From the NCBI GenBank assembly GCA_013373635.1, contig JABXHN010000010.1, positions 1 through 64,000 on the forward strand: DNA of 64,000 nt, in the 5' to 3' direction. The DNA is from Flavobacteriaceae bacterium (lineage in GTDB: Bacteria > Bacteroidota > Bacteroidia > Flavobacteriales > Flavobacteriaceae). This document shows, piece after piece, positions 1 through 64,000 of the stretch. A program made the position numbers and the translations under genes. How positions within the stretch are numbered: position 1 is the first letter of the stretch; each line of letters opens with the position of its first letter. Under the pieces are notes generated by a model. It ran no database searches, was not told the origin of the DNA, and worked only from the letters and a program-made list of their open reading frames with translations.

Positions 1-53
1 AGAGCGCTTGCCTGGCAGGCAAGAGGCCACCGGTTCGAATCCGGTATTCTCCA
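1..53 (+). tRNA. tRNA-Ala(GGC), 3' part only
   Basis: The 3' two thirds of a tRNA cut by the window edge. The anticodon stem CTTGC/GCAAG (7-11 and 19-23) closes the loop CTGGCAG with anticodon GGC at 14-16. The T arm ACCGG-TTCGAAT-CCGGT follows, then the acceptor strand ATTCTCC (46-52) and discriminator A53. GGC reads Ala codon GCC, and U70 and A73 fit alanine identity. CCA is not encoded. The 5' acceptor strand and most of the D arm lie outside the window, so the G3:U70 pair cannot be confirmed. Confidence 0.9.
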
Positions 54-74
54 CTTCAAATGCAACAAATAATT

Positions 75-101
75 AAAGGCTTCCTCTGGGAGCCTTTTTT
101 T
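75..101 (+). terminator. Rho-independent terminator after tRNA-Ala
   Basis: An 8-bp stem (77-84 with 88-95, one G-T wobble) with a 3-nt loop is followed by a run of seven T. A-T pairs extend its base. It sits 22 nt after the tRNA and ends the tRNA transcript. Confidence 0.85.
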
Positions 102-212
102 ACTTATATGACCCTGAGCACATTAACAACTTCTTTGTTCGCTATTCTTTTTTAACTACTTTCATAAGACTTTGTGAATTTAGATTAACTTTACAATACA
201 AATCAAACCATA

Positions 213-1013
213 ATGAAAAAAATTCTTGTACCCATAGGGACCCATCCACAGTCTGAAAAAACATTGCAATACGCAGTTGATTTTGCTCAACATATAGGAG
301 CTGAAATTTTTGTAATGACTGCTTTTAATTCACCAATGGCAGCTGGAAACTTATCGAATGTTGTCGGTAAAATAGAGAAGAGTAATCAAGAGTATTTAAA
401 TAACATTATCGAACTCGTAGACCAAAAAGGGGTTTCAATAAAAACAGCAACTTACGTTGGCTCTGTTATTGAAGGGCTTGAAGCAATTGATGCAAAATTG
501 GGGATTGATTTAATCATTATCGCTCCAAGAAGTACGGATATCAATGAAGACTTATATTTAGGTAATACAACGGGAAGCATCATTAAAAAAACAGACATTC
601 CAACTTTATTAGTGCCAAGAGAATGTGAATTTACTCCTATCAAAAAAATCTTAACGGCTTTTAAATCGGGAATTGTAACGGATTCGAGCATTTTAAAGCC
701 TTTGCTACTTATGAAAGCTGCCTTTGAAGCAAATGTTAACTTACTACTTGTGAAAACTCCTAATTACACTCAAGAAGATTTAGTAGTTGATCCTTCGCTA
801 ATGGATGTGAGTAAAAAAATTAGCATCACTGAAAATCAAACTACCTATATGGGTGTTTTAGAACATTTTCAAGGCAAAAAACCAGATTTATTGTGTGTTT
901 TTAGACGAAAAAGAGGGTTTTTTGAAAAATTATGGAAGAAAAATACCATTTCAAAATCTGAATTTTGGGTAAAAATTCCAGTGTTAGTACTTCCCTCAAA
1001 GAAGAATGAATAG
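213..1013 (+). CDS. Universal stress protein, tandem UspA domains
   Basis: 266 aa cytoplasmic protein. The first Usp domain (about 1-136) starts with the family's first beta strand, MKKILVPIG, and carries GNTTGSIIKK near residue 118, like the G-x(n)-G-[ST] ATP-binding loop, then the strand IPTLLVP. A second, more degenerate Usp domain (about 143-262) ends in IPVLVLP without a clear nucleotide loop. Tandem Usp proteins of 260-290 aa are common in flavobacteria. The gene stands alone after the tRNA terminator. The role in stress is family knowledge; the trigger cannot be read from the sequence. Confidence 0.88.
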   Translation: MKKILVPIGTHPQSEKTLQYAVDFAQHIGAEIFVMTAFNSPMAAGNLSNVVGKIEKSNQEYLNNIIELVDQKGVSIKTATYVGSVIEGLEAIDAKLGIDLIIIAPRSTDINEDLYLGNTTGSIIKKTDIPTLLVPRECEFTPIKKILTAFKSGIVTDSSILKPLLLMKAAFEANVNLLLVKTPNYTQEDLVVDPSLMDVSKKISITENQTTYMGVLEHFQGKKPDLLCVFRRKRGFFEKLWKKNTISKSEFWVKIPVLVLPSKKNE

Positions 1014-1110
1014 TATGAAATGGGTTTCTAACCAATCAAACTATTTAAATAAATAGAATTCTTGACCGAAGGGACACAACCATTCTATGAAAAAAATTGC
1101 AAAAAGCTGA

Positions 1111-1191
1111 TTTTGCATAACATTTAGTAGTGATGTGGGCAAAGCATTTACTGGTTCAGCTCCAGATATAGGTCCTTTTGAGAAAAACTAG
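1111..1191 (+). pseudogene. Remnant of a protein C-terminus (beta-helix type)
   Basis: An 81-bp open stretch without a start codon; the stop upstream in frame is at 1108-1110. Its product ends in ...TGSAPDIGPFEKN. The pattern APDIGxFE is a common end of secreted right-handed parallel beta-helix proteins (pectate-lyase-like), so this may be the last piece of a lost gene. A terminator-like hairpin follows 5 nt after the stop, as after an intact gene. The match is short and could be chance. The rest of the 242-bp gap (1014-1255) holds nothing I recognise. Confidence 0.35.
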
Positions 1192-1196
1192 ATTAT

Positions 1197-1235
1197 TAAG
1201 AAAAAGATGTTACGTATAGTAGCATCTTTTTCTTA
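1197..1235. terminator. Bidirectional hairpin terminator
   Basis: A perfect inverted repeat with 12-13 bp arms (1197-1209 and 1223-1235) and a 13-nt loop. The arms are A/T-rich, so U-rich RNA is made on either strand. It lies after the gene remnant on the plus strand and 21 nt after the stop of the minus-strand antitoxin gene. Confidence 0.7.
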
Positions 1236-1255
1236 TCATTATTATTTAATCTTAA

Positions 1256-1543
1256 TTACATCTGAAGGTTCAAATTAATTTTAGCTCCTAAAGCATTAAA
1301 AATACGCAAAACCGTTTCAAAAGTTACGTTCCCAGTACTATTTTCAAGTCTAGAAATTTGAGCTTTTTTAACTCCTACTAATTCTCCTAATTGTTCTTGT
1401 GTTAGATTTCGCTTTTTACGAGCAATTTTAATCATGTCTCCTATAAGCTCAAGTCTTAGTTCAAAATCGTATTCATCACGTTCATCAGTACCTTTAAGTC
1501 CAATTAATCGATCTTCAGCTTCACTTAATTTATATGTTTTCAT
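1256..1543 (-). CDS. XRE-family antitoxin of a HigBA-type pair
   Basis: 95 aa. The C-terminal part (about 33-92) is a Cro/CI helix-turn-helix: IARKKRNLTQEQLGELVGVKKAQISRLEN, where TQEQLGELVG and KKAQISRLE match the two helices of the DNA-binding unit. The N-terminal 30 residues are charged and probably contact the toxin. The gene lies 12 bp after the toxin, toxin first, as in HigBA systems, with an AAAGGAA ribosome-binding site. It should neutralise the toxin and repress the operon through the palindrome at 1836-1863. The frame is intact. Confidence 0.85.
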   Translation of the reverse strand: MKTYKLSEAEDRLIGLKGTDERDEYDFELRLELIGDMIKIARKKRNLTQEQLGELVGVKKAQISRLENSTGNVTFETVLRIFNALGAKINLNLQM

Positions 1544-1555
1544 TTGTATGTTCCT

Positions 1556-1813
1556 TTAAATAATTAACGTTGTAATTACTAGAGTTCTTTTTTTATCAGC
1601 TGTGCTCCAAAATGCTAAAAACCTGTATTGTGTTCCATAGTAAATTGTTCTAAACTCCCATATATTCCAATTAATTTTTTTAAAAAGCTTTGAGTCCATT
1701 TGCAACTCTGCTCTTATAAAATTTTGTAAAATTTTCTTTCTAACTTTTAAGTCTTGTTTTCGAACAAATTCAAAAGCCTCCCCCATTAATATCGTCTCAA
1801 ATCTCTTTATCAT
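1556..1813 (-). CDS. HigB/Gp49-family toxin, C-terminally truncated
   Basis: 85 aa. The motifs IWEFRTIYYGTQYRFLAFW (about 51-69) and KKRTLVIT belong to the phage Gp49/HigB mRNA-interferase family of the RelE fold. Members usually run on for about 25 residues through a THGIIKKTxKTP segment. Here the frame reads TTLII and stops at the point where the conserved HG would stand, 12 nt before the antitoxin start. The end has probably been lost, which may weaken or abolish RNA cleavage. Family assignment is firm; loss of activity is inferred. Confidence 0.75.
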   Translation of the reverse strand: MIKRFETILMGEAFEFVRKQDLKVRKKILQNFIRAELQMDSKLFKKINWNIWEFRTIYYGTQYRFLAFWSTADKKRTLVITTLII

Positions 1814-1827
1814 CCTTCATAAGTATT

Positions 1828-1863
1828 CAAAGATACAAAAGTTTCTCTATATGTAAACTTTTG
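1828..1863 (-). promoter_or_regulatory. Toxin-antitoxin promoter with overlapping palindromic operator
   Basis: On the minus strand TATCTTTG (1835-1828) matches the Bacteroidota -7 consensus TAnnTTTG and lies 14 nt before the toxin start. Directly upstream a perfect 9-bp inverted repeat CAAAAGTTT / AAACTTTTG (1836-1844 and 1855-1863, 10-nt spacer) fills the region from the -7 element to the -33 position. A palindrome placed over its own promoter is the usual operator of a toxin-antitoxin operon. The remaining sequence to 1989 shows no gene. Confidence 0.65.
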
Positions 1864-1989
1864 AATTGATCTTAAGTTTATTAATTAAAATAAATGTAGT
1901 GTCTATAGTTGGTATATTATTTGTTTTTCGACAAACTGCAAATCAATCTCGATTTATGTATCTTTACTCATTAATTGACCCAAAGATTC

Positions 1990-2541
1990 ATGTTAGAACT
2001 CTACAATAACATCAAGGCTTTACACCTTATTTTCGTGATCACTTGGTTTGCAGGATTGTTTTACCTCCCTAGATTGTTTATCTATATTATCGAAGCAAAA
2101 GAAAGGCCAGAGGATGCTCAAAAACACCTCTTACCACAATTACTCCTAATGACTCGCAGGCTTTTAAATATTATCACATGGCCTTCTGCTATTTTAGCAA
2201 CTTTATTTGCTGTAGTTCTCCTTGTGATTAACCCTCCTCTTTTAGGACTTCTTTGGATGCAGATGAAGCTCGGATTTGTAGTATTATTGTGGCTCTATCA
2301 CCTAAAAATTCACAAAATTGCCAAAGCTTATTTTAGAGGAGAGATTACCCACAGCTCAAAATTTATGCGCATTTTTAATGAGGTCGCCACCTTGTTGTTA
2401 TTCGCTATTATATTTATCGTAATTCTAAAAACATCCTTTAGTTGGATCTATGGATTTATCGGAATCATTCTTCTTAGTATCTTACTAATGATTGGTATTA
2501 AAGCCTATAAAAAATACAGAGAAAATCACCCTGACAAATAA
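1990..2541 (+). CDS. hemJ: HemJ-type protoporphyrinogen IX oxidase
   Basis: 183 aa inner-membrane protein with four to five hydrophobic helices. The start KALHLIFVITWFAGLFYLPRLFIY carries the conserved His and Trp of HemJ (CopD-like/UPF0093), and GLLWMQMKLGFVVLLWLYHL carries the conserved Lys. HemJ oxidises protoporphyrinogen IX to protoporphyrin IX. The ATG at 1990 is preferred over the in-frame TTG at 1975, because family members begin just before KALH. It is followed 18 bp later by pepP. The other heme genes lie 13 kb away, so hemJ is separate from the main heme operon. TATCTTTA at 1959-1966 is a possible -7 element. Confidence 0.82.
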   Translation: MLELYNNIKALHLIFVITWFAGLFYLPRLFIYIIEAKERPEDAQKHLLPQLLLMTRRLLNIITWPSAILATLFAVVLLVINPPLLGLLWMQMKLGFVVLLWLYHLKIHKIAKAYFRGEITHSSKFMRIFNEVATLLLFAIIFIVILKTSFSWIYGFIGIILLSILLMIGIKAYKKYRENHPDK

Positions 2542-2559
2542 CAAACACATAACCCTCTT

Positions 2560-3852
2560 ATGAAGTATCATTCTATTCCTTCGAGTTTATTTATAAAAAA
2601 CAGAGCTAAGTTTACAGCTCAAATGCAGCCTAAAAGTATTGCTGTATTTAACTCTTTAGACATTTATCCTACTGGTGCAGATTCTACCATGCCTTTTGAG
2701 CAAGAACGCAATCTTTTTTACCTCAGTGGAGCAGACCAAGAAGAAACGATTCTCTTGTTGTGTCCTGATGCCTACAATAAAAAATACCAAGAGGTATTAT
2801 TTGTTAGAGAAACCAATGAGCATATCGCTATTTGGGAGGGAGCTAAACTGACCAAAGAGCAGGCAACATCCGTTTCTGGAATCGAAACGGTACTCTGGCT
2901 CTCTGAATTTGATCGCGTGTTTACGGAACTGATGAGTGAAGTGGATACCATCTATCTCAATACCAACGAGCACTATAGGCAGGCTGTTGAAACCCAAACT
3001 CGTGAAGATCGATTTATCAAAAAAACACTTGAGCAATTTCCAGCTCATAAAAGAGCCAAGAGTTTTCCAATATTAGAAGCTATTCGTGGGGTTAAAGAAC
3101 CCGAAGAAATCGATTTAATGCAAGAAGCTTGTAATATCACTGAAAAAGGATTTAGACGTTTGCTTTCTTTTGTTAAACCAGGTGTTTGGGAATACGAAAT
3201 TGAAGCAGAACTCCTCCATGAATTTGTTCGCAACAGATCAAAAGGATTTGCCTACACTCCTATTATCGCTTCGGGAAAGAACGCCAATGTGCTCCACTAT
3301 ATCGAGAACAATCAGCAGTGTCAATCTGGTGATTTAATTCTCATGGATGTAGCTGCTGAATACGCCAACTACAGTTCCGATCTTACAAGAACCATTCCTG
3401 TAAATGGTCGCTTCTCCGATCGACAAAAAGCTGTTTACAATGCAGTACTTCGAGTAAAAGACGAGGCTACCTCCATGCTAAGACCTGGAGTTCTATGGGA
3501 TGAATACCACAAAGAAGTCGGCAAAATAATGACCTCTGAGCTCTTAGGACTAGGTCTATTAGACAAAGTAGCTATTCAAAACGAAGACCCTACTTGGCCC
3601 GCCTACAAAAAATACTTTATGCATGGAACTTCTCATCATATCGGCCTAAACACTCATGATTACGGCGCCTTAAAAACTCCAATGAAAGCAGGTATGGTCT
3701 TTACTGTTGAACCTGGAATATACATCCCAGATGAAGGATTTGGAATTCGAATCGAAGATGATGTAGTGATTCAAAAAGAGGGTGATCCATTTAATTTGAT
3801 GAAGAACATTCCTATTCTAGCTGATGAACTAGAAGATTTGATGAATTCCTAA
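2560..3852 (+). CDS. pepP: Xaa-Pro aminopeptidase (M24B, aminopeptidase P)
   Basis: 430 aa cytoplasmic metallopeptidase that removes an N-terminal residue preceding proline. An N-terminal domain (about 1-160, with the family's FYLSG motif) precedes the pita-bread catalytic domain. All five dimetal ligands are visible in order: two Asp in MDVAAEY...SSDLTRT, His in HGTSHHIGL, Glu in VEPGIYIP and Glu in RIEDDV. Length is normal for the family. It probably shares a transcript with hemJ. thiL starts 22 nt downstream under its own promoter. Confidence 0.92.
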   Translation: MKYHSIPSSLFIKNRAKFTAQMQPKSIAVFNSLDIYPTGADSTMPFEQERNLFYLSGADQEETILLLCPDAYNKKYQEVLFVRETNEHIAIWEGAKLTKEQATSVSGIETVLWLSEFDRVFTELMSEVDTIYLNTNEHYRQAVETQTREDRFIKKTLEQFPAHKRAKSFPILEAIRGVKEPEEIDLMQEACNITEKGFRRLLSFVKPGVWEYEIEAELLHEFVRNRSKGFAYTPIIASGKNANVLHYIENNQQCQSGDLILMDVAAEYANYSSDLTRTIPVNGRFSDRQKAVYNAVLRVKDEATSMLRPGVLWDEYHKEVGKIMTSELLGLGLLDKVAIQNEDPTWPAYKKYFMHGTSHHIGLNTHDYGALKTPMKAGMVFTVEPGIYIPDEGFGIRIEDDVVIQKEGDPFNLMKNIPILADELEDLMNS

Positions 3853-3870
3853 ACTAAAATAGTACCTTTG
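3837..3870 (+). promoter_or_regulatory. thiL promoter, possibly giving a leaderless mRNA
   Basis: TTTG (3837-3840) and TACCTTTG (3863-3870, a perfect TAnnTTTG) are 22 bp apart. The -7 element ends only 4 nt before the thiL ATG at 3875, so transcription would begin at or next to the start codon. No ribosome-binding site is present. Confidence 0.5.
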
Positions 3871-3874
3871 CGCC

Positions 3875-4924
3875 ATGTTAGAAGACAAGACGCCTCCCAA
3901 AACAGAATTAGAGCAATTAGGTGAGTTTGGACTCATCGATACGCTCACTAAGGACATCAAACTACAACACAAATCCACCTTAAAGGGTATTGGAGATGAT
4001 GCTGCTGTTCTTGATTTTAAAGACAGTAAAGTCGTAATGACAACTGATATGCTTGTGGAAGGAGTCCATTTTGACTTGGGGTTCATGCCTTTAAAACACG
4101 TGGGATACAAAGCGGTTATGGTCAACCTATCGGATGTTTGCGCTATGAATGCAACTCCTACTCAGATCACGGTTTCCATTGCGGTTTCAAATAGATTTCC
4201 ACTGGAAGCATTGGAGGAATTGTATTCTGGAATTCGCTTAGCTGCCGAACTCTACAAAGTGGATGTGGTCGGTGGAGATACCACCTCTTCAACTAAAGGA
4301 ATGATCATCAGTATTACAGCTCTTGGTATTGCAGATGAGAAAAAAATCACCTATCGATCTGGAGCAAAACCAACTGATTTACTAGTAGTTAGTGGGGATC
4401 TCGGTGGTGCCTATATGGGTCTTAAAGTCATGCAACGTGAAAATGAAGTCTTTAAAGTCAATCCTAATAACCAACCTGATTTAGAACCCTACCAATACAT
4501 CGTAGAGCGTTTATTAAAACCCGAAGCTAGAGTTGATATTGTCAAATTACTTAGCGATTTAGAGGTGGTTCCAACGTCGATGATCGATATTTCGGACGGG
4601 CTTTCTTCTGAAATTCTACACCTGTGTACGCATTCCAAAGTGGGATGTGATCTCTATGAAGAAAAACTTCCTCTCGACCCAACTGTTATCAGTGTTTGTG
4701 AAGAGTTTGAAGTAAACTCAACCACCATAGCACTAAGCGGTGGAGATGAATATGAATTGCTTTTTACGGTTGCTCAAAAGGATTACGACAAGATTAAAGC
4801 CAATCCAAATCTGACGGTCATCGGTTATATGACTGAAGAAGCTATGGGGGCTCATCTAGTGACTAGAGCTGATCAAAAAATTCCATTAAAAGCAATGGGG
4901 TGGAATTCTTTTGGGGAAGAATAA
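3875..4924 (+). CDS. thiL: Thiamine-monophosphate kinase
   Basis: 349 aa. ThiL phosphorylates thiamine monophosphate to thiamine pyrophosphate, the last step of the pathway. The family signatures are in order: GIGDDAAVL (Mg/ATP binding, about 38-46), the DMLVEGVHFD stretch, VDVVGGDTTSS, DISDGLSSE and LSGGDEYELLF. Fold and length fit the PurM/AIR-synthase superfamily. It lies after pepP with no other thiamine gene nearby and appears to have its own promoter with little or no 5' leader. Confidence 0.95.
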   Translation: MLEDKTPPKTELEQLGEFGLIDTLTKDIKLQHKSTLKGIGDDAAVLDFKDSKVVMTTDMLVEGVHFDLGFMPLKHVGYKAVMVNLSDVCAMNATPTQITVSIAVSNRFPLEALEELYSGIRLAAELYKVDVVGGDTTSSTKGMIISITALGIADEKKITYRSGAKPTDLLVVSGDLGGAYMGLKVMQRENEVFKVNPNNQPDLEPYQYIVERLLKPEARVDIVKLLSDLEVVPTSMIDISDGLSSEILHLCTHSKVGCDLYEEKLPLDPTVISVCEEFEVNSTTIALSGGDEYELLFTVAQKDYDKIKANPNLTVIGYMTEEAMGAHLVTRADQKIPLKAMGWNSFGEE

Positions 4925-5007
4925 TCCTTTTTGAACCTACTATTCTAGGGAATTCTATACTATCAAATTAATTTATCGCACTAAAGCTTAAACTAATCAT
5001 AAAATCA

Positions 5008-5037
5008 TTGATTTGCCCTTATTTAGTCGTATATTTG
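5008..5037 (+). promoter_or_regulatory. suf operon promoter
   Basis: TTG (5008-5010), a 19-bp spacer and TATATTTG (5030-5037) fit the Bacteroidota sigma-A promoter. It lies 30 nt before sufA in the only sizeable gap (4925-5067) upstream of the operon. I see no clear Fur or IscR-like operator in the gap. Confidence 0.75.
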
Positions 5038-5067
5038 TGCTCTATTTAGAATTAATCCATTTAAGAA

Positions 5068-5397
5068 ATGATTAAAGTATCAACATCGGCTAAGGAGCAA
5101 GTGCTCCGTCTTCTCACTGAGGAAGGCTTTAATCCAGATACGGCATATGTCCGTGTTGGGGTTAAAAGTGGTGGCTGCAGTGGGTTGTCTTACGAATTAA
5201 AATTCGATGATTCCTCCCTTGAAACCGATAAGGTTTTTGAGGATAATGGCGTAAAGATCTGTGTCGACAAAAAGAGTTTTCTGTATTTAGTAGGCACTAC
5301 TTTAGAGTATTCAGGTGGACTAAATGGTAAAGGCTTTGTATTTAATAACCCCAACGCTCAACGCACTTGTGGTTGTGGAGAAAGCTTTTCACTTTAA
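5068..5397 (+). CDS. sufA: A-type Fe-S carrier (SufA/IscA)
   Basis: 109 aa. The three conserved cysteines of HesB/IscA proteins are present: one in GGCSGLSY (about 35) and two in the C-terminal RTCGCGESF. A-type carriers accept Fe-S clusters from the SUF scaffold and pass them to apoproteins. It is the first gene of the suf operon and 9 bp before sufB. SufA is named from this context; sequence alone does not separate SufA from IscA or ErpA. Confidence 0.92.
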   Translation: MIKVSTSAKEQVLRLLTEEGFNPDTAYVRVGVKSGGCSGLSYELKFDDSSLETDKVFEDNGVKICVDKKSFLYLVGTTLEYSGGLNGKGFVFNNPNAQRTCGCGESFSL

Positions 5398-5406
5398 GAA
5401 CTGATT

Positions 5407-6852
5407 ATGGCATATACTGAAGAAGAATTAAAAAAAGAGCTCGAATCCAAAGAGTACGAATACGGTTTTTATACGGATATTGAATCGGACACCTTTCCCA
5501 AAGGACTTAACGAAGAAGTCGTTATTGCCCTTTCTAAGAAAAAAGAAGAACCCGATTGGATGACCGCTTGGCGTCTAGACGCCTTTAAAATCTGGAAGGA
5601 AATGCAAGAGCCCCAGTGGGCTAATGTGACCTATAAGAAACCGGATTTCCAAGACATTTCTTATTATTCTGCTCCAAATAAAAAACCAAAATACGAGTCA
5701 TTAGACGAAGTAGATCCAGAACTATTGGACACTTTTAACAAGCTTGGTATTTCATTGGACGAGCAAAAAAAATTAGCTGGGGTCGCTGTTGATATTGTGA
5801 TGGACTCTGTTTCTGTAGCAACAACTTTTAAAGAAACTCTTGCAGAAAAAGGAATTATCTTTTGCTCTATTTCAGAAGCGATTAAAAAACACCCTGAGCT
5901 TGTACAAAAATATATTGGATCTGTTGTTCCTAAGAAAGATAATTTTTACGCTGCATTAAACTCAGCTGTCTTTTCAGATGGATCCTTCTGCTATATTCCA
6001 AAAGGCGTTCGTTGTCCTATGGAGCTTTCTACTTACTTTAGAATCAATCAAGCAGGTACTGGGCAGTTCGAAAGAACGCTAGTGGTTGCCGATCAGGGAT
6101 CTTATGTAAGTTATTTGGAAGGATGTACTGCTCCTTCTAGAGATGAAAATCAATTACACGCTGCTGTGGTTGAACTTATCGCATTAGACGATGCAGAAAT
6201 CAAATATTCAACTGTTCAAAACTGGTTCCCTGGAGATAGTGAGGGAAAAGGTGGGGTCTACAATTTTGTTACCAAGAGAGGAATTTGTCACACCAATTCA
6301 AAAATCTCATGGACTCAGGTTGAAACAGGATCTGCAGTCACTTGGAAATACCCTTCTTGTGTATTAAAAGGAGACAACTCCATCGGAGAATTTTATTCGA
6401 TTGCAGTTACCAATAATTTCCAACAGGCAGATACAGGAACTAAGATGATTCACCTTGGAAAAAACACCAAGAGTACCATTATCTCGAAAGGTATTTCTGC
6501 TGGAAAATCACAAAACTCCTATAGAGGATTGGTTCAAGTAAGTCCAAGAGCGACCAATGCCAGAAACTTCTCTCAATGTGATTCATTACTTATGGGAAAT
6601 GAGTGTGGTGCTCATACCTTCCCTTATATAGAAGCGAGCAATAAATCTTCTCAAATAGAACACGAAGCAACCACTTCAAAAATTGGAGAGGATCAAATAT
6701 TTTATTGCAACCAAAGAGGAATTGATACCGAGACGGCCATCGCATTAATCGTCAATGGATTTTCAAAAGAAGTCCTCAACAAATTACCAATGGAATTTGC
6801 TGTAGAAGCACAAAAATTATTAGAAATCAGCCTTGAAGGCTCAGTAGGATAA
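5407..6852 (+). CDS. sufB: Fe-S cluster assembly scaffold subunit SufB
   Basis: 481 aa, normal length. The core has the SUF beta-helix motifs [28 protein letters not shown] and [25 protein letters not shown] near the C-terminus. SufB is the main scaffold of the SufBC2D complex, where sulfur from SufS/SufE and iron are joined into a cluster. It is followed 10 bp later by sufC, and the operon order sufB-C-D-S is standard. Confidence 0.97.
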
Positions 6853-6862
6853 ATAGAAGACT

Positions 6863-7615
6863 ATGTTAAAAATCGAGAATTTACACGCTCGTGTAGAAGA
6901 CAAAGAAATACTCAAAGGGATTAACCTTGAAATCAAACCTGGAGAGGTTCACGCCATCATGGGACCTAATGGTGCTGGAAAGAGTACCCTTTCATCTGTG
7001 ATTGCAGGGCATGAAGATTTTGAAGTAACCGATGGCTCCGTATTTTTAGACGGTGAAAATATAGATGAATTAGATCCAGAAGAAAGAGCTCATAAGGGGA
7101 TCTTCTTGTCGTTTCAATATCCTGTTGAGATTCCAGGAGTGAGTGTAACGAACTTCATCAAAGCAGCGATCAACGCCAATAGGAAAGCAAAAGGATTGGA
7201 AGATATGCCAGCAAACGAAATGCTGAAGCTTATCAAAGAAAAATCCTCCATGCTTGAAATCGATCGCAAATTCCTATCGAGATCGCTTAATGAAGGGTTT
7301 TCTGGTGGAGAGAAAAAGAGAAATGAAATTTTTCAAATGGCGATGTTAGAACCAAAGGTTGCCATCTTAGATGAAACCGATTCAGGACTCGATATCGATG
7401 CCCTTAGAATTGTAGCTAATGGGGTGAACAAACTCAAGAGCAAAGACAATGCAGTACTAGTGATTACACACTACCAACGTCTTTTAGATTATATCGTACC
7501 GGATTTTGTACACGTATTGTACAACGGAAAGATTGTCAAATCTGGAACGAAGGAATTAGCCTTAGAATTAGAAGAAAAAGGTTACGATTGGATCAAACAA
7601 GAAGCCGCTCAATAA
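6863..7615 (+). CDS. sufC: SUF complex ATPase SufC
   Basis: 250 aa ABC-type ATPase without a membrane partner. Walker [10 protein letters not shown] (about 34-42), the variant signature [14 protein letters not shown] and Walker [15 protein letters not shown] are typical of SufC; DETDSGLD distinguishes it from transport ATPases. ATP hydrolysis rearranges SufBC2D to expose the cluster assembly site. sufD starts 1 nt after its stop, suggesting translational coupling. Confidence 0.97.
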
Positions 7616-7616
7616 G

Positions 7617-8933
7617 ATGGAATTAAAAGAAAAACTTCTCGCTTCTTTTGCTGTTTTTGAAAACAACTTGGACTTAGAAGATCCAATTTTAGATCTTCGC
7701 AACGATTCCATCAAAGTTTTTGAAAACAAGGGATTCCCTACAAAAAAAGATGAAGCTTGGAAATACACTTCACTGGCTAAAATACAGAACACTGATTATT
7801 CCCTATTCCCAAAGGAAGAAGACTGTGTCAATTACCAAGAAGTTAAAAAATACTTCTTACACGAAATTGAAACCTATAAACTCGTTTTTATCGATGGTGT
7901 TTATTCTTCATTCCTTTCTGAAACGACTCATATGGGAATCGATGTATGTTTGATGAGTGCTGCTTTTAAGAAGCCTCAATACAAACACCTCATCGACAAA
8001 TACTTTAATAAAGCAGCTTCAAAAGAGGACTCATTGAGTGCCCTCAATACTTCTTTTAGCAAAGAGGGAGCCTTTATCTATATCCCTAAAAATACAGTTG
8101 CTGACAAGCCAATTGAAATTATCAATTTTTCTTCAGGTGTAGAAGCGGCACTGATGATTCAGCCTCGTAATATGATTATTGCTGACCAAGGTGCAGAAAT
8201 GCAAATCATCGAACGTCATCAAAGTCTAACTAAAAACGAGACGCTTACCAATGTGGTTTCTGAGTTATTTGCAGAGCAAAACGCCAAGATTGATCTCTAC
8301 AAGATTCAAAATGATTCACTTTCTGCTTCGCTGATTGACAATACCTATATCGATCAAAAACGCGATAGCGTGGTCAGTGTGCACACCTTCTCTTTTGGAG
8401 GCAAACTCACTCGAAACAACCTCAACTTTTATCAAAATGGAGAAAATATCAACTCCATCTTAAAAGGGGTAACTATTATTGGAGACAAACAGCATGTCGA
8501 CCATCACACTTTAGTTCACCACAGAGAACCAAACTGTGAGAGTCACCAAGACTACAAAGGAATTTATGACCAATCTTCAACTGGAGTATTCAACGGGAAG
8601 ATTATAGTTGACAAGCTCGCTCAAAAGACCAACGCTTTTCAACAAAACAACAATATCCTTATGGAGGATAAGGCGACTATTAATTCAAAGCCTCAGTTGG
8701 AAATTTTTGCCGATGATGTGAAATGTTCACACGGTTGTACTATTGGTCAATTGGATGAAGATGCCCTCTTTTACTTACAATCGAGAGGTATTCCTAAAAA
8801 AGAAGGAAGAGCTCTTTTGATGTATGCATTTGCGAACAATGTTTTGGAAAGCGTAGCCCTTCCTGTTGTCAAAAAGAGAATCAATAAAATCATCGCTAAG
8901 AAATTAGGTGTTGAACTCGGTTTTAGTATTTAG
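7617..8933 (+). CDS. sufD: Fe-S cluster assembly subunit SufD
   Basis: 438 aa. SufD is the SufB paralogue of the SufBC2D complex. An N-terminal helical region contains the usual KDEAWKYTSL, and the C-terminal beta-helix ends with SHGCTIGQLDEDALFYLQSRGI, the family hallmark. It binds SufC and helps bring iron to the scaffold. sufS starts 2 nt after its stop. Confidence 0.96.
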   Translation: MELKEKLLASFAVFENNLDLEDPILDLRNDSIKVFENKGFPTKKDEAWKYTSLAKIQNTDYSLFPKEEDCVNYQEVKKYFLHEIETYKLVFIDGVYSSFLSETTHMGIDVCLMSAAFKKPQYKHLIDKYFNKAASKEDSLSALNTSFSKEGAFIYIPKNTVADKPIEIINFSSGVEAALMIQPRNMIIADQGAEMQIIERHQSLTKNETLTNVVSELFAEQNAKIDLYKIQNDSLSASLIDNTYIDQKRDSVVSVHTFSFGGKLTRNNLNFYQNGENINSILKGVTIIGDKQHVDHHTLVHHREPNCESHQDYKGIYDQSSTGVFNGKIIVDKLAQKTNAFQQNNNILMEDKATINSKPQLEIFADDVKCSHGCTIGQLDEDALFYLQSRGIPKKEGRALLMYAFANNVLESVALPVVKKRINKIIAKKLGVELGFSI

Positions 8934-8935
8934 AA

Positions 8936-10162
8936 ATGAATTTAAGTTCAAAAGACATAGAGCGCATTAGAAACGACTTTCCGATTCTGAATCGAAAAGT
9001 CAACGGAAGCGATTTGGTCTATTTGGACAATGCGGCAACTTCTCAAACTCCCAAACAGGTGATTGATTGTATTGTGGATTATTACTCCAATTACAACGCT
9101 AATATTCACAGAGGAGTTCACTCGCTCTCACAACAGGCGACTGAAGCTTTTGAAGTAGCTCGAAAAAAAGTACAGCAGCATTTTAATATTGCTCATCCAG
9201 AAGAAGTGATCTTTACTTCTGGAACCACTCATAGTATCAATGCCGTTGCTAGCGGATACGCAAAGCTTTTAAACCCTGGAGATGAACTCATTGTATCAGC
9301 TTTGGAACACCACTCCAATATTGTTCCTTGGCAAATGGCCTGTGAGCAATCTGGAGCTAGCTTAAAGGTTATTCCGATGGATGCTAGTGGTGCGCTCGAT
9401 TTAAAAGCATATGAATCACTTTTAAGTGATCGTACACAATTGGTGTTTTGCAACCATGTATCCAATGCTCTTGGAGTTATCAATCCAATTGAGACCATTA
9501 TTGAAAAAGCACATGCCGTTGGTGCTGCTGTCTTAATAGACGGCGCACAAGCAGCTCCTCACATCAAAGCTGATCTTCAAGCATTAGATGTTGACTTTTA
9601 TACCGTATCGGCTCATAAACTTTGTGGTCCTACGGGGATTGGAATGCTTTATGGTAAAAAGGAACGATTAGAGGCTTTACCTCCCTATCAAGGTGGTGGT
9701 GAAATGATTGCGACTGTGTCCTTTGAAAAAACAACCTATGCAGGTCTTCCTCATAAATTTGAGGCAGGAACTCCTAATATCGCTGGAGGCATTGCCTTTG
9801 GTGCAGCCTTAGACTATATGAACTCTATTGGTTTTGAGAGGATAGCTGCCTATGAAAAACAGCTTTTAGAGCTCGCAACAGAAAAGCTATCTCTAATCGA
9901 AGGGGTTGAAATTTATGGAACCTCTGAGGAAAAAACAGCTGTTCTATCTTTTAATATTAAGGGACTTCATCCCTATGATATCGGAAGCATCCTAGATCAA
10001 ATGGGAATTGCTGTTCGTACGGGTCATCACTGTGCACAACCGATTATGGATTTTTATCAAATCCCAGGAACGGTTCGAGCCAGTTTTAGTTTTTACAATA
10101 CTTTTGATGAAGTCGATCGATTAATTGCTGGTGTTATTAAAGCTAAAGAAATGCTCAGTTAA
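8936..10162 (+). CDS. sufS: Group II cysteine desulfurase SufS
   Basis: 408 aa PLP enzyme that takes sulfur from L-cysteine. LDNAATSQTP lies at the N-terminus, TSGTTHSIN and ALEHHSNIVPW in the middle, and the PLP lysine in SAHKLCGPTGIG. The catalytic cysteine is in RTGHHCAQP near residue 364. This short loop marks the group II type, which needs SufE as sulfur acceptor, and sufE is the next gene. Confidence 0.97.
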   Translation: MNLSSKDIERIRNDFPILNRKVNGSDLVYLDNAATSQTPKQVIDCIVDYYSNYNANIHRGVHSLSQQATEAFEVARKKVQQHFNIAHPEEVIFTSGTTHSINAVASGYAKLLNPGDELIVSALEHHSNIVPWQMACEQSGASLKVIPMDASGALDLKAYESLLSDRTQLVFCNHVSNALGVINPIETIIEKAHAVGAAVLIDGAQAAPHIKADLQALDVDFYTVSAHKLCGPTGIGMLYGKKERLEALPPYQGGGEMIATVSFEKTTYAGLPHKFEAGTPNIAGGIAFGAALDYMNSIGFERIAAYEKQLLELATEKLSLIEGVEIYGTSEEKTAVLSFNIKGLHPYDIGSILDQMGIAVRTGHHCAQPIMDFYQIPGTVRASFSFYNTFDEVDRLIAGVIKAKEMLS

Positions 10163-10163
10163 C

Positions 10164-10171
10164 TATATTTG
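10164..10171 (+). promoter_or_regulatory. Possible internal promoter before sufE
   Basis: TATATTTG is a perfect TAnnTTTG -7 element in the 27-bp gap between sufS and sufE, 18 nt before the TTG start. There is no clear TTG at the -33 position, so it may be weak or chance. Confidence 0.35.
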
Positions 10172-10189
10172 TTATAAAATTTAAACAGT

Positions 10190-10621
10190 TTGAGTCAATC
10201 TATATCTGAAATACAAGAAGAAATCATCGACGAATTTTCAATGTTCGACGACTGGATGCAGCGCTATGAATACATGATTTCATTGGGCAAATCACTGCCA
10301 CTTATCGATGAGAAATACAAAACAGATGACTACCTCATCAAAGGTTGTCAATCAAAAGTATGGGTACATGCCGCTTTAGAAGGCGATCAGTTGATATTTA
10401 AAGCAGATTCAGATGCGATTATCACCAAAGGAATTATCGCAATACTCATCCGTGTGTTTTCTCATCAAAAACCAGAAGACATCATGGAGGCGGACACCTC
10501 TTTTATAGATGAAATTGGTCTTAAAGAGCATTTATCACCAACAAGAGCTAATGGATTAGTGAGCATGATTAAACAAATTAAATTATACGCTATTGCGTTT
10601 AGAACACAATTAAATCAATAA
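10190..10621 (+). CDS. sufE: Sulfur acceptor SufE
   Basis: 143 aa. SufE takes persulfide from SufS and hands it to SufB. EFSMFDDWMQRYEYMISLGKSLP and the sulfur-accepting cysteine in KGCQSKVWV (about 54) are the family signatures. The start is TTG at 10190: no ATG lies before the conserved IQEEI segment, and homologues begin at the same point. The 27-bp gap and rare start codon set this gene apart from the tightly packed sufBCDS. Confidence 0.93.
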   Translation: MSQSISEIQEEIIDEFSMFDDWMQRYEYMISLGKSLPLIDEKYKTDDYLIKGCQSKVWVHAALEGDQLIFKADSDAIITKGIIAILIRVFSHQKPEDIMEADTSFIDEIGLKEHLSPTRANGLVSMIKQIKLYAIAFRTQLNQ

Positions 10622-10626
10622 GTAAG

Positions 10627-10944
10627 ATGAGTGAAGAATCAAGCAAGTTAGCAGAGAAAATTGTTGGGGTTTTAAAAACTATTTTTGACCCTGAAATTCC
10701 TGTAGACATCTATGAGTTAGGTCTTATTTACGATGTTTTTGTCAACGAAAACAACGATATAAAGATTCTCATGACTCTTACCACTCCAAACTGCCCAGTG
10801 GCAGAAACACTACCCATGGAAGTAGAAGAAAAGGTCAAATCTATTGATGAGGTGAACGATGCTACCGTAGAGATCACCTTTGATCCGCCTTGGACGCAAG
10901 AGCTGATGAGCGAAGAAGCCAAATTAGAATTGGGAATGCTCTAA
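10627..10944 (+). CDS. sufT: SufT, DUF59/MIP18-family Fe-S maturation protein
   Basis: 105 aa, a single DUF59 domain. The signatures DPEIPVDIYELGLIYD and TTPNCPVAE, with one conserved cysteine, are typical. SufT helps mature certain Fe-S proteins, often under high cluster demand, and is usually encoded with suf genes, as here, 5 nt after sufE. Some relatives act in phenylacetate degradation (PaaD), but the location argues for SufT. Confidence 0.9.
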   Translation: MSEESSKLAEKIVGVLKTIFDPEIPVDIYELGLIYDVFVNENNDIKILMTLTTPNCPVAETLPMEVEEKVKSIDEVNDATVEITFDPPWTQELMSEEAKLELGML

Positions 10945-10953
10945 AATAGCGCC

Positions 10954-11463
10954 ATGGAAGAACCCATTGTAAATAGGGTTGCAAACAGCAAACTCATCAC
11001 TGTAGATTTGGAAGAACTCTATCCAAGAGATGAACGTATAGGCATTGATATTTCTCTTTGGCTAAAAGAGGGGTTTATCCTGATTGAAAAAGAATTTAGA
11101 GCTGCTTTAAAATCGCATGATTGGTCCCTTTATCAAAACAAATTTGTATTTCTGTACAACAGTCAAGAGGCGATTATCCCTTCATGGGCTTATTTATTAA
11201 TCAGCACCTATTTACAAACTGTTGCAAAAAAGATTGTGGTTGGTTCTAAAAAGGATCTCGACACTGTATTGATGAAAGAAGTGATCGATTCATTAGACAG
11301 CGCTCCTTATAAAGGGAAGAATATCATTATCAAAGGTTGTTCAAAAATTGATATGCCTCAAAATGCCTATCTGATGTTGTTGGAAAAACTTCAAGCTCAG
11401 GCACAAAAAATACTCTATGGAGAAGCCTGTTCATCAGTGCCTCTTTACGCTAAAAAAAACTAA
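10954..11463 (+). CDS. DUF2480 family protein
   Basis: 169 aa, soluble, no signal peptide. I recognise it as DUF2480, a Bacteroidota family of unknown function. Visible traits are an N-terminal IVNRVANSKLITVDLE, a central hydrophobic PSWAYLLIS stretch, and a C-terminal GEACSSVPLYAKKN with one of only two cysteines. It starts 9 bp after sufT and 3 bp before hflX in the same direction, so it is probably the last suf-linked gene. A role in Fe-S handling is suggested by position only. Confidence 0.75.
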   Translation: MEEPIVNRVANSKLITVDLEELYPRDERIGIDISLWLKEGFILIEKEFRAALKSHDWSLYQNKFVFLYNSQEAIIPSWAYLLISTYLQTVAKKIVVGSKKDLDTVLMKEVIDSLDSAPYKGKNIIIKGCSKIDMPQNAYLMLLEKLQAQAQKILYGEACSSVPLYAKKN

Positions 11464-11466
11464 TTC

Positions 11467-12693
11467 ATGATAGAAGAACAGGAAAGAGAATATGAAAAGG
11501 CAATTCTTGTTGGTGTGATCAATCAAGGTCAAGACCAAGAGAAGGTTGATGAATATCTAGATGAATTAGAGTTTTTAACTTATACCGCAGGTGGTGAAGT
11601 GATGGCAAGGTTTACTCAAAAAATCAGCACCATCAATCCAAAAACTTTAATTGGAAGTGGGAAAATTGAAGAGATCAAAGCTTTTGTAGAAGCCAATGAT
11701 ATAGGTTCAGTCATCTTTGACGACGAGCTCACTCCTGCTCAACAAAACAATATTCAAAAAGAACTCCAATGTAAAATTGTCGATCGAACAACCCTCATCT
11801 TAGACATCTTTGCTCAACGTGCTCAAACTTCTTATGCAAGAACACAGGTGGAACTCGCTCAATACGAATACTTACTTCCGAGACTTACAGGTCTTTGGAC
11901 GCACTTAGAGCGTCAAAAAGGGGGTATTGGGATGCGTGGTCCTGGAGAAACAGAAATTGAAACAGACCGTCGTATCGTAAGAGATCGCATTGCGCTTCTC
12001 AAGAAAAAGTTAGAGAAGATTGATCGTCAGATGGAAACCCAAAGAGGAAACAGAGGGGCTCTGGTAAGAGTTTCACTTGTGGGATACACCAACGTTGGAA
12101 AATCAACCCTGATGAACGTTATTTCAAAGAGCGATGTTTTTGCTGAAAACAAACTATTTGCGACCCTAGATACCACTGTAAGAAAGGTAGTGATCGGCAA
12201 CCTTCCTTTCCTACTTGCAGATACGGTTGGGTTTATCAGAAAGCTTCCAACACAGCTTGTTGAGAGTTTTAAAAGCACACTTGACGAAGTAAGAGAGTCC
12301 GATTTAATCCTTCATGTTGTGGATATCTCTCATAAAGATTTTGAGGATCATATCGAGGCGGTTAACACCATTCTTTCTGAAATTGGATGTGCTGATAAAC
12401 AAACCCTTATGGTTTTTAATAAAATAGACCAATATCAACACCAAACCATCGATGAGGATGATTTGGTCACTGAAAAAACATCGGCTCATTTTACCCTAGA
12501 AGAATGGGAACAAACCTGGATGAAGCGCATGAATGGAGAAGCCATCTTTATCTCTGCTCTCAACAAGGAAAACCTCGATGATTTTAGAAAGAAAGTCTAC
12601 GCAGAAGTCCGAGATATTCACGTGACAAGATTCCCCTATAACAACTTCCTCTATCCAGAGAATTTAGACCAGTGGTCTTCTGAAGAAGAGTAA
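11467..12693 (+). CDS. hflX: Ribosome-associated GTPase HflX
   Basis: 408 aa. The HflX N-terminal domain (about 1-190, including GSGKIEEIKA, FDDELTPAQQNN and GGIGMRGPGETEIETDRR) precedes a G domain with G1 GYTNVGKST (about 200-208), G3 DTVGFIRKLP and G4 NKID. HflX splits stalled or stressed 70S ribosomes. It is usually single-copy and here ends the suf-led gene string. Length is normal. Confidence 0.95.
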   Translation: MIEEQEREYEKAILVGVINQGQDQEKVDEYLDELEFLTYTAGGEVMARFTQKISTINPKTLIGSGKIEEIKAFVEANDIGSVIFDDELTPAQQNNIQKELQCKIVDRTTLILDIFAQRAQTSYARTQVELAQYEYLLPRLTGLWTHLERQKGGIGMRGPGETEIETDRRIVRDRIALLKKKLEKIDRQMETQRGNRGALVRVSLVGYTNVGKSTLMNVISKSDVFAENKLFATLDTTVRKVVIGNLPFLLADTVGFIRKLPTQLVESFKSTLDEVRESDLILHVVDISHKDFEDHIEAVNTILSEIGCADKQTLMVFNKIDQYQHQTIDEDDLVTEKTSAHFTLEEWEQTWMKRMNGEAIFISALNKENLDDFRKKVYAEVRDIHVTRFPYNNFLYPENLDQWSSEEE

Positions 12694-12715
12694 GATTTTC
12701 TACCTATATTTAGGT

Positions 12716-13972
12716 ATGAAAAAAATCCTCTTTCTAGTATTACTTTTTAGTTCTCAACTATATGCACAAAGCAGTTTTGAATATCGTATCGACAGTATTG
12801 TCTCAAATGCGATTGCTCAAAGGGCTTTCCCAGGGGCTCAAATCTATATTCAAAAGAAAGGAGAGGTACTCCTTCACAAAGCTTATGGATATCACACTTA
12901 TGATTCAATTCATCAAACAACTCTAGAAGATGTTTTTGATTTAGCATCTGTTACCAAAACAATGGCTGCTACCCTAGCCCTTATGAAACTTTACGAAGAA
13001 GGAAAGCTGGATGTCGATCGCCCTTTTAGTGAGTATTGGCCTGACTGGCAAAAAAAGAAAGATAAGAAAAACATTAGCTTTAGAGCGGTGCTTGCACATC
13101 AAGCAGGACTCATTCCCTATATTGTCTTTCTCAATAAGATCACTAAATCCAAAGGGAAGTTAAAAAAGAGGTGGGTTTCAAAAACTCAGAACAATCCTTA
13201 CAATAAAGAAGCTTTTAAAAATCTTTATATCCGTGAAGACATCGAAAAAATCATCGATCGTAAAGCCAGAAAATCAAAACTCGGTGAATTAAAATACCGT
13301 TATTCAGGACTGACTTTTTTGCTCTATCCTCGAATGGTCGGTCGACTTTCAAATACTAATTTTGAAGATTATTTAAATCAGAATTTCTACCGTCCTCTAG
13401 AACTAAAAAAGATAGGATTTAATCCTACTTCTTGGATTGATCCTTCTCATATCGTTCCTACTGAATACGACAGTTTGTTTAGAAAAACACTTACCAAAGG
13501 ATGGGTTCACGATGAGAATGCCGCCATTCTCGGTGGTGTCTCTGGAAATGCAGGACTCTTTGCCAATACCAATTCTATTGCTCCGCTTTTAGAGATGCTC
13601 CTCAACAAGGGAGTATACAAAGGGAAGCAATACCTAAAAGATTCTACTGTTGAAGAGTTTACAAGAGTGCAATTTCCAGAAAATGACAACCGTAGAGGAC
13701 TTGGTTTTGACAAACCCCTTATTGGAAACGACACACTGTCTTTTGAAGATAGTTACCCCGCTCCACTTGCGAGTAAAAACAGTTATGGTCATTCTGGCTT
13801 TACAGGCACCTTTTACTGGGTAGATCCCGATCAAGATCTTATCTATATCTTTCTATCAAATAGAGTGTACCCATCGAGATCTCAGCAGGGAATTTACGAT
13901 CTTGCTGTACGCAAGGAAATACTCTTCGAAGCTTTTAAATTCAACAATGAAAATGCATATAGCAGTCATTAA
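12716..13972 (+). CDS. Secreted serine hydrolase, beta-lactamase/class C PBP family
   Basis: 418 aa. The signal peptide MKKILFLVLLFSSQLYAQ is followed by a serine beta-lactamase-like domain. The SxxK motif is SVTK (about 79-82), the tyrosine motif is probably YRYSG, and HSGFTG stands in the KTG position. In many flavobacteria a related domain is fused behind a GH3 glycosidase; here it stands alone. Probable role: carboxypeptidase or esterase acting on wall fragments or small esters in the periplasm. TATATTTA (12705-12712) just before the ATG is a possible -7 element. Confidence 0.82.
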   Translation: MKKILFLVLLFSSQLYAQSSFEYRIDSIVSNAIAQRAFPGAQIYIQKKGEVLLHKAYGYHTYDSIHQTTLEDVFDLASVTKTMAATLALMKLYEEGKLDVDRPFSEYWPDWQKKKDKKNISFRAVLAHQAGLIPYIVFLNKITKSKGKLKKRWVSKTQNNPYNKEAFKNLYIREDIEKIIDRKARKSKLGELKYRYSGLTFLLYPRMVGRLSNTNFEDYLNQNFYRPLELKKIGFNPTSWIDPSHIVPTEYDSLFRKTLTKGWVHDENAAILGGVSGNAGLFANTNSIAPLLEMLLNKGVYKGKQYLKDSTVEEFTRVQFPENDNRRGLGFDKPLIGNDTLSFEDSYPAPLASKNSYGHSGFTGTFYWVDPDQDLIYIFLSNRVYPSRSQQGIYDLAVRKEILFEAFKFNNENAYSSH

Positions 13973-14435
13973 AAGCCCTATTGGGTATCTAAAACTCGAA
14001 GCCTCTGAGATTGGTCTTAAGAGCTGTTCGATCTTGAGTGAAAAAGAGGCAATGAGTTGTGTCAATTGTGGTTTGTCTCCTTTTTTAGAAGATGTCATCG
14101 AACAACTCCAAGATTATTTTAAAGGAGATCGTGAAACTTTTGAGATTGAATTTGATTTAGAGGGAACTGACTTCCAAAAAAGAGTTTGGAATGCACTGAC
14201 GACCATCCCTTTTGGAAAAACCATCTCCTACAGTGAATTCGCGTTGCAATTAGGAGACCTCAAAGCCATTCGAGCTGTAGCTTCTGCCAATGGAAAAAAT
14301 CCCATTGGAATCATTATCCCCTGTCATCGCGTTATTGGTTCAGATGGTTCCCTAACTGGTTTTGCATGGGGAATCGACAAAAAGCAATGGCTCTTGGAGC
14401 ACGAATCGAATTACAGACAATTGAGTTTGTTTTAA
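13947..14435 (+). CDS. ogt: Methylated-DNA-[protein]-cysteine S-methyltransferase
   Basis: 162 aa. This suicide repair protein moves the methyl group of O6-methylguanine to its own cysteine. The active site is IPCHRVIG (Cys about 128). The helix-turn-helix and arginine finger lie in FGKTISYSEFALQLG and KAIRAVASANGKNP. The ATG at 13947 is preferred; it overlaps the end of the serine hydrolase gene by 26 nt, and an upstream TTG extension would lie fully inside that gene. Its stop overlaps the convergent higA stop by 3-4 nt. Confidence 0.94.
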   Translation: MKMHIAVIKSPIGYLKLEASEIGLKSCSILSEKEAMSCVNCGLSPFLEDVIEQLQDYFKGDRETFEIEFDLEGTDFQKRVWNALTTIPFGKTISYSEFALQLGDLKAIRAVASANGKNPIGIIIPCHRVIGSDGSLTGFAWGIDKKQWLLEHESNYRQLSLF

Positions 14436-14722
14436 GAAGCTAATGCTTCAATTTCGTCGTATTCTTGTTTTCGATTACGAAGCACTTCTTCTAAATCATA
14501 ATCTTCTTGTAAACCCATCCAGAACTTTGCAGAATTACCAAAAAATCGACTAAGTCTAATTGCAGTATCTGCGGTGATGCTTCTTTTTGAATGTAGAATC
14601 TGAGAGATTCTGGTTTGTGGTATATGCAACTCTTTTGACAATCGATAAGCAGTAATATTTAAAGGCTTTAAAAACTCTTCGTTTAAAACTTCTCCAGGGT
14701 GAATATTGGGTAATTGTTTCAT
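14432..14722 (-). CDS. higA: HigA-family antitoxin
   Basis: 96 aa with an XRE helix-turn-helix: ITAYRLSKELHIPQTRISQILHSKRSITADTAIRLSRFFGNSAKFWMGLQ is the classic HigA (VapI-like) domain, and the N-terminal IHPGEVLNEEFLKPL is also diagnostic. It binds and blocks the HigB toxin and represses the operon. It follows the toxin by 9 bp in the toxin-first order of higBA. Its 3' end overlaps the convergent ogt gene. Confidence 0.92.
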   Translation of the reverse strand: MKQLPNIHPGEVLNEEFLKPLNITAYRLSKELHIPQTRISQILHSKRSITADTAIRLSRFFGNSAKFWMGLQEDYDLEEVLRNRKQEYDEIEALAS

Positions 14723-14731
14723 GGTTGAGTA

Positions 14732-15013
14732 TTAATTATAATCTACAATTTTTACTTTATATGAATTGCCGTCCTTCCATTTAAAGATAATTCTCCATTG
14801 ATTATTTATTCTAATACTGAAATAATCAATTAAATTCCCCTTTAATTTTTCCAAATGATTCGATGGTGGAATTCTCAAATCATTAAGATCTTGAGCTCGG
14901 TGTAACATTCTCAATTTTCTCCTAGCTGTGTTTTGTATTTCAAAAGGCAATTTAGTTGATCGTTCACCAATCCAAACTAGATAGGTGTGTTTAGAATCAA
15001 AATCAACAATCAT
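14732..15013 (-). CDS. higB: HigB-family mRNA-interferase toxin
   Basis: 93 aa of the RelE/ParE superfamily. The hallmarks are present: ARRKLRMLHRAQDLNDLRIPPSNHLEKLKG, YSIRINNQWRIIFKW (as YFSIRIN...) and the final VKIVDYN. HigB cuts mRNA at the ribosome under stress. The ATG at 15013 matches the family start (MIxxFxxK); an upstream ATG at 15040 lies on the -7 element and is unlikely. Unlike the pair at 1256-1813, this toxin has all family segments and is probably active. Confidence 0.9.
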   Translation of the reverse strand: MIVDFDSKHTYLVWIGERSTKLPFEIQNTARRKLRMLHRAQDLNDLRIPPSNHLEKLKGNLIDYFSIRINNQWRIIFKWKDGNSYKVKIVDYN

Positions 15014-15018
15014 AGTGT

Positions 15019-15045
15019 CGTTATTCGATACTAACGTCAAAGATA
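15019..15045 (-). promoter_or_regulatory. higBA promoter with candidate operator
   Basis: TATCTTTG on the minus strand (15045-15038) is a perfect -7 element, the same octamer as in the other toxin-antitoxin promoter. Between it and the start codon lies an imperfect dyad (15019-15036, outer arms CGTTA/TAACG), a plausible HigA operator. Confidence 0.5.
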
Positions 15046-15071
15046 AGTATTTTAATTTAAAAACACATTAA

Positions 15072-15111
15072 TTCTTAGATTCAGTATCTGTTAGTATTTT
15101 GAATCTAAGAA
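15072..15111. repeat. 12-bp inverted repeat between hemB and higB
   Basis: A perfect repeat TTCTTAGATTCA / TGAATCTAAGAA (15072-15083 and 15100-15111) with a 16-nt loop. It lies 36 nt after the hemB stop and 27 nt upstream of the higB -7 element. It may terminate the heme operon, but no clean T run follows on either strand, so a regulatory role is also possible. Confidence 0.55.
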
Positions 15112-15147
15112 ACTTTAATTATGTTTTTGATTTTTATCGATAAACGG

Positions 15148-16119
15148 TTACAAAAGTTTTACCGCATCCTTAGCAAAATAAGAGGCTATGATATCTGCTC
15201 CGGCTCTTTTAAATGCGATGAGTTGTTCCATCATCACAGCATCGTGGTTTAACCAACCTTTCTCTGCTGCTGCTTTAAGCATGGCATATTCACCAGAGAC
15301 TTGATACACCGCCACAGGAACATCCACCTCGTTCTTAATTTCACGAAGGATATCCAAATAAGCAAGTCCTGGTTTTACCATGACAATATCAGCTCCTTCA
15401 TCTACATCCAACTGTGTTTCACGAATGGCTTCAAAGCGATTTGCAAAATCCATTTGATAGGTTTTTTTGTCTCCAAATCCTGGTGCAGAGTCCAAAGCAT
15501 CTCTAAAAGGCCCGTAGAATGCAGATGCGTATTTGGCCGAATAACTCATAATACCAGCATGGTGATAGCCCGCATCTTCGAAGGCTTCTCGAATGCTTAA
15601 AATACGTCCATCCATCATATCAGATGGAGCTACAAAATCAGCACCTGCTTCGATATGAGACAGACTCATATCGGTTAATACTTCAACTGTTTCATCGTTG
15701 AGAATTTGTCCATCTTCAACAATCCCATCATGTCCATAAGAAGAATAAGGATCTAATGCTACATCCGTCATCACTAACATCCCAGGACAAACATCTTTGA
15801 TGGTTTTAACTGCGCGTTGCATCAAACCATCGGGATTGACAGCCTCAGTTCCTTGATTGTCTTTTAAAGCATCCTCTACTTTTACAAATACGAGTACTCC
15901 ACAAAGCCCCATGGACCACAATTCTTGAACCTCTTTTTTTAACAAATCAAGACTAAAACGGTAGTATCCTGGCATGGATGGAATTTCAGATTTAATCCCC
16001 TTTCCTTCTTCCACAAAAAGTGGAACTAAAAAGTCATGAGGAGTAATACTTGTTTCACGAACTAAGTTTCTGATGGATTCTGATGCTCTAAGGCGTCTGT
16101 TTCTGATAATTGGATACAT
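15148..16119 (-). CDS. hemB: Porphobilinogen synthase (ALA dehydratase), Mg-type
   Basis: 323 aa. HemB joins two 5-aminolevulinate molecules into porphobilinogen. The Schiff-base lysines lie in MSYSAKYASAFYGPFRDA and MVKPGLAYLD. The metal-site stretch DVALDPYSSYGHDG has Asp/Ser/Ala where Zn-dependent enzymes carry three cysteines, so this is the Zn-independent, Mg-activated type. It is the last gene of the heme operon, 3 nt after the PhzF-family gene. Confidence 0.96.
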   Translation of the reverse strand: MYPIIRNRRLRASESIRNLVRETSITPHDFLVPLFVEEGKGIKSEIPSMPGYYRFSLDLLKKEVQELWSMGLCGVLVFVKVEDALKDNQGTEAVNPDGLMQRAVKTIKDVCPGMLVMTDVALDPYSSYGHDGIVEDGQILNDETVEVLTDMSLSHIEAGADFVAPSDMMDGRILSIREAFEDAGYHHAGIMSYSAKYASAFYGPFRDALDSAPGFGDKKTYQMDFANRFEAIRETQLDVDEGADIVMVKPGLAYLDILREIKNEVDVPVAVYQVSGEYAMLKAAAEKGWLNHDAVMMEQLIAFKRAGADIIASYFAKDAVKLL

Positions 16120-16122
16120 AGC

Positions 16123-16911
16123 TTATAGATTTATTTCACCTTCCATATAGGTTACTGCATGACCTGATATGAGAACGCGATCTTCTTTAACTTCACAGTG
16201 TAATGCCCCTCCTCTTTTAGAGATTTGAAGAGCATTTAATTTCTTTTTTCCTAGGGTTTCTGCCCAAAAAGGAGCTAGAATCGTATGTGCAGATCCTGTA
16301 ACAGGATCTTCATTAACTCCACAGGCTGGTCCAAAGAATCGAGACACAAAATCAACTTCCTTACCAGGAGCTGTTGCGATGATTCCTCTAGCTTTAGTCT
16401 TCGCTAGCTCTTCAAAATTTGGTTTTAAAGCAGCAACTTGTGCTTGGTTTTCAAAGACGAGCATAAAATCGGTTTCCCCCTTGATGGTCTTTTTAGGAGT
16501 AGCTCCTATAGCCTTAGAAATACTATCATGAGGTTGAATAGGAACTATTTGCTGTGCTGGAAAATCCAACACTAATCCTAATTTCTTATCTTTTACAACG
16601 GTGAGCGCCCCCTTTTTACGACTCTGAAAGAGAATCTCTTTACCCTTGTGATTGTAATATTCAAACAGCACGTGAGCAGAAGCCAAGGTAGCATGACCAC
16701 AAAGATCCACCTCAACTAAAGGAGTAAACCAACGGATCTCGTATTCGTCACCCATGGGGACCACAAAGGCGGTCTCTGACAAATTGTTTTCCATGGCTAT
16801 CAACTGCATTTTTTCTTCAGAAAGCCATTGTTCTAGAACACAAACTGCTGCAGGATTTCCTTTAAAGGGTTCCTGACTAAAAGCATCTACTTGATATATT
16901 TTTTGTCTCAT
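16123..16911 (-). CDS. PhzF-family isomerase-like protein
   Basis: 262 aa. It matches the PhzF/YddE diaminopimelate-epimerase fold: VDAFSQEPFKGNPAAVCVLE at the N-terminus, NNLSETAFV with the catalytic Glu (about 45), GHATLASAHV, and NEDPVTGSAH in the second half. True PhzF makes phenazines, but no other phenazine gene is present and most relatives have unknown substrates. It lies between hemF and hemB with gaps of 1 and 3 nt, so it is transcribed with heme genes. A link to heme metabolism is not shown. Confidence 0.85.
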   Translation of the reverse strand: MRQKIYQVDAFSQEPFKGNPAAVCVLEQWLSEEKMQLIAMENNLSETAFVVPMGDEYEIRWFTPLVEVDLCGHATLASAHVLFEYYNHKGKEILFQSRKKGALTVVKDKKLGLVLDFPAQQIVPIQPHDSISKAIGATPKKTIKGETDFMLVFENQAQVAALKPNFEELAKTKARGIIATAPGKEVDFVSRFFGPACGVNEDPVTGSAHTILAPFWAETLGKKKLNALQISKRGGALHCEVKEDRVLISGHAVTYMEGEINL

Positions 16912-16912
16912 T

Positions 16913-17815
16913 TTAAATCCACTCTTTTGGATGTTCCAATACCTCTATTAATTGAGCCTCTTTTGATCCAGGCTCTGGATGATGATTGTACTTCCACTGT
17001 ACATGTGAAGGCAAACTCATCAAGATACTTTCTATTCTACCATTGGTGCGCAGACCAAACAAAGTCCCCTTGTCGTGAACTAAATTAAATTCCACATAAC
17101 GACCTCTTCTAATCTCTTGCCAATCGCGTTGCTCTGAAGTATATTCAAGGTCCTTTCTTTTATTGACAATAGGAACATAGGCTTCTAAAAAGCTATCTCC
17201 AACTTCGGTAACAAAATTATACCAATCCTGAGAACTAAAATCATCCGTAGGAGTTAAATAATCAAAAAATAAACCACCTACTCCCCTAGCCTCATTTCTG
17301 TGAGTATTCCAAAAATAGTCGTCACATCTCTTTTTATAAGTTGGATAAAATTCCTTAGAGTGTTTATCACAGACAGTTTTACATACTTGATGAAAATGCC
17401 TAGCGTCTTCTTCAAAGAGGTAATAAGGAGTTAAATCCTGACCTCCCCCAAACCAAGACTTGGTGATGTTTCCATTGTTGTCGTAGAGTTCGAAGTATCT
17501 CCAATTAGCATGAGTCGTTGGAACCATTGGATTTACAGGATGAATCACCAAGGATAATCCACAGGCAAAGAAATCAGCATCCTCCACTTTAAGGTAGGCT
17601 TGCATTGACTCCGGTAATTTCCCGTGAACTGCTGAGATATTAACTCCTCCCTTTTCAAAAACAGATCCGTTTTCTATCACTCGTGTTCTTCCTCCACCTC
17701 CTTCAGGACGTTCCCATAAATCTTCCTGAAATCTCGCTTTACCATCCACTGCTTCAAGGCCTGCACAAATGCGGTCTTGTAACTCTTGAATATAATTGTA
17801 AAACTGCTCTCTCAT
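16913..17815 (-). CDS. hemF: Oxygen-dependent coproporphyrinogen III oxidase
   Basis: 300 aa. HemF turns coproporphyrinogen III into protoporphyrinogen IX using O2. Signatures are HANWRYFE, WFGGGQDLTPYYLFEEDARHFH, RGVGGLFFDYL and GRYVEFNLVHDKGTLFGL. This oxygen-dependent form points to an aerobic life style. Its start abuts the hemE stop directly (17815/17816), consistent with coupled translation. Confidence 0.97.
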   Translation of the reverse strand: MREQFYNYIQELQDRICAGLEAVDGKARFQEDLWERPEGGGGRTRVIENGSVFEKGGVNISAVHGKLPESMQAYLKVEDADFFACGLSLVIHPVNPMVPTTHANWRYFELYDNNGNITKSWFGGGQDLTPYYLFEEDARHFHQVCKTVCDKHSKEFYPTYKKRCDDYFWNTHRNEARGVGGLFFDYLTPTDDFSSQDWYNFVTEVGDSFLEAYVPIVNKRKDLEYTSEQRDWQEIRRGRYVEFNLVHDKGTLFGLRTNGRIESILMSLPSHVQWKYNHHPEPGSKEAQLIEVLEHPKEWI

Positions 17816-18847
17816 CTAGGATACTTTATAAGATTTAACTGCTTCGATAAAAGCTTCGGCGTTTTCTAATGGGATATTTGGTAAAATACCGTGACCCAAG
17901 TTTGCGATATATCGATCTTTTCCAAATTCATCAATCATTTGATGAACACGTCTGGTGATTTCAGCTGGTGGTGAAAGCAAACGAGCAGGGTCAAAATTTC
18001 CTTGAAGTGTAATTTGACCTCCTGTTAAATAACGAGCGTTTTTAGCAGAACAGGTCCAATCTACTCCAAGAGCTGCAGCACCAGATTTGGCCATTTCAGG
18101 AAGTGCAAACCAACATCCCTTTCCAAAAGCAATTACTGGAACAAGATCTTTTAAAGCATCGATGATTTGTTGAATGTACTTCCAAGAAAATTCTGAATAA
18201 TCTTCAGGAGCTAACATTCCTCCCCATGAGTCAAAGACTTGAACAGCATCAACTCCAGCTTCAACCTTAGCTATGAGATAAGCGATTGTAGTGTCTGTTA
18301 TTTTTTGAAGTAAGGCATGCGCTGCTATTGGCTGTGAAAAACAAAAAGACTTGGCTATATCAAAATTCTTCGATCCTTGTCCTTGTACACAGTAGCATAA
18401 AATAGTCCAGGGAGAACCTGCAAAACCAATCAGTGGAACCTCATCGTTTAAAAGTTCTTTGGTGTGCTTTATAGCCTCCATCACATATCCTAGTTCCTCG
18501 TGAACATCGGGAACAACAACAGCATCTACATCTTTTTGACTTCGAATAGGATTCGGCAAATAAGGCCCAAAATTAGGTTTCATTTGAACCTCTATATTCA
18601 TCGCTTGAGGAATTACCAAGATGTCAGAAAACAAAATAGCAGCGTCCATTCCATAACGACGAATCGGTTGAACGGTGATTTCAGAAGCTAATTCTGGAGT
18701 TCTACATCTTGTGAAGAAATCGTATTTCTCTCTTATTTCCATGAACTCTGGTAAATATCTTCCAGCCTGACGCATCATCCATACTGGTGGACGTTCTACG
18801 GTTTCTCCCTTTAAGGCTCTTAAAAATAAATCGTTTTTTAATGTCAT
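17816..18847 (-). CDS. hemE: Uroporphyrinogen decarboxylase
   Basis: 343 aa. HemE removes four acetate carboxyls from uroporphyrinogen III. The N-terminal [15 protein letters not shown] (substrate-binding Arg), the GFAGSPWTI motif, the FDSWGG motif and the final [11 protein letters not shown] are all present. Length is normal. It lies 3 nt after hemD and directly before hemF. Confidence 0.97.
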
Positions 18848-18850
18848 CTC

Positions 18851-19519
18851 TTATTGCTTAAACTGTTTTATAGCCTGAATCATGTGATTAAAACTAGGCG
18901 GATATTCAGCGATTAGTAGGTTGTTTTCTGTATTAAATTCTCGGGCTGTTGTAGGTCCAATACAAACCTTTACAGCTTTTGAAATATCGTTTTTCGCACT
19001 GATGGATCTTACTCCACTCTGGGAGAAAAACAAAATCAGATCGTAATCTTTTTCTAATTTGGGATAGGTCTCAGTTGTGGAATACACCACGATTTCTCGA
19101 TAGGTGATCTCATCTTTATCGAACCCCTCTATCAAAGCACGCATGGATATAGATCCTGAAAAATAGACAAATGATTGAGAGGCATCGTTTTCTGTTATCA
19201 TTTGCGCTAATTCTGCTGAATTATTTGCCCAATATTGAACTTCAAAGCCTGAATCCGTAGCTAATTGAGCTGTTTTTTCACCTACGCAATACGCCTGGAC
19301 ACCTTTAGAGAGTAATTCTGAGCTCAAAGGGTGTTTTAAAAAAGATTTGATGGCGTTTTGTGAGGTAAAAATGGCATTCTCAAGGTCTTTAGGCATCTTA
19401 AAATCAATGAGTTCAACTGAAATTGATGCCAACTGATCAACTACAAATCCCAAATTTTCTAATGCTACTTGCTCTTCTGATAAAAGGAAGCGTGTAGAAA
19501 GTAGTTTTAAAGCACTCAT
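18851..19519 (-). CDS. hemD: Uroporphyrinogen-III synthase
   Basis: 222 aa. HemD proteins diverge strongly, and this one is recognised by its two-domain pattern (AIFTSQNAIKSFLKH, YCVGEKTAQLATDSGF, LILFFSQSGVRS, CIGPTTAREF) and by position between hemC and hemE. It cyclises hydroxymethylbilane with inversion of ring D. It overlaps hemC by 4 nt. Confidence 0.88.
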   Translation of the reverse strand: MSALKLLSTRFLLSEEQVALENLGFVVDQLASISVELIDFKMPKDLENAIFTSQNAIKSFLKHPLSSELLSKGVQAYCVGEKTAQLATDSGFEVQYWANNSAELAQMITENDASQSFVYFSGSISMRALIEGFDKDEITYREIVVYSTTETYPKLEKDYDLILFFSQSGVRSISAKNDISKAVKVCIGPTTAREFNTENNLLIAEYPPSFNHMIQAIKQFKQ

Positions 19520-20427
19520 GAGTTGCTCTTTTTGATTTGATCCATCAACTGATCTGCTCCACTAGCCAGTAAATCAATTGCGGCCTTTCTTCCCAAATCA
19601 TAGGTTGCACTTAAAGGCATCTGATCTTCAATGACAAATTTTGAAGTACCATCCGTATCGTAAACACATCCCTTGAGATATAATGTGTCATTTTCAATAT
19701 GAGCAATGGCTCCAATTGGTGCTGTACAACCTCCTTCTAAGGTTCTTAAAAAGTTACGTTCCAAAGTAGTACAACGATCTGTACGATCGTCATTTAGTTC
19801 TTTAAGGGCTTTTGCTACCGCCTTATTGGATTCGTTTCCTAGAACCACAATTGCTCCTTGAGCAGGTGCAGGTACCATCCAATCCAATTCTAGAGTCCTT
19901 TCTGGTAGCAGATTTAAACGTTCTAAACCAGCCTTTGCAAAAATGGCTCCATCCCAATCGTTGTTTTCCAACTTCTGAAGTCTAGTCTGCACATTACCTC
20001 GAATATCAACGATGGTATGAGTCGGGTATTTAGCAAGCCACTGTGCCTTTCTTCTAAGGCTACTGGTAGCAATGGTTAAATTTTCTTGAGTTAAATCTAT
20101 TCCTTTATGTACTAGGACATCTTCAGTTTGTCCACGTTCCAAAACAGCCAACTTCACAAGTCCTTTAGCAAATTGAGTTGGAACATCTTTCATAGAGTGA
20201 ACCGCGATATCGATTCTGTTTTCAATCAGAGCGATATCTAAAGTTTTGGTGAAAACTCCTGTAATACCGAGTTCGTATAAGGGGCGATCTAATTTGAGAT
20301 CTCCTTGTGATTCAATAGGGACTAACTCACACAGATGACCAAGCTCCTCTAAAAGGTATTTAACTTTATGGGCTTGCCAAAGGGCTAATTCACTTTTACG
20401 AGTCCCAATACGAATAGGATTAGTCAT
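19516..20427 (-). CDS. hemC: Hydroxymethylbilane synthase (porphobilinogen deaminase)
   Basis: 303 aa. HemC polymerises four porphobilinogens on a dipyrromethane cofactor. Signatures are RIGTRKSELALWQA at the start, HSMKDVPT, LRRKAQWLAKYP, and the cofactor cysteine in LEGGCTAPIGA (about 242). It overlaps hemA by 8 nt and hemD by 4 nt, so the three are almost certainly one transcript. Confidence 0.97.
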   Translation of the reverse strand: MTNPIRIGTRKSELALWQAHKVKYLLEELGHLCELVPIESQGDLKLDRPLYELGITGVFTKTLDIALIENRIDIAVHSMKDVPTQFAKGLVKLAVLERGQTEDVLVHKGIDLTQENLTIATSSLRRKAQWLAKYPTHTIVDIRGNVQTRLQKLENNDWDGAIFAKAGLERLNLLPERTLELDWMVPAPAQGAIVVLGNESNKAVAKALKELNDDRTDRCTTLERNFLRTLEGGCTAPIGAIAHIENDTLYLKGCVYDTDGTSKFVIEDQMPLSATYDLGRKAAIDLLASGADQLMDQIKKSNS

Positions 20428-21679
20428 GAGTTGTTTGCTTAAGTTGAAACACCTTGGAAATCACCTCAAGAGATTGTGTAGGATTAGTCTCCGTATCCTT
20501 AAAGTGTTCCGCAAAATGCTTGGTAATTTTTTGAATGATTCGATCAGAAACTTCTTTAGCATCCTCTAGACTTGAACCATTGTTCTTTTTGAAATGGAAA
20601 TCTAATTCCTCTTCTTGCATCAAAATTAATTTATCCTTCAAAGCTTTAATAACAGGAGCATATCTTCTGGTTTCTAACCACTGATTAAACTCTGCTTTTA
20701 CTTCCTCAATAATTTCTTCAGCTTGAGGCAATTGCTTTTTTCGATCATTCAAAGTCTGATTGGTGATTTGAGAGAGTTCGTCTAAATGCACCAAACTCAC
20801 TCCTTCACATTCCATAACATTTTCATCGACGTTTCTAGGAATGGATAAATCTAAAATCAAAAGTGGCTTTTTGTTGAATATTAACGCTTTTGAAACTGTT
20901 GGGCGATTGGCTCCTGTTGCTACGATAAGTACATCGGTGTTTCGAATTTCAGCAGCTAAGTCTCCGTAGTCCTTAACAATAAGATCAAATTTACCAGCAA
21001 TTTTTTCAGCCTTGTCTTTCGTTCTGTTAATAAGCGTAATACGTGAATTATCTGTATGCTTAATAAGGTTTTCACAGGTGTTTCTTCCAATTTTACCTGT
21101 ACCAAAAAGCAATAAGTTCTTGTTGGAGACTTCTTCTACATTGTTGAGAATATACTGAACCGATGCAAAGGAAACAGAAGTAGCTCCAGAAGAAATTTCA
21201 GTCTCAGTTTTAATGCGTTTACTCGCCTGAATTACTGAATTACAAAGTCGCTCTAAAAATGGGTTAGCCAATCCATTTTTCTTTGATTGAGCGAAAGCTG
21301 TTTTGAGTTGAGCAATAATTTCAAAGTCGCCAAGAATTTGAGAATCCAGTCCAGTTCCCACTCTAAATAGATGAGAAATGGCTTCCTGATTTTTGTGAAC
21401 ATAGGCTACATCTCTAAACTCTTCAACAGTTCCGTTTGAGTGAGAGCAAAGTAAGTTGATAAGTTGAAAAGGATGTTCAGCAAAACCAAACAATTCAGTT
21501 CTATTACAGGTAGAGATCACCAGCAAACCATCGGTGTGCATTTTCTTAGCATCAGCTAACAAATCCACAATCTGCTCTTGATTCAAACTGAATTTCCCCC
21601 TTATGGTCGCATCAGCCTTGTTGTAATTGAGGCCAATGCAATAGAAACTTTGATATTTTGAGATGTGATACTGTTTCAT
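20420..21679 (-). CDS. hemA: Glutamyl-tRNA reductase
   Basis: 419 aa. It is the first committed enzyme of the C5 heme pathway and reduces Glu-tRNA to glutamate-1-semialdehyde. The catalytic cysteine is in ISTCNRTELFG (about 58), followed by the NADPH domain (LLFGTGKIGRNT) and a C-terminal dimerisation helix. It is the first gene of the heme operon, divergent from the AraC regulator. HemL and ferrochelatase are not in the window. Confidence 0.96.
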   Translation of the reverse strand: MKQYHISKYQSFYCIGLNYNKADATIRGKFSLNQEQIVDLLADAKKMHTDGLLVISTCNRTELFGFAEHPFQLINLLCSHSNGTVEEFRDVAYVHKNQEAISHLFRVGTGLDSQILGDFEIIAQLKTAFAQSKKNGLANPFLERLCNSVIQASKRIKTETEISSGATSVSFASVQYILNNVEEVSNKNLLLFGTGKIGRNTCENLIKHTDNSRITLINRTKDKAEKIAGKFDLIVKDYGDLAAEIRNTDVLIVATGANRPTVSKALIFNKKPLLILDLSIPRNVDENVMECEGVSLVHLDELSQITNQTLNDRKKQLPQAEEIIEEVKAEFNQWLETRRYAPVIKALKDKLILMQEEELDFHFKKNNGSSLEDAKEVSDRIIQKITKHFAEHFKDTETNPTQSLEVISKVFQLKQTTHD

Positions 21680-21693
21680 ATCTAGACAAGGGA

Positions 21694-21701
21694 CAAATTT
21701 A
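21694..21701 (-). promoter_or_regulatory. hemA operon -7 element
   Basis: TAAATTTG on the minus strand fits TAnnTTTG and lies 14 nt before the hemA start. No clear TTG stands at the -33 spacing. The 194-bp region 21680-21873 between hemA and the araC-type gene carries the control of both and holds no gene. Two CGATAT copies (21747 and 21775) are the only repeats I noticed. Confidence 0.45.
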
Positions 21702-21873
21702 AAACCCTTTAGAGAACATAAATAACGCTTAAAGTACTATTAGTGTCGATATGAGATATATATGGTCTTTATAGCGATATTTTCTTGGAAATGATTAATT
21801 TTACTAGGCCTTTGAAGCAGCGATTAAAAATCTTAAGACAAGGCAATTAAATCAAAATCAAAATCCTAATCTT

Positions 21874-22773
21874 ATGGATGACAAAAATAACGCCCAAGGT
21901 TCAATTGAAAAAACAGTCATAGACAAAGAGGTATACCTCTTGAAGTTTACCAATAATTCATCTGAAAATCAACAGTTTAATCACGAAATTGACAAGAGTT
22001 TTATTCAGTTCCACTTCTGTTTAAAAGGATCTGCTGTCTTTCAATTTAACGGAGGTAGTTATCAGCTCTCCACAACTGAAGAAAACTCAACTCTTTTGTA
22101 CAACACCCAACAGGATCTTCCTTTAGATTTGATTGTACACCCATCCTCATGGTTAATTTCTTTGGTGATGAGTCTTAAAAGATTTCATTCGTTGTTTTCT
22201 TCTGAAGCCAATCAAATACACTTTTTGAGAACCGACAATAAAAAATACTACAATCAAGAACCCATAAGTCCTGCTATTGCTGTTCTGCTAAGTCAACTCT
22301 ACTATTACAAAAATGGAGGAAGTATCAATGACCTCTATGCCAAGGCAAAAGTATACGAACTCATGGCTCTTTATTTTAGCAAAAATGAAGACTCCCAACT
22401 CGCTCAATGCCCTTTTTTAGCAGATGAGGAAAACGTCAAAAAGATTCGATTAGCAAAAGCCATCATCATTGAACGTATGGCGGAACCCCCATCTTTGGAA
22501 GAACTCTCTTCGGAAATCGATCTGAGTTTAAAAAAACTTAAAGAAGGTTTTAAGCAAATTTATGGGGATACTGTTTTTGGTTTTCTTTTTGACTACAAAA
22601 TGGAATTTGCCAGAAAACTTTTGGGTGAAGGGGAACTAAATGTAAACGAAGTAGGACTTCGAATTGGTTACTCCACTGCGAGTCATTTTATCGCTGCCTT
22701 TAAGAAAAAGTTCGGTACCACTCCAAAAAAATATGTACTTTCACAACATTCAAACAAACACTTTGCGCAATGA
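21874..22773 (+). CDS. AraC-family transcriptional regulator
   Basis: 299 aa. The N-terminal part (about 1-180) is an unassigned sensor domain with a cupin-like strand pattern (FIQFHFCLKGSAVFQFNGGSY). The C-terminal 100 residues hold two helix-turn-helix motifs: PPSLEELSSEIDLSLKKLKEGFKQIYG and LNVNEVGLRIGYSTASHFIAAFKKKFGTTP. It is divergent from the heme operon and overlaps the ThuA-like gene by 4 nt. Control of the heme genes is a reasonable guess from the shared intergenic region. No ligand can be read from the sequence. Confidence 0.88.
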   Translation: MDDKNNAQGSIEKTVIDKEVYLLKFTNNSSENQQFNHEIDKSFIQFHFCLKGSAVFQFNGGSYQLSTTEENSTLLYNTQQDLPLDLIVHPSSWLISLVMSLKRFHSLFSSEANQIHFLRTDNKKYYNQEPISPAIAVLLSQLYYYKNGGSINDLYAKAKVYELMALYFSKNEDSQLAQCPFLADEENVKKIRLAKAIIIERMAEPPSLEELSSEIDLSLKKLKEGFKQIYGDTVFGFLFDYKMEFARKLLGEGELNVNEVGLRIGYSTASHFIAAFKKKFGTTPKKYVLSQHSNKHFAQ

Positions 22774-23516
22774 TGACTAAAAAACTAATGCTGTCTTTTC
22801 TGCTTTTTTCTTTTGCAACCACAATTTTTGCTCAGGGATTTTATAAGGACCGTTCCCACAAAATATTAGTGTTTACCAAAACCATGGGTTGGAGACATCA
22901 ATCCATCGAAACTGGAGTTCATGCCTTGCGTCAATTAGGGAAAAAAGGGGACTTTAATCTGGTACAAACTGAGGATGCACTTGTGTTTCAATTGGAGAAT
23001 TTAAAGCAGTATGATTTGGTAATTTTTCTGAGCACTACCCAAGATGTACTAAATAGTGAACAAGAAAAGGCCTTTGAAGCATACATAAGACAAGGTGGAT
23101 CCTATATGGGAATTCACGCAGCTTGTGATACTGAATACAGCTGGCCTTGGTACGGTAAATTAGCAGGAGCTTACTTTAATGGGCATCCTAATAATCCAAA
23201 TGTGCGCGAAGCAACCATTAAAGTTGTTGATACAAACCATGCTTCAACCAAACACCTTTCTCAAGACTGGGTTCGAACTGATGAGTGGTATAATTACAAA
23301 GATTTAAATCCAAATATTCAGGTTGTTTTAAACCTAGATGAGAACACCTATGAAGGAGGAACTAATGGAGTGAGTCATCCTATCGCTTGGTATCACGAAT
23401 TCGAAGGAGGAAGATCTTTCTATACTGGTGGTGGTCATACGATAGAATCCTTTAGTGAACCAGCCTTTTTAGAACACCTATTAGGAGGAATTAATTACTG
23501 TTTAAAGAAGGATTAA
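22770..23516 (+). CDS. Exported ThuA-like domain protein
   Basis: 248 aa. The signal peptide MMTKKLMLSFLLFSFATTIFAQ is followed by a ThuA-like (glutamine-amidotransferase-like) fold: KILVFTKTMGWRHQSIETGV, YMGIHAACDTEYSWPWYGKLAGAYFNGHP, and PIAWYHEFEGGRSFYTGGGH. ThuA relatives act in sugar use, but the reaction is unknown. Its ATG overlaps the regulator's stop (ATGA), so the two are co-translated. It converges with the oxygenase gene, overlapping by 4 nt. Confidence 0.85.
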   Translation: MMTKKLMLSFLLFSFATTIFAQGFYKDRSHKILVFTKTMGWRHQSIETGVHALRQLGKKGDFNLVQTEDALVFQLENLKQYDLVIFLSTTQDVLNSEQEKAFEAYIRQGGSYMGIHAACDTEYSWPWYGKLAGAYFNGHPNNPNVREATIKVVDTNHASTKHLSQDWVRTDEWYNYKDLNPNIQVVLNLDENTYEGGTNGVSHPIAWYHEFEGGRSFYTGGGHTIESFSEPAFLEHLLGGINYCLKKD

Positions 23517-24145
23517 ATTCCGAGTACCCCTATTGTAGAAGGTTGTTTTAACAACCATCCTGTTAATGATTTTCGTTCTCTGTTCGAAGGAAGTACTTCG
23601 TGTAAAACAACATCGGATCTGAATAAAACCGCTCTGTTGAGTATAGGTTCAACTTTTGTATTTGTTGGCGAGGAGTGAATTAATAATTCTCCTCCGTGAT
23701 CTTCGTTCCAATCCTCATTCAAATAGATAATCAAACTGATCATACGATTGGATCTGGAGTCAAATTGATCCAAGTGCGCCTTGTAAAAACCTCCTTTGGA
23801 GTAGGAAGCTAGATGAAATTCATAACCATTGAGACTCAAGAAGAGTTGTTGAGCAATTTGTTGCATCAGTTCTTCTACCAAACTAAAAAATTTATTGAGT
23901 TCCACATCTCTTTTGCGATCTATCCAAAAGGTCTTGTCGGTTCGAATACTCGAATCGCTTTGCTTTTCCTCAGCTGGGCCAATTTTAGCAAGATTAAAGG
24001 AGTCTAATTCCTTTTTTTGATTGAAATAACCCAAAACCTCTTCTAAGAGTTGCGCGGGTAAAAACTCATCGATAATTACAAAATTATCATCTGCGAGCTG
24101 AGTCAACCATTGACCCCATTGCTCATTGCTGTACAGAGATGTCAT
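23513..24145 (-). CDS. 2OG-Fe(II) oxygenase (prolyl-hydroxylase-like)
   Basis: 210 aa soluble protein. The double-stranded beta-helix has the iron triad HxD (AHLDQFD, about 138-140) and the distal His in VVLHEVLP, and the 2-oxoglutarate-binding Arg in RKSLTGWLLK. This resembles the P4H/PKHD class that hydroxylates proline or related residues in proteins. The target is unknown; bacterial relatives modify ribosomal proteins or EF-Tu. It lies alone on the minus strand before sdhC. Confidence 0.85.
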   Translation of the reverse strand: MTSLYSNEQWGQWLTQLADDNFVIIDEFLPAQLLEEVLGYFNQKKELDSFNLAKIGPAEEKQSDSSIRTDKTFWIDRKRDVELNKFFSLVEELMQQIAQQLFLSLNGYEFHLASYSKGGFYKAHLDQFDSRSNRMISLIIYLNEDWNEDHGGELLIHSSPTNTKVEPILNRAVLFRSDVVLHEVLPSNRERKSLTGWLLKQPSTIGVLGI

Positions 24146-24213
24146 TTTTTTAAAAAGCGAGCAAAAATAATCTATTTTTTATAGAAAAATTAAGAAAATA
24201 ACAAGTCTATAAT

Positions 24214-24244
24214 TTTGGCAAGTGGTGTTTGTAGTTTAATTTTG
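24214..24244 (+). promoter_or_regulatory. sdhCAB promoter
   Basis: TTTG (24214-24217), a 19-bp spacer and TAATTTTG (24237-24244) match the Bacteroidota consensus as closely as the suf promoter does. It starts transcription about 15 nt before sdhC (ATG 24264). Confidence 0.75.
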
Positions 24245-24263
24245 TCAGTAAAATTTTAAACAA

Positions 24264-24935
24264 ATGAGCAATTCTGTTCCTTCTTCTATCGGAAGAAAAA
24301 TAATCATGGCCTTATCAGGGCTATTTTTAGTCTCTTTTCTAGGACTGCATTTTGGAATCAATTTCTTATCGGTAATCGCACCGGACTTATTTAATGAAGC
24401 CTCACACTTTATGGGCTACAACAAATTGGTACAGTACGTATTACAGCCAGTATTAGTGGCGGGGGTGATCATTCACTTTTTGATGGGATTTGTCCTTGAA
24501 ATCGAAAACAAAAAAGCACGTGGACCCGTTGGCTATTCAAAGTACAATGGTGGTGCAAACGCTTCTTGGATGTCTCGTAATATGATTCTGTCAGGAGCGG
24601 TAATTTTAGCCTTTTTAGCGCTTCATATGTATGACTTTTGGTACCATGAAATGGTATACAAATACATAGAAGTAGCGCCAGAAGATCCTACTCGTTACCT
24701 CCCTGAAACGGTTCACAAATTCGAGTCGATCACAAGAACTGGAATCTATGGAGTGTCATTTATTCTTTTGATGCTTCACCTTTTACACGGGTTTAAATCT
24801 TCCTTCCAATCAATGGGATGGAACAACAAATACAGCAGAGCTTTAGAAGGTTTTGCTAAAATATACGCAATTGTAATTCCTCTTGGATTTATATTTATTG
24901 CATTCTATCATCACTTTAATCAATTATCGCACTAA
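24264..24935 (+). CDS. sdhC: Succinate dehydrogenase cytochrome b subunit
   Basis: 223 aa membrane anchor with five hydrophobic helices (about 14-32, 60-80, 108-126, 160-178 and 196-214). Histidines in the helices ([30 protein letters not shown]) are candidates for binding two hemes b. The single large anchor without a separate sdhD is the Bacteroidota b558 type, which passes electrons to menaquinone. It is the first gene of sdhCAB, 2 nt before sdhA. Confidence 0.95.
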
Positions 24936-24937
24936 TT

Positions 24938-26941
24938 ATGAGCGTACTAGATTCTAAAATCCCAGAAGGTCCTTTAGCTGATAAATGGACCAATCACAAG
25001 AACAATATCAATCTGGTCAATCCTGCAAACAAAAGAAACATCGATATTATCGTTGTTGGGACAGGACTTGCAGGAGGTGCAGCAGCTGCTACACTAGCTG
25101 AATTAGGTTATAATGTAAAGACTTTTTGCTATCAAGACTCTCCGAGAAGAGCACACTCTATTGCTGCTCAGGGAGGTATTAACGCTGCTAAAAACTATCA
25201 AGGAGATGGTGATAGTAACTACCGACTTTTTTACGATACCGTAAAAGGTGGTGATTATCGTGCACGTGAAGCAAACGTATATCGTTTAGCTGAAGTGTCT
25301 GGAAATATCATCGACCAATGTGTTGCTCAAGGAGTTCCTTTTGCAAGAGAATACGGAGGACAATTAGACAATCGATCTTTTGGTGGAGTACTCGTATCGA
25401 GAACTTTTTACGCTAAAGGACAAACCGGTCAACAATTATTGCTGGGTGCTTACTCAGCGATGAACCGTCAAATCAATAGAGGAAAAATTCAAGCTTTTAA
25501 TCGTCACGAAATGCAAGACCTTGTTCTTGTTGATGGCAAAGCGAGAGGAATTATTGCGCGTGATATGGTTACTGGAGAGTTAGAGCGTCATTCGGCTCAT
25601 GCCGTTGTTTTGGCTTCTGGAGGCTATGGAAACGTCTTCTTCTTGTCGACCAACGCGATGGGATCCAATGTCACAGCAGCTTGGAGAGCTCATAAAAGAG
25701 GTGCTTTCTTTGCCAATCCATGTTATACTCAAATTCACCCAACCTGCATCCCTGTGTCAGGAGACCACCAATCAAAGTTAACTTTGATGTCAGAGTCTTT
25801 GAGAAACGATGGCCGTATTTGGGTACCTGCTAAATTGGAAGATGCACAGGCAGTTCGTGAAGGAAGATTAAAGCCTGTCGACATTGCTGAGGAAGATCGC
25901 GATTACTATTTAGAACGTCGCTATCCAGCCTTTGGAAACCTCGTCCCTAGAGACGTTGCCTCCCGTGCCGCTAAAGAACGTTGTGATGCGGGATATGGTG
26001 TTAACAAAACTGGAGAAGCTGTTTTCTTGGATTTTGCTTCAGCAATTGAACGCTACGGAAAAGAAAAAGCCTACACTTCTGGAATCAAAGATCCTGATGC
26101 AAAAACAATTCGTGAACTCGGTGAAAAAGTGATCGAAGCTAAATATGGAAACCTTTTTCAGATGTACGAAAAAATTGTAGATCAAAACCCGTACAAAACC
26201 CCGATGATGATTTACCCAGCAGTTCACTATACCATGGGAGGATTGTGGGTAGATTACAACTTACAAACCACCATTCCTGGTTGCTATGCTGCAGGAGAAG
26301 CGAACTTCTCAGAGCACGGAGCTAACAGATTAGGTGCTTCGGCCTTAATGCAAGGTCTTGCAGATGGTTACTTTGTATTGCCATATACAATTGGAGATTA
26401 TCTTTCAAATGATATTCGAACTGGAGCGATCCCAACAGATTCTCCAGAATTTGAACAGGCAGAAAAAGAAGTCAGAGATCGTATCGCAAAACTCACTTCA
26501 GCAAAAGGAAAACACTCTGTTGACTACTACCACAAAAAGCTTGGTAAAATAATGTGGAACAAATGTGGAATGGCCCGAAACGCCAAAGAACTAGAAGAGG
26601 CAATTGAAGAAATTGCTGCTCTTAGAGCTGATTTCTGGGAGAATGTCAACGTCCCAGGGGATCCTAATTCTAAAAATGCTGAATTGGAAAAAGCGGGACG
26701 TGTAGCAGATTTCCTTGAATTAGGAGAACTTTTTGCTAAGGATGCCCTACACAGAAACGAATCTTGTGGAGGACACTTTAGAGAAGAATATCAAACCGAG
26801 GATGGTGAAGCGCTTAGAGATGATGAGAACTTTAAATACGTTGCTGCTTGGGAATACAAAGGAGCTCCTAAAGATGCCGTATTGCACAAAGAAGAACTCA
26901 AGTACGAAAATATTGAAGTTAAGACTAGAAGCTATAAATAA
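24938..26941 (+). CDS. sdhA: Succinate dehydrogenase flavoprotein subunit
   Basis: 667 aa. FAD-binding [17 protein letters not shown] near the start, the covalent-FAD histidine region [20 protein letters not shown], the substrate-binding HPTCIP and the active-site region [16 protein letters not shown] are present. It oxidises succinate to fumarate (or the reverse) at the cytoplasmic face. The length, longer than proteobacterial SdhA, is usual in this phylum. Confidence 0.97.
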
Positions 26942-26947
26942 GATACC

Positions 26948-27694
26948 ATGAAGCTTACATTACAAATATGGCGCCAAGAGAGCGCACAAGCAAAAGGAAA
27001 ATTAGTAAGTTATCCGATCGACAACATCGATGAAGATATGTCATTTTTGGAAATGCTCGATGTCCTCAACGAAAGTTTAGTCGCTAAGGGAGATGTTCCT
27101 GTTGAATTTGATCACGATTGTAGAGAAGGTATCTGTGGTATGTGTTCTTTACAAATCAACGGTGAACCTCATGGACCCGATCGTCGTGTAACGACTTGTC
27201 AATTGCATATGAGAATGTTTAAGGACGGCGATACCATTGTGATTGAGCCTTTTAGAGCGAAAGCATTCCCAGTCATCAAGGACTTGGTCGTAGACCGTTC
27301 AGCTTTCGATCGTATTCAACACGCAGGAGGATACATTTCTGTGAATACCTCTGGTAAAACCACTGATGCCAATGCCATATTAATTCCTAAAGAAAATGCA
27401 GATAAAGCCATGGATGCTGCAACGTGTATTGGATGTGGGGCCTGTGTAGCGGCTTGTAAAAACGCTTCTGCAATGCTCTTTACGTCCGCTAAAGTTTCTC
27501 AATACGCTTTACTTCCTCAAGGACGTGTTGAAGCCACGACACGTGTCCAAAACATGGTTAGACAAATGGACTTAGAAGGTTTTGGTAACTGTACCAATAC
27601 CGGAGCTTGTGAAGTTGAATGTCCAAAAGGAATCTCTTTAGAAAATATTGCACGTATGAACAGAGAGTTCTTGGGAGCAAAACTCAAAGGCTAA
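26948..27694 (+). CDS. sdhB: Succinate dehydrogenase iron-sulfur subunit
   Basis: 248 aa. It carries three clusters. The 2Fe-2S ligands are in [11 protein letters not shown] with a distant Cys in TTCQLHM. Ferredoxin-like motifs [11 protein letters not shown] and [14 protein letters not shown] bind the 4Fe-4S and 3Fe-4S clusters. It moves electrons from SdhA to the membrane anchor. A terminator follows 23 nt after the stop. Confidence 0.97.
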
Positions 27695-27716
27695 GACACT
27701 ATAACTTAGAATCTAT

Positions 27717-27743
27717 AAGCCAGCTATTATGCTGGCTTTTTTT
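27717..27743 (+). terminator. Terminator of sdhCAB
   Basis: A perfect 8-bp stem AAGCCAGC/GCTGGCTT (27717-27724 and 27731-27738) with a 6-nt loop and seven T closes the operon. Confidence 0.9.
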
Positions 27744-27823
27744 ATAAACGTATTTCTTCTTTATAAAACTGTCATTCATCGAACATTTATAATATTCTCA
27801 TAATCAATTCATAGTATTGAAAT

Positions 27824-28822
27824 ATGGGAAATGATGAACAGATATTAATTTATAAAACACCGAATGGTGTTACGAGTATTGATGTAAGAATTAAAAATGA
27901 GACTGTGTGGTTAAATCAAAATCAAATGGCTGAACTTTTTGATCATACGAAACAAAACATCAGTTTGCATATTAATAACATTTTTAAAGAAGGTGAATTA
28001 GATAAATTTTCAACTGTCAAGGAATACTTGACAGTTCAAAAAGAGGGATCAAGAACTATTTCTCGTAAACTCAAATACTACAATTTAGACATCATAATAT
28101 CAGTAGGGTATAGAATAAAATCATTAAAAGGAACACAGTTTAGACAATGGGCAAATAAGATCTTAAAAGAATATTTGATCAAAGGATTTTCAGTTAATGA
28201 AAAATTGCTACGAGAGCGAACTCAACAGCTTCAAGAACTTAAAAATGCTGTATTGTTACAGGAAAAAGTAGTTGTAGAAAATCATCTCAATTCAGATCAA
28301 TCCATAGGACTTATAAAAATAATTGCTCAATATTCAAAAGCATTAGATTTATTAGATCGTTACGATTATCAACTTTTATCCGTACCCGAATTTGGTAGTC
28401 AAGAGCTTTATCAAATATCGTATTTTGAAGCAAGAAAAGCGATTGACAAATTAGCTTTACAAACGTTTCATTCCAAACTATTTGGGATTGAAAAAGATGA
28501 TTCATTTAAAGGATCTCTAGAAAATAAATATCAGACTTTTGACGGTAAAGATCTTTATAAAACTCTAGAAGAAAAAGCAGCACATTTACTGTACTTCGTA
28601 GTGAAAAATCACTCATTCACAGATGGAAACAAAAGAATTGCAGCTTATTTATTTGTTTGGTTTTTAGATAAAAACCATAATTTAATTAACAAATTTGGTG
28701 CTAAAATAATTACTGATCATACATTGGTTGCGCTAACGTTGTTAATAGCTGAAAGCAATCCATTAGATAAAGAAATGATGATAAAGATTACTGTTAACCT
28801 ATTGTCTAATTCAGATAGTTAA
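27824..28822 (+). CDS. RhuM-Fic/Doc fusion protein
   Basis: 332 aa. The N-terminal half (about 1-130) is a RhuM-type virulence domain: WLNQNQMAELFDHTKQNISLHINNIF and YYNLDIIISVGYRIKS. The C-terminal half (about 190-330) is a Fic/Doc domain with the loop HSFTDGNKRIAA (263-274). The Lys after GN and the missing second Arg make it closer to Doc, a kinase of EF-Tu, than to AMP-transferring Fic. No antitoxin gene is adjacent. It stands alone between sdhB and PBP1A, overlapping the latter by 4 nt, and is A/T-richer than its neighbours, suggesting acquisition. Confidence 0.88.
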   Translation: MGNDEQILIYKTPNGVTSIDVRIKNETVWLNQNQMAELFDHTKQNISLHINNIFKEGELDKFSTVKEYLTVQKEGSRTISRKLKYYNLDIIISVGYRIKSLKGTQFRQWANKILKEYLIKGFSVNEKLLRERTQQLQELKNAVLLQEKVVVENHLNSDQSIGLIKIIAQYSKALDLLDRYDYQLLSVPEFGSQELYQISYFEARKAIDKLALQTFHSKLFGIEKDDSFKGSLENKYQTFDGKDLYKTLEEKAAHLLYFVVKNHSFTDGNKRIAAYLFVWFLDKNHNLINKFGAKIITDHTLVALTLLIAESNPLDKEMMIKITVNLLSNSDS

Positions 28823-31170
28823 AACCCTATATCTTCTATATCGTCCTCTGTAAGGTCAATAGGAGGTTCTTTACCCTCTTCTGCTTTTGGATCACAGTCA
28901 ACAACTATATTGAGTTCTTCAGGAGCTTCAAACTCTCCCTGAGAGATTCCTAGGTCTTCTAATGACCAGTTCCTTCTCATATAGTTGGCCCAGATAGGAA
29001 GTGCCATGGAGGCTCCTTGTCCGTATTGAATAGAATTAAAGTGCATGGAGCGATCTTCACCTCCAACCCAAACAGCAGTAACTAGATTGGGAACCATTCC
29101 CATAAACCATCCATCGGATTGATTTTGAGTTGTACCTGTTTTTCCTGCAATTGGGTTTTTAAACTCATATGGATATCCTGTAACAATTTCACTGTAATAG
29201 GGATTCCACTGTTCTGCTCCAACAGTACGAAGACGAATACCCGATCCTCCTTCAGTTACCCCTTCAAGTAGTTTGACAACAGTGTAGGCAACATCTTCAC
29301 TCATCACATCTTTAGTCTGAGGTACCGATTGGTATAAAATAGTTCCGTTCTTGTCCGTAATATGAGTCACCATTACCGGTTTTACGTATACTCCTTTATT
29401 GGCAAAAGTTCCATAGGCTCCCACAACTTCCAATACATTGATATCAGGAGTACCCAATGCAATAGAAGGAACAGGTAAAATATTAGATTTCATTCCTAGG
29501 TTCTTGATCAGTTGAACAACAGGTTTTGGTCCAACCTTGTCCATGACCTGAGCCGTAATTGAATTAACGGATCCTGCCAAAGCCTTCTTAAGAGTTAACA
29601 TAGTTCCTGAATAGGTCCCTCCTGAGTTCTTGGGACACCATTTTTCCATATTTCCGTGCTTTCTAGGAGCAATACAATACTGAGTATCTGGCAAGGTTTC
29701 ACAAGGGGATAATCGTAGTTGATCAATAGCCGCTGCATAGACAAAGGGTTTAAAAATAGATCCTGCTTGTCGAGCTCCCTGATAGACGTTATCGTATTGG
29801 AAATGGCGATAGTTAATTCCTCCTACCCATGCCCTTACATGCCCTGTTTTAGGTTCCATTGAGAGCATAGCAGACCTAAAGAAGGATTTGTAATAACGAA
29901 TGGAATCCATAGGAGTCATCACTGTATCACGCTCTTTGTTTTCAGCGGTCCAGTCAAAGACCGTCATCGAACGAGGCACTTCAAAACTAGCCTTAATTTT
30001 TTCTTCATTGATGCCTTTAGCTTTCATCGCTCTCCAGCGTTCTGATCGAAGAATTGCCAGTTCTATGATTCGTTCAATTTCATCCTCCTCCACATCTAAA
30101 AAAGGAGCCGTTGGATTTTCCTCTGGAGTATTTTGACGATCAAAAGCTGCTTGTAAGTTTTGAATGTGCTCTTGAACAGACACCTCTGCATGTTCTTGCA
30201 TTCTTGAATCGATGGTCGTATAAACTCTAAGTCCATCGAGATATAAATTGTACTTCGAACCATCTTCCTTAGGATTGTTTTCGATCCAATCTTTTAAAAA
30301 TCCTCTGAGATACATTCTAAAGTAGGTAGCAAGACCCTCTCTGTGAGACTGTGGAGTGTATTTCAATCCCAATGGAAGTGTTTTAAGAGAATCTCTTTCT
30401 CGCTCACTTATAAATTCGTACTTGGCCATTTGATTAAGGACCACATTTCTTCTGTTAAGAGTTCCCTGTGGGTTTCGATGAGACCTCGGATTGTAAAGCG
30501 ATGAATTCTTAAGCATCCCAACTAGCATAGCCGATTCTTGAGTGTCGAGTTCTAAAGGTTCCTTGTTGAAATAAATGTTAGCAGCAGAACGTACCCCGTC
30601 TGCATTGTTCCCAAAGTCGTATATATTGAGATACATGGCCAATATTTCATCTTTGGTGTACTGTTGTTCCAATCGAATAGCGATGACCCATTCTTTGAAT
30701 TTTTGTAAGATACGCTGAAACTTACTCGAAGAAACTTGTTTGGTAAAAAGGAGCTTGGAAAGCTGTTGACTAATGGTACTTGCCCCTCCTCTGGTTCCTA
30801 AAAAAGCTACCGCTCTCATGGTTCCAATAACATCAACTCCCGAATGCGAGTAGTACCGAATATCTTCAGTGGCTAATAGCGCATTAACCATATTCTTTGG
30901 AAGTTCTTCAAATTGGATTGGAGTCCTGTTGTCTTCTAAGTAAAATTTACCGAGTGTTTTACCGTCTGAACTGATGATTTCAGTAGCGAGATTGGTATTG
31001 GGATTTTCCAAACGATCAAAATCTGGCATTTCACCAAAATAACCTTTGGAAGCCAAGACAAACATCGAAGCAAAGGCACCAACTCCTAAAATAAAGAGTG
31101 TCCAAAACAATCGAACATAGATTCGAAATTTTCCTTTTGACTTTGTTCTATTTACTGTTGACTTACTCAT
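28819..31170 (-). CDS. mrcA: Penicillin-binding protein 1A, bifunctional
   Basis: 783 aa. One N-terminal membrane helix (about 17-41) is followed by a GT51 transglycosylase domain with the catalytic Glu in TEDIRYYSH (102) and GGASTISQQL. The transpeptidase has SxxK at SIFK (471-474), SxN at SVN (534-536) and KTG at 677-679. It polymerises and cross-links peptidoglycan. The acidic tail is usual in flavobacteria. It overlaps gldH by 4 nt. Confidence 0.96.
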   Translation of the reverse strand: MSKSTVNRTKSKGKFRIYVRLFWTLFILGVGAFASMFVLASKGYFGEMPDFDRLENPNTNLATEIISSDGKTLGKFYLEDNRTPIQFEELPKNMVNALLATEDIRYYSHSGVDVIGTMRAVAFLGTRGGASTISQQLSKLLFTKQVSSSKFQRILQKFKEWVIAIRLEQQYTKDEILAMYLNIYDFGNNADGVRSAANIYFNKEPLELDTQESAMLVGMLKNSSLYNPRSHRNPQGTLNRRNVVLNQMAKYEFISERERDSLKTLPLGLKYTPQSHREGLATYFRMYLRGFLKDWIENNPKEDGSKYNLYLDGLRVYTTIDSRMQEHAEVSVQEHIQNLQAAFDRQNTPEENPTAPFLDVEEDEIERIIELAILRSERWRAMKAKGINEEKIKASFEVPRSMTVFDWTAENKERDTVMTPMDSIRYYKSFFRSAMLSMEPKTGHVRAWVGGINYRHFQYDNVYQGARQAGSIFKPFVYAAAIDQLRLSPCETLPDTQYCIAPRKHGNMEKWCPKNSGGTYSGTMLTLKKALAGSVNSITAQVMDKVGPKPVVQLIKNLGMKSNILPVPSIALGTPDINVLEVVGAYGTFANKGVYVKPVMVTHITDKNGTILYQSVPQTKDVMSEDVAYTVVKLLEGVTEGGSGIRLRTVGAEQWNPYYSEIVTGYPYEFKNPIAGKTGTTQNQSDGWFMGMVPNLVTAVWVGGEDRSMHFNSIQYGQGASMALPIWANYMRRNWSLEDLGISQGEFEAPEELNIVVDCDPKAEEGKEPPIDLTEDDIEDIGF

Positions 31171-31676
31171 TTCTCACTCGTTTCAATACTGTACCCAATA
31201 TCACTTATTCCATTTAATTTTTGAAGTGGCTGCACCGACCCCAACGCTCTCATCGCCTGCCTAATTGTCAATTTATGTGGTTTAGTTGAGCTAAATGTCT
31301 TTTGAAGGTGTAATGGAATCTTGTGTTCCACTAAAGAGCCCGAGGCGTTTCCGACCCAAGTACCATCAGGATTGGCCATCGTATAAGAGATGGTGTCTTT
31401 TTTCAAAAAGCCTTCATCAGTACTGAGCTCAGTAATTAAATACAAATTTGAATACGGATAGTCTTGAGTGTTTCTCAAGTGTATATACCAGTCGTAAACC
31501 TCTGTACTGTCCTTAGGTGTGAATTCAAAAACAACTTCCTGATCCTTATCCCAAACACCGTTATCAAGACTCACAAATTCCATATGAGCAACACCTAAAT
31601 TACAGGATTCAACTAAAAAGAATAACCCTATAAGAAAGCTTTTAAGAAGGATTGTTTGCCGTCTTTTTATTCCCAT
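31167..31676 (-). CDS. gldH: Gliding motility lipoprotein GldH
   Basis: 169 aa. A signal sequence of the type LLKSFLIGLFFLVESC ends in a lipobox with Cys25, so this is a lipoprotein. The body has the GldH features FVSLDNGVWDKDQEVVFEF, WYIHLRNTQDYPYSNLYLI and LTIRQAMR. GldH is needed for gliding and for SprB delivery in Flavobacterium johnsoniae; its exact job is unknown. The ATG at 31676 lies 35 nt inside ricT. An upstream extension would encode part of the ricT tail in another frame and is rejected. Confidence 0.9.
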   Translation of the reverse strand: MGIKRRQTILLKSFLIGLFFLVESCNLGVAHMEFVSLDNGVWDKDQEVVFEFTPKDSTEVYDWYIHLRNTQDYPYSNLYLITELSTDEGFLKKDTISYTMANPDGTWVGNASGSLVEHKIPLHLQKTFSSTKPHKLTIRQAMRALGSVQPLQKLNGISDIGYSIETSEK

Positions 31677-32913
31677 TTGTTTTAGGCCCTTTATTGTTTT
31701 TTGCTCGGTTCCTATTGTTGTTATTTCTACTCTTATTATTGGAGTTGCGACTATTACTATTGGCCTTTTTGTTGTTTTTACTATTATTGTTGGCCTTTTT
31801 CGGTTTGTTTTTAGAACGTTTAGGACGGTCAAAGCGAGTCAGAGAATCTTGCCCAACGGTATCTTCATATACTGGTAGATCATTGCTGATATTTTCAACT
31901 GCATAGGTTTCGAGACTCTGTATCTTTTGATCTTTACTATTGATTTCAATGATTTCGTTGACCTGATCTTTAGTAAGCATATGCCAATTGATTGGATCGT
32001 TCTTATAAGTAAACCACAGTTTCCCTTTAAAGATATCCACCTTTTGACAGTAAGCAATTCCCTTTTCAGTAATCAGTTTAGTGTCTGCTTTAGGAAAATC
32101 CTTTAAAGCATCCATATAAACATCGAGTTCATAGTTCAAACAACACTTCAATTTTCCACATTGCCCAGCCAGCTTTTGTGGATTTAAAGAAAGTTGTTGA
32201 TAACGCGCTGCAGCCGTTCCAACGGATCTAAAATCTGTAAGCCATGTCGAACAACAGAGCTCTCTACCACAAGAACCAATTCCTCCCAATCGTTGCGCCT
32301 CTTGACGATATCCGATTTGACGCATTTCAATTCGAATTCCAAAAGCCTTAGCCATGTCTTTGATCAACTGTCTAAAGTCCACTCGATCTTCAGCCGTATA
32401 GTAAAAAGTAGCCTTAGAACCATCTCCTTGAAATTCAACATCGGAGAGTTTCATCTGCAGATTTAAAGCGATAGCAATTTCTCGTGATCGCTTTTGAATC
32501 TCCGCTTCTTTTTCACGACACTTGTTCCAAACTTCCAGATCTCTGCTATTGGCCTTCCTGTATATTTTAGGTAGATTTTCATCTTTAAAGTCGACTTTCT
32601 TTTTACTCATCTGTACCTTGACAAGAGAACCCGTAAGGGTTACCATCCCGACATCGTGACCAGATGTAGCTTCAGTAGCAACCATATCTCCAATAGACAA
32701 TGGAAGCTTGTCAGTGTTTCTAAAGAATTCTTTTCTGCTGTTTTTAAATCGCACTTCTACACAATCGAATGCCTCTTCACCAGCTGGCAAAGACATATTC
32801 GACAACCAGTCGAAAACAGTAAGTTTATTGCATCCATCTTCTCCGCAGGTGCCGTTGTTTTTACATCCTTTAGGAGAACCATTTGATGCGGTAGTGCAAT
32901 TACTACAACCCAT
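31642..32913 (-). CDS. ricT: PSP1/RicT-domain protein with Lys/Asn-rich tail
   Basis: 423 aa. The conserved core (about 45-300) has PSP1 signatures, including GIGSCGRELCCSTWL and AGQCGKLKCCLNYE, whose paired cysteines could bind a metal or cluster; in Bacillus the RicT complex carries Fe-S clusters and steers RNase Y. The N-terminus adds a Cys cluster (GCSNC, GCKNNGTCGEDGC). The last 60 residues are almost only Asn, Lys, Ser and Arg and probably disordered or RNA-binding. Its 3' end overlaps gldH. No ricA or ricF is nearby. Confidence 0.85.
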   Translation of the reverse strand: MGCSNCTTASNGSPKGCKNNGTCGEDGCNKLTVFDWLSNMSLPAGEEAFDCVEVRFKNSRKEFFRNTDKLPLSIGDMVATEATSGHDVGMVTLTGSLVKVQMSKKKVDFKDENLPKIYRKANSRDLEVWNKCREKEAEIQKRSREIAIALNLQMKLSDVEFQGDGSKATFYYTAEDRVDFRQLIKDMAKAFGIRIEMRQIGYRQEAQRLGGIGSCGRELCCSTWLTDFRSVGTAAARYQQLSLNPQKLAGQCGKLKCCLNYELDVYMDALKDFPKADTKLITEKGIAYCQKVDIFKGKLWFTYKNDPINWHMLTKDQVNEIIEINSKDQKIQSLETYAVENISNDLPVYEDTVGQDSLTRFDRPKRSKNKPKKANNNSKNNKKANSNSRNSNNKSRNNNNRNRAKNNKGPKTNGNKKTANNPS

Positions 32914-32967
32914 GACTTATATCTTGAGTGTGCTAGGCACACTTAGGTTCATATTTAATTTCTCGTA

Positions 32968-32992
32968 AAGATAGCTCGAATTGAGCCATCTT
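32968..32992 (-). terminator. Hairpin after recA, possible terminator
   Basis: Arms AAGATaGCTC / GAGCcATCTT (10 bp, one mismatch) with a 5-nt loop, 14 nt after the recA stop. The T run behind it is poor. A second hairpin (AGTGTGC/GCACACT, 32927-32943) lies just before the ricT start and could belong to its leader. Confidence 0.4.
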
Positions 32993-33005
32993 CAAAATCA
33001 GCCTG

Positions 33006-34016
33006 TTAAGCCCCTTTCAAAGCTTTTATCGCTTCGACAATTTTTGCTTCAATTTCTTCTTGAAGCTCCGGATTGTCTAACAATAATTGTTTAACAGCAT
33101 CGCGTCCTTGACCGAGCTTCGTGTCGCCATAGCTAAACCAAGACCCGCTCTTTTTGATGATCTCATAATTAACTCCAAGGTCAATTACTTCACCTACTTT
33201 TGAAATTCCTTCACCGTACATGATGTCGAATTCAGTAGATTGGAACGGAGGTGCTACTTTGTTTTTAACCACTTTTACACGTGTCTTATTTCCCTGAACA
33301 TCACCATCGGTGTTTTTTATTTGAGATGATCTTCTAATATCTAAACGAACAGAGGCGTAAAATTTAAGGGCGTTCCCACCAGTGGTTGTTTCAGGATTAC
33401 CGAACATCACACCAATCTTCTCACGAAGCTGGTTGATAAAGATTACTGTACAATTTGTTTTGGAAATCGATCCCGTTAGTTTACGAAGTGCTTGAGACAT
33501 CAAACGGGCGTGTAATCCCATTTTAGAATCCCCCATTTCACCTTCAATCTCACTCTTTGGAGTCAAGGCTGCTACCGAGTCAATGACTACGATGTCAATC
33601 GCTCCAGAGCGAATGAGGTTGTCAGCGATTTCAAGTGCCTGTTCCCCGTTATCAGGTTGAGATATAATTAAATTGTCGATATCGACTCCTAGATTCTTGG
33701 CATAAAATCGATCAAAAGCGTGTTCTGCATCAATAAATGCCGCAATTCCTCCAGCCTTTTGAGCCTCTGCCATTGCGTGTAAGGTCAATGTCGTTTTACC
33801 TGATGATTCAGGTCCGTATATTTCAATGATTCTTCCTTTTGGATAACCCCCTACTCCTAATGCTATATCGAGTCCTAAAGATCCTGAAGGGATAACCTCT
33901 ACCTCTTGAACCACACTGTCACCCATTTTCATTACAGACCCTTTTCCGTAGGTCTTATCTAACTTGTCAAGTGTTAACTGAAGCGCTTTTAGTTTTGCTT
34001 CTTTTTCTTTGCTCAT
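33006..34016 (-). CDS. recA: Recombinase RecA
   Basis: 336 aa. Walker [10 protein letters not shown] (about 69-77), the IDAEHAFD region, Walker B region [59 protein letters not shown] and loop L2 are all standard. RecA drives strand exchange in recombination and repair. It appears to be transcribed alone. I found no convincing LexA-type box upstream. Confidence 0.98.
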
Positions 34017-34073
34017 AATTTCATTTTTTAACTTAGGCTAAAGTACTATTTTTTTCCAAAGGCCAAGACCACT

Positions 34074-34847
34074 TTATAGGATCTGCTCTGTTAAATTTTT
34101 AATAATTCCTCCCTTATATGCTTTGAGGTCTTCTTCTAAATAAAAACGACACTTATTTTGAAGCTCCTTATATTGCTCATACTCTAGGTCTTTGACCGAA
34201 AAAACAGAATGAACCTGAACATCAATAGGACCAGGACGACCGTGATTAAAATTATACGGCAATCGATCCTTAGCGTTATAGATAGAAATGGGAACAATAT
34301 CTAATTGATGTTCGATGGCCATTTTAAAAGCTCCAGGTTTAAAATCTGCCAATAAAATTTCAATTTCAGGAACCAAGCCTTCTGGAAAAATACAAATCGA
34401 ATAATTGTGTTGAAGTTTACTTTTGATAGAATTGTATACCTCAGCTCTTGATTCTTTGAGTGATCGATCTACTAATACACTTACGTTTTTGTAGATGAAA
34501 CCAAATAAAGGGATTTGCTTCAGTTCTTTTTTCCCAACGAAAAGGACAGGATTCTTTGATAGCCTTAGAACGACCATAATATCGAGCATGCTCTGATGAT
34601 TAGGGCAAATCATATAGGAGGTGCCTTTAGGTAGTGAGGTTTCCTTATTGACCTTTAATGGTGTTCCCATACCCCAAAGAATAATAGGCGACCAAATGCT
34701 TCTTGCAAACCAATACACTATTGGGAAGCCTCCTGGAAACAGAGCTGAAATCATCAGTACAGGAAAAAACAATATCAAAGGGATCGCAGCTAAAATATAG
34801 AACCAAGCAGTGTATAAAAATCGAACTAAATAGAATAGGTGTTTCAT
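34074..34847 (-). CDS. plsC: 1-acyl-sn-glycerol-3-phosphate acyltransferase
   Basis: 257 aa membrane-associated enzyme that makes phosphatidic acid. An N-terminal hydrophobic hairpin (about 1-65) precedes the HxxxxD site in CPNHQSMLDI (about 82-87). The substrate motif is FPEG (about 154-157) and VPISIYNA follows. It is divergent from trpS. Confidence 0.9.
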   Translation of the reverse strand: MKHLFYLVRFLYTAWFYILAAIPLILFFPVLMISALFPGGFPIVYWFARSIWSPIILWGMGTPLKVNKETSLPKGTSYMICPNHQSMLDIMVVLRLSKNPVLFVGKKELKQIPLFGFIYKNVSVLVDRSLKESRAEVYNSIKSKLQHNYSICIFPEGLVPEIEILLADFKPGAFKMAIEHQLDIVPISIYNAKDRLPYNFNHGRPGPIDVQVHSVFSVKDLEYEQYKELQNKCRFYLEEDLKAYKGGIIKNLTEQIL

Positions 34848-34870
34848 CTCAAATTAAATATACTAATTTG

Positions 34871-34878
34871 TATCTTTG
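34871..34878 (+). promoter_or_regulatory. trpS promoter -7 element
   Basis: TATCTTTG fits TAnnTTTG and lies 20 nt before the trpS start at 34899. No clear -33 TTG. I see no T-box or trp leader peptide in the short 5' region. Confidence 0.55.
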
Positions 34879-34898
34879 GCCTGATAATTTATAGATAT

Positions 34899-35867
34899 AT
34901 GTCAAGAATATTAACGGGAATTCAGTCCACAGGAACGCCACATTTGGGAAACATTTTAGGAGCCATTATGCCAGCTATTGAAATGGCAAAGGATCCAAAA
35001 AACGAATCCTTTCTCTTTATAGCTGATATGCACTCGCTGACTCAAATTAAAGATGCAGCAGTGCTCAAAGAAAACACCTATGCTACAGCGGCTACTTGGC
35101 TAGCTTTTGGTTTAGATATCGAAAAGACTGTGTTTTACAAGCAATCAGATCTTCCTCAAACTACGGAGCTCTCTTGGTATTTAAGCTGTTTTTTTCCCTA
35201 TCAACGTTTGACCTTGGCGCATTCTTTTAAAGATAAGTCGGATCGTCTTGAAGATGTCAATGCCGGTTTGTTTACCTACCCAATGCTCATGGCAGCTGAC
35301 ATCTTGCTCTACGATGCGGAATTTGTCCCAGTGGGTAAAGACCAATTACAGCATTTAGAAATGACCCGTGATGTGGCTTCTCGTTTCCACAATAAGTTTG
35401 GGGAATGTTTTGTAATGCCTGAAGCAAAGATTCAAGAATCTTCAATGTACATTACTGGTACTGATGGCGCTAAGATGAGCAAGAGTAAAAACAATACGAT
35501 CAATATCTTTTTGCCAGAAAAAAAGCTCAGAAAACAAATCATGGGAATTCAAACAGATTCCACTCCAATGGAAGATCCTAAGGATCCTGAAACCTGCCCT
35601 GTTTTTGCTCTGTATAAAGTTTTAGCCAACGAAGAACAAATCGCTCAGATGAAAGCGAATTACCTCGGAGGAAATTACGGTTATGGACACGCCAAACAAG
35701 CGTTGTTTGAGCTAATTATGGATCTTTTTAAAGAGCCTAGAGCAAAATTTGAGTTCTATATGAACAACAAATCTGAAATCGACAATGCACTTGCCTTAGG
35801 GGCTGAAAAAGCCGCTACTGTTGCAAATGAAGTTCTCTCAAGAGTGAGAACTAAACTCGGTTATTAA
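34899..35867 (+). CDS. trpS: Tryptophanyl-tRNA synthetase
   Basis: 322 aa class I synthetase. The start MSRILTGIQSTGTPHLGN contains the HIGH-type motif (PHLGN), and the KMSKS loop is GAKMSKSKNN. Length is normal. The ATG at 34899 is chosen because an upstream in-frame ATG (34839) would add residues with no counterpart and run back over the promoter. It converges with dprA, overlapping by 4 nt. Confidence 0.96.
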   Translation: MSRILTGIQSTGTPHLGNILGAIMPAIEMAKDPKNESFLFIADMHSLTQIKDAAVLKENTYATAATWLAFGLDIEKTVFYKQSDLPQTTELSWYLSCFFPYQRLTLAHSFKDKSDRLEDVNAGLFTYPMLMAADILLYDAEFVPVGKDQLQHLEMTRDVASRFHNKFGECFVMPEAKIQESSMYITGTDGAKMSKSKNNTINIFLPEKKLRKQIMGIQTDSTPMEDPKDPETCPVFALYKVLANEEQIAQMKANYLGGNYGYGHAKQALFELIMDLFKEPRAKFEFYMNNKSEIDNALALGAEKAATVANEVLSRVRTKLGY

Positions 35868-36730
35868 TCCCAACCCAAAAATTGAACGAGGTCTTGAACG
35901 CTACTAATCAATTGTGCTTTAGCATCTCTTATGAGGTGATTGCAGCCCTGATGTGGATCACTGCATCTCGAAGGAAAAGCAAAGACTTCTCTATTGTAAG
36001 AATTTGCTAAATCAGCAGTAATCAAACTCCCTCCTTTGAGAGGAGATTCTACCACTATTGTCGCTTTTGTGAGTCCCGCAATAATCCGATTTCGTTGAAC
36101 GAACTTATAAGGCAGGGGTGCTTCCTTAGGGAGAAACTCAGAGATGACTCCCCCCTTTTGCTCCATCATCTTTCTAATTTGTGAATGAGCTAAAGGATAG
36201 GTTCTATGAAGACCATGTGCCATACAACCAATGGTTTGTAAGTCGTATTTAAGGGCCGCTTTATGTGCTGCAATATCAATACCATAGGCCAGTCCCGATA
36301 CGATTGTAGGTTTGTAAGGGGCTAGTTCTCTGATCAGTTTTTCAACTAATTTCAAAGCTTGGGGGCTTGGGTTTCTAGTCCCCACAACAGAGATCCATCT
36401 CTGGGTATTCCATTGAATCGATCCCGATGCAAATAAAATCAAGGGGGCATCATCGCATTCCATCAACAGCGAAGGATACCCCTTTTGGCCGTATCCCAAT
36501 AGTTGATAGTTGCTGTTTTTAGCTTCCTTTAAAACAGTCATAGCTCGATCTAAATAGGTTTTTGAAAAGAAGTCGACTCCCTGATGAAAGTCTTTAGATT
36601 GGAGCAGTTGAAGTTCCCTTTCAAAAATAGCGGTAGCTGATTTAAATTTTTTATACAAACGCAGTGCTTTTAGTAGGCTGATACTAGGAGTGATATGTAA
36701 TCTTACAAGGGATAGAAGCTCTTGTTCCAT
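35864..36730 (-). CDS. dprA: DNA-processing protein DprA, short form
   Basis: 288 aa. DprA loads RecA on incoming single-stranded DNA during transformation. The Rossmann core is complete: VVGTRNPSPQA, IVSGLAYGIDIAAHKAAL, FVQRNRIIAGL, ESPLKGGSLITADLA and REVFAFP. The usual C-terminal winged-helix (DML1-like) domain of about 60 residues is absent; the protein ends at LVQFLGWD. The start may be 36730 or the in-frame ATG at 36754; further upstream is unlikely because it would enter the divergent gene. Confidence 0.9.
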   Translation of the reverse strand: MEQELLSLVRLHITPSISLLKALRLYKKFKSATAIFERELQLLQSKDFHQGVDFFSKTYLDRAMTVLKEAKNSNYQLLGYGQKGYPSLLMECDDAPLILFASGSIQWNTQRWISVVGTRNPSPQALKLVEKLIRELAPYKPTIVSGLAYGIDIAAHKAALKYDLQTIGCMAHGLHRTYPLAHSQIRKMMEQKGGVISEFLPKEAPLPYKFVQRNRIIAGLTKATIVVESPLKGGSLITADLANSYNREVFAFPSRCSDPHQGCNHLIRDAKAQLISSVQDLVQFLGWD

Positions 36731-36825
36731 CTTATTTTTACCATTTGTTTGCATCTTTTTTACTAAAAATATTCTTACATTTACTCTTCCCAAATCATTG
36801 TTGAAACCAAAACCAATCGAAATCA

Positions 36826-37749
36826 ATGCGATTAGAACAGCATATAGCGCCTTTACTTTACAGACACCACTGTGTAGTTGTGCCTGAATTCGGAGCATTT
36901 TTAACTAGAAAAATTGCTGCCTATTACAACCCACAAACACAGTCGTTTTACCCACCTTCAAAAGGGTTGTCTTTTAATGGACAGCTACAGACTTCTGACG
37001 GAGTTCTAGTGAGCTATATAGCATCAGTTCAAGGATGTTCTTACGATCAAGCACAAGATCAATTAACAAGGGTTGTCAATCAGTGGAAAGCTGATTTAGC
37101 CAACGGTCTTAGTCTCGATTTAGAGCATATAGGACTCATTTCAAAAAACGAAGAAGGACATATCGTCTTTAAACCTTATCACGATCACAATTACCTCAAC
37201 AGTTCTTTTGGACTTGCTCCAGTAAGTGCAGCTCTTATCGAAAAAGCTACTCAGCCAATTGTTCGACAATTAACCCCTGAATCTCAAGCTGACTTCAAGA
37301 TAGGAAAATCACTGATGAAATACGCTGCAGTAGGTTTAATTGCAATAAGTACTGCTTTGGGAGGTCTTCAACTGCGTTCTTCATATGAGAACAACAGTGT
37401 TTTAGCAGCTAAATCAGCACAAGAAACTATCGAAAAAACAATTCAAGAAGCGAGCTTTTTTAGTGATAACCCAGTAGATTTACCTGTATTAGAGGTTGAG
37501 GTGAGTATCCCAAAAGCTGAAATGCACTACTTTATTATCGCTGGTTCGTTTATCAAAGAAGAAAATGCCTTAGCTCATATTGAAAAACTCAAAAAGAAAG
37601 GCTTTGATACTTCAGAAATTATCGGTCAAAATCCATTTGGATTGTACCAAGTTGGTCTCAATGCCTTCGCTGAAGAACTTCAAGCGAGAGCGTTCTTAGC
37701 AACTGCTAGAGCTAATGGTAATGAATCTGCTTGGTTACTCGTAAAGTAA
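36826..37749 (+). CDS. HU(CCDC81)-SPOR domain membrane protein
   Basis: 307 aa. The N-terminal 140 residues form the prokaryotic CCDC81-type HU domain (HHCVVVPEFGAFLTRKIAA, GLSLDLEHIGLISKNEEGHIVFKP), related to DNA-binding HU/IHF. A single hydrophobic segment (about 165-182) is followed by an acidic linker and a SPOR domain (about 233-307, HYFIIAGSFIKEENALAHIEKLK), which binds denuded septal peptidoglycan. The order implies HU in the cytoplasm and SPOR in the periplasm. It is divergent from dprA. Domains are recognised; a DNA-to-wall tether is inference. Confidence 0.85.
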   Translation: MRLEQHIAPLLYRHHCVVVPEFGAFLTRKIAAYYNPQTQSFYPPSKGLSFNGQLQTSDGVLVSYIASVQGCSYDQAQDQLTRVVNQWKADLANGLSLDLEHIGLISKNEEGHIVFKPYHDHNYLNSSFGLAPVSAALIEKATQPIVRQLTPESQADFKIGKSLMKYAAVGLIAISTALGGLQLRSSYENNSVLAAKSAQETIEKTIQEASFFSDNPVDLPVLEVEVSIPKAEMHYFIIAGSFIKEENALAHIEKLKKKGFDTSEIIGQNPFGLYQVGLNAFAEELQARAFLATARANGNESAWLLVK

Positions 37750-38265
37750 TTAATCCTCTTTAAAAAGCGCTTTTAATTCAGTAGCATCTGATGGCTTCAT
37801 CTTTTTGGCGAGTACCAAAGAGAGCTGCTTGCGTCTTAGTGCGGCATCAAAACGCTCTTTTTCTAAAGCTGTTTCAGGCTGAAGTTCTGGCACCTCGGTA
37901 GGTTTTCCTGTATCGTCAACTGCGACAAAGGTGTAAATCGCTTCATTGGCCTTAGTGCGCTCTCCGGTATAACGATCTTCGATCCAAACATCTATAAATA
38001 CTTCCATCGAAGTTTTAAAAGCCCTTGAAACAGCTGCTTCTACAGTAACTACCGATCCTAAGGGAACCGCTCTGTTAAATGCAACGTGGTTTACAGATGC
38101 AGTCACTGTGATTCTGCGCGAGTGTCTTCTCGCTGAAATACTAGCTGCACGATCCATTCGCGCTAAGAGCTCTCCTCCAAACAAATTGTTGAGTGGATTA
38201 GTTTCACTTGGCAAGACCATATCGGTCATGATTGTTCTAGATTCAGAGGGTGTTTTTGGCTTCAT
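37750..38265 (-). CDS. Acyl-CoA thioesterase, hotdog fold (YciA-like)
   Basis: 171 aa. Signatures are MVLPSETNPLNNLFGGELLARMDRAASISARRHS with the catalytic Asp, and VNHVAFNRAVPLGSVVTVEA. It hydrolyses acyl-CoA thioesters in the cytoplasm. The ATG at 38265 fits family starts; an upstream ATG at 38310 would overlap the preceding gene's end and the -7 element. The C-terminal 25 residues are a charged tail. Confidence 0.88.
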   Translation of the reverse strand: MKPKTPSESRTIMTDMVLPSETNPLNNLFGGELLARMDRAASISARRHSRRITVTASVNHVAFNRAVPLGSVVTVEAAVSRAFKTSMEVFIDVWIEDRYTGERTKANEAIYTFVAVDDTGKPTEVPELQPETALEKERFDAALRRKQLSLVLAKKMKPSDATELKALFKED

Positions 38266-38280
38266 CGTTAATCGTTTAAG

Positions 38281-38288
38281 CAAAGGTA
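38281..38288 (-). promoter_or_regulatory. Thioesterase gene -7 element
   Basis: TACCTTTG on the minus strand, the same octamer as before thiL, lies 15 nt upstream of the thioesterase ATG and next to the stop of the EnvC-like gene. No clear -33 TTG. Confidence 0.45.
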
Positions 38289-38291
38289 TTA

Positions 38292-39530
38292 TTATAGTTT
38301 GTATATCCACTGCTGTGGATTGAGTTTTGTCGTATTTTGATAGAGGTAGAATTTGAGCTGTGTTTGTCCATTAAATGCATTAGTACTTACAATTCCCAAA
38401 GGCGTCTTCTCTGTAACTTGATCTCCCTTGCTCACAGAGACACTTTTAAGGTTGTAATAGGTGCTGATATAGTTTCCGTGTCGAACTTGGACTCCTAATC
38501 CTCCTCCTGGAACTCTCAATATGGCAACAACCTCTCCTTTAAATATAGATCGAGCCTCAGCATTGGCTTCTGTAGCGATAATAACCCCGTTATTTTGGTG
38601 TTTGATCTCTGGATAAACAGGATCCGTATAAACTCCAAACCCTCTTTTGACAATTCCTTTGGCTACTGGCCAAATCAGCTTTCCCTTATTGGCTTCAAAA
38701 TCACTAGCTACTCTTTTAGTCTCAGCAGTCAGCACAAAGCCAGTAGAAGTGTTAGAAGTGTTTTTAGTAGCAGTCTCCTTCTTCTTATTAGCAGCGGCAA
38801 TGGCTTCCTTGATCATCCTTTCGATCTGAGCATCAATGGCCTTAGATCTCTTGGTTTTTTGAGCGATTTCTCGTTGATATTTTGTCTTGTTCTTACGAAT
38901 AGAGCCCAGAGAATTTTGAAGATTTCCCTTTTCGTTTACAAGAGTAGCTCGTTCTTTTCTGTTCTCGGCCAACAGCACTTCCTTTTGCTTCTTTTGACTT
39001 CTTAGTTCTTTAATTTTTTTTAGCAAATCCTCTGATTTAGAACTGATTTCAAGAGTTTGTTTTTTGCGATACTGTGCGAATTGCTTTAAGTATTGCATTC
39101 GTTTATAAGCCTGGTAAAAGTTCTTTGAAGAGAGCAAGAACATCAGTCTGCTTTGCTTGGATTTTGATATATAAGACCGCTTGATCATCGCGGCATAATC
39201 CTTTTTGAGGGTCTGAATTTCTCGCTCTAAAGAACCAACTGTCAATTCTTCTTTTTCAATAGCTCTATTGATGATATTGGCTTGTTGATTGGTCACTCGA
39301 ATGAGTTGTTCTCGAACACTGATTTTGCGATTTAAATCTTCAATCTCATCCTCAAAACTCTTTTCTTTTTCGCCTGTACTGAAAAGCAATTTTTCGATTT
39401 GAGCGATCTCATTTTGAAGCCTCGTTCGCTCGTCTTCCAGTTTTTTCTGTTGGTTGGTTTGAGCCATCAGAATTCCTGTTCCCAAAAGAAATAGCATCAA
39501 AAACAATCGGTATGGAAGTACTCTAATCAT
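38292..39530 (-). CDS. EnvC-like murein hydrolase activator
   Basis: 412 aa. A signal peptide (about 1-23) is followed by a long coiled coil (about 25-250) and a C-terminal LytM/M23 fold. The M23 metal site is degraded: NNGVIIAT stands where HxxxD should be and HGNYISTYYNL lacks the second His. This is the pattern of EnvC, which has lost peptidase activity and instead activates amidases at the division site. It overlaps the DUF4292 gene by 8 nt. Confidence 0.85.
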   Translation of the reverse strand: MIRVLPYRLFLMLFLLGTGILMAQTNQQKKLEDERTRLQNEIAQIEKLLFSTGEKEKSFEDEIEDLNRKISVREQLIRVTNQQANIINRAIEKEELTVGSLEREIQTLKKDYAAMIKRSYISKSKQSRLMFLLSSKNFYQAYKRMQYLKQFAQYRKKQTLEISSKSEDLLKKIKELRSQKKQKEVLLAENRKERATLVNEKGNLQNSLGSIRKNKTKYQREIAQKTKRSKAIDAQIERMIKEAIAAANKKKETATKNTSNTSTGFVLTAETKRVASDFEANKGKLIWPVAKGIVKRGFGVYTDPVYPEIKHQNNGVIIATEANAEARSIFKGEVVAILRVPGGGLGVQVRHGNYISTYYNLKSVSVSKGDQVTEKTPLGIVSTNAFNGQTQLKFYLYQNTTKLNPQQWIYKL

Positions 39531-40296
39531 TGATGAGTTTTATTTCTTTATATCCTTCGGGAATCTTGTAAGGAAATTTTAATTGACGGTTGATGCTGAG
39601 ATTTTTGTATTCGATATCTAGAGTGGAGTTAAATTGCTTGGCCTCTGCAGATAATTTCAAATGTTCAGGAATACTCACCCCATCGATTTTTTGATATCCT
39701 AAATACTCTATTTTGATACTCCCATCACCTGAACCCTCACTAATGATGGTGTTTTTGAGTTGATAACTTCCTGGTTCAATATCGATATGGAGCTTGTAGC
39801 GATCTTTTTTGTCGACCATTGCATAGCGATAGAAATTGTTAGTGACTTCCCATAAGGAGCGCTGTGCTTTGAGTTCAACAGCGGCATAGCCCAAGAGAAA
39901 ACGCTGAAGTAAATCGTAATTGAGCTCTGTTCCAACAAGGGTGCTCAACTGCTCAAAACTCCCTTTAAAATAGGTTTTATTAGTTGAGGTATAGAAAGAG
40001 ACTTCTTCAGGTGTAATAAGCGCTTTCGCTAATCCAAAAAATGCTGAGATCCAAATCCCCTGATCTTTTATCATTCGAAAACTGGCTGGAACAGAAGTAA
40101 CTTTATCCCCAGTAACTAACTCAATTTTCATACGACCACTTAGACTGTTGAAGTTTCGGTTGATCTCTCCGTGTTCTTTAATGATTAATCTGGGAGATAG
40201 CGCTACTAATGCCACTCCAGGAGTCGTTTTAATTTTACGACTACCACAGGAGGAAAGCACCATAAGGAGCGATAATACCAAGATGAGTTGTCTCAT
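39523..40296 (-). CDS. DUF4292 lipoprotein
   Basis: 257 aa. The signal MRQLILVLSLLMVLSSC has a lipobox with Cys17. The body has strands typical of DUF4292 (FNSLSGRMKIEL, FRMIKDQGIWISAFFGLAKALITPEEVSFY), which resembles LolA/LolB-type lipid-binding folds. The function is unknown. The conserved position next to the EnvC-like gene suggests an envelope role. It lies 5 nt after dut. Confidence 0.8.
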   Translation of the reverse strand: MRQLILVLSLLMVLSSCGSRKIKTTPGVALVALSPRLIIKEHGEINRNFNSLSGRMKIELVTGDKVTSVPASFRMIKDQGIWISAFFGLAKALITPEEVSFYTSTNKTYFKGSFEQLSTLVGTELNYDLLQRFLLGYAAVELKAQRSLWEVTNNFYRYAMVDKKDRYKLHIDIEPGSYQLKNTIISEGSGDGSIKIEYLGYQKIDGVSIPEHLKLSAEAKQFNSTLDIEYKNLSINRQLKFPYKIPEGYKEIKLIND

Positions 40297-40301
40297 AGTT
40301 T

Positions 40302-40736
40302 TTATTTTACACCGGTAGATCCAAAGCCACCTTTACCGCGGTCGGTTTCGCTGAGAACTTCAACCTCAACCCAATCAGCACGCTCGTGTTTTGCAATGAC
40401 TAATTGAGCGATTCGATCACCGTCACAAACTTCAAAAGCTTCATTAGACAAGTTCACAAGAATCACACCAATATCTCCTCTGTAATCGGCATCTACTGTT
40501 CCAGGTGCATTGAGCACCGATATTCCCTTCTTAGCCGCTAAGCCAGAACGAGGTCTTACCTGAGCCTCATATCCTGCTTCTAAGGCAATGTGAAGTCCTG
40601 TTGGAACAATGGCTCTCTCAAGCGGCTGAAGTACTATTGGAGCTTCTATATTAGCTCTGAGATCCATCCCTGCAGAAGCTAGGGTTTCATAGGAGGGTAA
40701 TTGGTGCTTGGAGTTGTTGACGATCTGAATTTTCAT
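40302..40736 (-). CDS. dut: dUTP diphosphatase
   Basis: 144 aa trimeric dUTPase. The five motifs are in order: [45 protein letters not shown] and a C-terminal GGFGSTG. It hydrolyses dUTP to dUMP, keeping uracil out of DNA. Its start overlaps the flippase stop by 4 nt. Confidence 0.97.
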
Positions 40737-42190
40737 GCTTTTAAAAAATGCTTTTTTAGCGTTTTGCGTTCAAAAATATACAGTAAAACTACAAATAAAC
40801 TGAGGATTGGAAGCCCTATTTTTAAATCGTTTGAAAAACCGTAAAAGACCACTGAAGCTAAAAAGATGGAGCTAAAAAAATAGGCTCCTATTCTCTTGAG
40901 GTCATAGGGGATATAATAGTGTTTTCTTCCAAGTAAAAACGAAATAATCATCATAGATCCATAGGCCATAAGTGTAGCGATTGCAGAGGCGTAATAGCCA
41001 TAGAATGGAATAAATACAAAATTGACAACAATGGTAATCAATGCTCCAAAAACCGATATATAGGCTCCAATATGTGTTTTGTCGCTGACCTTATACCAGA
41101 CCGACAGATTGTGATAGATTCCCAAACAAAAACTCGCCAATAAAACGATAGGAACTACAGGCATGGCCTCCCAATAATCGGGATTTAAGATGGCTATTTG
41201 CTTTAAGTAATCCAAGAAGACAATCACAGATAGTAAAATAACCGATCCAAAGAGCACAAAATAGTACAGAATTTGAGCATATGCCTTTTGAGGATTTTTG
41301 TTTTTGAGATGTGAAAAGAAAAAAGGTTCAATTCCCAATCGATAAGCAGTTGCAAAAAGCGTCATAAACAATGCTAGTTTGTAACAGGCAGCATATTTAC
41401 CCGCTTCGCTATTGGCAATATCCGCAGGTAGTAATCTAGAGAGTAAAATTTTGTCGAACACCTCATTGATAGTAAAAGCAATTCCTGCAATCATAATAGG
41501 CAACCCATAAGCCAACATCTTTTTTACAAGGTGACGATCGAGTTTCCAAGGGATGTTCAAATAGGTTCCAAGGACTAACAATAGGGTTAGACCACTAGCT
41601 ATAAGATTAGATATAAAGATGTATTCAATAACGAAGTTCTCTCTGTAAATACCCTCTAAAAGTGCGGCATCCATCTTGTGAATTGCTGGAAAGAGCAATA
41701 AAAAAACAAGGTTCAATCCTAAGTTAATCGCAACGTTTAAAATCTTAATAAGCGCGTATTTTCCAGCTTTTTCTTCAGCTCTTAGACGAGCAAAGGGAAT
41801 GATGACCAAAGCGTCCAAAGCGAGTATCCCTATGGCGAGTTCAATAATGGTTGAATTAACTTGAATCATCGAAGCGAGCTCCAACTTAAAATTTAGAGCA
41901 ACGACTACAAATACCAGAGTAGTGATCAAAATACTCATCAGTGAAGTCGACAAAACCTTTATTGGTTCTTTTGCCTGCTGATAAAATCTAAAAAAAGCAG
42001 TTTCCATTCCGTAAGCCAAAACCACATTTGAGATCGCAAACCACGAAAAAATCACCGTCACGGCTCCAAAACCAGAAGTCGCTAAGATATCCGTATAAAG
42101 CGGTAACAACAGAAAGGACATCATTCTTGGGAGAACCGTCGCTAATCCGTAGATAAAGGTTTGTTTAAATAGCTTTGGGAACAATAGCAC
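40733..42190 (-). CDS. Oligosaccharide flippase, MATE/MOP superfamily
   Basis: 485 aa integral membrane protein with about 14 hydrophobic helices, beginning [25 protein letters not shown], the usual start of polysaccharide flippases (Wzx/RfbX-like). It moves lipid-linked sugars across the inner membrane. No glycosyltransferase adjoins it, so the cargo is unknown. It overlaps dut and starts after the ATP synthase terminator. Confidence 0.87.
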
Positions 42191-42214
42191 GTTATTTAAT
42201 TCACTAAAAATAAC

Positions 42215-42247
42215 AAAAAAACGTGAGCCTATGCGGACTCACGTTTT
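42215..42247 (-). terminator. Terminator of the ATP synthase operon
   Basis: An inverted repeat of nine pairs, AAACGTGAG / CTCACGTTT (42219-42227 and 42238-42246). On the minus strand it is followed by seven T. It lies about 25 nt after the atpG stop and before the flippase gene. Confidence 0.85.
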
Positions 42248-42271
42248 ATGATTTTATTATCGATCAGCTTT

Positions 42272-43129
42272 TTAAGCACTCAAGGCCTCTGCTCCACCAA
42301 CAATCTCTAAGATTTCATTGGTAATTGCAGCCTGACGTGCTTTGTTGTAGGTAAGCTTCAATTGATCTCTGAGTTCACCAGCATTATCAGTAGCTTTGTG
42401 CATCGCTGTCATACGCGCTCCGTGCTCTGAAGCAAAAGAATCGCGAATCGCTTTGTACAATTGAGTCTTTAAAGCCTTTGGAACTAATTCAGAAACGATT
42501 TCTGCCTTAGAAGGCTCAAAGATATAGTCTGCTGATTGAGTTATAGCTTCTGCTGCGACAATTGGTAAAAACTGTTCAGTCATCACATTCTGGTTAGCAG
42601 CGTTGATAAATTGGTTGTACACCAAAACAATTTTATCATAAGTACCAGCCTCAAAATCACTCATCAATTGATCTGCGATTTCAGAAACATTGTCAAAAGT
42701 CAAATCGTCGTAAACATCAGAGTGATTTGCAACCACATTGAATTGTTTTGACAATAAGTCGTTTGCCTTCTTCCCTACAGCAACAACATCAACAGATGCT
42801 CCCTTATAGGTTTCAGTAGCCAATCGAATCGATTGTTTAATGATATTGGTATTAAAAGCTCCACACAAACCACGGTTTGAAGTGATCGAAACCACTAAAA
42901 CCTTTTCAACCTCACGCTCTTGGGCATATACAGCTGCATTTGAGCCTTCAATACTACCACTAAGCGCTTGTAATAAAGAGGTGAGTTTGTCTGAATATGG
43001 ACGCATGGCAGTGATCGCATCTTGAGCCTTTTTCAACTTTGCAGCCGACACCAACTTCATGGCAGAGGTAATCTGCATGGTTGATGAAACCGAAGCGATT
43101 CTGTTACGTATTTCTTTAAGGTTTGCCAT
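42272..43129 (-). CDS. atpG: ATP synthase gamma subunit
   Basis: 285 aa, the central rotor shaft of F1. The N-terminal IRNRIASVSSTMQITSAMKLVSAAKL and C-terminal ELRDQLKLTYNKARQAAITNEILEIVGGAEAL coiled-coil helices are diagnostic, with ITSNRGLCGAFN between. It ends the operon; atpD and atpC are not here, as is common in Bacteroidota, where they form a separate operon. Confidence 0.97.
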   Translation of the reverse strand: MANLKEIRNRIASVSSTMQITSAMKLVSAAKLKKAQDAITAMRPYSDKLTSLLQALSGSIEGSNAAVYAQEREVEKVLVVSITSNRGLCGAFNTNIIKQSIRLATETYKGASVDVVAVGKKANDLLSKQFNVVANHSDVYDDLTFDNVSEIADQLMSDFEAGTYDKIVLVYNQFINAANQNVMTEQFLPIVAAEAITQSADYIFEPSKAEIVSELVPKALKTQLYKAIRDSFASEHGARMTAMHKATDNAGELRDQLKLTYNKARQAAITNEILEIVGGAEALSA

Positions 43130-43143
43130 TGTTATTTAGCTTA

Positions 43144-44721
43144 CTATTGGTAATTCGCAGCGAGATCTTTACATACAGCAGTTAGTGTATCGGTCACCTC
43201 ATCTGTTAATTGACCAGATTTAAGAGTATCTAATACGTCTCTGTTTTTAGAGTTCAATACTTCGATAAAATCTCTTTCAAATTCTTTAACGCGATCTACA
43301 GGAACATTTCTCAATAAGTTCTTAGAACCTACGTAGATAATTGCAACCTGATCTTCCACTGTATAAGGGTCGTTTTGAGCTTGTTTTAGGATCTCAACGT
43401 TACGACGTCCTTTTTCAATTACGTTTAAAGTTGCAGCATCCAAATCAGATCCAAACTTAGCAAAAGCTTCAAGCTCTCTAAACTGTGCCTGGTCTAATTT
43501 TAAGGTACCTGCTACCTTTTTCATCGATTTAATCTGAGCAGAACCTCCCACACGAGATACCGAAATACCAACGTTAATCGCTGGACGAACCCCTTGGTTG
43601 AACAAGTCTTGCTCTAAGAAGATCTGACCATCAGTAATCGAAATTACGTTCGTTGGAATATAAGCAGATACGTCACCCGCTTGTGTTTCAATAATTGGAA
43701 GAGCTGTTAAAGAACCTCCTCCTTTTACTTTTGATTTTAATCCTTCTGGAAGGTCGTTCATATTCTTAGCAATAGCATCATCTGAGATTACTTTTGCAGC
43801 ACGCTCTAATAAACGAGAGTGTAAGTAGAATACGTCTCCAGGATATGCCTCACGTCCCGGTGGTCTTCTAAGTAGAAGTGATACCTCACGGTAAGCAACA
43901 GCTTGTTTTGATAAATCATCATAGATAATTAATGCAGGACGACCGGTGTCTCTAAAGTACTCTCCAATTGCAGCACCAGTAAATGGAGCATACACTTGCA
44001 TTGGAGCAGGATCTGATGCATTTGCAGCAACGATAGTCGTATAAGCTAAAGCACCTTTGTCTTCAAGAGTTTTTGCAATTGCAGCAACAGTAGAAGCTTT
44101 TTGACCTATAGCAACATAGATACAGTAAACAGGTTCACCAGCATCAAAGAATTCTTTTTGGTTGATAATGGTATCGATACAAACAGTTGTTTTACCTGTT
44201 TGACGGTCACCAATAACAAGCTCACGTTGTCCTCTACCTACAGGAATCATCGCATCAACAGCTTTGATACCAGTTTGAAGTGGTTCGTTAACTGGTTGAC
44301 GGAAGATTACCCCAGGAGCTTTACGCTCTAATGGCATTTCAACTGTTTCTCCTTCGATAGGACCTTTACCATCAATTGGGTTACCAAGAGTATCTACAAC
44401 ACGACCAACGATTCCCTCTCCAACATTTACAGAGGCAATTTGTTGTGTTCTCTTAACTGTAGATCCTTCTTTGATGACCTTTGATGGAGAAAGTAATACC
44501 ACCCCAACATGATCTTCTTCGAGGTTCAATACAATTCCTTTTACTCCTCCTTCAAATTCAACTAATTCCCCGTATTGAGCGTTTGATAAGCCATATACTC
44601 TGGCGATACCATCCCCTACTTGTAATACAGTACCCACCTCATCTAATGATGCAGTGGATTTGAATCCTGATAATTGTTCCTTTAAAATTGCTGATACTTC
44701 AGCGGCTTTTACTCCTGCCAT
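43144..44721 (-). CDS. atpA: ATP synthase alpha subunit
   Basis: 525 aa. Walker A is GDRQTGKTT (about 173-181), and [47 protein letters not shown] is the classic alpha signature. It forms the catalytic hexamer with beta, which is encoded elsewhere. It lies 16 nt after atpH. Confidence 0.98.
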
Positions 44722-44737
44722 GGTTTTAAAATATATA

Positions 44738-45271
44738 CTATGCTGTTAATTCTCTTTTTAATTGATCCAATTGATGCGCTATACTGGCATTGTATTGAAG
44801 ATCTCCTACTCTTAGAACAAATCCTCCAATTAAGGATTCATCTATACTCACTGCTAAACTAACATTCTTAGCAGTGATGCTTTTCATTTTTGAAATGATT
44901 TCATTTTCGAGATCTTTTGAAAGTGGGCTTGCAGCAACCACATCGACAACAACCTCGTCTTTTTCAGATTCACTAAGAGTTACATAAGCTGAAGCTACTT
45001 CAGATAGTATTGAAATTCTCTTGTTCTGAATCAATACATCAATCAAATCTAAAGTGATTTTATCAGCTGATTTAAAAACTGCCTTTAATACTTTTTGCTT
45101 ATCTGTAGAAGCGACCGTTGGGCTGTCTAATAAATCTGAAAGTTCCTCGCTCGCTTCAACACTTGCGATAATACTCAACATATCCTTTTCTACAACCTCA
45201 GCAACATTCCCATCCTTAGCTAAGGAAAGTGCAGCTTTTGCATAACGGATAGCAGCTCTTGAATCCTTCAT
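44738..45271 (-). CDS. atpH: ATP synthase delta subunit
   Basis: 177 aa. An N-terminal helical domain ([13 protein letters not shown]) and a C-terminal strand pair ending in [29 protein letters not shown], the family signature. It joins F1 to the peripheral stalk. It lies between atpF and atpA, 5 nt after atpF. Confidence 0.95.
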
Positions 45272-45276
45272 ACTTC

Positions 45277-45777
45277 TTAGTTTATCTCGATATCTTTAAC
45301 TAAATCACTAACTAATTGGTCTTGTTTAGACGAATTCGAAAGTTCTTCTTTAATAACTTTTTCTGCAATCGCAATTGAAAGTTCAGCAACTTGCTTTTTA
45401 ATATCCGCAACTGCAGCTTTCTTTTCGCTTTCGATTGTTTCCTGTGCTTGAGCAACTAATTTATCCGCCTCAGCTTTTGCCTGACCTTTAGCATCAGCAA
45501 TCATTTTCTCTTTAAGCTCTCTAGCTTCTTTGATCATTACTTCACGCTCTGCTCTAGCTTCTTTAATAAGCTTTTCATTGTCAGCATTGAGGTTTTGTAA
45601 TTCTTTTCTAGCCTCATCTGCAGCCTCAAGAGCTCCTTTGATTCCTTCTTCTCTTTCGTTAACGGCATCCAAGATCGGTTTCCAGGCAAACTTCTTTAAT
45701 AAAAGTACCAAACCGACAAAAATTACGGTCTGCCAAATAAAAAGTCCAAAAGAAAATTCTTCAATTAATTTTTCCAT
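45277..45777 (-). CDS. atpF: ATP synthase b subunit
   Basis: 166 aa. One N-terminal membrane helix (about 10-28, FIWQTVIFVGLVLLLKKFAWKPI) is followed by a long charged coiled coil that makes the peripheral stalk. Only one b gene is present, so the stalk is a homodimer. It lies 76 nt after atpE, the largest gap inside the operon. Confidence 0.95.
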   Translation of the reverse strand: MEKLIEEFSFGLFIWQTVIFVGLVLLLKKFAWKPILDAVNEREEGIKGALEAADEARKELQNLNADNEKLIKEARAEREVMIKEARELKEKMIADAKGQAKAEADKLVAQAQETIESEKKAAVADIKKQVAELSIAIAEKVIKEELSNSSKQDQLVSDLVKDIEIN

Positions 45778-45853
45778 ATTCTAAATAGGATTCTCTGTTA
45801 AAAAATCTAAAAACAACAGTTAGAGCCAACCGCCCTAACTGTTGATAGTTGTA

Positions 45854-46045
45854 CTAGGCTGCGAATAAAGCAGCGAAACCAATACCTTCAATAAGCGCTG
45901 CTGCAATCAACATAGCTGTTTGAATTTTACCTGCAGCTTCTGGCTGACGAGCAATAGCTTCCATAGCAGATCCACCAATTTTACCGATACCTAAACCAGC
46001 ACCAATAACGATTAAACCTGCTCCTACAATAGTTGGGATTTCCAT
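45854..46045 (-). CDS. atpE: ATP synthase c subunit
   Basis: 63 aa, two membrane helices around the polar loop ARQPEA. The glycine-rich first helix GAGLGIGKIGG packs the ring. The ion-binding Glu is in ALIEGIGF; it is followed by Gly, and the Gln of sodium-type rings is Ile here, so proton coupling is likely. It is shorter than the usual 75-80 aa but complete, as in related bacteria. Confidence 0.95.
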   Translation of the reverse strand: MEIPTIVGAGLIVIGAGLGIGKIGGSAMEAIARQPEAAGKIQTAMLIAAALIEGIGFAALFAA

Positions 46046-46075
46046 ATTTATTTATTAAAAATTAAACATTCTATT

Positions 46076-47173
46076 TTAGTGATGTGCTTCTTCGTTGGCA
46101 AAGCCAAAATACAAAGCAGACAACATCGTAAATATATACGCTTGTAAAGCAGCAACTAATAACTCTAGTATTGCTAAGACAAACGATAGTAAAAAGCTTA
46201 AGCTAGATCCCAACCAAGAGTGGAAAATAAACATTAAACCGATAATACTCATTAATACTATATGCCCTGCTGACATATTCGCCCAAAGACGAATCATCAG
46301 TGCAAAAGGCTTGATAATCACTCCTAATAATTCAATAGGAGCTAATAATATTTTCATTGGAACTGGAACTCCAGGCATCCAGAAGATGTGTCCCCAGTAA
46401 TTTTTGTTTCCAGTAAGGTTCGTGATAAGGAACGTCAATAATGCCAATCCAAAAGTCACCGCAATGTTTCCAGTCACATTCACCCCTAGTGGCGTCAAAC
46501 CAAAAAGATTTAAGAACCACACAAAGAAGAAAATGGTGAGCAAATAGCTCATATACTTCTTGTAGTTAGGTCCGATATTAGGTTCAGCGATATCATCGCG
46601 AATATACAGTACAATTGGTTCGAAGATTCTAGCAAAACCAGTTGGAATTCCTTTGTTCTTAGCGTAAGACTTGGCAAGAGAAGAGAACAACCAGAACATC
46701 AACAATCCAGTAAGTAGCATCATCACAACACTCTTGGTGATTGAAAAGTCATTCATTATTTTGTGGTAAGCGTGATGATCGTGCTCTAAGGCTTCTTTCA
46801 TTTGATCAATACTAACACCAGCTTCTCCTTTATAAATTTTTCCGTGAATTAAAGCGTAGTAGTTTCCGTTTACCTCTGCAATAGCATCACCGTGGTGTAA
46901 TTTTGAAGATGAAAACACTTGAAGTCCATTATCCCATAAAATTACTGGAAGTGGAAATCCAATATATACGTGTTCATGCTCACTATTAGTGTATGAATAA
47001 AGAGAAAAATCGTAAGAATCCTGTAAGTGGTGTTGGATGTATTCATTGATCTCAGTTTTGAGATCTTTTTCTCCATCAGAGCTATCACTACTCGTATTTG
47101 CAGTTGCGAAACTAATACTTGCAAAAAATACTAGAGCAAGACTAAAAAACTTCATATTAAGCGCTTTCGACAT
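46076..47173 (-). CDS. atpB: ATP synthase a subunit with N-terminal extension
   Basis: 365 aa. The C-terminal 230 residues are the a subunit: PFALMIRLWANMSAGHIVLMSIIGL contains the essential Arg, with five to six membrane helices. The first 130 residues are an extension with a signal-peptide-like start (MKFFSLALVFFASISFATA) and a region rich in His and acidic residues (HEHVYIGFPLPVILWDNG), usual in Bacteroidota and not in E. coli. The start may be 47173 or the in-frame ATG at 47155. Confidence 0.95.
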   Translation of the reverse strand: MSKALNMKFFSLALVFFASISFATANTSSDSSDGEKDLKTEINEYIQHHLQDSYDFSLYSYTNSEHEHVYIGFPLPVILWDNGLQVFSSSKLHHGDAIAEVNGNYYALIHGKIYKGEAGVSIDQMKEALEHDHHAYHKIMNDFSITKSVVMMLLTGLLMFWLFSSLAKSYAKNKGIPTGFARIFEPIVLYIRDDIAEPNIGPNYKKYMSYLLTIFFFVWFLNLFGLTPLGVNVTGNIAVTFGLALLTFLITNLTGNKNYWGHIFWMPGVPVPMKILLAPIELLGVIIKPFALMIRLWANMSAGHIVLMSIIGLMFIFHSWLGSSLSFLLSFVLAILELLVAALQAYIFTMLSALYFGFANEEAHH

Positions 47174-47204
47174 TTGTAAATTTTAATTCACTTAAAAAAC
47201 GCTG

Positions 47205-47212
47205 CAAATGTA
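47205..47212 (-). promoter_or_regulatory. atpB operon -7 element
   Basis: TACATTTG on the minus strand, a perfect TAnnTTTG, 31 nt before the first atpB ATG in the 112-bp gap that separates atpB from the porW-led genes. No clear -33 TTG. Confidence 0.55.
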
Positions 47213-47285
47213 AGCTATTTCGTTAAATTAAAAAAAGTCTATTGTGGATAATTTGTGGATAAAATTATAGGGCTTAATGATCACC

Positions 47286-47681
47286 CTATTGGCTCGACTT
47301 GTTTAATAGCTTTGAAACGTAGATGGACTCCGTGATAAGGCTGATCACATAGGGAATAAAGAACACCAAAAAAGCCTTTGTTTTGGGAAGCTCATAATGG
47401 GCGTAATAGGGCTTTAAAAGCGTGAAATAAAAGGCAAATTTTAAAAGGGATCCCGCCAAAAACAAAAAACCGACCTGACTAAAGTATTTTTTTTGGAATT
47501 TATAGATTGCAAAAACGATCAGAGTTGTCATTCCTAATAGTGACAAATAAGTCATTAGCAATAGATTAAACTCAAATCTTTCGTCGATCGCTCTCAGAAT
47601 AACTAAGTGAATTACAAAACTCACCACAAGCAATAAAAACAACCCTAAGATAAATCGGTAAAAAAAGTGCTTAGAGGTCAA
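47286..47681 (-). CDS. DUF6168-like membrane protein upstream of atpB
   Basis: 131 aa with four hydrophobic helices (about 9-31, 40-60, 70-90, 105-122). I believe it belongs to DUF6168, small membrane proteins found before atpB in flavobacteria. Size, four helices and place resemble AtpI, which helps assemble the c ring in other bacteria, but I cannot see sequence homology. It overlaps the AtpZ-like gene by 4 nt. Confidence 0.7.
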   Translation of the reverse strand: MTSKHFFYRFILGLFLLLVVSFVIHLVILRAIDERFEFNLLLMTYLSLLGMTTLIVFAIYKFQKKYFSQVGFLFLAGSLLKFAFYFTLLKPYYAHYELPKTKAFLVFFIPYVISLITESIYVSKLLNKSSQ

Positions 47682-47905
47682 TTCTTAATTTTTTTTGTTT
47701 GATTGATCACAAACCACATGGCAATGACGATTCCGATGAGGGTAAAAACAATGAGTCCAGGTCTTCCTTCGAATTCAAAATAGGTATCAACCCATTTGCC
47801 GATCTGTACCATAAAGTAGATGATGGCTCCCATCTGAATAGCAATAGCTGATAAGAGTCCAAAATTTCGAAGGTTGTTGTTACGAGGCTTCTTGGGCGAG
47901 GTCAT
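47678..47905 (-). CDS. AtpZ/AtpI family protein
   Basis: 75 aa with two membrane helices (about 18-36 and 50-67). The pattern LLSAIAIQMGAIIYFMVQIGKWVDTYF followed by a short loop and a second helix is typical of AtpZ/AtpI, which aid ATP synthase assembly or ion transport beside it. Overlap of 26 nt with the bactofilin gene and 4 nt with the next gene suggests tight coupling. Confidence 0.85.
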   Translation of the reverse strand: MTSPKKPRNNNLRNFGLLSAIAIQMGAIIYFMVQIGKWVDTYFEFEGRPGLIVFTLIGIVIAMWFVINQTKKIKN

Positions 47906-48299
47906 CTTTTCGATCTGGTTTCAAACTCGATACTCCTTTGGGTTTCATGCTGCATTCAGCTTCAAAAATAGCCCCAGGAGCAATAGCTAATTTAGTGGTT
48001 TGAACCTTTCCTTCAACAGAAGATTGAGATTGAAGATTGAGTAATTCAGCAACTTTGATCTCTCCTTTAAAAGTTCCTTCAATATCTGCATTGACACAAT
48101 CTACCTGTCCTTCTATAGACCCAGATTTACCAATAACCACCTTTCCAGAAGTCGTTAAACTTCCTTCAAGTCTTCCTTCGATTCTAAAATCGTCTTTTGA
48201 TACGATAGAGCCAATAATAGTGGTTTCTTTTTCAATTCTATTGGGCTGCGATCTCATATCAGATGAAGCGCTAGCTTTTTTGTTGTTATCTGCAAACAT
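47880..48299 (-). CDS. Bactofilin (polymer-forming cytoskeletal protein)
   Basis: 139 aa. The central domain (about 22-110) is the right-handed beta-helix of bactofilins: TTIIGSIVSKDDFRIEGRLEGSLTTSGKVVIGKSGSIEGQV, with repeating turns. Bactofilins polymerise without nucleotide into filaments that guide cell shape, wall enzymes or polar structures. It starts 2 nt after porW and overlaps the AtpZ-like gene. Confidence 0.92.
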   Translation of the reverse strand: MFADNNKKASASSDMRSQPNRIEKETTIIGSIVSKDDFRIEGRLEGSLTTSGKVVIGKSGSIEGQVDCVNADIEGTFKGEIKVAELLNLQSQSSVEGKVQTTKLAIAPGAIFEAECSMKPKGVSSLKPDRKDDLAQEAS

Positions 48300-48301
48300 A
48301 G

Positions 48302-50866
48302 TTATCGTTTTAATGCTTTGTGTTCTTCGCTATAGGCCTTTAAGTTCTTGTAAAGCTGTACGGTTCTATAGTGGGATGCTAAAATTACAAAAAACTCTCC
48401 ATTCTCAAAGGTTGGATCTTTAAAAATTGGTTTTTTTGAAAATCTAACCGTCTCAATTTGAGTCGGAAAGCCGTGAACGACATACACATCTTGAACAGGA
48501 GAATAGGATTCTTTTGAATAGCGAAGATGGGATAAATCGTCTTTGAACAAAGAGCGAATTCTTTGACCAATAATCGAGTCGTTAGTCGCTTGTTTGTTGT
48601 TAACCCAAATAGCGAGTTTCCAATGATCACTATCGAGTGGATCTCCAAATTCAGGGGTTCCTACAGCTGAATTGGCCTTGGTAAGAAATTCTACTGCGTT
48701 TTCTGCAGCTGATGATGATGGAAAATCTTTAACCAATTGTTCCATTTCTCTTTTGTAAGCTACAAACCCCTCAGATCGACCCACAGAAAGTGCTTTTAAA
48801 TTCGCCCATTTACCCGCTTCTTCGATATCAGTTGTTCGATCTAATACTTCATTAACAGCCTTAATAACGGAGTCGTATTTCTGATTTTTAAAGGACTGAT
48901 AGACCTTTTGATACTGTTTGTCAAATTTAGATGCTGACAAGAGTAAGGCCTTAGATGGGTCTTTTAAGACCTGTGCGTATACCGATTCAGGATAGCTGTT
49001 GATGATTTTGTTTTTGACCTGATTGGCTTTTTGATCATCGTCGAGCAACTCATAGGTTTTGTAGATAGCGTATAAGGAAGGGATGCATATGGCTTCTGAC
49101 TGGGTGTACAAACTCGATATCATCAAGTTTTTTAAAGCCAGATCGTAAAGTTCAAAACTTTCCTTATAGATCGTTCCCAATCTAAAATGAGCGTAGTTTT
49201 TCTCTCTTTTAAGACTGTCTAGGGTCTTCTCTTCTGTTGGTATTTGACTGAGATAAAATTCTGGATCAAATTTAGAAGAAAGCTCCTTTTGTTCTTCTAC
49301 AACTTGTTTGTTGGCTGTTGATTCCTCCTGATTAATTAATTTGACCTGTTTCGTTTTTTGTTCCGATCTCCAGTTATCGGCCAAGGCGCGATCTCCCCAT
49401 TGTTGTCTAAAAGCCTTTTGTCCTCTTTCGATCATTGCAGGATTGTAAAAGTAGAAGCTTCCTCGAGTTGGTGAAGAAGGATTTGAAAAGGCCTCATTGG
49501 CTTTCTTTTCTTTAGCCTCTTTTTCTTCTTCTTGAAGCTGTTCTTTTTTATCTTCTTGAAGCTGTAGTGTTTGTATGTGTTTTTCGATCAATTCAAGTTG
49601 ACGATCTTTTGGAGCATTTGCTAAATCTAAGACGGAATCAATTGTTGCTACTCTAGTTTCGTAAAGTGCTACATCGGCTAATTTTAGAGAACGCTTTAAA
49701 ATCGCTCTGTATTTTTCAGAGGGGTTGACCAAATAAGGTAGTAAGCTGTCGTAATAGGTGTGAGCTGAAACGTACTCATTGTTGTCGAAATAATGATCCG
49801 CTAAAAGCTCATAGCTCATTGCAGTCAGCGTTGGGTCATTCTGATTAGCTCTAAGCGACTTGTTGATATAAGCCACTCCTAAGCTGTCCATTTCTTCTTC
49901 TAAATACACCACCCCCTGTTGATAGTGAATCACGTGTAAATACTCTTGATTTTGCCAGTTTTTGACCAATTCTGATAGTTCTAATAAGTGTTCCGTCTGA
50001 TCCCCTTTATTTTGGTATGCAAAACGAAGTGTTCTGAGTTTTGAGTGAATCCAAAAAGCTCTCGGGGCTCTTCTATTGAGTTCTACAATCTGCTGAAAGT
50101 GATTTTGAGCTTTGTCTAAATCCCCGCCAGAAGTAAAGAGCTGTCCGAGTATAAAATGATAACGAGCTCGTTCAACATTTTTACGAGTCGCACCAACCGC
50201 AATGGTTAATTTGTCAATAGCTTGAGCAATGGAGTCAGTATTCATATAGGCCTGAGCCATGGTCGCATTGGCATCTGCTAGTTCTTGATCTTTAAGCTCT
50301 CGGTATTTCATCAATCGCTTGAGGTTTTCAATGGCAATAACCTCATTTCCCAAACGGATATTGGTGCGTTCTTTCCAAATACGAACCTTGTTGAGTCGAT
50401 TCGTAGCTGGGTGTTTTTTAATAATATAACTGAAGGCTTCGTAGGCCGGCACAAATCGCTGATCAAAATATCGAGCCTTTCCTAAAAGCAAATAAGCCTC
50501 TATCATTTGAGCATTGACCTCCTGATCTTCAATCATCATTCCATGCTTTTTAATGGCTTTAACGGCCTTTTCTTCGGCAATTGCAAAAGGAGAATCTTCA
50601 TCGGAATCAAATTTCAACACATACTTTTGATCAACATCTAATCGTTCAATTGGCAATAGTTTCCAAAAGTCTTCACGATAACCTGATTGAAGGGTGTTCC
50701 AGTTCTCATTAAAGGATTCGTTTCCATTAAAAACAACATTGTATTTGGTATTGAGTTTATGCCACTCTCTGTTGATCAACCGGTCTCTAGAAGTAGAGCA
50801 CGAAGAGATTATTACAGCACTCAATACGAGTGAAAACCATACTATAAGAGATCTGTTAGTAATCAT
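48302..50866 (-). CDS. porW: Type IX secretion lipoprotein PorW/SprE
   Basis: 854 aa. The signal sequence ends in a lipobox SSC (Cys23). Tetratricopeptide-like helical repeats fill most of residues 100-400 and 560-740, with a Glu/Lys-rich linker at about 435-465. The start STSRDRLINREWHKLNTKYNVVFNGNESF is characteristic of PorW/SprE, which links the PorKLMN motor to the outer-membrane translocon and is needed for gliding and type IX secretion. It leads the porW-bactofilin-AtpZ-DUF6168 string. Confidence 0.88.
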   Translation of the reverse strand: MITNRSLIVWFSLVLSAVIISSCSTSRDRLINREWHKLNTKYNVVFNGNESFNENWNTLQSGYREDFWKLLPIERLDVDQKYVLKFDSDEDSPFAIAEEKAVKAIKKHGMMIEDQEVNAQMIEAYLLLGKARYFDQRFVPAYEAFSYIIKKHPATNRLNKVRIWKERTNIRLGNEVIAIENLKRLMKYRELKDQELADANATMAQAYMNTDSIAQAIDKLTIAVGATRKNVERARYHFILGQLFTSGGDLDKAQNHFQQIVELNRRAPRAFWIHSKLRTLRFAYQNKGDQTEHLLELSELVKNWQNQEYLHVIHYQQGVVYLEEEMDSLGVAYINKSLRANQNDPTLTAMSYELLADHYFDNNEYVSAHTYYDSLLPYLVNPSEKYRAILKRSLKLADVALYETRVATIDSVLDLANAPKDRQLELIEKHIQTLQLQEDKKEQLQEEEKEAKEKKANEAFSNPSSPTRGSFYFYNPAMIERGQKAFRQQWGDRALADNWRSEQKTKQVKLINQEESTANKQVVEEQKELSSKFDPEFYLSQIPTEEKTLDSLKREKNYAHFRLGTIYKESFELYDLALKNLMISSLYTQSEAICIPSLYAIYKTYELLDDDQKANQVKNKIINSYPESVYAQVLKDPSKALLLSASKFDKQYQKVYQSFKNQKYDSVIKAVNEVLDRTTDIEEAGKWANLKALSVGRSEGFVAYKREMEQLVKDFPSSSAAENAVEFLTKANSAVGTPEFGDPLDSDHWKLAIWVNNKQATNDSIIGQRIRSLFKDDLSHLRYSKESYSPVQDVYVVHGFPTQIETVRFSKKPIFKDPTFENGEFFVILASHYRTVQLYKNLKAYSEEHKALKR

Positions 50867-50872
50867 AAATTA

Positions 50873-50923
50873 TTCCCTGTAGGGAAGATAACAGTGTTTT
50901 ACAATGAATATTGTACAAACTTA
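50873..50923 (-). promoter_or_regulatory. porW promoter, operator-like dyad and leader hairpin
   Basis: On the minus strand TAAGTTTG (50923-50916) is a -7 element. Directly after it the dyad TACAAT-ATTC-ATTGTA (50915-50900) covers the expected transcription start. Then TTCCC-TACA-GGGAA (50886-50873) forms a small hairpin ending 6 nt before the ATG; its 3' arm AGGGA is the only Shine-Dalgarno-like sequence. Both elements are exact in the sequence; a role in control is inferred. Confidence 0.5.
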
Positions 50924-50942
50924 CAATTTTAAGTGCAGCTTT

Positions 50943-51638
50943 CTAGACTGAAAAATAGGTCTCTAATTCTCTAAGGGTTTCTTCTGAGGTTTTGAGGTCT
51001 TTAACAACATCTCCCTTGCTGAGCACAACGATGCGCTCACACACCTCGGTAATATGGGTAAGGTCGTGAGATGAAATCAACAGTGTTGTCTCCCCGTCAA
51101 GGTGAACTTCTTTGATGTAATTCTTGAGTCGAATCTGTGTTGTAGGATCTAAATTAGCAAAGGGTTCGTCTAGGATCACTAGTTCTGGAGCGCCCAAAAA
51201 AGCTGCTGCAATACCCACTTTTTTTTGATTCCCCTTAGAGAGGTCTCTGATGTATTTTTTTTGACCCAAGACTTCATTTCCAAAAAGCGCATTAAAAGGA
51301 GCCAATTCTTCCTCAACTCTCGTAGGTGAAATTCCTCTTAGATTTCCCAAGAAATTGAAGTATTCTTCAGGGGTTAAATACCCAATGATAAAACTCTCAT
51401 CGATATAGGCTGTAGTATAGGATTTCCAAGCCTCGCTTTGATCAACTCTTGTTTCCTTGCTTAAAATATGACCCGAAGAAGGCTTAATAAGGTCTAATAT
51501 CAAATTAAACAAGGTTGTTTTCCCCGCTCCATTATTGCCGACCAAACCAAAACACTCCCCTTTTGGGATGATTAGTTCTTTAATGTTTAGAACGGTATTC
51601 CCACCGTATTTTTTGGACAAATCAACTGCTTGTATCAT
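50943..51638 (-). CDS. ABC transporter ATP-binding protein
   Basis: 231 aa. Walker A GNNGAGKTT (about 34-42), signature DLSKGNQKKVGIAAAFLG (Lys-Gly-Asn in place of the common Gly-Gly-Gln), Walker B LVILDEPFANLDP and the switch His in ISSHDLTHI. It is the ATPase of a two-gene ABC-2 type exporter with the membrane protein encoded 3 nt upstream. The LSKGN form is usual among ABC-2 exporters. The substrate is unknown. Confidence 0.92.
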   Translation of the reverse strand: MIQAVDLSKKYGGNTVLNIKELIIPKGECFGLVGNNGAGKTTLFNLILDLIKPSSGHILSKETRVDQSEAWKSYTTAYIDESFIIGYLTPEEYFNFLGNLRGISPTRVEEELAPFNALFGNEVLGQKKYIRDLSKGNQKKVGIAAAFLGAPELVILDEPFANLDPTTQIRLKNYIKEVHLDGETTLLISSHDLTHITEVCERIVVLSKGDVVKDLKTSEETLRELETYFSV

Positions 51639-51641
51639 CGA

Positions 51642-53117
51642 TTAATTTTTAGTGTATGAGGCCAAGGTGTCGTATTTTTCTCTCTTGTAGAGCTTGACTA
51701 AGGCATCGAGTATTTTATTGTGAAACAAAAGGCCTAAAAGGCTTACTAATATTAAGAGGGTTATTCCAAACCAGTTCCCAACCGTATAATAACCTAATGC
51801 GTATACTCCTATTGGAAATAAAATCTTTGGTAAACTGAGCAGCATGGTTTTGGTGTTCATTGCCTGGGTGTCTCCAAAGGGCTTTTTACCCGATGTCAGA
51901 TCCACTGGAACTTTGACAAAGGCTCCAGAAAAAATAACTAAGTATGCATTGAGACCGAGATTAAAGAATCCTCCAGCCAAAATATATCCAAAAGCTTCAA
52001 GGCTGATAAAGAGATATAAACTCGAGAGAATGGTACTGAAAATCACTGCAAAAACCACAAGAGCCCATTTGGACTTTAAATAATCTTTATACGACAAATT
52101 CTGTGTCATTAAAAGTGGATAATAGGCAGAATCCCAACTTGGAACATAGGAACCAAACATAAAAAGAAACCCCCCTGTTACAAAGATTCCTGCGAACATT
52201 TTCATTACAGGAGCTTCATAAGCCTCAATGGAATCGGTATAAAACAACAAGCCGTAAAACAAAAAAGCAATCCCTGCAATCACTGCTTGTTTGGGGCGTT
52301 TGTTGCGAACAATCATTCGCATATCATTGGTTAATAAATTTCCTAAAGAGCCTAGTCGCTTGAGAAAATCAAAATCGATGTTGCGAACCGATTCTTCTTT
52401 CTGAGCCAAACCGCTGTCTAAAAACATATGATTGGTAAAAAACTTCACCGCTCGATAACGCATAAAGAACAACAAAGCTACAGGAGCTATTAAATAAAGT
52501 GGCTGTTGATAAAGTGCGTCAAAAAATGGTGCTGTAAAAAGCGTAATATCAAAATACCCCATATAGTGACTCACCGCTAATACTATATAAATCAATGAAG
52601 CCACATATAGGATTCGATCACTTGAATTGACAAAAACATTGAGGTAATTAGAAGACAAAATCAGCAAAAAAACACCCAAAAACCACGACAAAACACCAAA
52701 AATGGAATAATCGTGAGCGATCAAAACCACTGAAAAGGGAATCAAAAAGAACAGGTGAATGATGTTAAAAAATGAGAAGCTCGATTTTAATAATGAAAAT
52801 CTAATAATTTGATTCTTATTGAGAGGCGTTAATAGTAACTGCTTAATTCGAGTTATCGGCATCTTTTGTATGCTGTAACGCATAAAAAGATCAGCAGCTA
52901 AATAATAAATCATAAACTTATTGACCCAAACAAGAGGATCAGCAGCACCTGCATCCTCGGCGATAAAGAATACACCCACCCCTATTGCCAAAAAGATGGC
53001 GATAAAATAAAGAGCCACAAGGCCCATAAGAATTTTAATGGCGAGATTGGTTTCAAAAGTAGGAGAACGTTTAAAAGCGTTCCATTCTAAATAGAGAAAT
53101 TGCCTAATGGTTTTCAT
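51642..53117 (-). CDS. DUF5687 ABC-2 type permease
   Basis: 491 aa with about 11-12 hydrophobic helices. It opens with FLYLEWNAFKRSPTFETNLAIKILMGL and has a cytoplasmic insert near 230-270 (LTNDMRMIVRNKRPKQA). I assign it to DUF5687, which in flavobacteria is found beside an ABC ATPase, as here. It should be the membrane half of an exporter. It is divergent from the ferredoxin-reductase-like gene. Confidence 0.82.
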   Translation of the reverse strand: MKTIRQFLYLEWNAFKRSPTFETNLAIKILMGLVALYFIAIFLAIGVGVFFIAEDAGAADPLVWVNKFMIYYLAADLFMRYSIQKMPITRIKQLLLTPLNKNQIIRFSLLKSSFSFFNIIHLFFLIPFSVVLIAHDYSIFGVLSWFLGVFLLILSSNYLNVFVNSSDRILYVASLIYIVLAVSHYMGYFDITLFTAPFFDALYQQPLYLIAPVALLFFMRYRAVKFFTNHMFLDSGLAQKEESVRNIDFDFLKRLGSLGNLLTNDMRMIVRNKRPKQAVIAGIAFLFYGLLFYTDSIEAYEAPVMKMFAGIFVTGGFLFMFGSYVPSWDSAYYPLLMTQNLSYKDYLKSKWALVVFAVIFSTILSSLYLFISLEAFGYILAGGFFNLGLNAYLVIFSGAFVKVPVDLTSGKKPFGDTQAMNTKTMLLSLPKILFPIGVYALGYYTVGNWFGITLLILVSLLGLLFHNKILDALVKLYKREKYDTLASYTKN

Positions 53118-53137
53118 AAATTTTCTTCTTAATTGCG

Positions 53138-53145
53138 TACTTTTG
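53138..53145 (+). promoter_or_regulatory. -7 element of the flavoprotein reductase gene
   Basis: TACTTTTG fits TAnnTTTG and lies 17 nt before the ATG at 53163. It also argues against an in-frame TTG start at 53133, which would lie upstream of the transcription start. Confidence 0.5.
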
Positions 53146-53162
53146 AATTAAAATCTACACTA

Positions 53163-54212
53163 ATGTCCGAATTTTATTCTCTAAAAATAAGTCAAATCGA
53201 TAAATTAACTGCAAATGCCGTTAATCTTAAGTTAGAACTACCACAAAATCTAAAAGATTCTTACGAATTTAAGCCGGGGCAATACCTCACTTTAAAAGCC
53301 GATATCAACGGAGAATCGGTTCGAAGAGCCTATTCGATTTCTGCTGCTCCTTCTGAGGATTATCTCAGTGTAGGAATTAAAAAAGTAAAAGGAGGAATCT
53401 TTTCAACTTTTGCTGTAGAAAAACTTAACGAAGGTGATCATCTCGATGTCATGACTCCGCTTGGAACCTTCTTTTGGACTCCAAATTCAAACATTCAAAA
53501 TATTGCCCTTCTTGCTGCAGGGTCAGGGATTACTCCTATGATGAGTATTGCAAAATCTGTTTTAAACTCCAATGACACTTCAAAAGTCTTGTTGATTTTT
53601 GGAAATAAAACAGTAGAAGAAGTCATGTATCGAAATGAACTTCTAGCACTACAAGAACAGTATCCAGATCGTTTCTTACTCGAATGGGTCTACAGTAGAG
53701 CGAATGTCCCAAGAACTCAATTTGGAAGAATTGACAAGGGAATTATCAATCACTTTTTTAAGAATACCTATTCCAATATTGCCTTTGATGACTATTTTGT
53801 TTGTGGGCCTGAAGATATGATTAACACGAGTCTTTCAACTTTGGAAGCGCTAGGTGTAGATGAAGATCGTATTCACTTCGAACGATTTGTCAGTAATACC
53901 CCTAAAACAGAATCAGCTCCAATAGCAAATGGAACAGTGCAGGTGAATGTTATTCTTGACGAAGTTGATTATCAGCTGAGCTGCGATTCAAAAACCGCTC
54001 TTTTAGATGCCTGTATCAAGGAAAAGATTGATGTCCCCTACTCCTGTCATGGTGGAGTATGTAGTACCTGTATTGCAAGAGTCACCAAGGGATCGGCGGT
54101 CATGGAAAAAAATGAAATTCTAACCGATTCTGAAATTGAAGAAGGATTGATCCTCACCTGTCAAGCTCACGCTACCTCCTCAGAAATTGAGTTGAACTAC
54201 GACGATGTCTAA
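53163..54212 (+). CDS. Ferredoxin-reductase-type flavoprotein with 2Fe-2S domain
   Basis: 349 aa. The FAD domain has RRAYSISAAP (about 55-64), the NAD(P)H domain has LLAAGSGITPMMSI, and the C-terminal plant-type ferredoxin domain has the cluster motif CSCHGGVCSTC with a distant Cys in LTCQAH. This matches the PaaE/HmpF class that feeds electrons to oxygenases. No oxygenase or phenylacetate gene is nearby, so the partner is unknown. Confidence 0.9.
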   Translation: MSEFYSLKISQIDKLTANAVNLKLELPQNLKDSYEFKPGQYLTLKADINGESVRRAYSISAAPSEDYLSVGIKKVKGGIFSTFAVEKLNEGDHLDVMTPLGTFFWTPNSNIQNIALLAAGSGITPMMSIAKSVLNSNDTSKVLLIFGNKTVEEVMYRNELLALQEQYPDRFLLEWVYSRANVPRTQFGRIDKGIINHFFKNTYSNIAFDDYFVCGPEDMINTSLSTLEALGVDEDRIHFERFVSNTPKTESAPIANGTVQVNVILDEVDYQLSCDSKTALLDACIKEKIDVPYSCHGGVCSTCIARVTKGSAVMEKNEILTDSEIEEGLILTCQAHATSSEIELNYDDV

Positions 54213-54218
54213 ACTTTA

Positions 54219-55133
54219 TTAAAGTGCATACAACACGAATGGAAGTGCGATTAACCCAAGGAGGATTAAATCTTTAATCCAGGGTTTTTTAATCGCCTCT
54301 AAGGCGTTTGTATATATCACAGAAACCGGAAACAACAAAAAGATGGTTTCTTGTCCATCAGAAAGGTTTGCTAAAGCGATAAACGCAGCGACAAAAAAGC
54401 TTAAAAGAACTAATCGTATGCTGATTAGTTTCCCTATCAATGTCCTGCTGAGTCCGCGATAAGTGACAATTGATGCGAGAATTCCCAAAAAGACAAATCC
54501 CAAAACGACTAAATGATTCTTTGAAAAGCTCAAATCGCTAAAGTTTATTTGAAACTGATAATGTTGATCAAAAAAAGCCTGGGTTTCATCGATTCCCATA
54601 TAAGCAAACACAAGCAACAAATAGGCTCCAATTGCAGGAAGGATCACCAACCAATTTTTGAGTTTTTCAAATTGATAGAAATAAATTGCAAGAGCCAAAA
54701 TCAGTAAGAAATACAAAGCGGAAGGGTTAAAATAAGAGGCTATTAAAATCCAAAAACTAGCATCAAAAACCTTTAGTTTAATAGAAACCAAAGAGCGAAT
54801 GCTAAGGATTCTCCTAAAAGCTAATAATAAGAAAAAGAGGGTGAGAAGTGTGTTTCTGTCGTATAATTGATTTTCAAAAAATCCAAAAAAAACGGTAAAC
54901 AATAGAATTACATAAGTGTTTTTCCCGCTAATCTGATTCTTCTTTACAGTGAATTCAACGAGTAACATTCCCAAACCAACTACAGTGAGTTTGCCAAAAA
55001 ACACCAGTAATTCAAGGGTTGAATAGGCTTCCACTCCTGTTGCCCAAAACCAAAACCAGTAGTGAATACTGAAGATGAGCAGGGCTACTAAATAATTTAT
55101 TGGATTAGTTTTGTCAAAAACACTTGAAATCAT
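54219..55133 (-). CDS. DUF6427 membrane protein
   Basis: 304 aa with about 9-10 hydrophobic helices and few loops. It begins MISSVFDKTNPINYLVALLIF, the usual DUF6427 start. The pattern of helices suggests a permease or glycosyltransferase-C-like fold, but no catalytic motif is clear. The function is unknown. It converges with the flavoprotein gene and is divergent from the small membrane protein gene. Confidence 0.72.
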   Translation of the reverse strand: MISSVFDKTNPINYLVALLIFSIHYWFWFWATGVEAYSTLELLVFFGKLTVVGLGMLLVEFTVKKNQISGKNTYVILLFTVFFGFFENQLYDRNTLLTLFFLLLAFRRILSIRSLVSIKLKVFDASFWILIASYFNPSALYFLLILALAIYFYQFEKLKNWLVILPAIGAYLLLVFAYMGIDETQAFFDQHYQFQINFSDLSFSKNHLVVLGFVFLGILASIVTYRGLSRTLIGKLISIRLVLLSFFVAAFIALANLSDGQETIFLLFPVSVIYTNALEAIKKPWIKDLILLGLIALPFVLYAL

Positions 55134-55145
55134 CTTAGGATTTTA

Positions 55146-55153
55146 TATTTTTG
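55146..55153 (+). promoter_or_regulatory. -7 element of the small membrane protein gene
   Basis: TATTTTTG fits TAnnTTTG, leaving a 5' leader of about 55 nt before the ATG at 55214. No clear -33 TTG. Confidence 0.4.
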
Positions 55154-55213
55154 TCCGATAAAGATAAGCTTCGCTTTTAAAGTGAACTAAAGAACCTCAA
55201 AAAAATTAAAGTT

Positions 55214-55444
55214 ATGGGATTTTGGACTAGTATTTGGAAAGGTATTGAAACCTTGTTTGTAGATTTTTTATTTGCACCTTTAGACGCTATTCGTTTTATG
55301 GACAACTGGTGGTTACAAAATACTGTTAACTGGATGTTTGTAGTTATCGGTTTTGTTGCCTTTGGTTACTGGATGAAACAATTAAAAATATTCGAAGACA
55401 ATAATGAAGAAGATAAATCAAGTACTTCTCATTCATTCTTATAA
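55214..55444 (+). CDS. Small membrane protein (DUF6341-like)
   Basis: 76 aa. It has an aromatic, amphipathic N-terminus (FWTSIWKGIETLFVDFLFAPLDAIRFMDNWW), one clear membrane helix (about 40-58) and an acidic, serine-rich tail. I believe this is DUF6341, a small conserved flavobacterial protein found near purD. The function is unknown. A good terminator follows, which supports that the gene is expressed. Confidence 0.7.
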   Translation: MGFWTSIWKGIETLFVDFLFAPLDAIRFMDNWWLQNTVNWMFVVIGFVAFGYWMKQLKIFEDNNEEDKSSTSHSFL

Positions 55445-55466
55445 TCAGAATATTCTACAATAAAAC

Positions 55467-55494
55467 AAAAAGGCCCAATTAGGGCCTTTTTTTT
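55467..55494. terminator. Bidirectional terminator between small membrane protein and purD
   Basis: Stem AGGCCC/GGGCCT (extended by A-T pairs) with loop AATTA and eight T on the plus strand; A/T-rich flanks give a T run on the minus strand also. It serves both convergent genes. Confidence 0.9.
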
Positions 55495-55516
55495 ATGATT
55501 TCAATTAACTTAAAGC

Positions 55517-56788
55517 TTACAAATCAAATCCTAAATCCGTTCTGTAGTAACGATCTTTAAACTGAATTTTTGAAACGCCTTCATAAGAAGATTGAAGTGC
55601 TTCTCTAAAATCAGTTCCAAAAGCAGTAACTGCGAGTACTCTACCTCCATTGGTTACAATTTTCCCGCCTTTTAATGTCGTTCCCGCCTGAAATACGATC
55701 TGATCTGTTACAGCGTCTATTCCTGTGATTTCATCTCCTTTATTGTAGGCTTCTGGATAACCTCCAGCTACGTTCATCACTGTGGTTGCTGCTCTAGAAT
55801 CAATTTCAAAAGGAACTTGATCAAGAGTTCCATTCGCTACCGCTTTAAATATTTCAACGAAGTCGGTCTTTAGTCTTGGAAGTACAACCTCTGTTTCTGG
55901 GTCACCCATACGAACATTGTATTCGATGACTTTAGGGTCGTTTCCAACTTTGATAAGACCGATAAAGATAAATCCTTTGTAAGGTAAGTTGTCTTTTTCA
56001 AGGCCTCTTACGGTAGGTTCGATAATTCGATCGTGAATCTTTGCCATAAATTCTTCATTGGCAAAAGGAACTGGAGAAATAGCTCCCATTCCTCCGGTAT
56101 TGAGTCCGGTATCTCCCTCTCCTATTCGCTTGTAATCTTTAGCTGTTGGAAGCACTTTGTAGTTTTTTCCATCAGTTAACACAAACACAGAAAGTTCGAT
56201 TCCATCTAAAAATTCTTCAATCACTACTCTCGCACTAGCTGCTCCAAATTTTCCATCAGAAATCATGGATTTTAGCTCCTCCTTAGCTTCCTGAAGGTCT
56301 TGTAGGATCAAAACTCCTTTTCCGGCAGCTAAACCATCTGCTTTTAGTACATAAGGAGGATTTAGGCTTTCTAAGAACGCATAGCCTTCCTCTAAATTCT
56401 CTTGAGTAAACTCTTTGTAAGCCGCTGTTGGAATATTATGTCGCTCCATAAATGCTTTTGCAAAAGCCTTAGAACCTTCAAGTTCAGCCGCGGCCTTTTG
56501 AGGGCCAATGACTGGTATATTTTTTAACTGATCGTCTTCCAGGAAAAAGTCGTGTACGCCATTAACTAAAGGATCTTCTGGTCCTACTACCACCATATCG
56601 ATATGTTGAGATAAAACCGCCTCTTTAACGCAATTAAAATCGTTGATGTTGATTTCTATATTGGTTGCTATTTCATGAGTCCCAGCATTACCAGGAGCTA
56701 CAAATATGTTCGGTTTTGATTCACTTTGGGCTAACTTCCAAGCAAAGGTGTGTTCTCTACCTCCACTTCCTAGAATAAGAATGTTCAT
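55517..56788 (-). CDS. purD: Phosphoribosylamine-glycine ligase
   Basis: 423 aa ATP-grasp enzyme of purine synthesis (GAR synthetase). Signatures are LILGSGGREHTFAWKLAQS at the start, LKADGLAAGKGV, GDTGLNTGGMGA, YNVRMGDPETEVVLPRL and the C-terminal GGRVLAV. Length is normal. TATTTTTG on the minus strand at 56812-56805 is a likely -7 element. No other pur gene is nearby. Confidence 0.97.
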   Translation of the reverse strand: MNILILGSGGREHTFAWKLAQSESKPNIFVAPGNAGTHEIATNIEININDFNCVKEAVLSQHIDMVVVGPEDPLVNGVHDFFLEDDQLKNIPVIGPQKAAAELEGSKAFAKAFMERHNIPTAAYKEFTQENLEEGYAFLESLNPPYVLKADGLAAGKGVLILQDLQEAKEELKSMISDGKFGAASARVVIEEFLDGIELSVFVLTDGKNYKVLPTAKDYKRIGEGDTGLNTGGMGAISPVPFANEEFMAKIHDRIIEPTVRGLEKDNLPYKGFIFIGLIKVGNDPKVIEYNVRMGDPETEVVLPRLKTDFVEIFKAVANGTLDQVPFEIDSRAATTVMNVAGGYPEAYNKGDEITGIDAVTDQIVFQAGTTLKGGKIVTNGGRVLAVTAFGTDFREALQSSYEGVSKIQFKDRYYRTDLGFDL

Positions 56789-56821
56789 GGTGTATTATTT
56801 TTTACAAAAATACACTTTTGT

Positions 56822-57661
56822 TTAGTGTTTGGAAGCCAAAACGACATCTTTTAATGCCTTTTCCCACGGAATTTGTTCAAAACAAGAACTCGGTTTCATA
56901 ACAGAGTAAGCGGGACGTTTTGCGGCAGCTCCATAAGCTTCTGTGCTAATCGGTTCTATTCTTAGATCGAGCTTGTTGTACTCCACTATTTTTTGTGCAA
57001 ATTCCATCCAAGAACAATGACCGCTATGAGCAAAGTGAAGAATTCCTGTGGGGAGCTTCTTATTAGAAATAAGTTGAAGCAATTGTTTGGCTAATTCATG
57101 AGCCGATACAGGAACTCCAATTTGATCATTGACCACATTGATCTGATCCTTAGTCTGAGCAAGGCGAATAATGGTTTTATAAAAATTATTGGCAACGTTG
57201 GAATACAGCCATGAAGCTCTAATGACGCTGTAAGCGGCTCCACTTTCTTCAATACGCTCCTCTCCTGCTCTTTTGGTGCTTCCATAGACCGATTGAGGGT
57301 TGGTTGCATCCTCTGCTGTGTAGGGGCTTGTTTTAAGCCCATCAAAAACAAAGTCTGTAGAAATATGAACCAGGTGAACAGAATGCTTTTTACAAGCCTT
57401 AGAAATAAACCCTACTGCTATTTCATTGATCAAGCTTGCCGCTGTTTCATTCTCCTCAGCGGCATCGACCGCCGTATAAGCCGCGCAGTTGATGAGATAA
57501 TCGTATTGATGAGTGTTCAACTCCTGCTCTACCACTTCTTGGTCAGTAATATCAAGTGTTTCCCTTGAAGCAAAGACGAGCTTTAAATCAAACTGTTCTT
57601 CAATCTGCTTAAAACACTGACCGAGTTGCCCGTTGGCACCTGTAATGAGAATTCTACTCAT
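56822..57661 (-). CDS. rfbD: dTDP-4-dehydrorhamnose reductase
   Basis: 279 aa short-chain reductase, the last step to dTDP-L-rhamnose. NAD(P)-binding GANGQLGQCF, STDFVFDG and the catalytic YGSTKRAGE (YxxxK) are present. The ATG at 57661 is used; it overlaps the rfbC stop by 8 nt, and an ATG 12 nt upstream is possible but less typical. Confidence 0.94.
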   Translation of the reverse strand: MSRILITGANGQLGQCFKQIEEQFDLKLVFASRETLDITDQEVVEQELNTHQYDYLINCAAYTAVDAAEENETAASLINEIAVGFISKACKKHSVHLVHISTDFVFDGLKTSPYTAEDATNPQSVYGSTKRAGEERIEESGAAYSVIRASWLYSNVANNFYKTIIRLAQTKDQINVVNDQIGVPVSAHELAKQLLQLISNKKLPTGILHFAHSGHCSWMEFAQKIVEYNKLDLRIEPISTEAYGAAAKRPAYSVMKPSSCFEQIPWEKALKDVVLASKH

Positions 57662-58202
57662 AGCTGATCTCATTAAATAAAGGCAATTCGAGATCTTTTT
57701 TAGAAATAATAAGTTCGCTGGAGTTTAATTTCCAATCGATTCCTAAATGGTGATCACTGTATAGAATCCCTGCTTCTGAAGCTGGATGGTATTCATTATC
57801 ACAGAGGTAGGTAATAGTAGCTGATTTGGATAAGACTACAAAACCGTGAGCACAGCCTCTTGGAATAAATAGTTGATTTCCCTTCTCTTTTGAGAGTTCA
57901 ACAGTATAATGTGTTCCAAAACTATCAGAGTCGGCTCTAAGGTCTACAACAACGTCCAAAATAAGCCCCTCTACTACTCTAATGAGCTTGGCTTGAGCCA
58001 TAGCTCCTTTTTGATAATGTAAGCCTCTTAGGGTGCCGTAATGAGATTCTGATTCGTTTTCCTGAACAAAGTCAGGGGCATACCCTAGAATTTCTTCTAG
58101 CTTTGAAGTTTTAAAACACTCTTTAAACGTCCCGCGCTCATCCTCAAAAACGCTGGGAATAAGCTCAAAACAACCCTCAATTGATGTTTTATGATGCTGC
58201 AT
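57654..58202 (-). CDS. rfbC: dTDP-4-dehydrorhamnose 3,5-epimerase
   Basis: 182 aa cupin. Signatures are FKECFKTSKLEEILG, GTLRGLHYQKGAMAQAKLIRVVEG with the catalytic His, DVVVDLR, IPRGCAHGFVVLS and a Tyr in TYLCDNEYHPASE. It epimerises C3 and C5 of the 4-keto sugar. It overlaps rfbB by 1 nt and rfbD by 8 nt. Confidence 0.96.
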   Translation of the reverse strand: MQHHKTSIEGCFELIPSVFEDERGTFKECFKTSKLEEILGYAPDFVQENESESHYGTLRGLHYQKGAMAQAKLIRVVEGLILDVVVDLRADSDSFGTHYTVELSKEKGNQLFIPRGCAHGFVVLSKSATITYLCDNEYHPASEAGILYSDHHLGIDWKLNSSELIISKKDLELPLFNEISYE

Positions 58203-59242
58203 TATTGCTTTTTTGAATTAGTGATTTGATAAGCTCCAGAGTGAATGCGTTCCAACCACTTCTTATTGTCTAAATACCAGTCGATGGTGTAATCCAAACC
58301 TTGTTTAAAATCGTATTTGGGCTTCCATCCCAATTCTGTTTCGAGTTTGGAAGCATCAATGGCGTAGCGCTTATCATGTCCAGGTCGATCTTTGACAAAA
58401 CTGATCAACTTTTTAAGGCTTCCGCTTTCTTTTTGGAGCTTCTCCTCTAGCCTTTCACATATTAAATTGACTAAGTCGATGTTCTGAACCTCATTATGAC
58501 CGCCGATCAAATAGGTTTTAGTGTTTTCAGCTTTGTGAAAAATTAGATCCATGGCCTCGATATGATCTTGAACATACAGCCAGTCTCTGGTGTATTTGCC
58601 ATCTCCATATACAGGAATCGCCTCCTTGTTTAAGGCTTTTTCAATACAGACTGGGATCAATTTTTCTGGAAACTGATTAGGGCCGTAATTATTAGAACAG
58701 TTGGAAATCACATAGGGCAAACCATAGGTTTCTCCATAGGCTCTCACGAGCATATCCGAACTCGCTTTGGAGGCAGAATAGGGTGAATTAGGAGCATAGG
58801 GACTGTTTTCTGTAAAAAAACCCTCAGCACCCAGTGAACCAAATACCTCATCGGTAGAAATATGATAAAATCGTTTAAAATTTTCTTGTTTTAAAGCGGT
58901 GTTCAACAAGTTCGCAGTCCCTTCGACATTAGTCTTTACAAAGACTAGGGGGTCAGAAATCGAACGATCGACATGCGATTCAGCCGCTAAGTGAATGACG
59001 CTGTTGATTTTCTTTTCTTTAAAAAGTTGCTCCACAAAGTCTTTGTCAGTGATGTCTCCACATACAAACTGATAATTGGAATAAGACTCTAAATCTTCAA
59101 TAGTGTCCTTGTTTCCAGCATAGGTGAGTAGATCGAGATTGATTACACGGTAATTAGGGTAGGAGCTGACCATATGCCTACAGAGGTGAGAGCCGATAAA
59201 TCCAGCTCCTCCTGTAATCAATATGTTTTTTGGCTCCTTCAT
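58202..59242 (-). CDS. rfbB: dTDP-glucose 4,6-dehydratase
   Basis: 346 aa extended SDR. NAD-binding GGAGFIGSHLCRH, HLAAESHVDRSI, the catalytic TDE in STDEVFGSL and YSASKASSD are diagnostic. The ATG at 59242 (MKEPKNILITGG) is used; a longer start at 59311 would overlap the preceding gene. The partner rfbA (glucose-1-phosphate thymidylyltransferase) is missing from this cluster. Confidence 0.96.
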   Translation of the reverse strand: MKEPKNILITGGAGFIGSHLCRHMVSSYPNYRVINLDLLTYAGNKDTIEDLESYSNYQFVCGDITDKDFVEQLFKEKKINSVIHLAAESHVDRSISDPLVFVKTNVEGTANLLNTALKQENFKRFYHISTDEVFGSLGAEGFFTENSPYAPNSPYSASKASSDMLVRAYGETYGLPYVISNCSNNYGPNQFPEKLIPVCIEKALNKEAIPVYGDGKYTRDWLYVQDHIEAMDLIFHKAENTKTYLIGGHNEVQNIDLVNLICERLEEKLQKESGSLKKLISFVKDRPGHDKRYAIDASKLETELGWKPKYDFKQGLDYTIDWYLDNKKWLERIHSGAYQITNSKKQ

Positions 59243-59267
59243 AGGGTAAAAATAAGGCTTTAATCGC

Positions 59268-60767
59268 TTATTGGATATAATCGACGAGTTCATCGGCCAA
59301 ACTGCGATCATTGGCCAGGCGTTGTATTTTATTTTGACCCCCTAATTTTCCTCGTTTCTTCATCAAGTTGGTAAAGCCTCCCTTTTGAACAATTCGAATT
59401 TGAAGTCGCTGTAATACATTCCCCTTGATGAGATCGTCATAATAGGTGTTTTGTGACTGCATTTCTAAGTCCAAAGCCTGGGTAAATGCGTTGAGGTCTT
59501 CTGGTAGTTGTTCAAACTCCACAAACCATTCGTGATAGGGGAGTTCTCCGTCTTTTGGAACAATCTGAGGAGCCACTGTAAACTCCACCACAGAGCCTCC
59601 ACATTCGTCAATTGCCTTTTTCATGGAATATTCCACCTCTTTCGCGATAACATGTTCTCCAAATGCTGAAATAAAATGCTTAATGCGCCCAGAAACAATC
59701 ACTCGATAAGGATCTGTTGATACAAACTGTACAGTATCCCCGATATTATAAGCCCAAAGTCCTGCGTTGGTTGAAATAATCATCGCGTAATTCACACCTT
59801 TTTGAACCTCTGCAATGGTCAAACGCTTGGGGTTATCATCAAAAAAGTGATCCGCCTCAATAAATTCATAAAAAATTCCGTGATCCAAACAAAGAAGCAT
59901 CCCAACTTCGCTTTGTTTGTCTTGGTAGGCAAAAAACCCCTCGCTTGCAGGAAATAATTCAATAGAATCCACCTCCTTGCCCATGAGCTCGACAAACTTG
60001 GCTTGATACGGCTTGTAATTCACCCCTCCGTAAATAAATAATTGAAAGTTTTTAAAGAGCCCTGTAATGGGTTTTCCAGATTTCTCCTTGAGTTTCTCAA
60101 AATACATTTGAACCCATGAAGGAATTCCTGCAATCACTCCCATATCCTGATTGATCGTCTCTTCGACAATGGCGTCTACCTTAGTTTCCCAATCCTCAAT
60201 ACAATTGGTTTCCCATGAAGGCAATCTATTTTTTTGAAGGTAGTTAGGCACATAATGTGCTGAGATCCCTGAAAGTCGCCCTGTTTTAATCTTTTTTGAT
60301 TCATCGAGCTTTGGACTTCCCTGTAAAAAAATCATCTTTCTTAGAACGATATCTGCATTTCCAGTCTCGTGAATATAGGACAGTATCGCATCTCTAGAGG
60401 CGCGCACCTGCTGTTTCATAGATGCCGCTGTTATCGGTATGTATTTAGCTCCAGAGGTGGTTCCTGAAGTCTTTGCAAAATAGGAGGGAAGTCCAGGCCA
60501 AAGCACGTCCTTTTCTTCATTGACAACACGATTGATATAGGTTTTTAAGTCCTCGTAATCGCGAATGGGTACTGCCTTTACAAAGTCTTGATGACTCTTT
60601 ATTCCTTCAAATCCGTGATCCTTACCAAAAACGGTCCCTTTAGCGTTTTCGATCAATGAATTAAAAAGAGACTCTTGAATTTTTACAGGGTTCGAGCTCC
60701 ATTTTTTTGTCTTCTTATCAATACGAGCTGCAAAAAGCTTAGCGGCTATGGCTTTTAATGGAATCAT
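59268..60767 (-). CDS. GH3-family acyl-adenylate/amide synthetase-like protein
   Basis: 499 aa. The family is named for plant GH3 auxin/jasmonate-amido synthetases. The phosphate-binding loop is FAKTSGTTSGAKYIPIT (about 93-109), and LFPASEGFFAYQ and WAYNIGDTVQFVS are typical. It probably activates a carboxylate with ATP and joins it to an amine. Bacterial members are common in Bacteroidota but their substrates are unknown. It lies 25 nt before rfbB and directly after the M23 gene. Confidence 0.88.
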   Translation of the reverse strand: MIPLKAIAAKLFAARIDKKTKKWSSNPVKIQESLFNSLIENAKGTVFGKDHGFEGIKSHQDFVKAVPIRDYEDLKTYINRVVNEEKDVLWPGLPSYFAKTSGTTSGAKYIPITAASMKQQVRASRDAILSYIHETGNADIVLRKMIFLQGSPKLDESKKIKTGRLSGISAHYVPNYLQKNRLPSWETNCIEDWETKVDAIVEETINQDMGVIAGIPSWVQMYFEKLKEKSGKPITGLFKNFQLFIYGGVNYKPYQAKFVELMGKEVDSIELFPASEGFFAYQDKQSEVGMLLCLDHGIFYEFIEADHFFDDNPKRLTIAEVQKGVNYAMIISTNAGLWAYNIGDTVQFVSTDPYRVIVSGRIKHFISAFGEHVIAKEVEYSMKKAIDECGGSVVEFTVAPQIVPKDGELPYHEWFVEFEQLPEDLNAFTQALDLEMQSQNTYYDDLIKGNVLQRLQIRIVQKGGFTNLMKKRGKLGGQNKIQRLANDRSLADELVDYIQ

Positions 60768-61637
60768 CTAGTTAAAATCGATATAATTGGTTGGATTGAC
60801 AGGTTTCAATGCTTTCCAAAGTTCAAAGTGTAAATGAGGTCCTGTGGTGTACTCTCCAGTATTTCCAACTGTAGCAATCACCTCTCCAGCCTCTACTTGA
60901 TCTCCCTGTTTTTTAAACAAGGACCCATTGTGTTTATAGGCCGATATAAAATCGTCTGGGTGTTCGATGATGATGACATAGCCTGTCTCTGAGGTCCAAT
61001 CGGAGAACACTACCATTCCCTCGGCTATTGCTTTAACAGGAGCCTTAGTTTGAGCGATAATATCAATAGCATAATGATCGTTCTGTGGATCAAAAGAGTC
61101 CGAAACCACCCCGTCTAAAGGAGGGTAAAGCACCGATTCTGTTTGTTCTCCTCCTTGATAAAATAAATTGTATTTCTCATCCATGGAAACCTGTTCTCTA
61201 AGGATTGAATCTTCTTTAATAGGATTGATACTAATGGCAACAGTATCCAAATTATAATTTTGCAAAAGCGAATCACGATCCATTTCAGCAGTCGTATAAT
61301 CGCCATTTAATACCATTCGAATGCGCTCCAAATAAAGATTGTTATAACGAATCGCCCTTGATAGTGAATCGGTCTGTTCTTCTAAAAGCAAGGCCGTTCT
61401 TCTGAGATCTGTTGAAGAGTAACCCGGAATATATTCACGAAGAGGGGTAAAGGCAATAATTAAAGTCGTAATTGCCACTAAAAAAATAGAACCAAGCCCC
61501 AAATAAACGAACACACTAAGCCTGTTTAATTTTAGGGAATACTTCTCCTCATAAGTGTCTTCATTGAGTACTACCAATCGATAGTGATGAAGCCATTTCT
61601 TTTTGAGTTCCTTATTTTTTTTCTTCGGTTTGTTCAT
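60768..61637 (-). CDS. M23 family metallopeptidase, membrane-anchored
   Basis: 289 aa. One membrane helix (about 36-60), a short coiled coil, then a LytM domain (about 180-285). The metal site is complete: HYAIDI (HxxxD), and the HxH in GPHLHFELW. It should cut peptidoglycan cross-links in the periplasm. A -7 element TATATTTG lies upstream on the minus strand (61651-61644), divergent from tatA. Confidence 0.92.
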   Translation of the reverse strand: MNKPKKKNKELKKKWLHHYRLVVLNEDTYEEKYSLKLNRLSVFVYLGLGSIFLVAITTLIIAFTPLREYIPGYSSTDLRRTALLLEEQTDSLSRAIRYNNLYLERIRMVLNGDYTTAEMDRDSLLQNYNLDTVAISINPIKEDSILREQVSMDEKYNLFYQGGEQTESVLYPPLDGVVSDSFDPQNDHYAIDIIAQTKAPVKAIAEGMVVFSDWTSETGYVIIIEHPDDFISAYKHNGSLFKKQGDQVEAGEVIATVGNTGEYTTGPHLHFELWKALKPVNPTNYIDFN

Positions 61638-61727
61638 TTAAAACAAATATAGGCCAAAAAACTGTTGAATTATATAGAGATTTGATCTTAAAAGTATAGA
61701 AACATAAGCTTCTTTGAAGTTTTTTAT

Positions 61728-61735
61728 TACATTTG
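61728..61735 (+). promoter_or_regulatory. tatA -7 element
   Basis: TACATTTG, a perfect TAnnTTTG, 21 nt before the tatA ATG at 61757. No clear -33 TTG at the usual spacing. Confidence 0.5.
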
Positions 61736-61756
61736 TTTTTACAAAATTTCAAAATC

Positions 61757-61951
61757 ATGACATCACTGTTTTTACCCTTAATTCCTGGACCATACCAAAT
61801 CGTAATAGTAGTAATTCTAGTATTACTCTTATTCGGAGGAAAGAAAATTCCAGAATTAATGCGCGGATTAGGAAGTGGAATTAAAGAGTTTAAGGACGCT
61901 TCTAAAGAAGATAACGATACTGTGGACCCTAAAAAGGAAAACAAAGAATAA
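61757..61951 (+). CDS. tatA: Twin-arginine translocase subunit TatA/E
   Basis: 64 aa. One membrane helix (about 8-28), the hinge FGGKKIPEL, then an amphipathic helix ([17 protein letters not shown]) and an acidic tail. TatA multimers form the pore for folded proteins with twin-arginine signals. The ATG at 61757 is preferred to an upstream in-frame start. tatC is not in the window. Confidence 0.93.
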
Positions 61952-61975
61952 GTTTTTTTCTTAAAATAAGATTGT

Positions 61976-62002
61976 AAAAAACCGCCTTAGAGCGGTTTTT
62001 TT
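61976..62002. terminator. Bidirectional terminator between tatA and the DUF4837 gene
   Basis: Stem AAAAAACCGC/GCGGTTTTTT (61976-61985 and 61992-62001) with a 6-nt loop; both strands end in T runs. The stop codon of the minus-strand gene lies inside the plus-strand T run. Confidence 0.9.
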
Positions 62003-62990
62003 ATTCGACTATTTCAAGTGTTTTTATAATCGCTTCTAGTTCAAATAAAAGGTTGCGCTTGAGCTCATTTGGAGCAAAAACAAAGCCCTCGAGCACTAAT
62101 ATGCGATCGTTTTTCTTGTCGTTGATAAAATAACTTACAAAGGGTCCTGCCATCGCATAGTTGTGCATTTCCCACATCCCTCTCATTTCAACAGCCGGCA
62201 GTCCAGAAACTGTAACTGCTTTTACATAAGGTCTCAAGATGTTTTCGGTAAGCATATAAGTCGTTTTACCGGGGATATCTGGTCCTGGAATATTCTCACT
62301 CACTACGGCATCTCTTCTAAAAATAAGGTCTCCAACTAAATCATTAGGCTGGGTAAACACGCCTGAGGGCAGTTCATATGCGATGAGGTTTAAAGTCCCT
62401 TTTGGTACTGGGCGATCAAACCAAAGAAAATCATCGGTCTTTTTGCCAAGTTGATAGATCGACGGCATATTCAATCGAACTCCAAAGAGTTCTTCAAGGC
62501 TTGTATCCTTACTCAGAGATCGCTTAAAGCGCTCCTGGGTCTCTGTTAGTTCAATTTCCCTAAACGCCTCTATAAACTCCTCAGAATGGTCGACAAAGGA
62601 ATAGATCAACTCCTCTGTAGTTCTCCCTTTGATCACAGCAACCTGTTGGGGTGCAGCATAGACGTCTGGTCTCATATAGGCCTGAGAAATCGAATCTATT
62701 TCCGCGAATAAAACCGTTCTATTTTGTTTGATGGTACCTGTAAAAATAGAGGGTGGAATATGCTGAATTTGCAGACGAGATTCCACAAGCGAAAGCCCTT
62801 TGATGGGGGCGTAAAAAGAAGAGCGAATACTGTCTCCTAGAGCTGAATTCCAAAGCGCATCTTCCATTACAACTAATACCGAGTGAATGGGGCCAATGGA
62901 TTTTGGCAAAAAGGTATAGTCGGGATCTGTAGTGTTCTTACAAGAGCCTAAGCTCAATAAAACAGCTAGAATGACAAGGGTTTTCTTCAT
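62001..62990 (-). CDS. DUF4837 lipoprotein
   Basis: 329 aa. The signal MKKTLVILAVLLSLGSC has a lipobox with Cys17. The body, from LPKSIGPIHSVLVVMEDALWNSALGDSIR to the C-terminal GPFVSYFINDKKNDRILVLEGFVFAPNELKRNLL, matches DUF4837, a Bacteroidota family of unknown function. It lies 3 nt after the lytic transglycosylase gene, which suggests an envelope role. Confidence 0.8.
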   Translation of the reverse strand: MKKTLVILAVLLSLGSCKNTTDPDYTFLPKSIGPIHSVLVVMEDALWNSALGDSIRSSFYAPIKGLSLVESRLQIQHIPPSIFTGTIKQNRTVLFAEIDSISQAYMRPDVYAAPQQVAVIKGRTTEELIYSFVDHSEEFIEAFREIELTETQERFKRSLSKDTSLEELFGVRLNMPSIYQLGKKTDDFLWFDRPVPKGTLNLIAYELPSGVFTQPNDLVGDLIFRRDAVVSENIPGPDIPGKTTYMLTENILRPYVKAVTVSGLPAVEMRGMWEMHNYAMAGPFVSYFINDKKNDRILVLEGFVFAPNELKRNLLFELEAIIKTLEIVE

Positions 62991-62993
62991 AGT

Positions 62994-64000
62994 TTAAGGT
63001 GTACAGTTACACAAAAGCACCTTGGTTCCAACAGCAATATTGGACCCCAAATGTGCATTCCACTTCTTTAAATCCTCAAAACTTATGCCATTAAATTTCT
63101 TCGAGATACTCCAGAGCGAATCTCCAGAGCGAACCGTATAGTATTTTTGATTCGAACTACTTGTTGTAGATGAGGTCGTCTTTGGAAATTTTCTCGGATA
63201 AATAAGCAGCCGTTGACCAACTTTAATGGTGTTGGAACTCAAGTTATTCCAGCGCTTAATTTGACTGACGTAAACCCCGTATTTTTCAGCAATTTTTCCT
63301 AAGAAATCACCACTTTGAACACGATATCTCAGAGGTGCTTCAGCCTCTACGAGCATCGGACTTTTGGGCTTGTTGGCTTCAAACTCAGCTGCGATTACGG
63401 AATAGATACTATCTTCGTTGGCAACAAATCGACCAAGAGCCTCGAGTGGTAATCGAAGACTAAAGTCAGAGCCTTTTACATAGGGGACAATGTCGAGTTT
63501 ATAAGACGGATTGAGTTGTTTTATTTTTTCGATATCGACTTTCGCAAGTCTCGAAACCTGTTCAAAGTTGATCCAGTTCTTAACGTGAATGGTGTCCGTT
63601 GCATAAAGCGGTGTGTCAATGGCTCTATTTTGAAATCCGAGTTCTTCCGCATATTCAAAGATGAACATACTGGCCATAAAAGCTGGAACATATCCTGCAG
63701 TTTCACGTGGTAAAAAGGGGCGTATGGCCCAAAAATCTTTCTTCCCACCGGATCTTCGAATCGCTTTATTGACGTTTCCAGGACCCGAATTATAGGCTGC
63801 TAAAGCCAGGTTCCAATCTCCAAAAATCTTATAGAGTTGCTTGAGATAGGCGACAGCTGCTTTTGTGGATTTTACAGGATCTTGACGATCGTCCACATAG
63901 TTTGAAACAGAGAGCTTGTGCATCTTACCGGTGGCATACATAAACTGCCAAAGTCCAGTGGCTCCAACTCTTGATTTAGCCTGTGGATTTAAGGCTGATT
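62994..64000 (-). CDS. LysM lytic transglycosylase (MltD-like), 5' end outside window
   Basis: The frame is open to the window edge (335 codons seen). The SLT/GH23 domain shows ALNPQAKSRVGATGLWQFM, DPVKSTKAAVAYLKQLY and LALAAYNSGPGNVNKAI. The catalytic Glu normally precedes the SALNP segment; the last two bases seen (AA) fit a GAA codon cut by the edge. Two LysM domains (about YRVQSGDFLGKIAEKYG and YYTVRSGDSLWSISKKF) end the protein and bind glycan. It cleaves peptidoglycan strands to 1,6-anhydro ends. Confidence 0.93.
   Translation of the reverse strand, partial: SALNPQAKSRVGATGLWQFMYATGKMHKLSVSNYVDDRQDPVKSTKAAVAYLKQLYKIFGDWNLALAAYNSGPGNVNKAIRRSGGKKDFWAIRPFLPRETAGYVPAFMASMFIFEYAEELGFQNRAIDTPLYATDTIHVKNWINFEQVSRLAKVDIEKIKQLNPSYKLDIVPYVKGSDFSLRLPLEALGRFVANEDSIYSVIAAEFEANKPKSPMLVEAEAPLRYRVQSGDFLGKIAEKYGVYVSQIKRWNNLSSNTIKVGQRLLIYPRKFPKTTSSTTSSSNQKYYTVRSGDSLWSISKKFNGISFEDLKKWNAHLGSNIAVGTKVLLCNCTP

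Follow-up and report, generated by a model that had tools for sequence, protein, structure and literature searches.

Canonical HU and IHF proteins are basic and possess two long arms with conserved arginines and lysines and a proline at the tip. For the HU-CCDC81 proteins of Bacteroidetes, a role in chromosome partition was reportedly predicted by Burroughs et al. in 2017, and our own search of the open-licence literature returned nothing on HU-CCDC81/SPOR proteins, which is weak evidence of absence because the search covered open-licence papers only. The eukaryotic CCDC81-type proteins have, to our knowledge, neither a membrane helix nor a SPOR domain. CCDC81b is presented in the available excerpts of its source as a proposed microtubule inner protein (PDB 8V3I; PMC11961760). 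On the cell wall side, the excerpted description of the RlpA SPOR domain attributes the polar contacts to side chains at Q270, R302 and R309, together with R311, and adds many backbone contacts (PMC6895207).

Tol-Pal, according to the excerpted text of one report, has a role in outer-membrane constriction (PMC12440217), while the available passages of another place RgsS, an FtsN-like SPOR protein of S. meliloti, in an interaction network that also contains inner-membrane components of Tol-Pal (PMC7822825). The phylum Bacteroidota has been reported to be without identifiable tol-pal loci, and the same source, as far as its excerpts extend, proposes PorE, a cpoB-tolB-pal-like fusion, as a tether between outer membrane and wall in Bacteroidetes and describes vWA force transducers that, in the PVC group, co-occur with TPR, tolQ-like and tolR-like genes (PMC12204202).

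Here, we describe HU-SPOR, a gene encoding HU-CCDC81 domains, a membrane helix and a SPOR domain in a 64,000-nucleotide stretch of DNA (the window, to which all positions refer), and compare its domains and gene neighbourhoods with these systems. An earlier note on this DNA had proposed that this single protein could tie the nucleoid to septal peptidoglycan. We tentatively favour another reading, in which HU-SPOR would be the inner-membrane part of a Tol-like, proton-driven envelope and division machine in Bacteroidota, and a role in envelope constriction at division appears more likely to us than a tie between DNA and wall.

The HU-SPOR gene, its domains and its distribution

The gene (36826..37749, + strand) encodes 307 amino acids in an exact open frame that runs from an ATG at 36826 through 307 codons to a stop ending at 37749, and the strand opposite it is broken by many stops. 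Compared with a 95%-identical relative, it has 16 amino acid changes and 54 synonymous codons (dN 0.024, dS 0.354); dN is lowest in the first HU domain (HU1). By open frame, conservation and dN/dS, HU-SPOR is a real, strongly conserved gene. The source genome is a 2.5-Mb draft of 97 contigs, the nearest named match is an uncultured Flavobacteriaceae genome, and a scan for promoters and terminators across 36500-37900 yielded signals roughly at the level of shuffled sequence.

A Pfam scan placed three domains in the chain, all above curated cut-offs: HU-CCDC81_bac_1 (PF18174; aa 2-58, 36829..36999, + strand; E 3e-20, 72.3 bits versus a cut-off of 26), HU-CCDC81_bac_2 (PF18175; aa 59-128, 37000..37209, + strand; E 3e-20, 72.4 bits versus 35), and SPOR (PF05036; aa 234-302, 37525..37731, + strand; E 4e-5, 24.4 bits versus 21). 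A single hydrophobic helix near aa 162-182 (37309..37371, + strand) fits a single-pass protein. Pfam and hydropathy thus bear out the original description, which combined an HU-like (CCDC81) part with one membrane helix and SPOR in a single chain. By sequence, the best match of the whole protein in the PDB had an E-value of 0.85, and Foldseek returned none at E <= 0.001; the VIA-align comparisons given below re-examine Foldseek's list, and many of them fall under Z 8, where a match may reflect merely a common arrangement. The AlphaFold2 model was built on an alignment of 55 sequences (A4; the window's protein plus sequences from 54 of the 80 named family loci) and has a mean pLDDT of 82, with 85-98 for aa 1-120, below 50 for aa 146-160 and 95-98 for aa 241-307, while its low pTM (0.45) means that the model does not fix the relative placement of the parts.

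In this model, an unbroken helix spans aa 162-209, so that the membrane helix and a periplasmic stalk are continuous. The membrane helix is placed by hydropathy and by the start of the model helix, and the side N-terminal to it is predicted to be cytoplasmic from the positive-inside count in relatives: lysines and arginines are more numerous on the N-side in 67 of the 73 family loci scored, equal in 6 and fewer in 0 (7 of the 80 named loci were dropped for low hydropathy), and the N-side is richer in 32 of the 36 order loci scored (a tie in 4; 1 further row unscored) and in 15 of the 20 distant loci scored (a tie in 3 and poorer in 2; 3 further rows unscored). The 15-residue flanks of the window's own protein tie at 2 versus 2, owing to one lysine that lies inside the scored stretch. 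The HU part is probably cytoplasmic and the SPOR domain outside, the orientation that the earlier note had predicted. A periplasmic segment (aa 204-222; 37435..37491, + strand) is conserved in the family, carrying the motif I-Q-E-A-T-F....P..L-P and reaching 90% identity or more in A4 at 8 of 19 positions, and by eye it is not retained beyond the family in alignment A1, which holds 36 order members with the window's protein included.

A protein search detected HU-SPOR in 57 of 60 genomes of the order, the source genome included, and in 45 of the 46 with a completeness of 90% or more and a contamination of 5% or less; the three order genomes without a match are two drafts, 61% and 82% complete, and one genome of 0.3 Mb. 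Identity within the order drops to ~22%, and the gene occurs even in order genomes near 1.6-1.7 Mb. Extra copies were seen in one genome with two full-length versions and in another with a second, divergent one. In a separate search, 151 of 296 genomes gave matches. Pfam recognised PF18175 in 36, PF18174 in 35 and SPOR in 35 of the 36 sequences of A1; among the 22 phylum-wide members of alignment A2 (window included), the counts were 22 for PF18175, 17 for SPOR, 14 for the general HU family and 10 for PF18174, so that 12 of the 21 distant members have only one recognisable CCDC81-type HU domain and 5 are without a recognisable SPOR. One order-level family (f5) comprises proteins of ~250 aa in which the HU part and membrane helix are followed by a lysine-rich tail instead of SPOR in all five loci read, one of them Pfam-scanned and the other four judged by length and tail.

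Features bearing on DNA and glycan binding

Over aa 56-124, the AlphaFold2 model has the HU fold of canonical HU/IHF, and VIA-align superposed this stretch on HU at Z 7.2 (rmsd 2.2, 69 aligned). HU1 has the highest mean conservation among the segments scored, 25 of its 58 positions being identical in 90% or more of the 55 sequences, and bears a single short beta-arm in the strand list of the model, while the second domain is an armless HU fold. The canonical combination of a basic protein, two long arms, conserved Arg/Lys and a tip proline was not found in HU-SPOR. Over aa 1-128, the best VIA-align row was chain T of the Mycoplasma mobile gliding motor (9io5; Z 8.4, rmsd 3.1, 109 aligned) and the second was a chain of the sea urchin sperm doublet microtubule (8snb_1K; Z 8.1, rmsd 5.1, 120 aligned), with doublet-microtubule chains of T. 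brucei and Tetrahymena matching the HU part at Z 6.4 and 6.0. These rows name assemblies only, and it is from the fold and from CCDC81b that we infer the matched microtubule chains (8snb, 8g2z, 9e2g) to be of CCDC81 type.

Residues 1-128 carry a net charge of -2 in the window's protein and of -2.0 on average in A4. The first 128 residues average -2.4 across the 80 family loci (at least +3 in 4) and -2.4 across 37 order loci (at least +3 in 0), and the first 75 residues average -4.0 across 23 distant loci (at least +3 in 0), two of these distant rows beginning at a misplaced codon. Basic residues recur in at least 70% of the family at three positions within aa 1-128, namely 13 (98%), 46 (100%), and 112 (75%; His in the window's protein). 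A second HU-CCDC81_bac_2 match in the source genome was set aside as an ordinary HU protein.

These features bear on the proposal that the HU pseudo-dimer sits on chromosomal DNA and the SPOR domain on septal peptidoglycan, positioning or partitioning the chromosome. Such a tether is consistent with the HU fold of aa 56-124 and its predicted cytoplasmic location, with DNA-binding single-chain IHF, which VIA-align places on aa 1-123 (Z 6.1, rmsd 2.3, 84 aligned), with an arm stretch (aa 23-51) of net +3 in the window and +1.6 on average in the family, in which K46 is present in 55 of 55 sequences, with the basic residue kept at the R13 position, and with matches of Pfam Bac_DNA_binding to 6 of 36 order and 14 of 22 phylum members. 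However, the net negative HU part differs from the two HU proteins of the same genome (net +8 and +5; arms +6 and +5), there is one short arm where HU has two, and in one relative the net charge of the cytoplasmic part is as low as -110, possibly a halophile effect. The slightly acidic HU part of most relatives and its one weakly basic short arm, with no conserved basic position beyond K46, thus argue against the ordinary HU-like DNA binding that had been expected, as arguments and not as proof, and DNA could still be bound via a local basic patch. We consider a DNA tether unlikely.

The SPOR domain has the expected fold, as VIA-align superposed it on the RlpA SPOR domain with denuded glycan (6i09) at Z 8.9 (rmsd 2.7, 72 aligned) and on the CwlC SPOR domain (1x60) at Z 9.7 (rmsd 2.6, 78 aligned). 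The binding of denuded glycan that had been proposed for it is less well served, since the glutamine and two of the arginines of the characterised site are absent when Q270, R309 and R311 of RlpA are placed on HU-SPOR by alignment through CwlC. In place of Q270, all 55 family sequences and 34 of the 36 order sequences have Ile or Val, the other two order sequences showing a Ser and a gap. At the R309 position, Lys or Arg occurs in none of the 55 family sequences and in 12 of the 36 order sequences, and at the R311 position in none of either set; the conserved Gln and Arg patch of denuded-glycan SPOR domains is therefore missing at these positions. A small secreted SPOR protein of the source genome has RIQ and YRVRVG at the corresponding sites. 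Retained in HU-SPOR are F242 (Phe or Tyr in all 55 family sequences; position assigned from RlpA F274 by analogy), the beta-4 tryptophan W303 (55 of 55 family and 35 of 36 order sequences, placed by analogy with DamX W416), and basic residues at positions 243, 250, 251 and 295 in at least 85% of the family, of which the window's protein keeps only 295; the net charge of the domain averages +3.7 in the family and is 0 in the window. With the fold, the Trp, the Phe/Tyr and other basic positions set against the lost Gln and Arg, wall binding by HU-SPOR is possible. As for the nucleoid-septum tether as a whole, its domain order, helix, predicted topology and link to division (see below) stood, while DNA binding and glycan binding were not supported by the features compared here.

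The same layout invites comparison with the divisome activator FtsN. As a flavobacterial counterpart, HU-SPOR would dock its HU part on a cytoplasmic division protein, activate septal wall synthesis through the periplasmic segment and use SPOR for septal retention, with no dedicated tie to a Tol-like motor. The excerpted account of FtsN gives it the same order of a cytoplasmic part, one helix, a periplasmic segment and a C-terminal SPOR (PMC7939390), and the conservation of aa 204-222 and the presence of HU-SPOR in nearly every good genome of the order fit such a role. TIGR02223 exceeds its cut-off in 0 of 21 genomes, and among 30 sequences retrieved of the 38 SPOR matches in 15 genomes, the non-HU ones with a readable start look secreted or lipoprotein-like by eye. 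A search for FtsN by sequence found no TIGR02223 match in the source genome, and the two weak sub-cut-off matches in relatives were the HU-SPOR frames themselves. Yet HU-SPOR has no sequence relation to FtsN, the periplasmic segment is by eye confined to the family, and the Tol-like cluster of relatives is left unexplained, and an FtsN counterpart is likewise an unlikely account.

Gene neighbourhoods within and beyond the order

Immediately upstream in the window, and divergent as had been claimed, is dprA (35864..36754, - strand; PF02481, E 7e-70; start uncertain, 36754 or 36730), which is divergent in 78 of the 80 family loci with its centre a median of 546 bases and a maximum of 5.9 kb upstream. 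Its use as a DNA-handling clue did not survive, because dprA belongs to a block with trpS, plsC and recA (70, 67 and 56 of 80 loci) that dissolves beyond the family, where dprA shifts or disappears. On the other side, a 4HBT-type thioesterase gene (37750..38310, - strand; PF03061, E 2e-16) is convergent with HU-SPOR in the window and is a same-strand neighbour in most family loci, being present in 74 of 80, on the + strand (that of HU-SPOR) in 73 and on the - strand in 1. Two genes from HU-SPOR, the window encodes an EnvC-like M23 protein, a putative amidase activator (38292..39530, - strand; PF01551, E 2e-13), whose best NCBIfam match is EnvC NF008644 at 69 bits, below the cut-off of 270. An EnvC-like gene is found 2.1-7.4 kb downstream of HU-SPOR in 63 of 80 family loci, 70 of the 80 reaching 5 kb downstream, and this gene and the Tol-like cluster of relatives support the link to division and envelope that the tether proposal had implied.

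That cluster was sought in 39 HU-SPOR loci outside the order, which represent 17 families and were hand-chosen for spread from the 151 matching genomes in two batches of 23 and 16, several loci sharing families. TolQ/ExbB-like and TolR/ExbD-like genes lie downstream on the same strand in 27 of the 39 (10 of 17 families), with agreement between batches (17 of 23 and 10 of 16), and the TolQ-like gene starts at most 126 bases past the HU-SPOR stop in 26 of these 27 and 634 bases past it in the remaining one. Upstream, 32 loci (13 families; one by a weak partial match) have an outer-membrane-barrel-like gene of ~570 aa and 25 loci (12 families) a TPR gene of ~1000 aa upstream of the barrel; in the 27 loci with motor genes, HU-SPOR is flanked by the barrel-like gene on one side and the TolQ/TolR-like genes on the other. 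Barrel, TolQ-like, TolR-like and TPR genes occur together in 20 of the 39, a TonB-like gene was recognised in 15, and 7 loci, including one doubtful member, have none of these neighbours. ExbD (17) and MotA_ExbB (16) lead the Pfam tally of 132 first-batch neighbour proteins, and a search of the 39 loci turned up no FtsE-like gene close to HU-SPOR. On the 80 family loci, the queries used for the cluster genes returned nothing, and on the 37 order loci they returned no adjacent match; an ExbB gene 2.4-4 kb from HU-SPOR in 4 of these 37 was left out of the count because a short gene and one or more ExbD-like genes follow it, as in the other ExbB copy of the source genome.

Among NCBIfam models, tolQ outscores exbB in 5 of 5 ExbB-type proteins tested (four linked ones and that of the source genome), with scores of 65.6-93 bits that are all below the equivalog cut-off of 221. 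Three of five TolR/ExbD proteins tested lean towards ExbD and two towards TolR, with tolR scores below 127.3, and linkage of HU-SPOR to tolQ and tolR genes over the equivalog cut-offs of Tol-Pal was thus not found. The C-terminal TonB domain of the downstream transducer is over its cut-off in one cluster and below it in another. The ~570-aa proteins scanned had no Pfam match, and these are candidate barrels on account of a signal peptide, their length and the weak C-terminal TonB-dependent receptor match of the homologue in the source genome.

In the source genome itself, the pieces of the cluster are scattered and the TolQ/TolR-like genes are not linked to HU-SPOR; as the cluster is split in the window's own family, the link here is by orthology only. 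On another contig, folC is preceded by genes for a TolQ-like protein (88.8 bits), a TolR-like protein (40.4 bits) and a transducer-like protein without a model match, and the linked TolQ/ExbB proteins of four relatives match this TolQ-like copy at 40-46% and the other ExbB at 30-36%. A third contig has the barrel and TPR genes together, divergent from an FtsE-like ATPase (TIGR02673, 250 bits versus a cut-off of 264.85). The TPR protein exceeds the tol_pal_ybgF cut-off (140.7 versus 90.1 bits), in a class whose models cross-match easily, and has a sub-cut-off match to PorW/SprE, and TPR proteins from loci linked and unlinked to HU-SPOR are homologous over their full length. A barrel match was obtained in 19 of 21 genomes; in all 8 of the Flavobacteriales loci read from these, the TPR gene adjoins the barrel, and in 4 of the 8 an FtsE-like gene stands beside the pair.

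Gene order, the lean towards tolQ, the EnvC-like and FtsE-like neighbours, the acidic HU part and the cytoskeletal VIA-align rows together suggest the Tol-like reading, for which RgsS and the part played by Tol-Pal in outer-membrane constriction serve as precedents. HU-SPOR would be a single-pass inner-membrane envelope protein whose HU pseudo-dimer faces the cytoplasm, most likely as a protein-docking module and not as a DNA clamp, while the membrane helix is predicted to pass into a periplasmic helix and flexible linker that let SPOR reach peptidoglycan. Its partners, going by gene order in relatives, would be a TolQ/TolR-type motor, a TonB/TolA-like transducer, the outer-membrane barrel and a YbgF/CpoB-like TPR protein, perhaps in one physical complex, which HU-SPOR would likely place or regulate at constriction sites so as to couple wall splitting and outer-membrane invagination. 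More speculatively, the Tol-Pal counterpart in Bacteroidota might be the set TPR - outer-membrane barrel - HU-SPOR - TolQ - TolR - TonB/TolA, with HU-SPOR as an inner-membrane hub for wall and cytoplasm and its HU fold repurposed for cytoskeletal or divisome docking.

Some observations run against the Tol-like reading, namely the sub-cut-off tolQ scores, the ExbD lean, the TonB domain in one downstream transducer, the 7 of 39 loci without these neighbours, the absence of SPOR from family f5 and of a link to FtsE-like genes, and the match of DNA-binding single-chain IHF. The motor beside HU-SPOR could be a nutrient Ton system, and a reading in which HU-SPOR is an accessory of a Ton nutrient-uptake or type IX/gliding complex, scaffolding on the wall a transport system made up of barrel, TPR and ExbB/ExbD/TonB, would agree with the TonB-type domain and the ExbD lean just mentioned, with the weak receptor match of the barrel and with the PorW/SprE match of the TPR protein, but is improbable given that HU-SPOR occurs in nearly all order genomes, including some near 1.6-1.7 Mb, that tolQ models are closer than exbB in every protein tested, and that the pieces adjoin FtsE-like and EnvC-like genes in Flavobacteriales.

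Comparison with described systems

In architecture, HU-SPOR is identical to the HU-CCDC81/SPOR proteins of Bacteroidota, with the same two HU domains, helix and SPOR. This architecture is already known, and what is new here is the Tol-like gene cluster beside HU-SPOR in relatives. If the Tol-like reading is true, the pull-in of the outer membrane at division in Bacteroidota becomes directly testable, and HU-SPOR would be a bacterial case of the HU fold with a structural and not a DNA-packing job.

The eukaryotic CCDC81-type microtubule inner proteins have a tandem HU-like fold like that of aa 1-128 but are located in doublet microtubules. For PorE and the vWA transducers, the excerpted text mentions no HU or SPOR, unlike HU-SPOR, and RgsS of S. 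meliloti differs in being alphaproteobacterial, with no HU domain mentioned in its excerpts. FtsN of E. coli, as the available passages describe it, is bitopic and N-in with a C-terminal SPOR, as is HU-SPOR, but it has a short cytoplasmic tail in place of the HU pseudo-dimer, and TIGR02223 finds no counterpart in the source genome. With proteobacterial Tol-Pal, the likeness lies in the TolQ/TolR-like motor and YbgF/CpoB-like TPR genes near HU-SPOR in relatives, whereas the clusters differ in scoring below the TolQ/TolR equivalog cut-offs and in including an outer-membrane barrel and HU-SPOR itself.

Start of the HU-SPOR gene and its upstream neighbour

The longest open reading frame of dprA, the divergent neighbour on the minus strand, runs 73 bases into the start of the HU-SPOR gene (36826-37749, plus strand; the stretch concerned is 36730-36898), and the true dprA start is more likely to be 36754 or 36730 than the start of this longest frame. 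Separately, in seven loci from several Flavobacteriales families (L083-L087, L092, and L093), dprA is replaced immediately upstream of HU-SPOR by a gene judged by eye to be kdsB-like (CMP-KDO synthetase).

Variant, additional, and SPOR-less relatives

Among distant relatives, three proteins carry long, D/E-rich linkers before the membrane helix, and the part of the chain ahead of the helix is extremely acidic (net charge -110, -88, and -81 in L113, L114, and L112, respectively); their source organisms are possibly halophiles. One Flavobacteriales genome encodes, besides its usual HU-SPOR copy, a divergent second protein of 301 aa with HU, membrane helix, and SPOR (L233; G038:C1:1759298). In the order-level family f5, the corresponding protein (~250 aa; L097 and L240-L243) has HU and a membrane helix, with a Lys-rich tail where SPOR would be expected, and ends in WQK or WQR in four of the five cases. 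Because the HU part is retained in these SPOR-less proteins, it seems to have a job independent of SPOR.

Related genes elsewhere in the source genome

On another contig of the genome that holds the window (L274:3717-9303), a TPR gene (~1000 aa) and a barrel-like gene (~580 aa) lie divergently to an FtsE-like ATPase gene. The product of the TPR gene exceeded the tol_pal_ybgF cut-off, and TPR and barrel genes stood side by side in all eight Flavobacteriales loci read. Contig C70 encodes a ~700-aa signal-peptide protein (L202/L205) whose C-terminal half matched SPOR twice, at separate positions; by eye, three SPOR-like repeats were seen.

Structural likeness of the HU part

The tandem HU fold of HU-SPOR (residues 1-128) is similar to chain T of PDB 9io5, from the Mycoplasma mobile gliding motor (Z 8.4, rmsd 3.1, 109 aligned).
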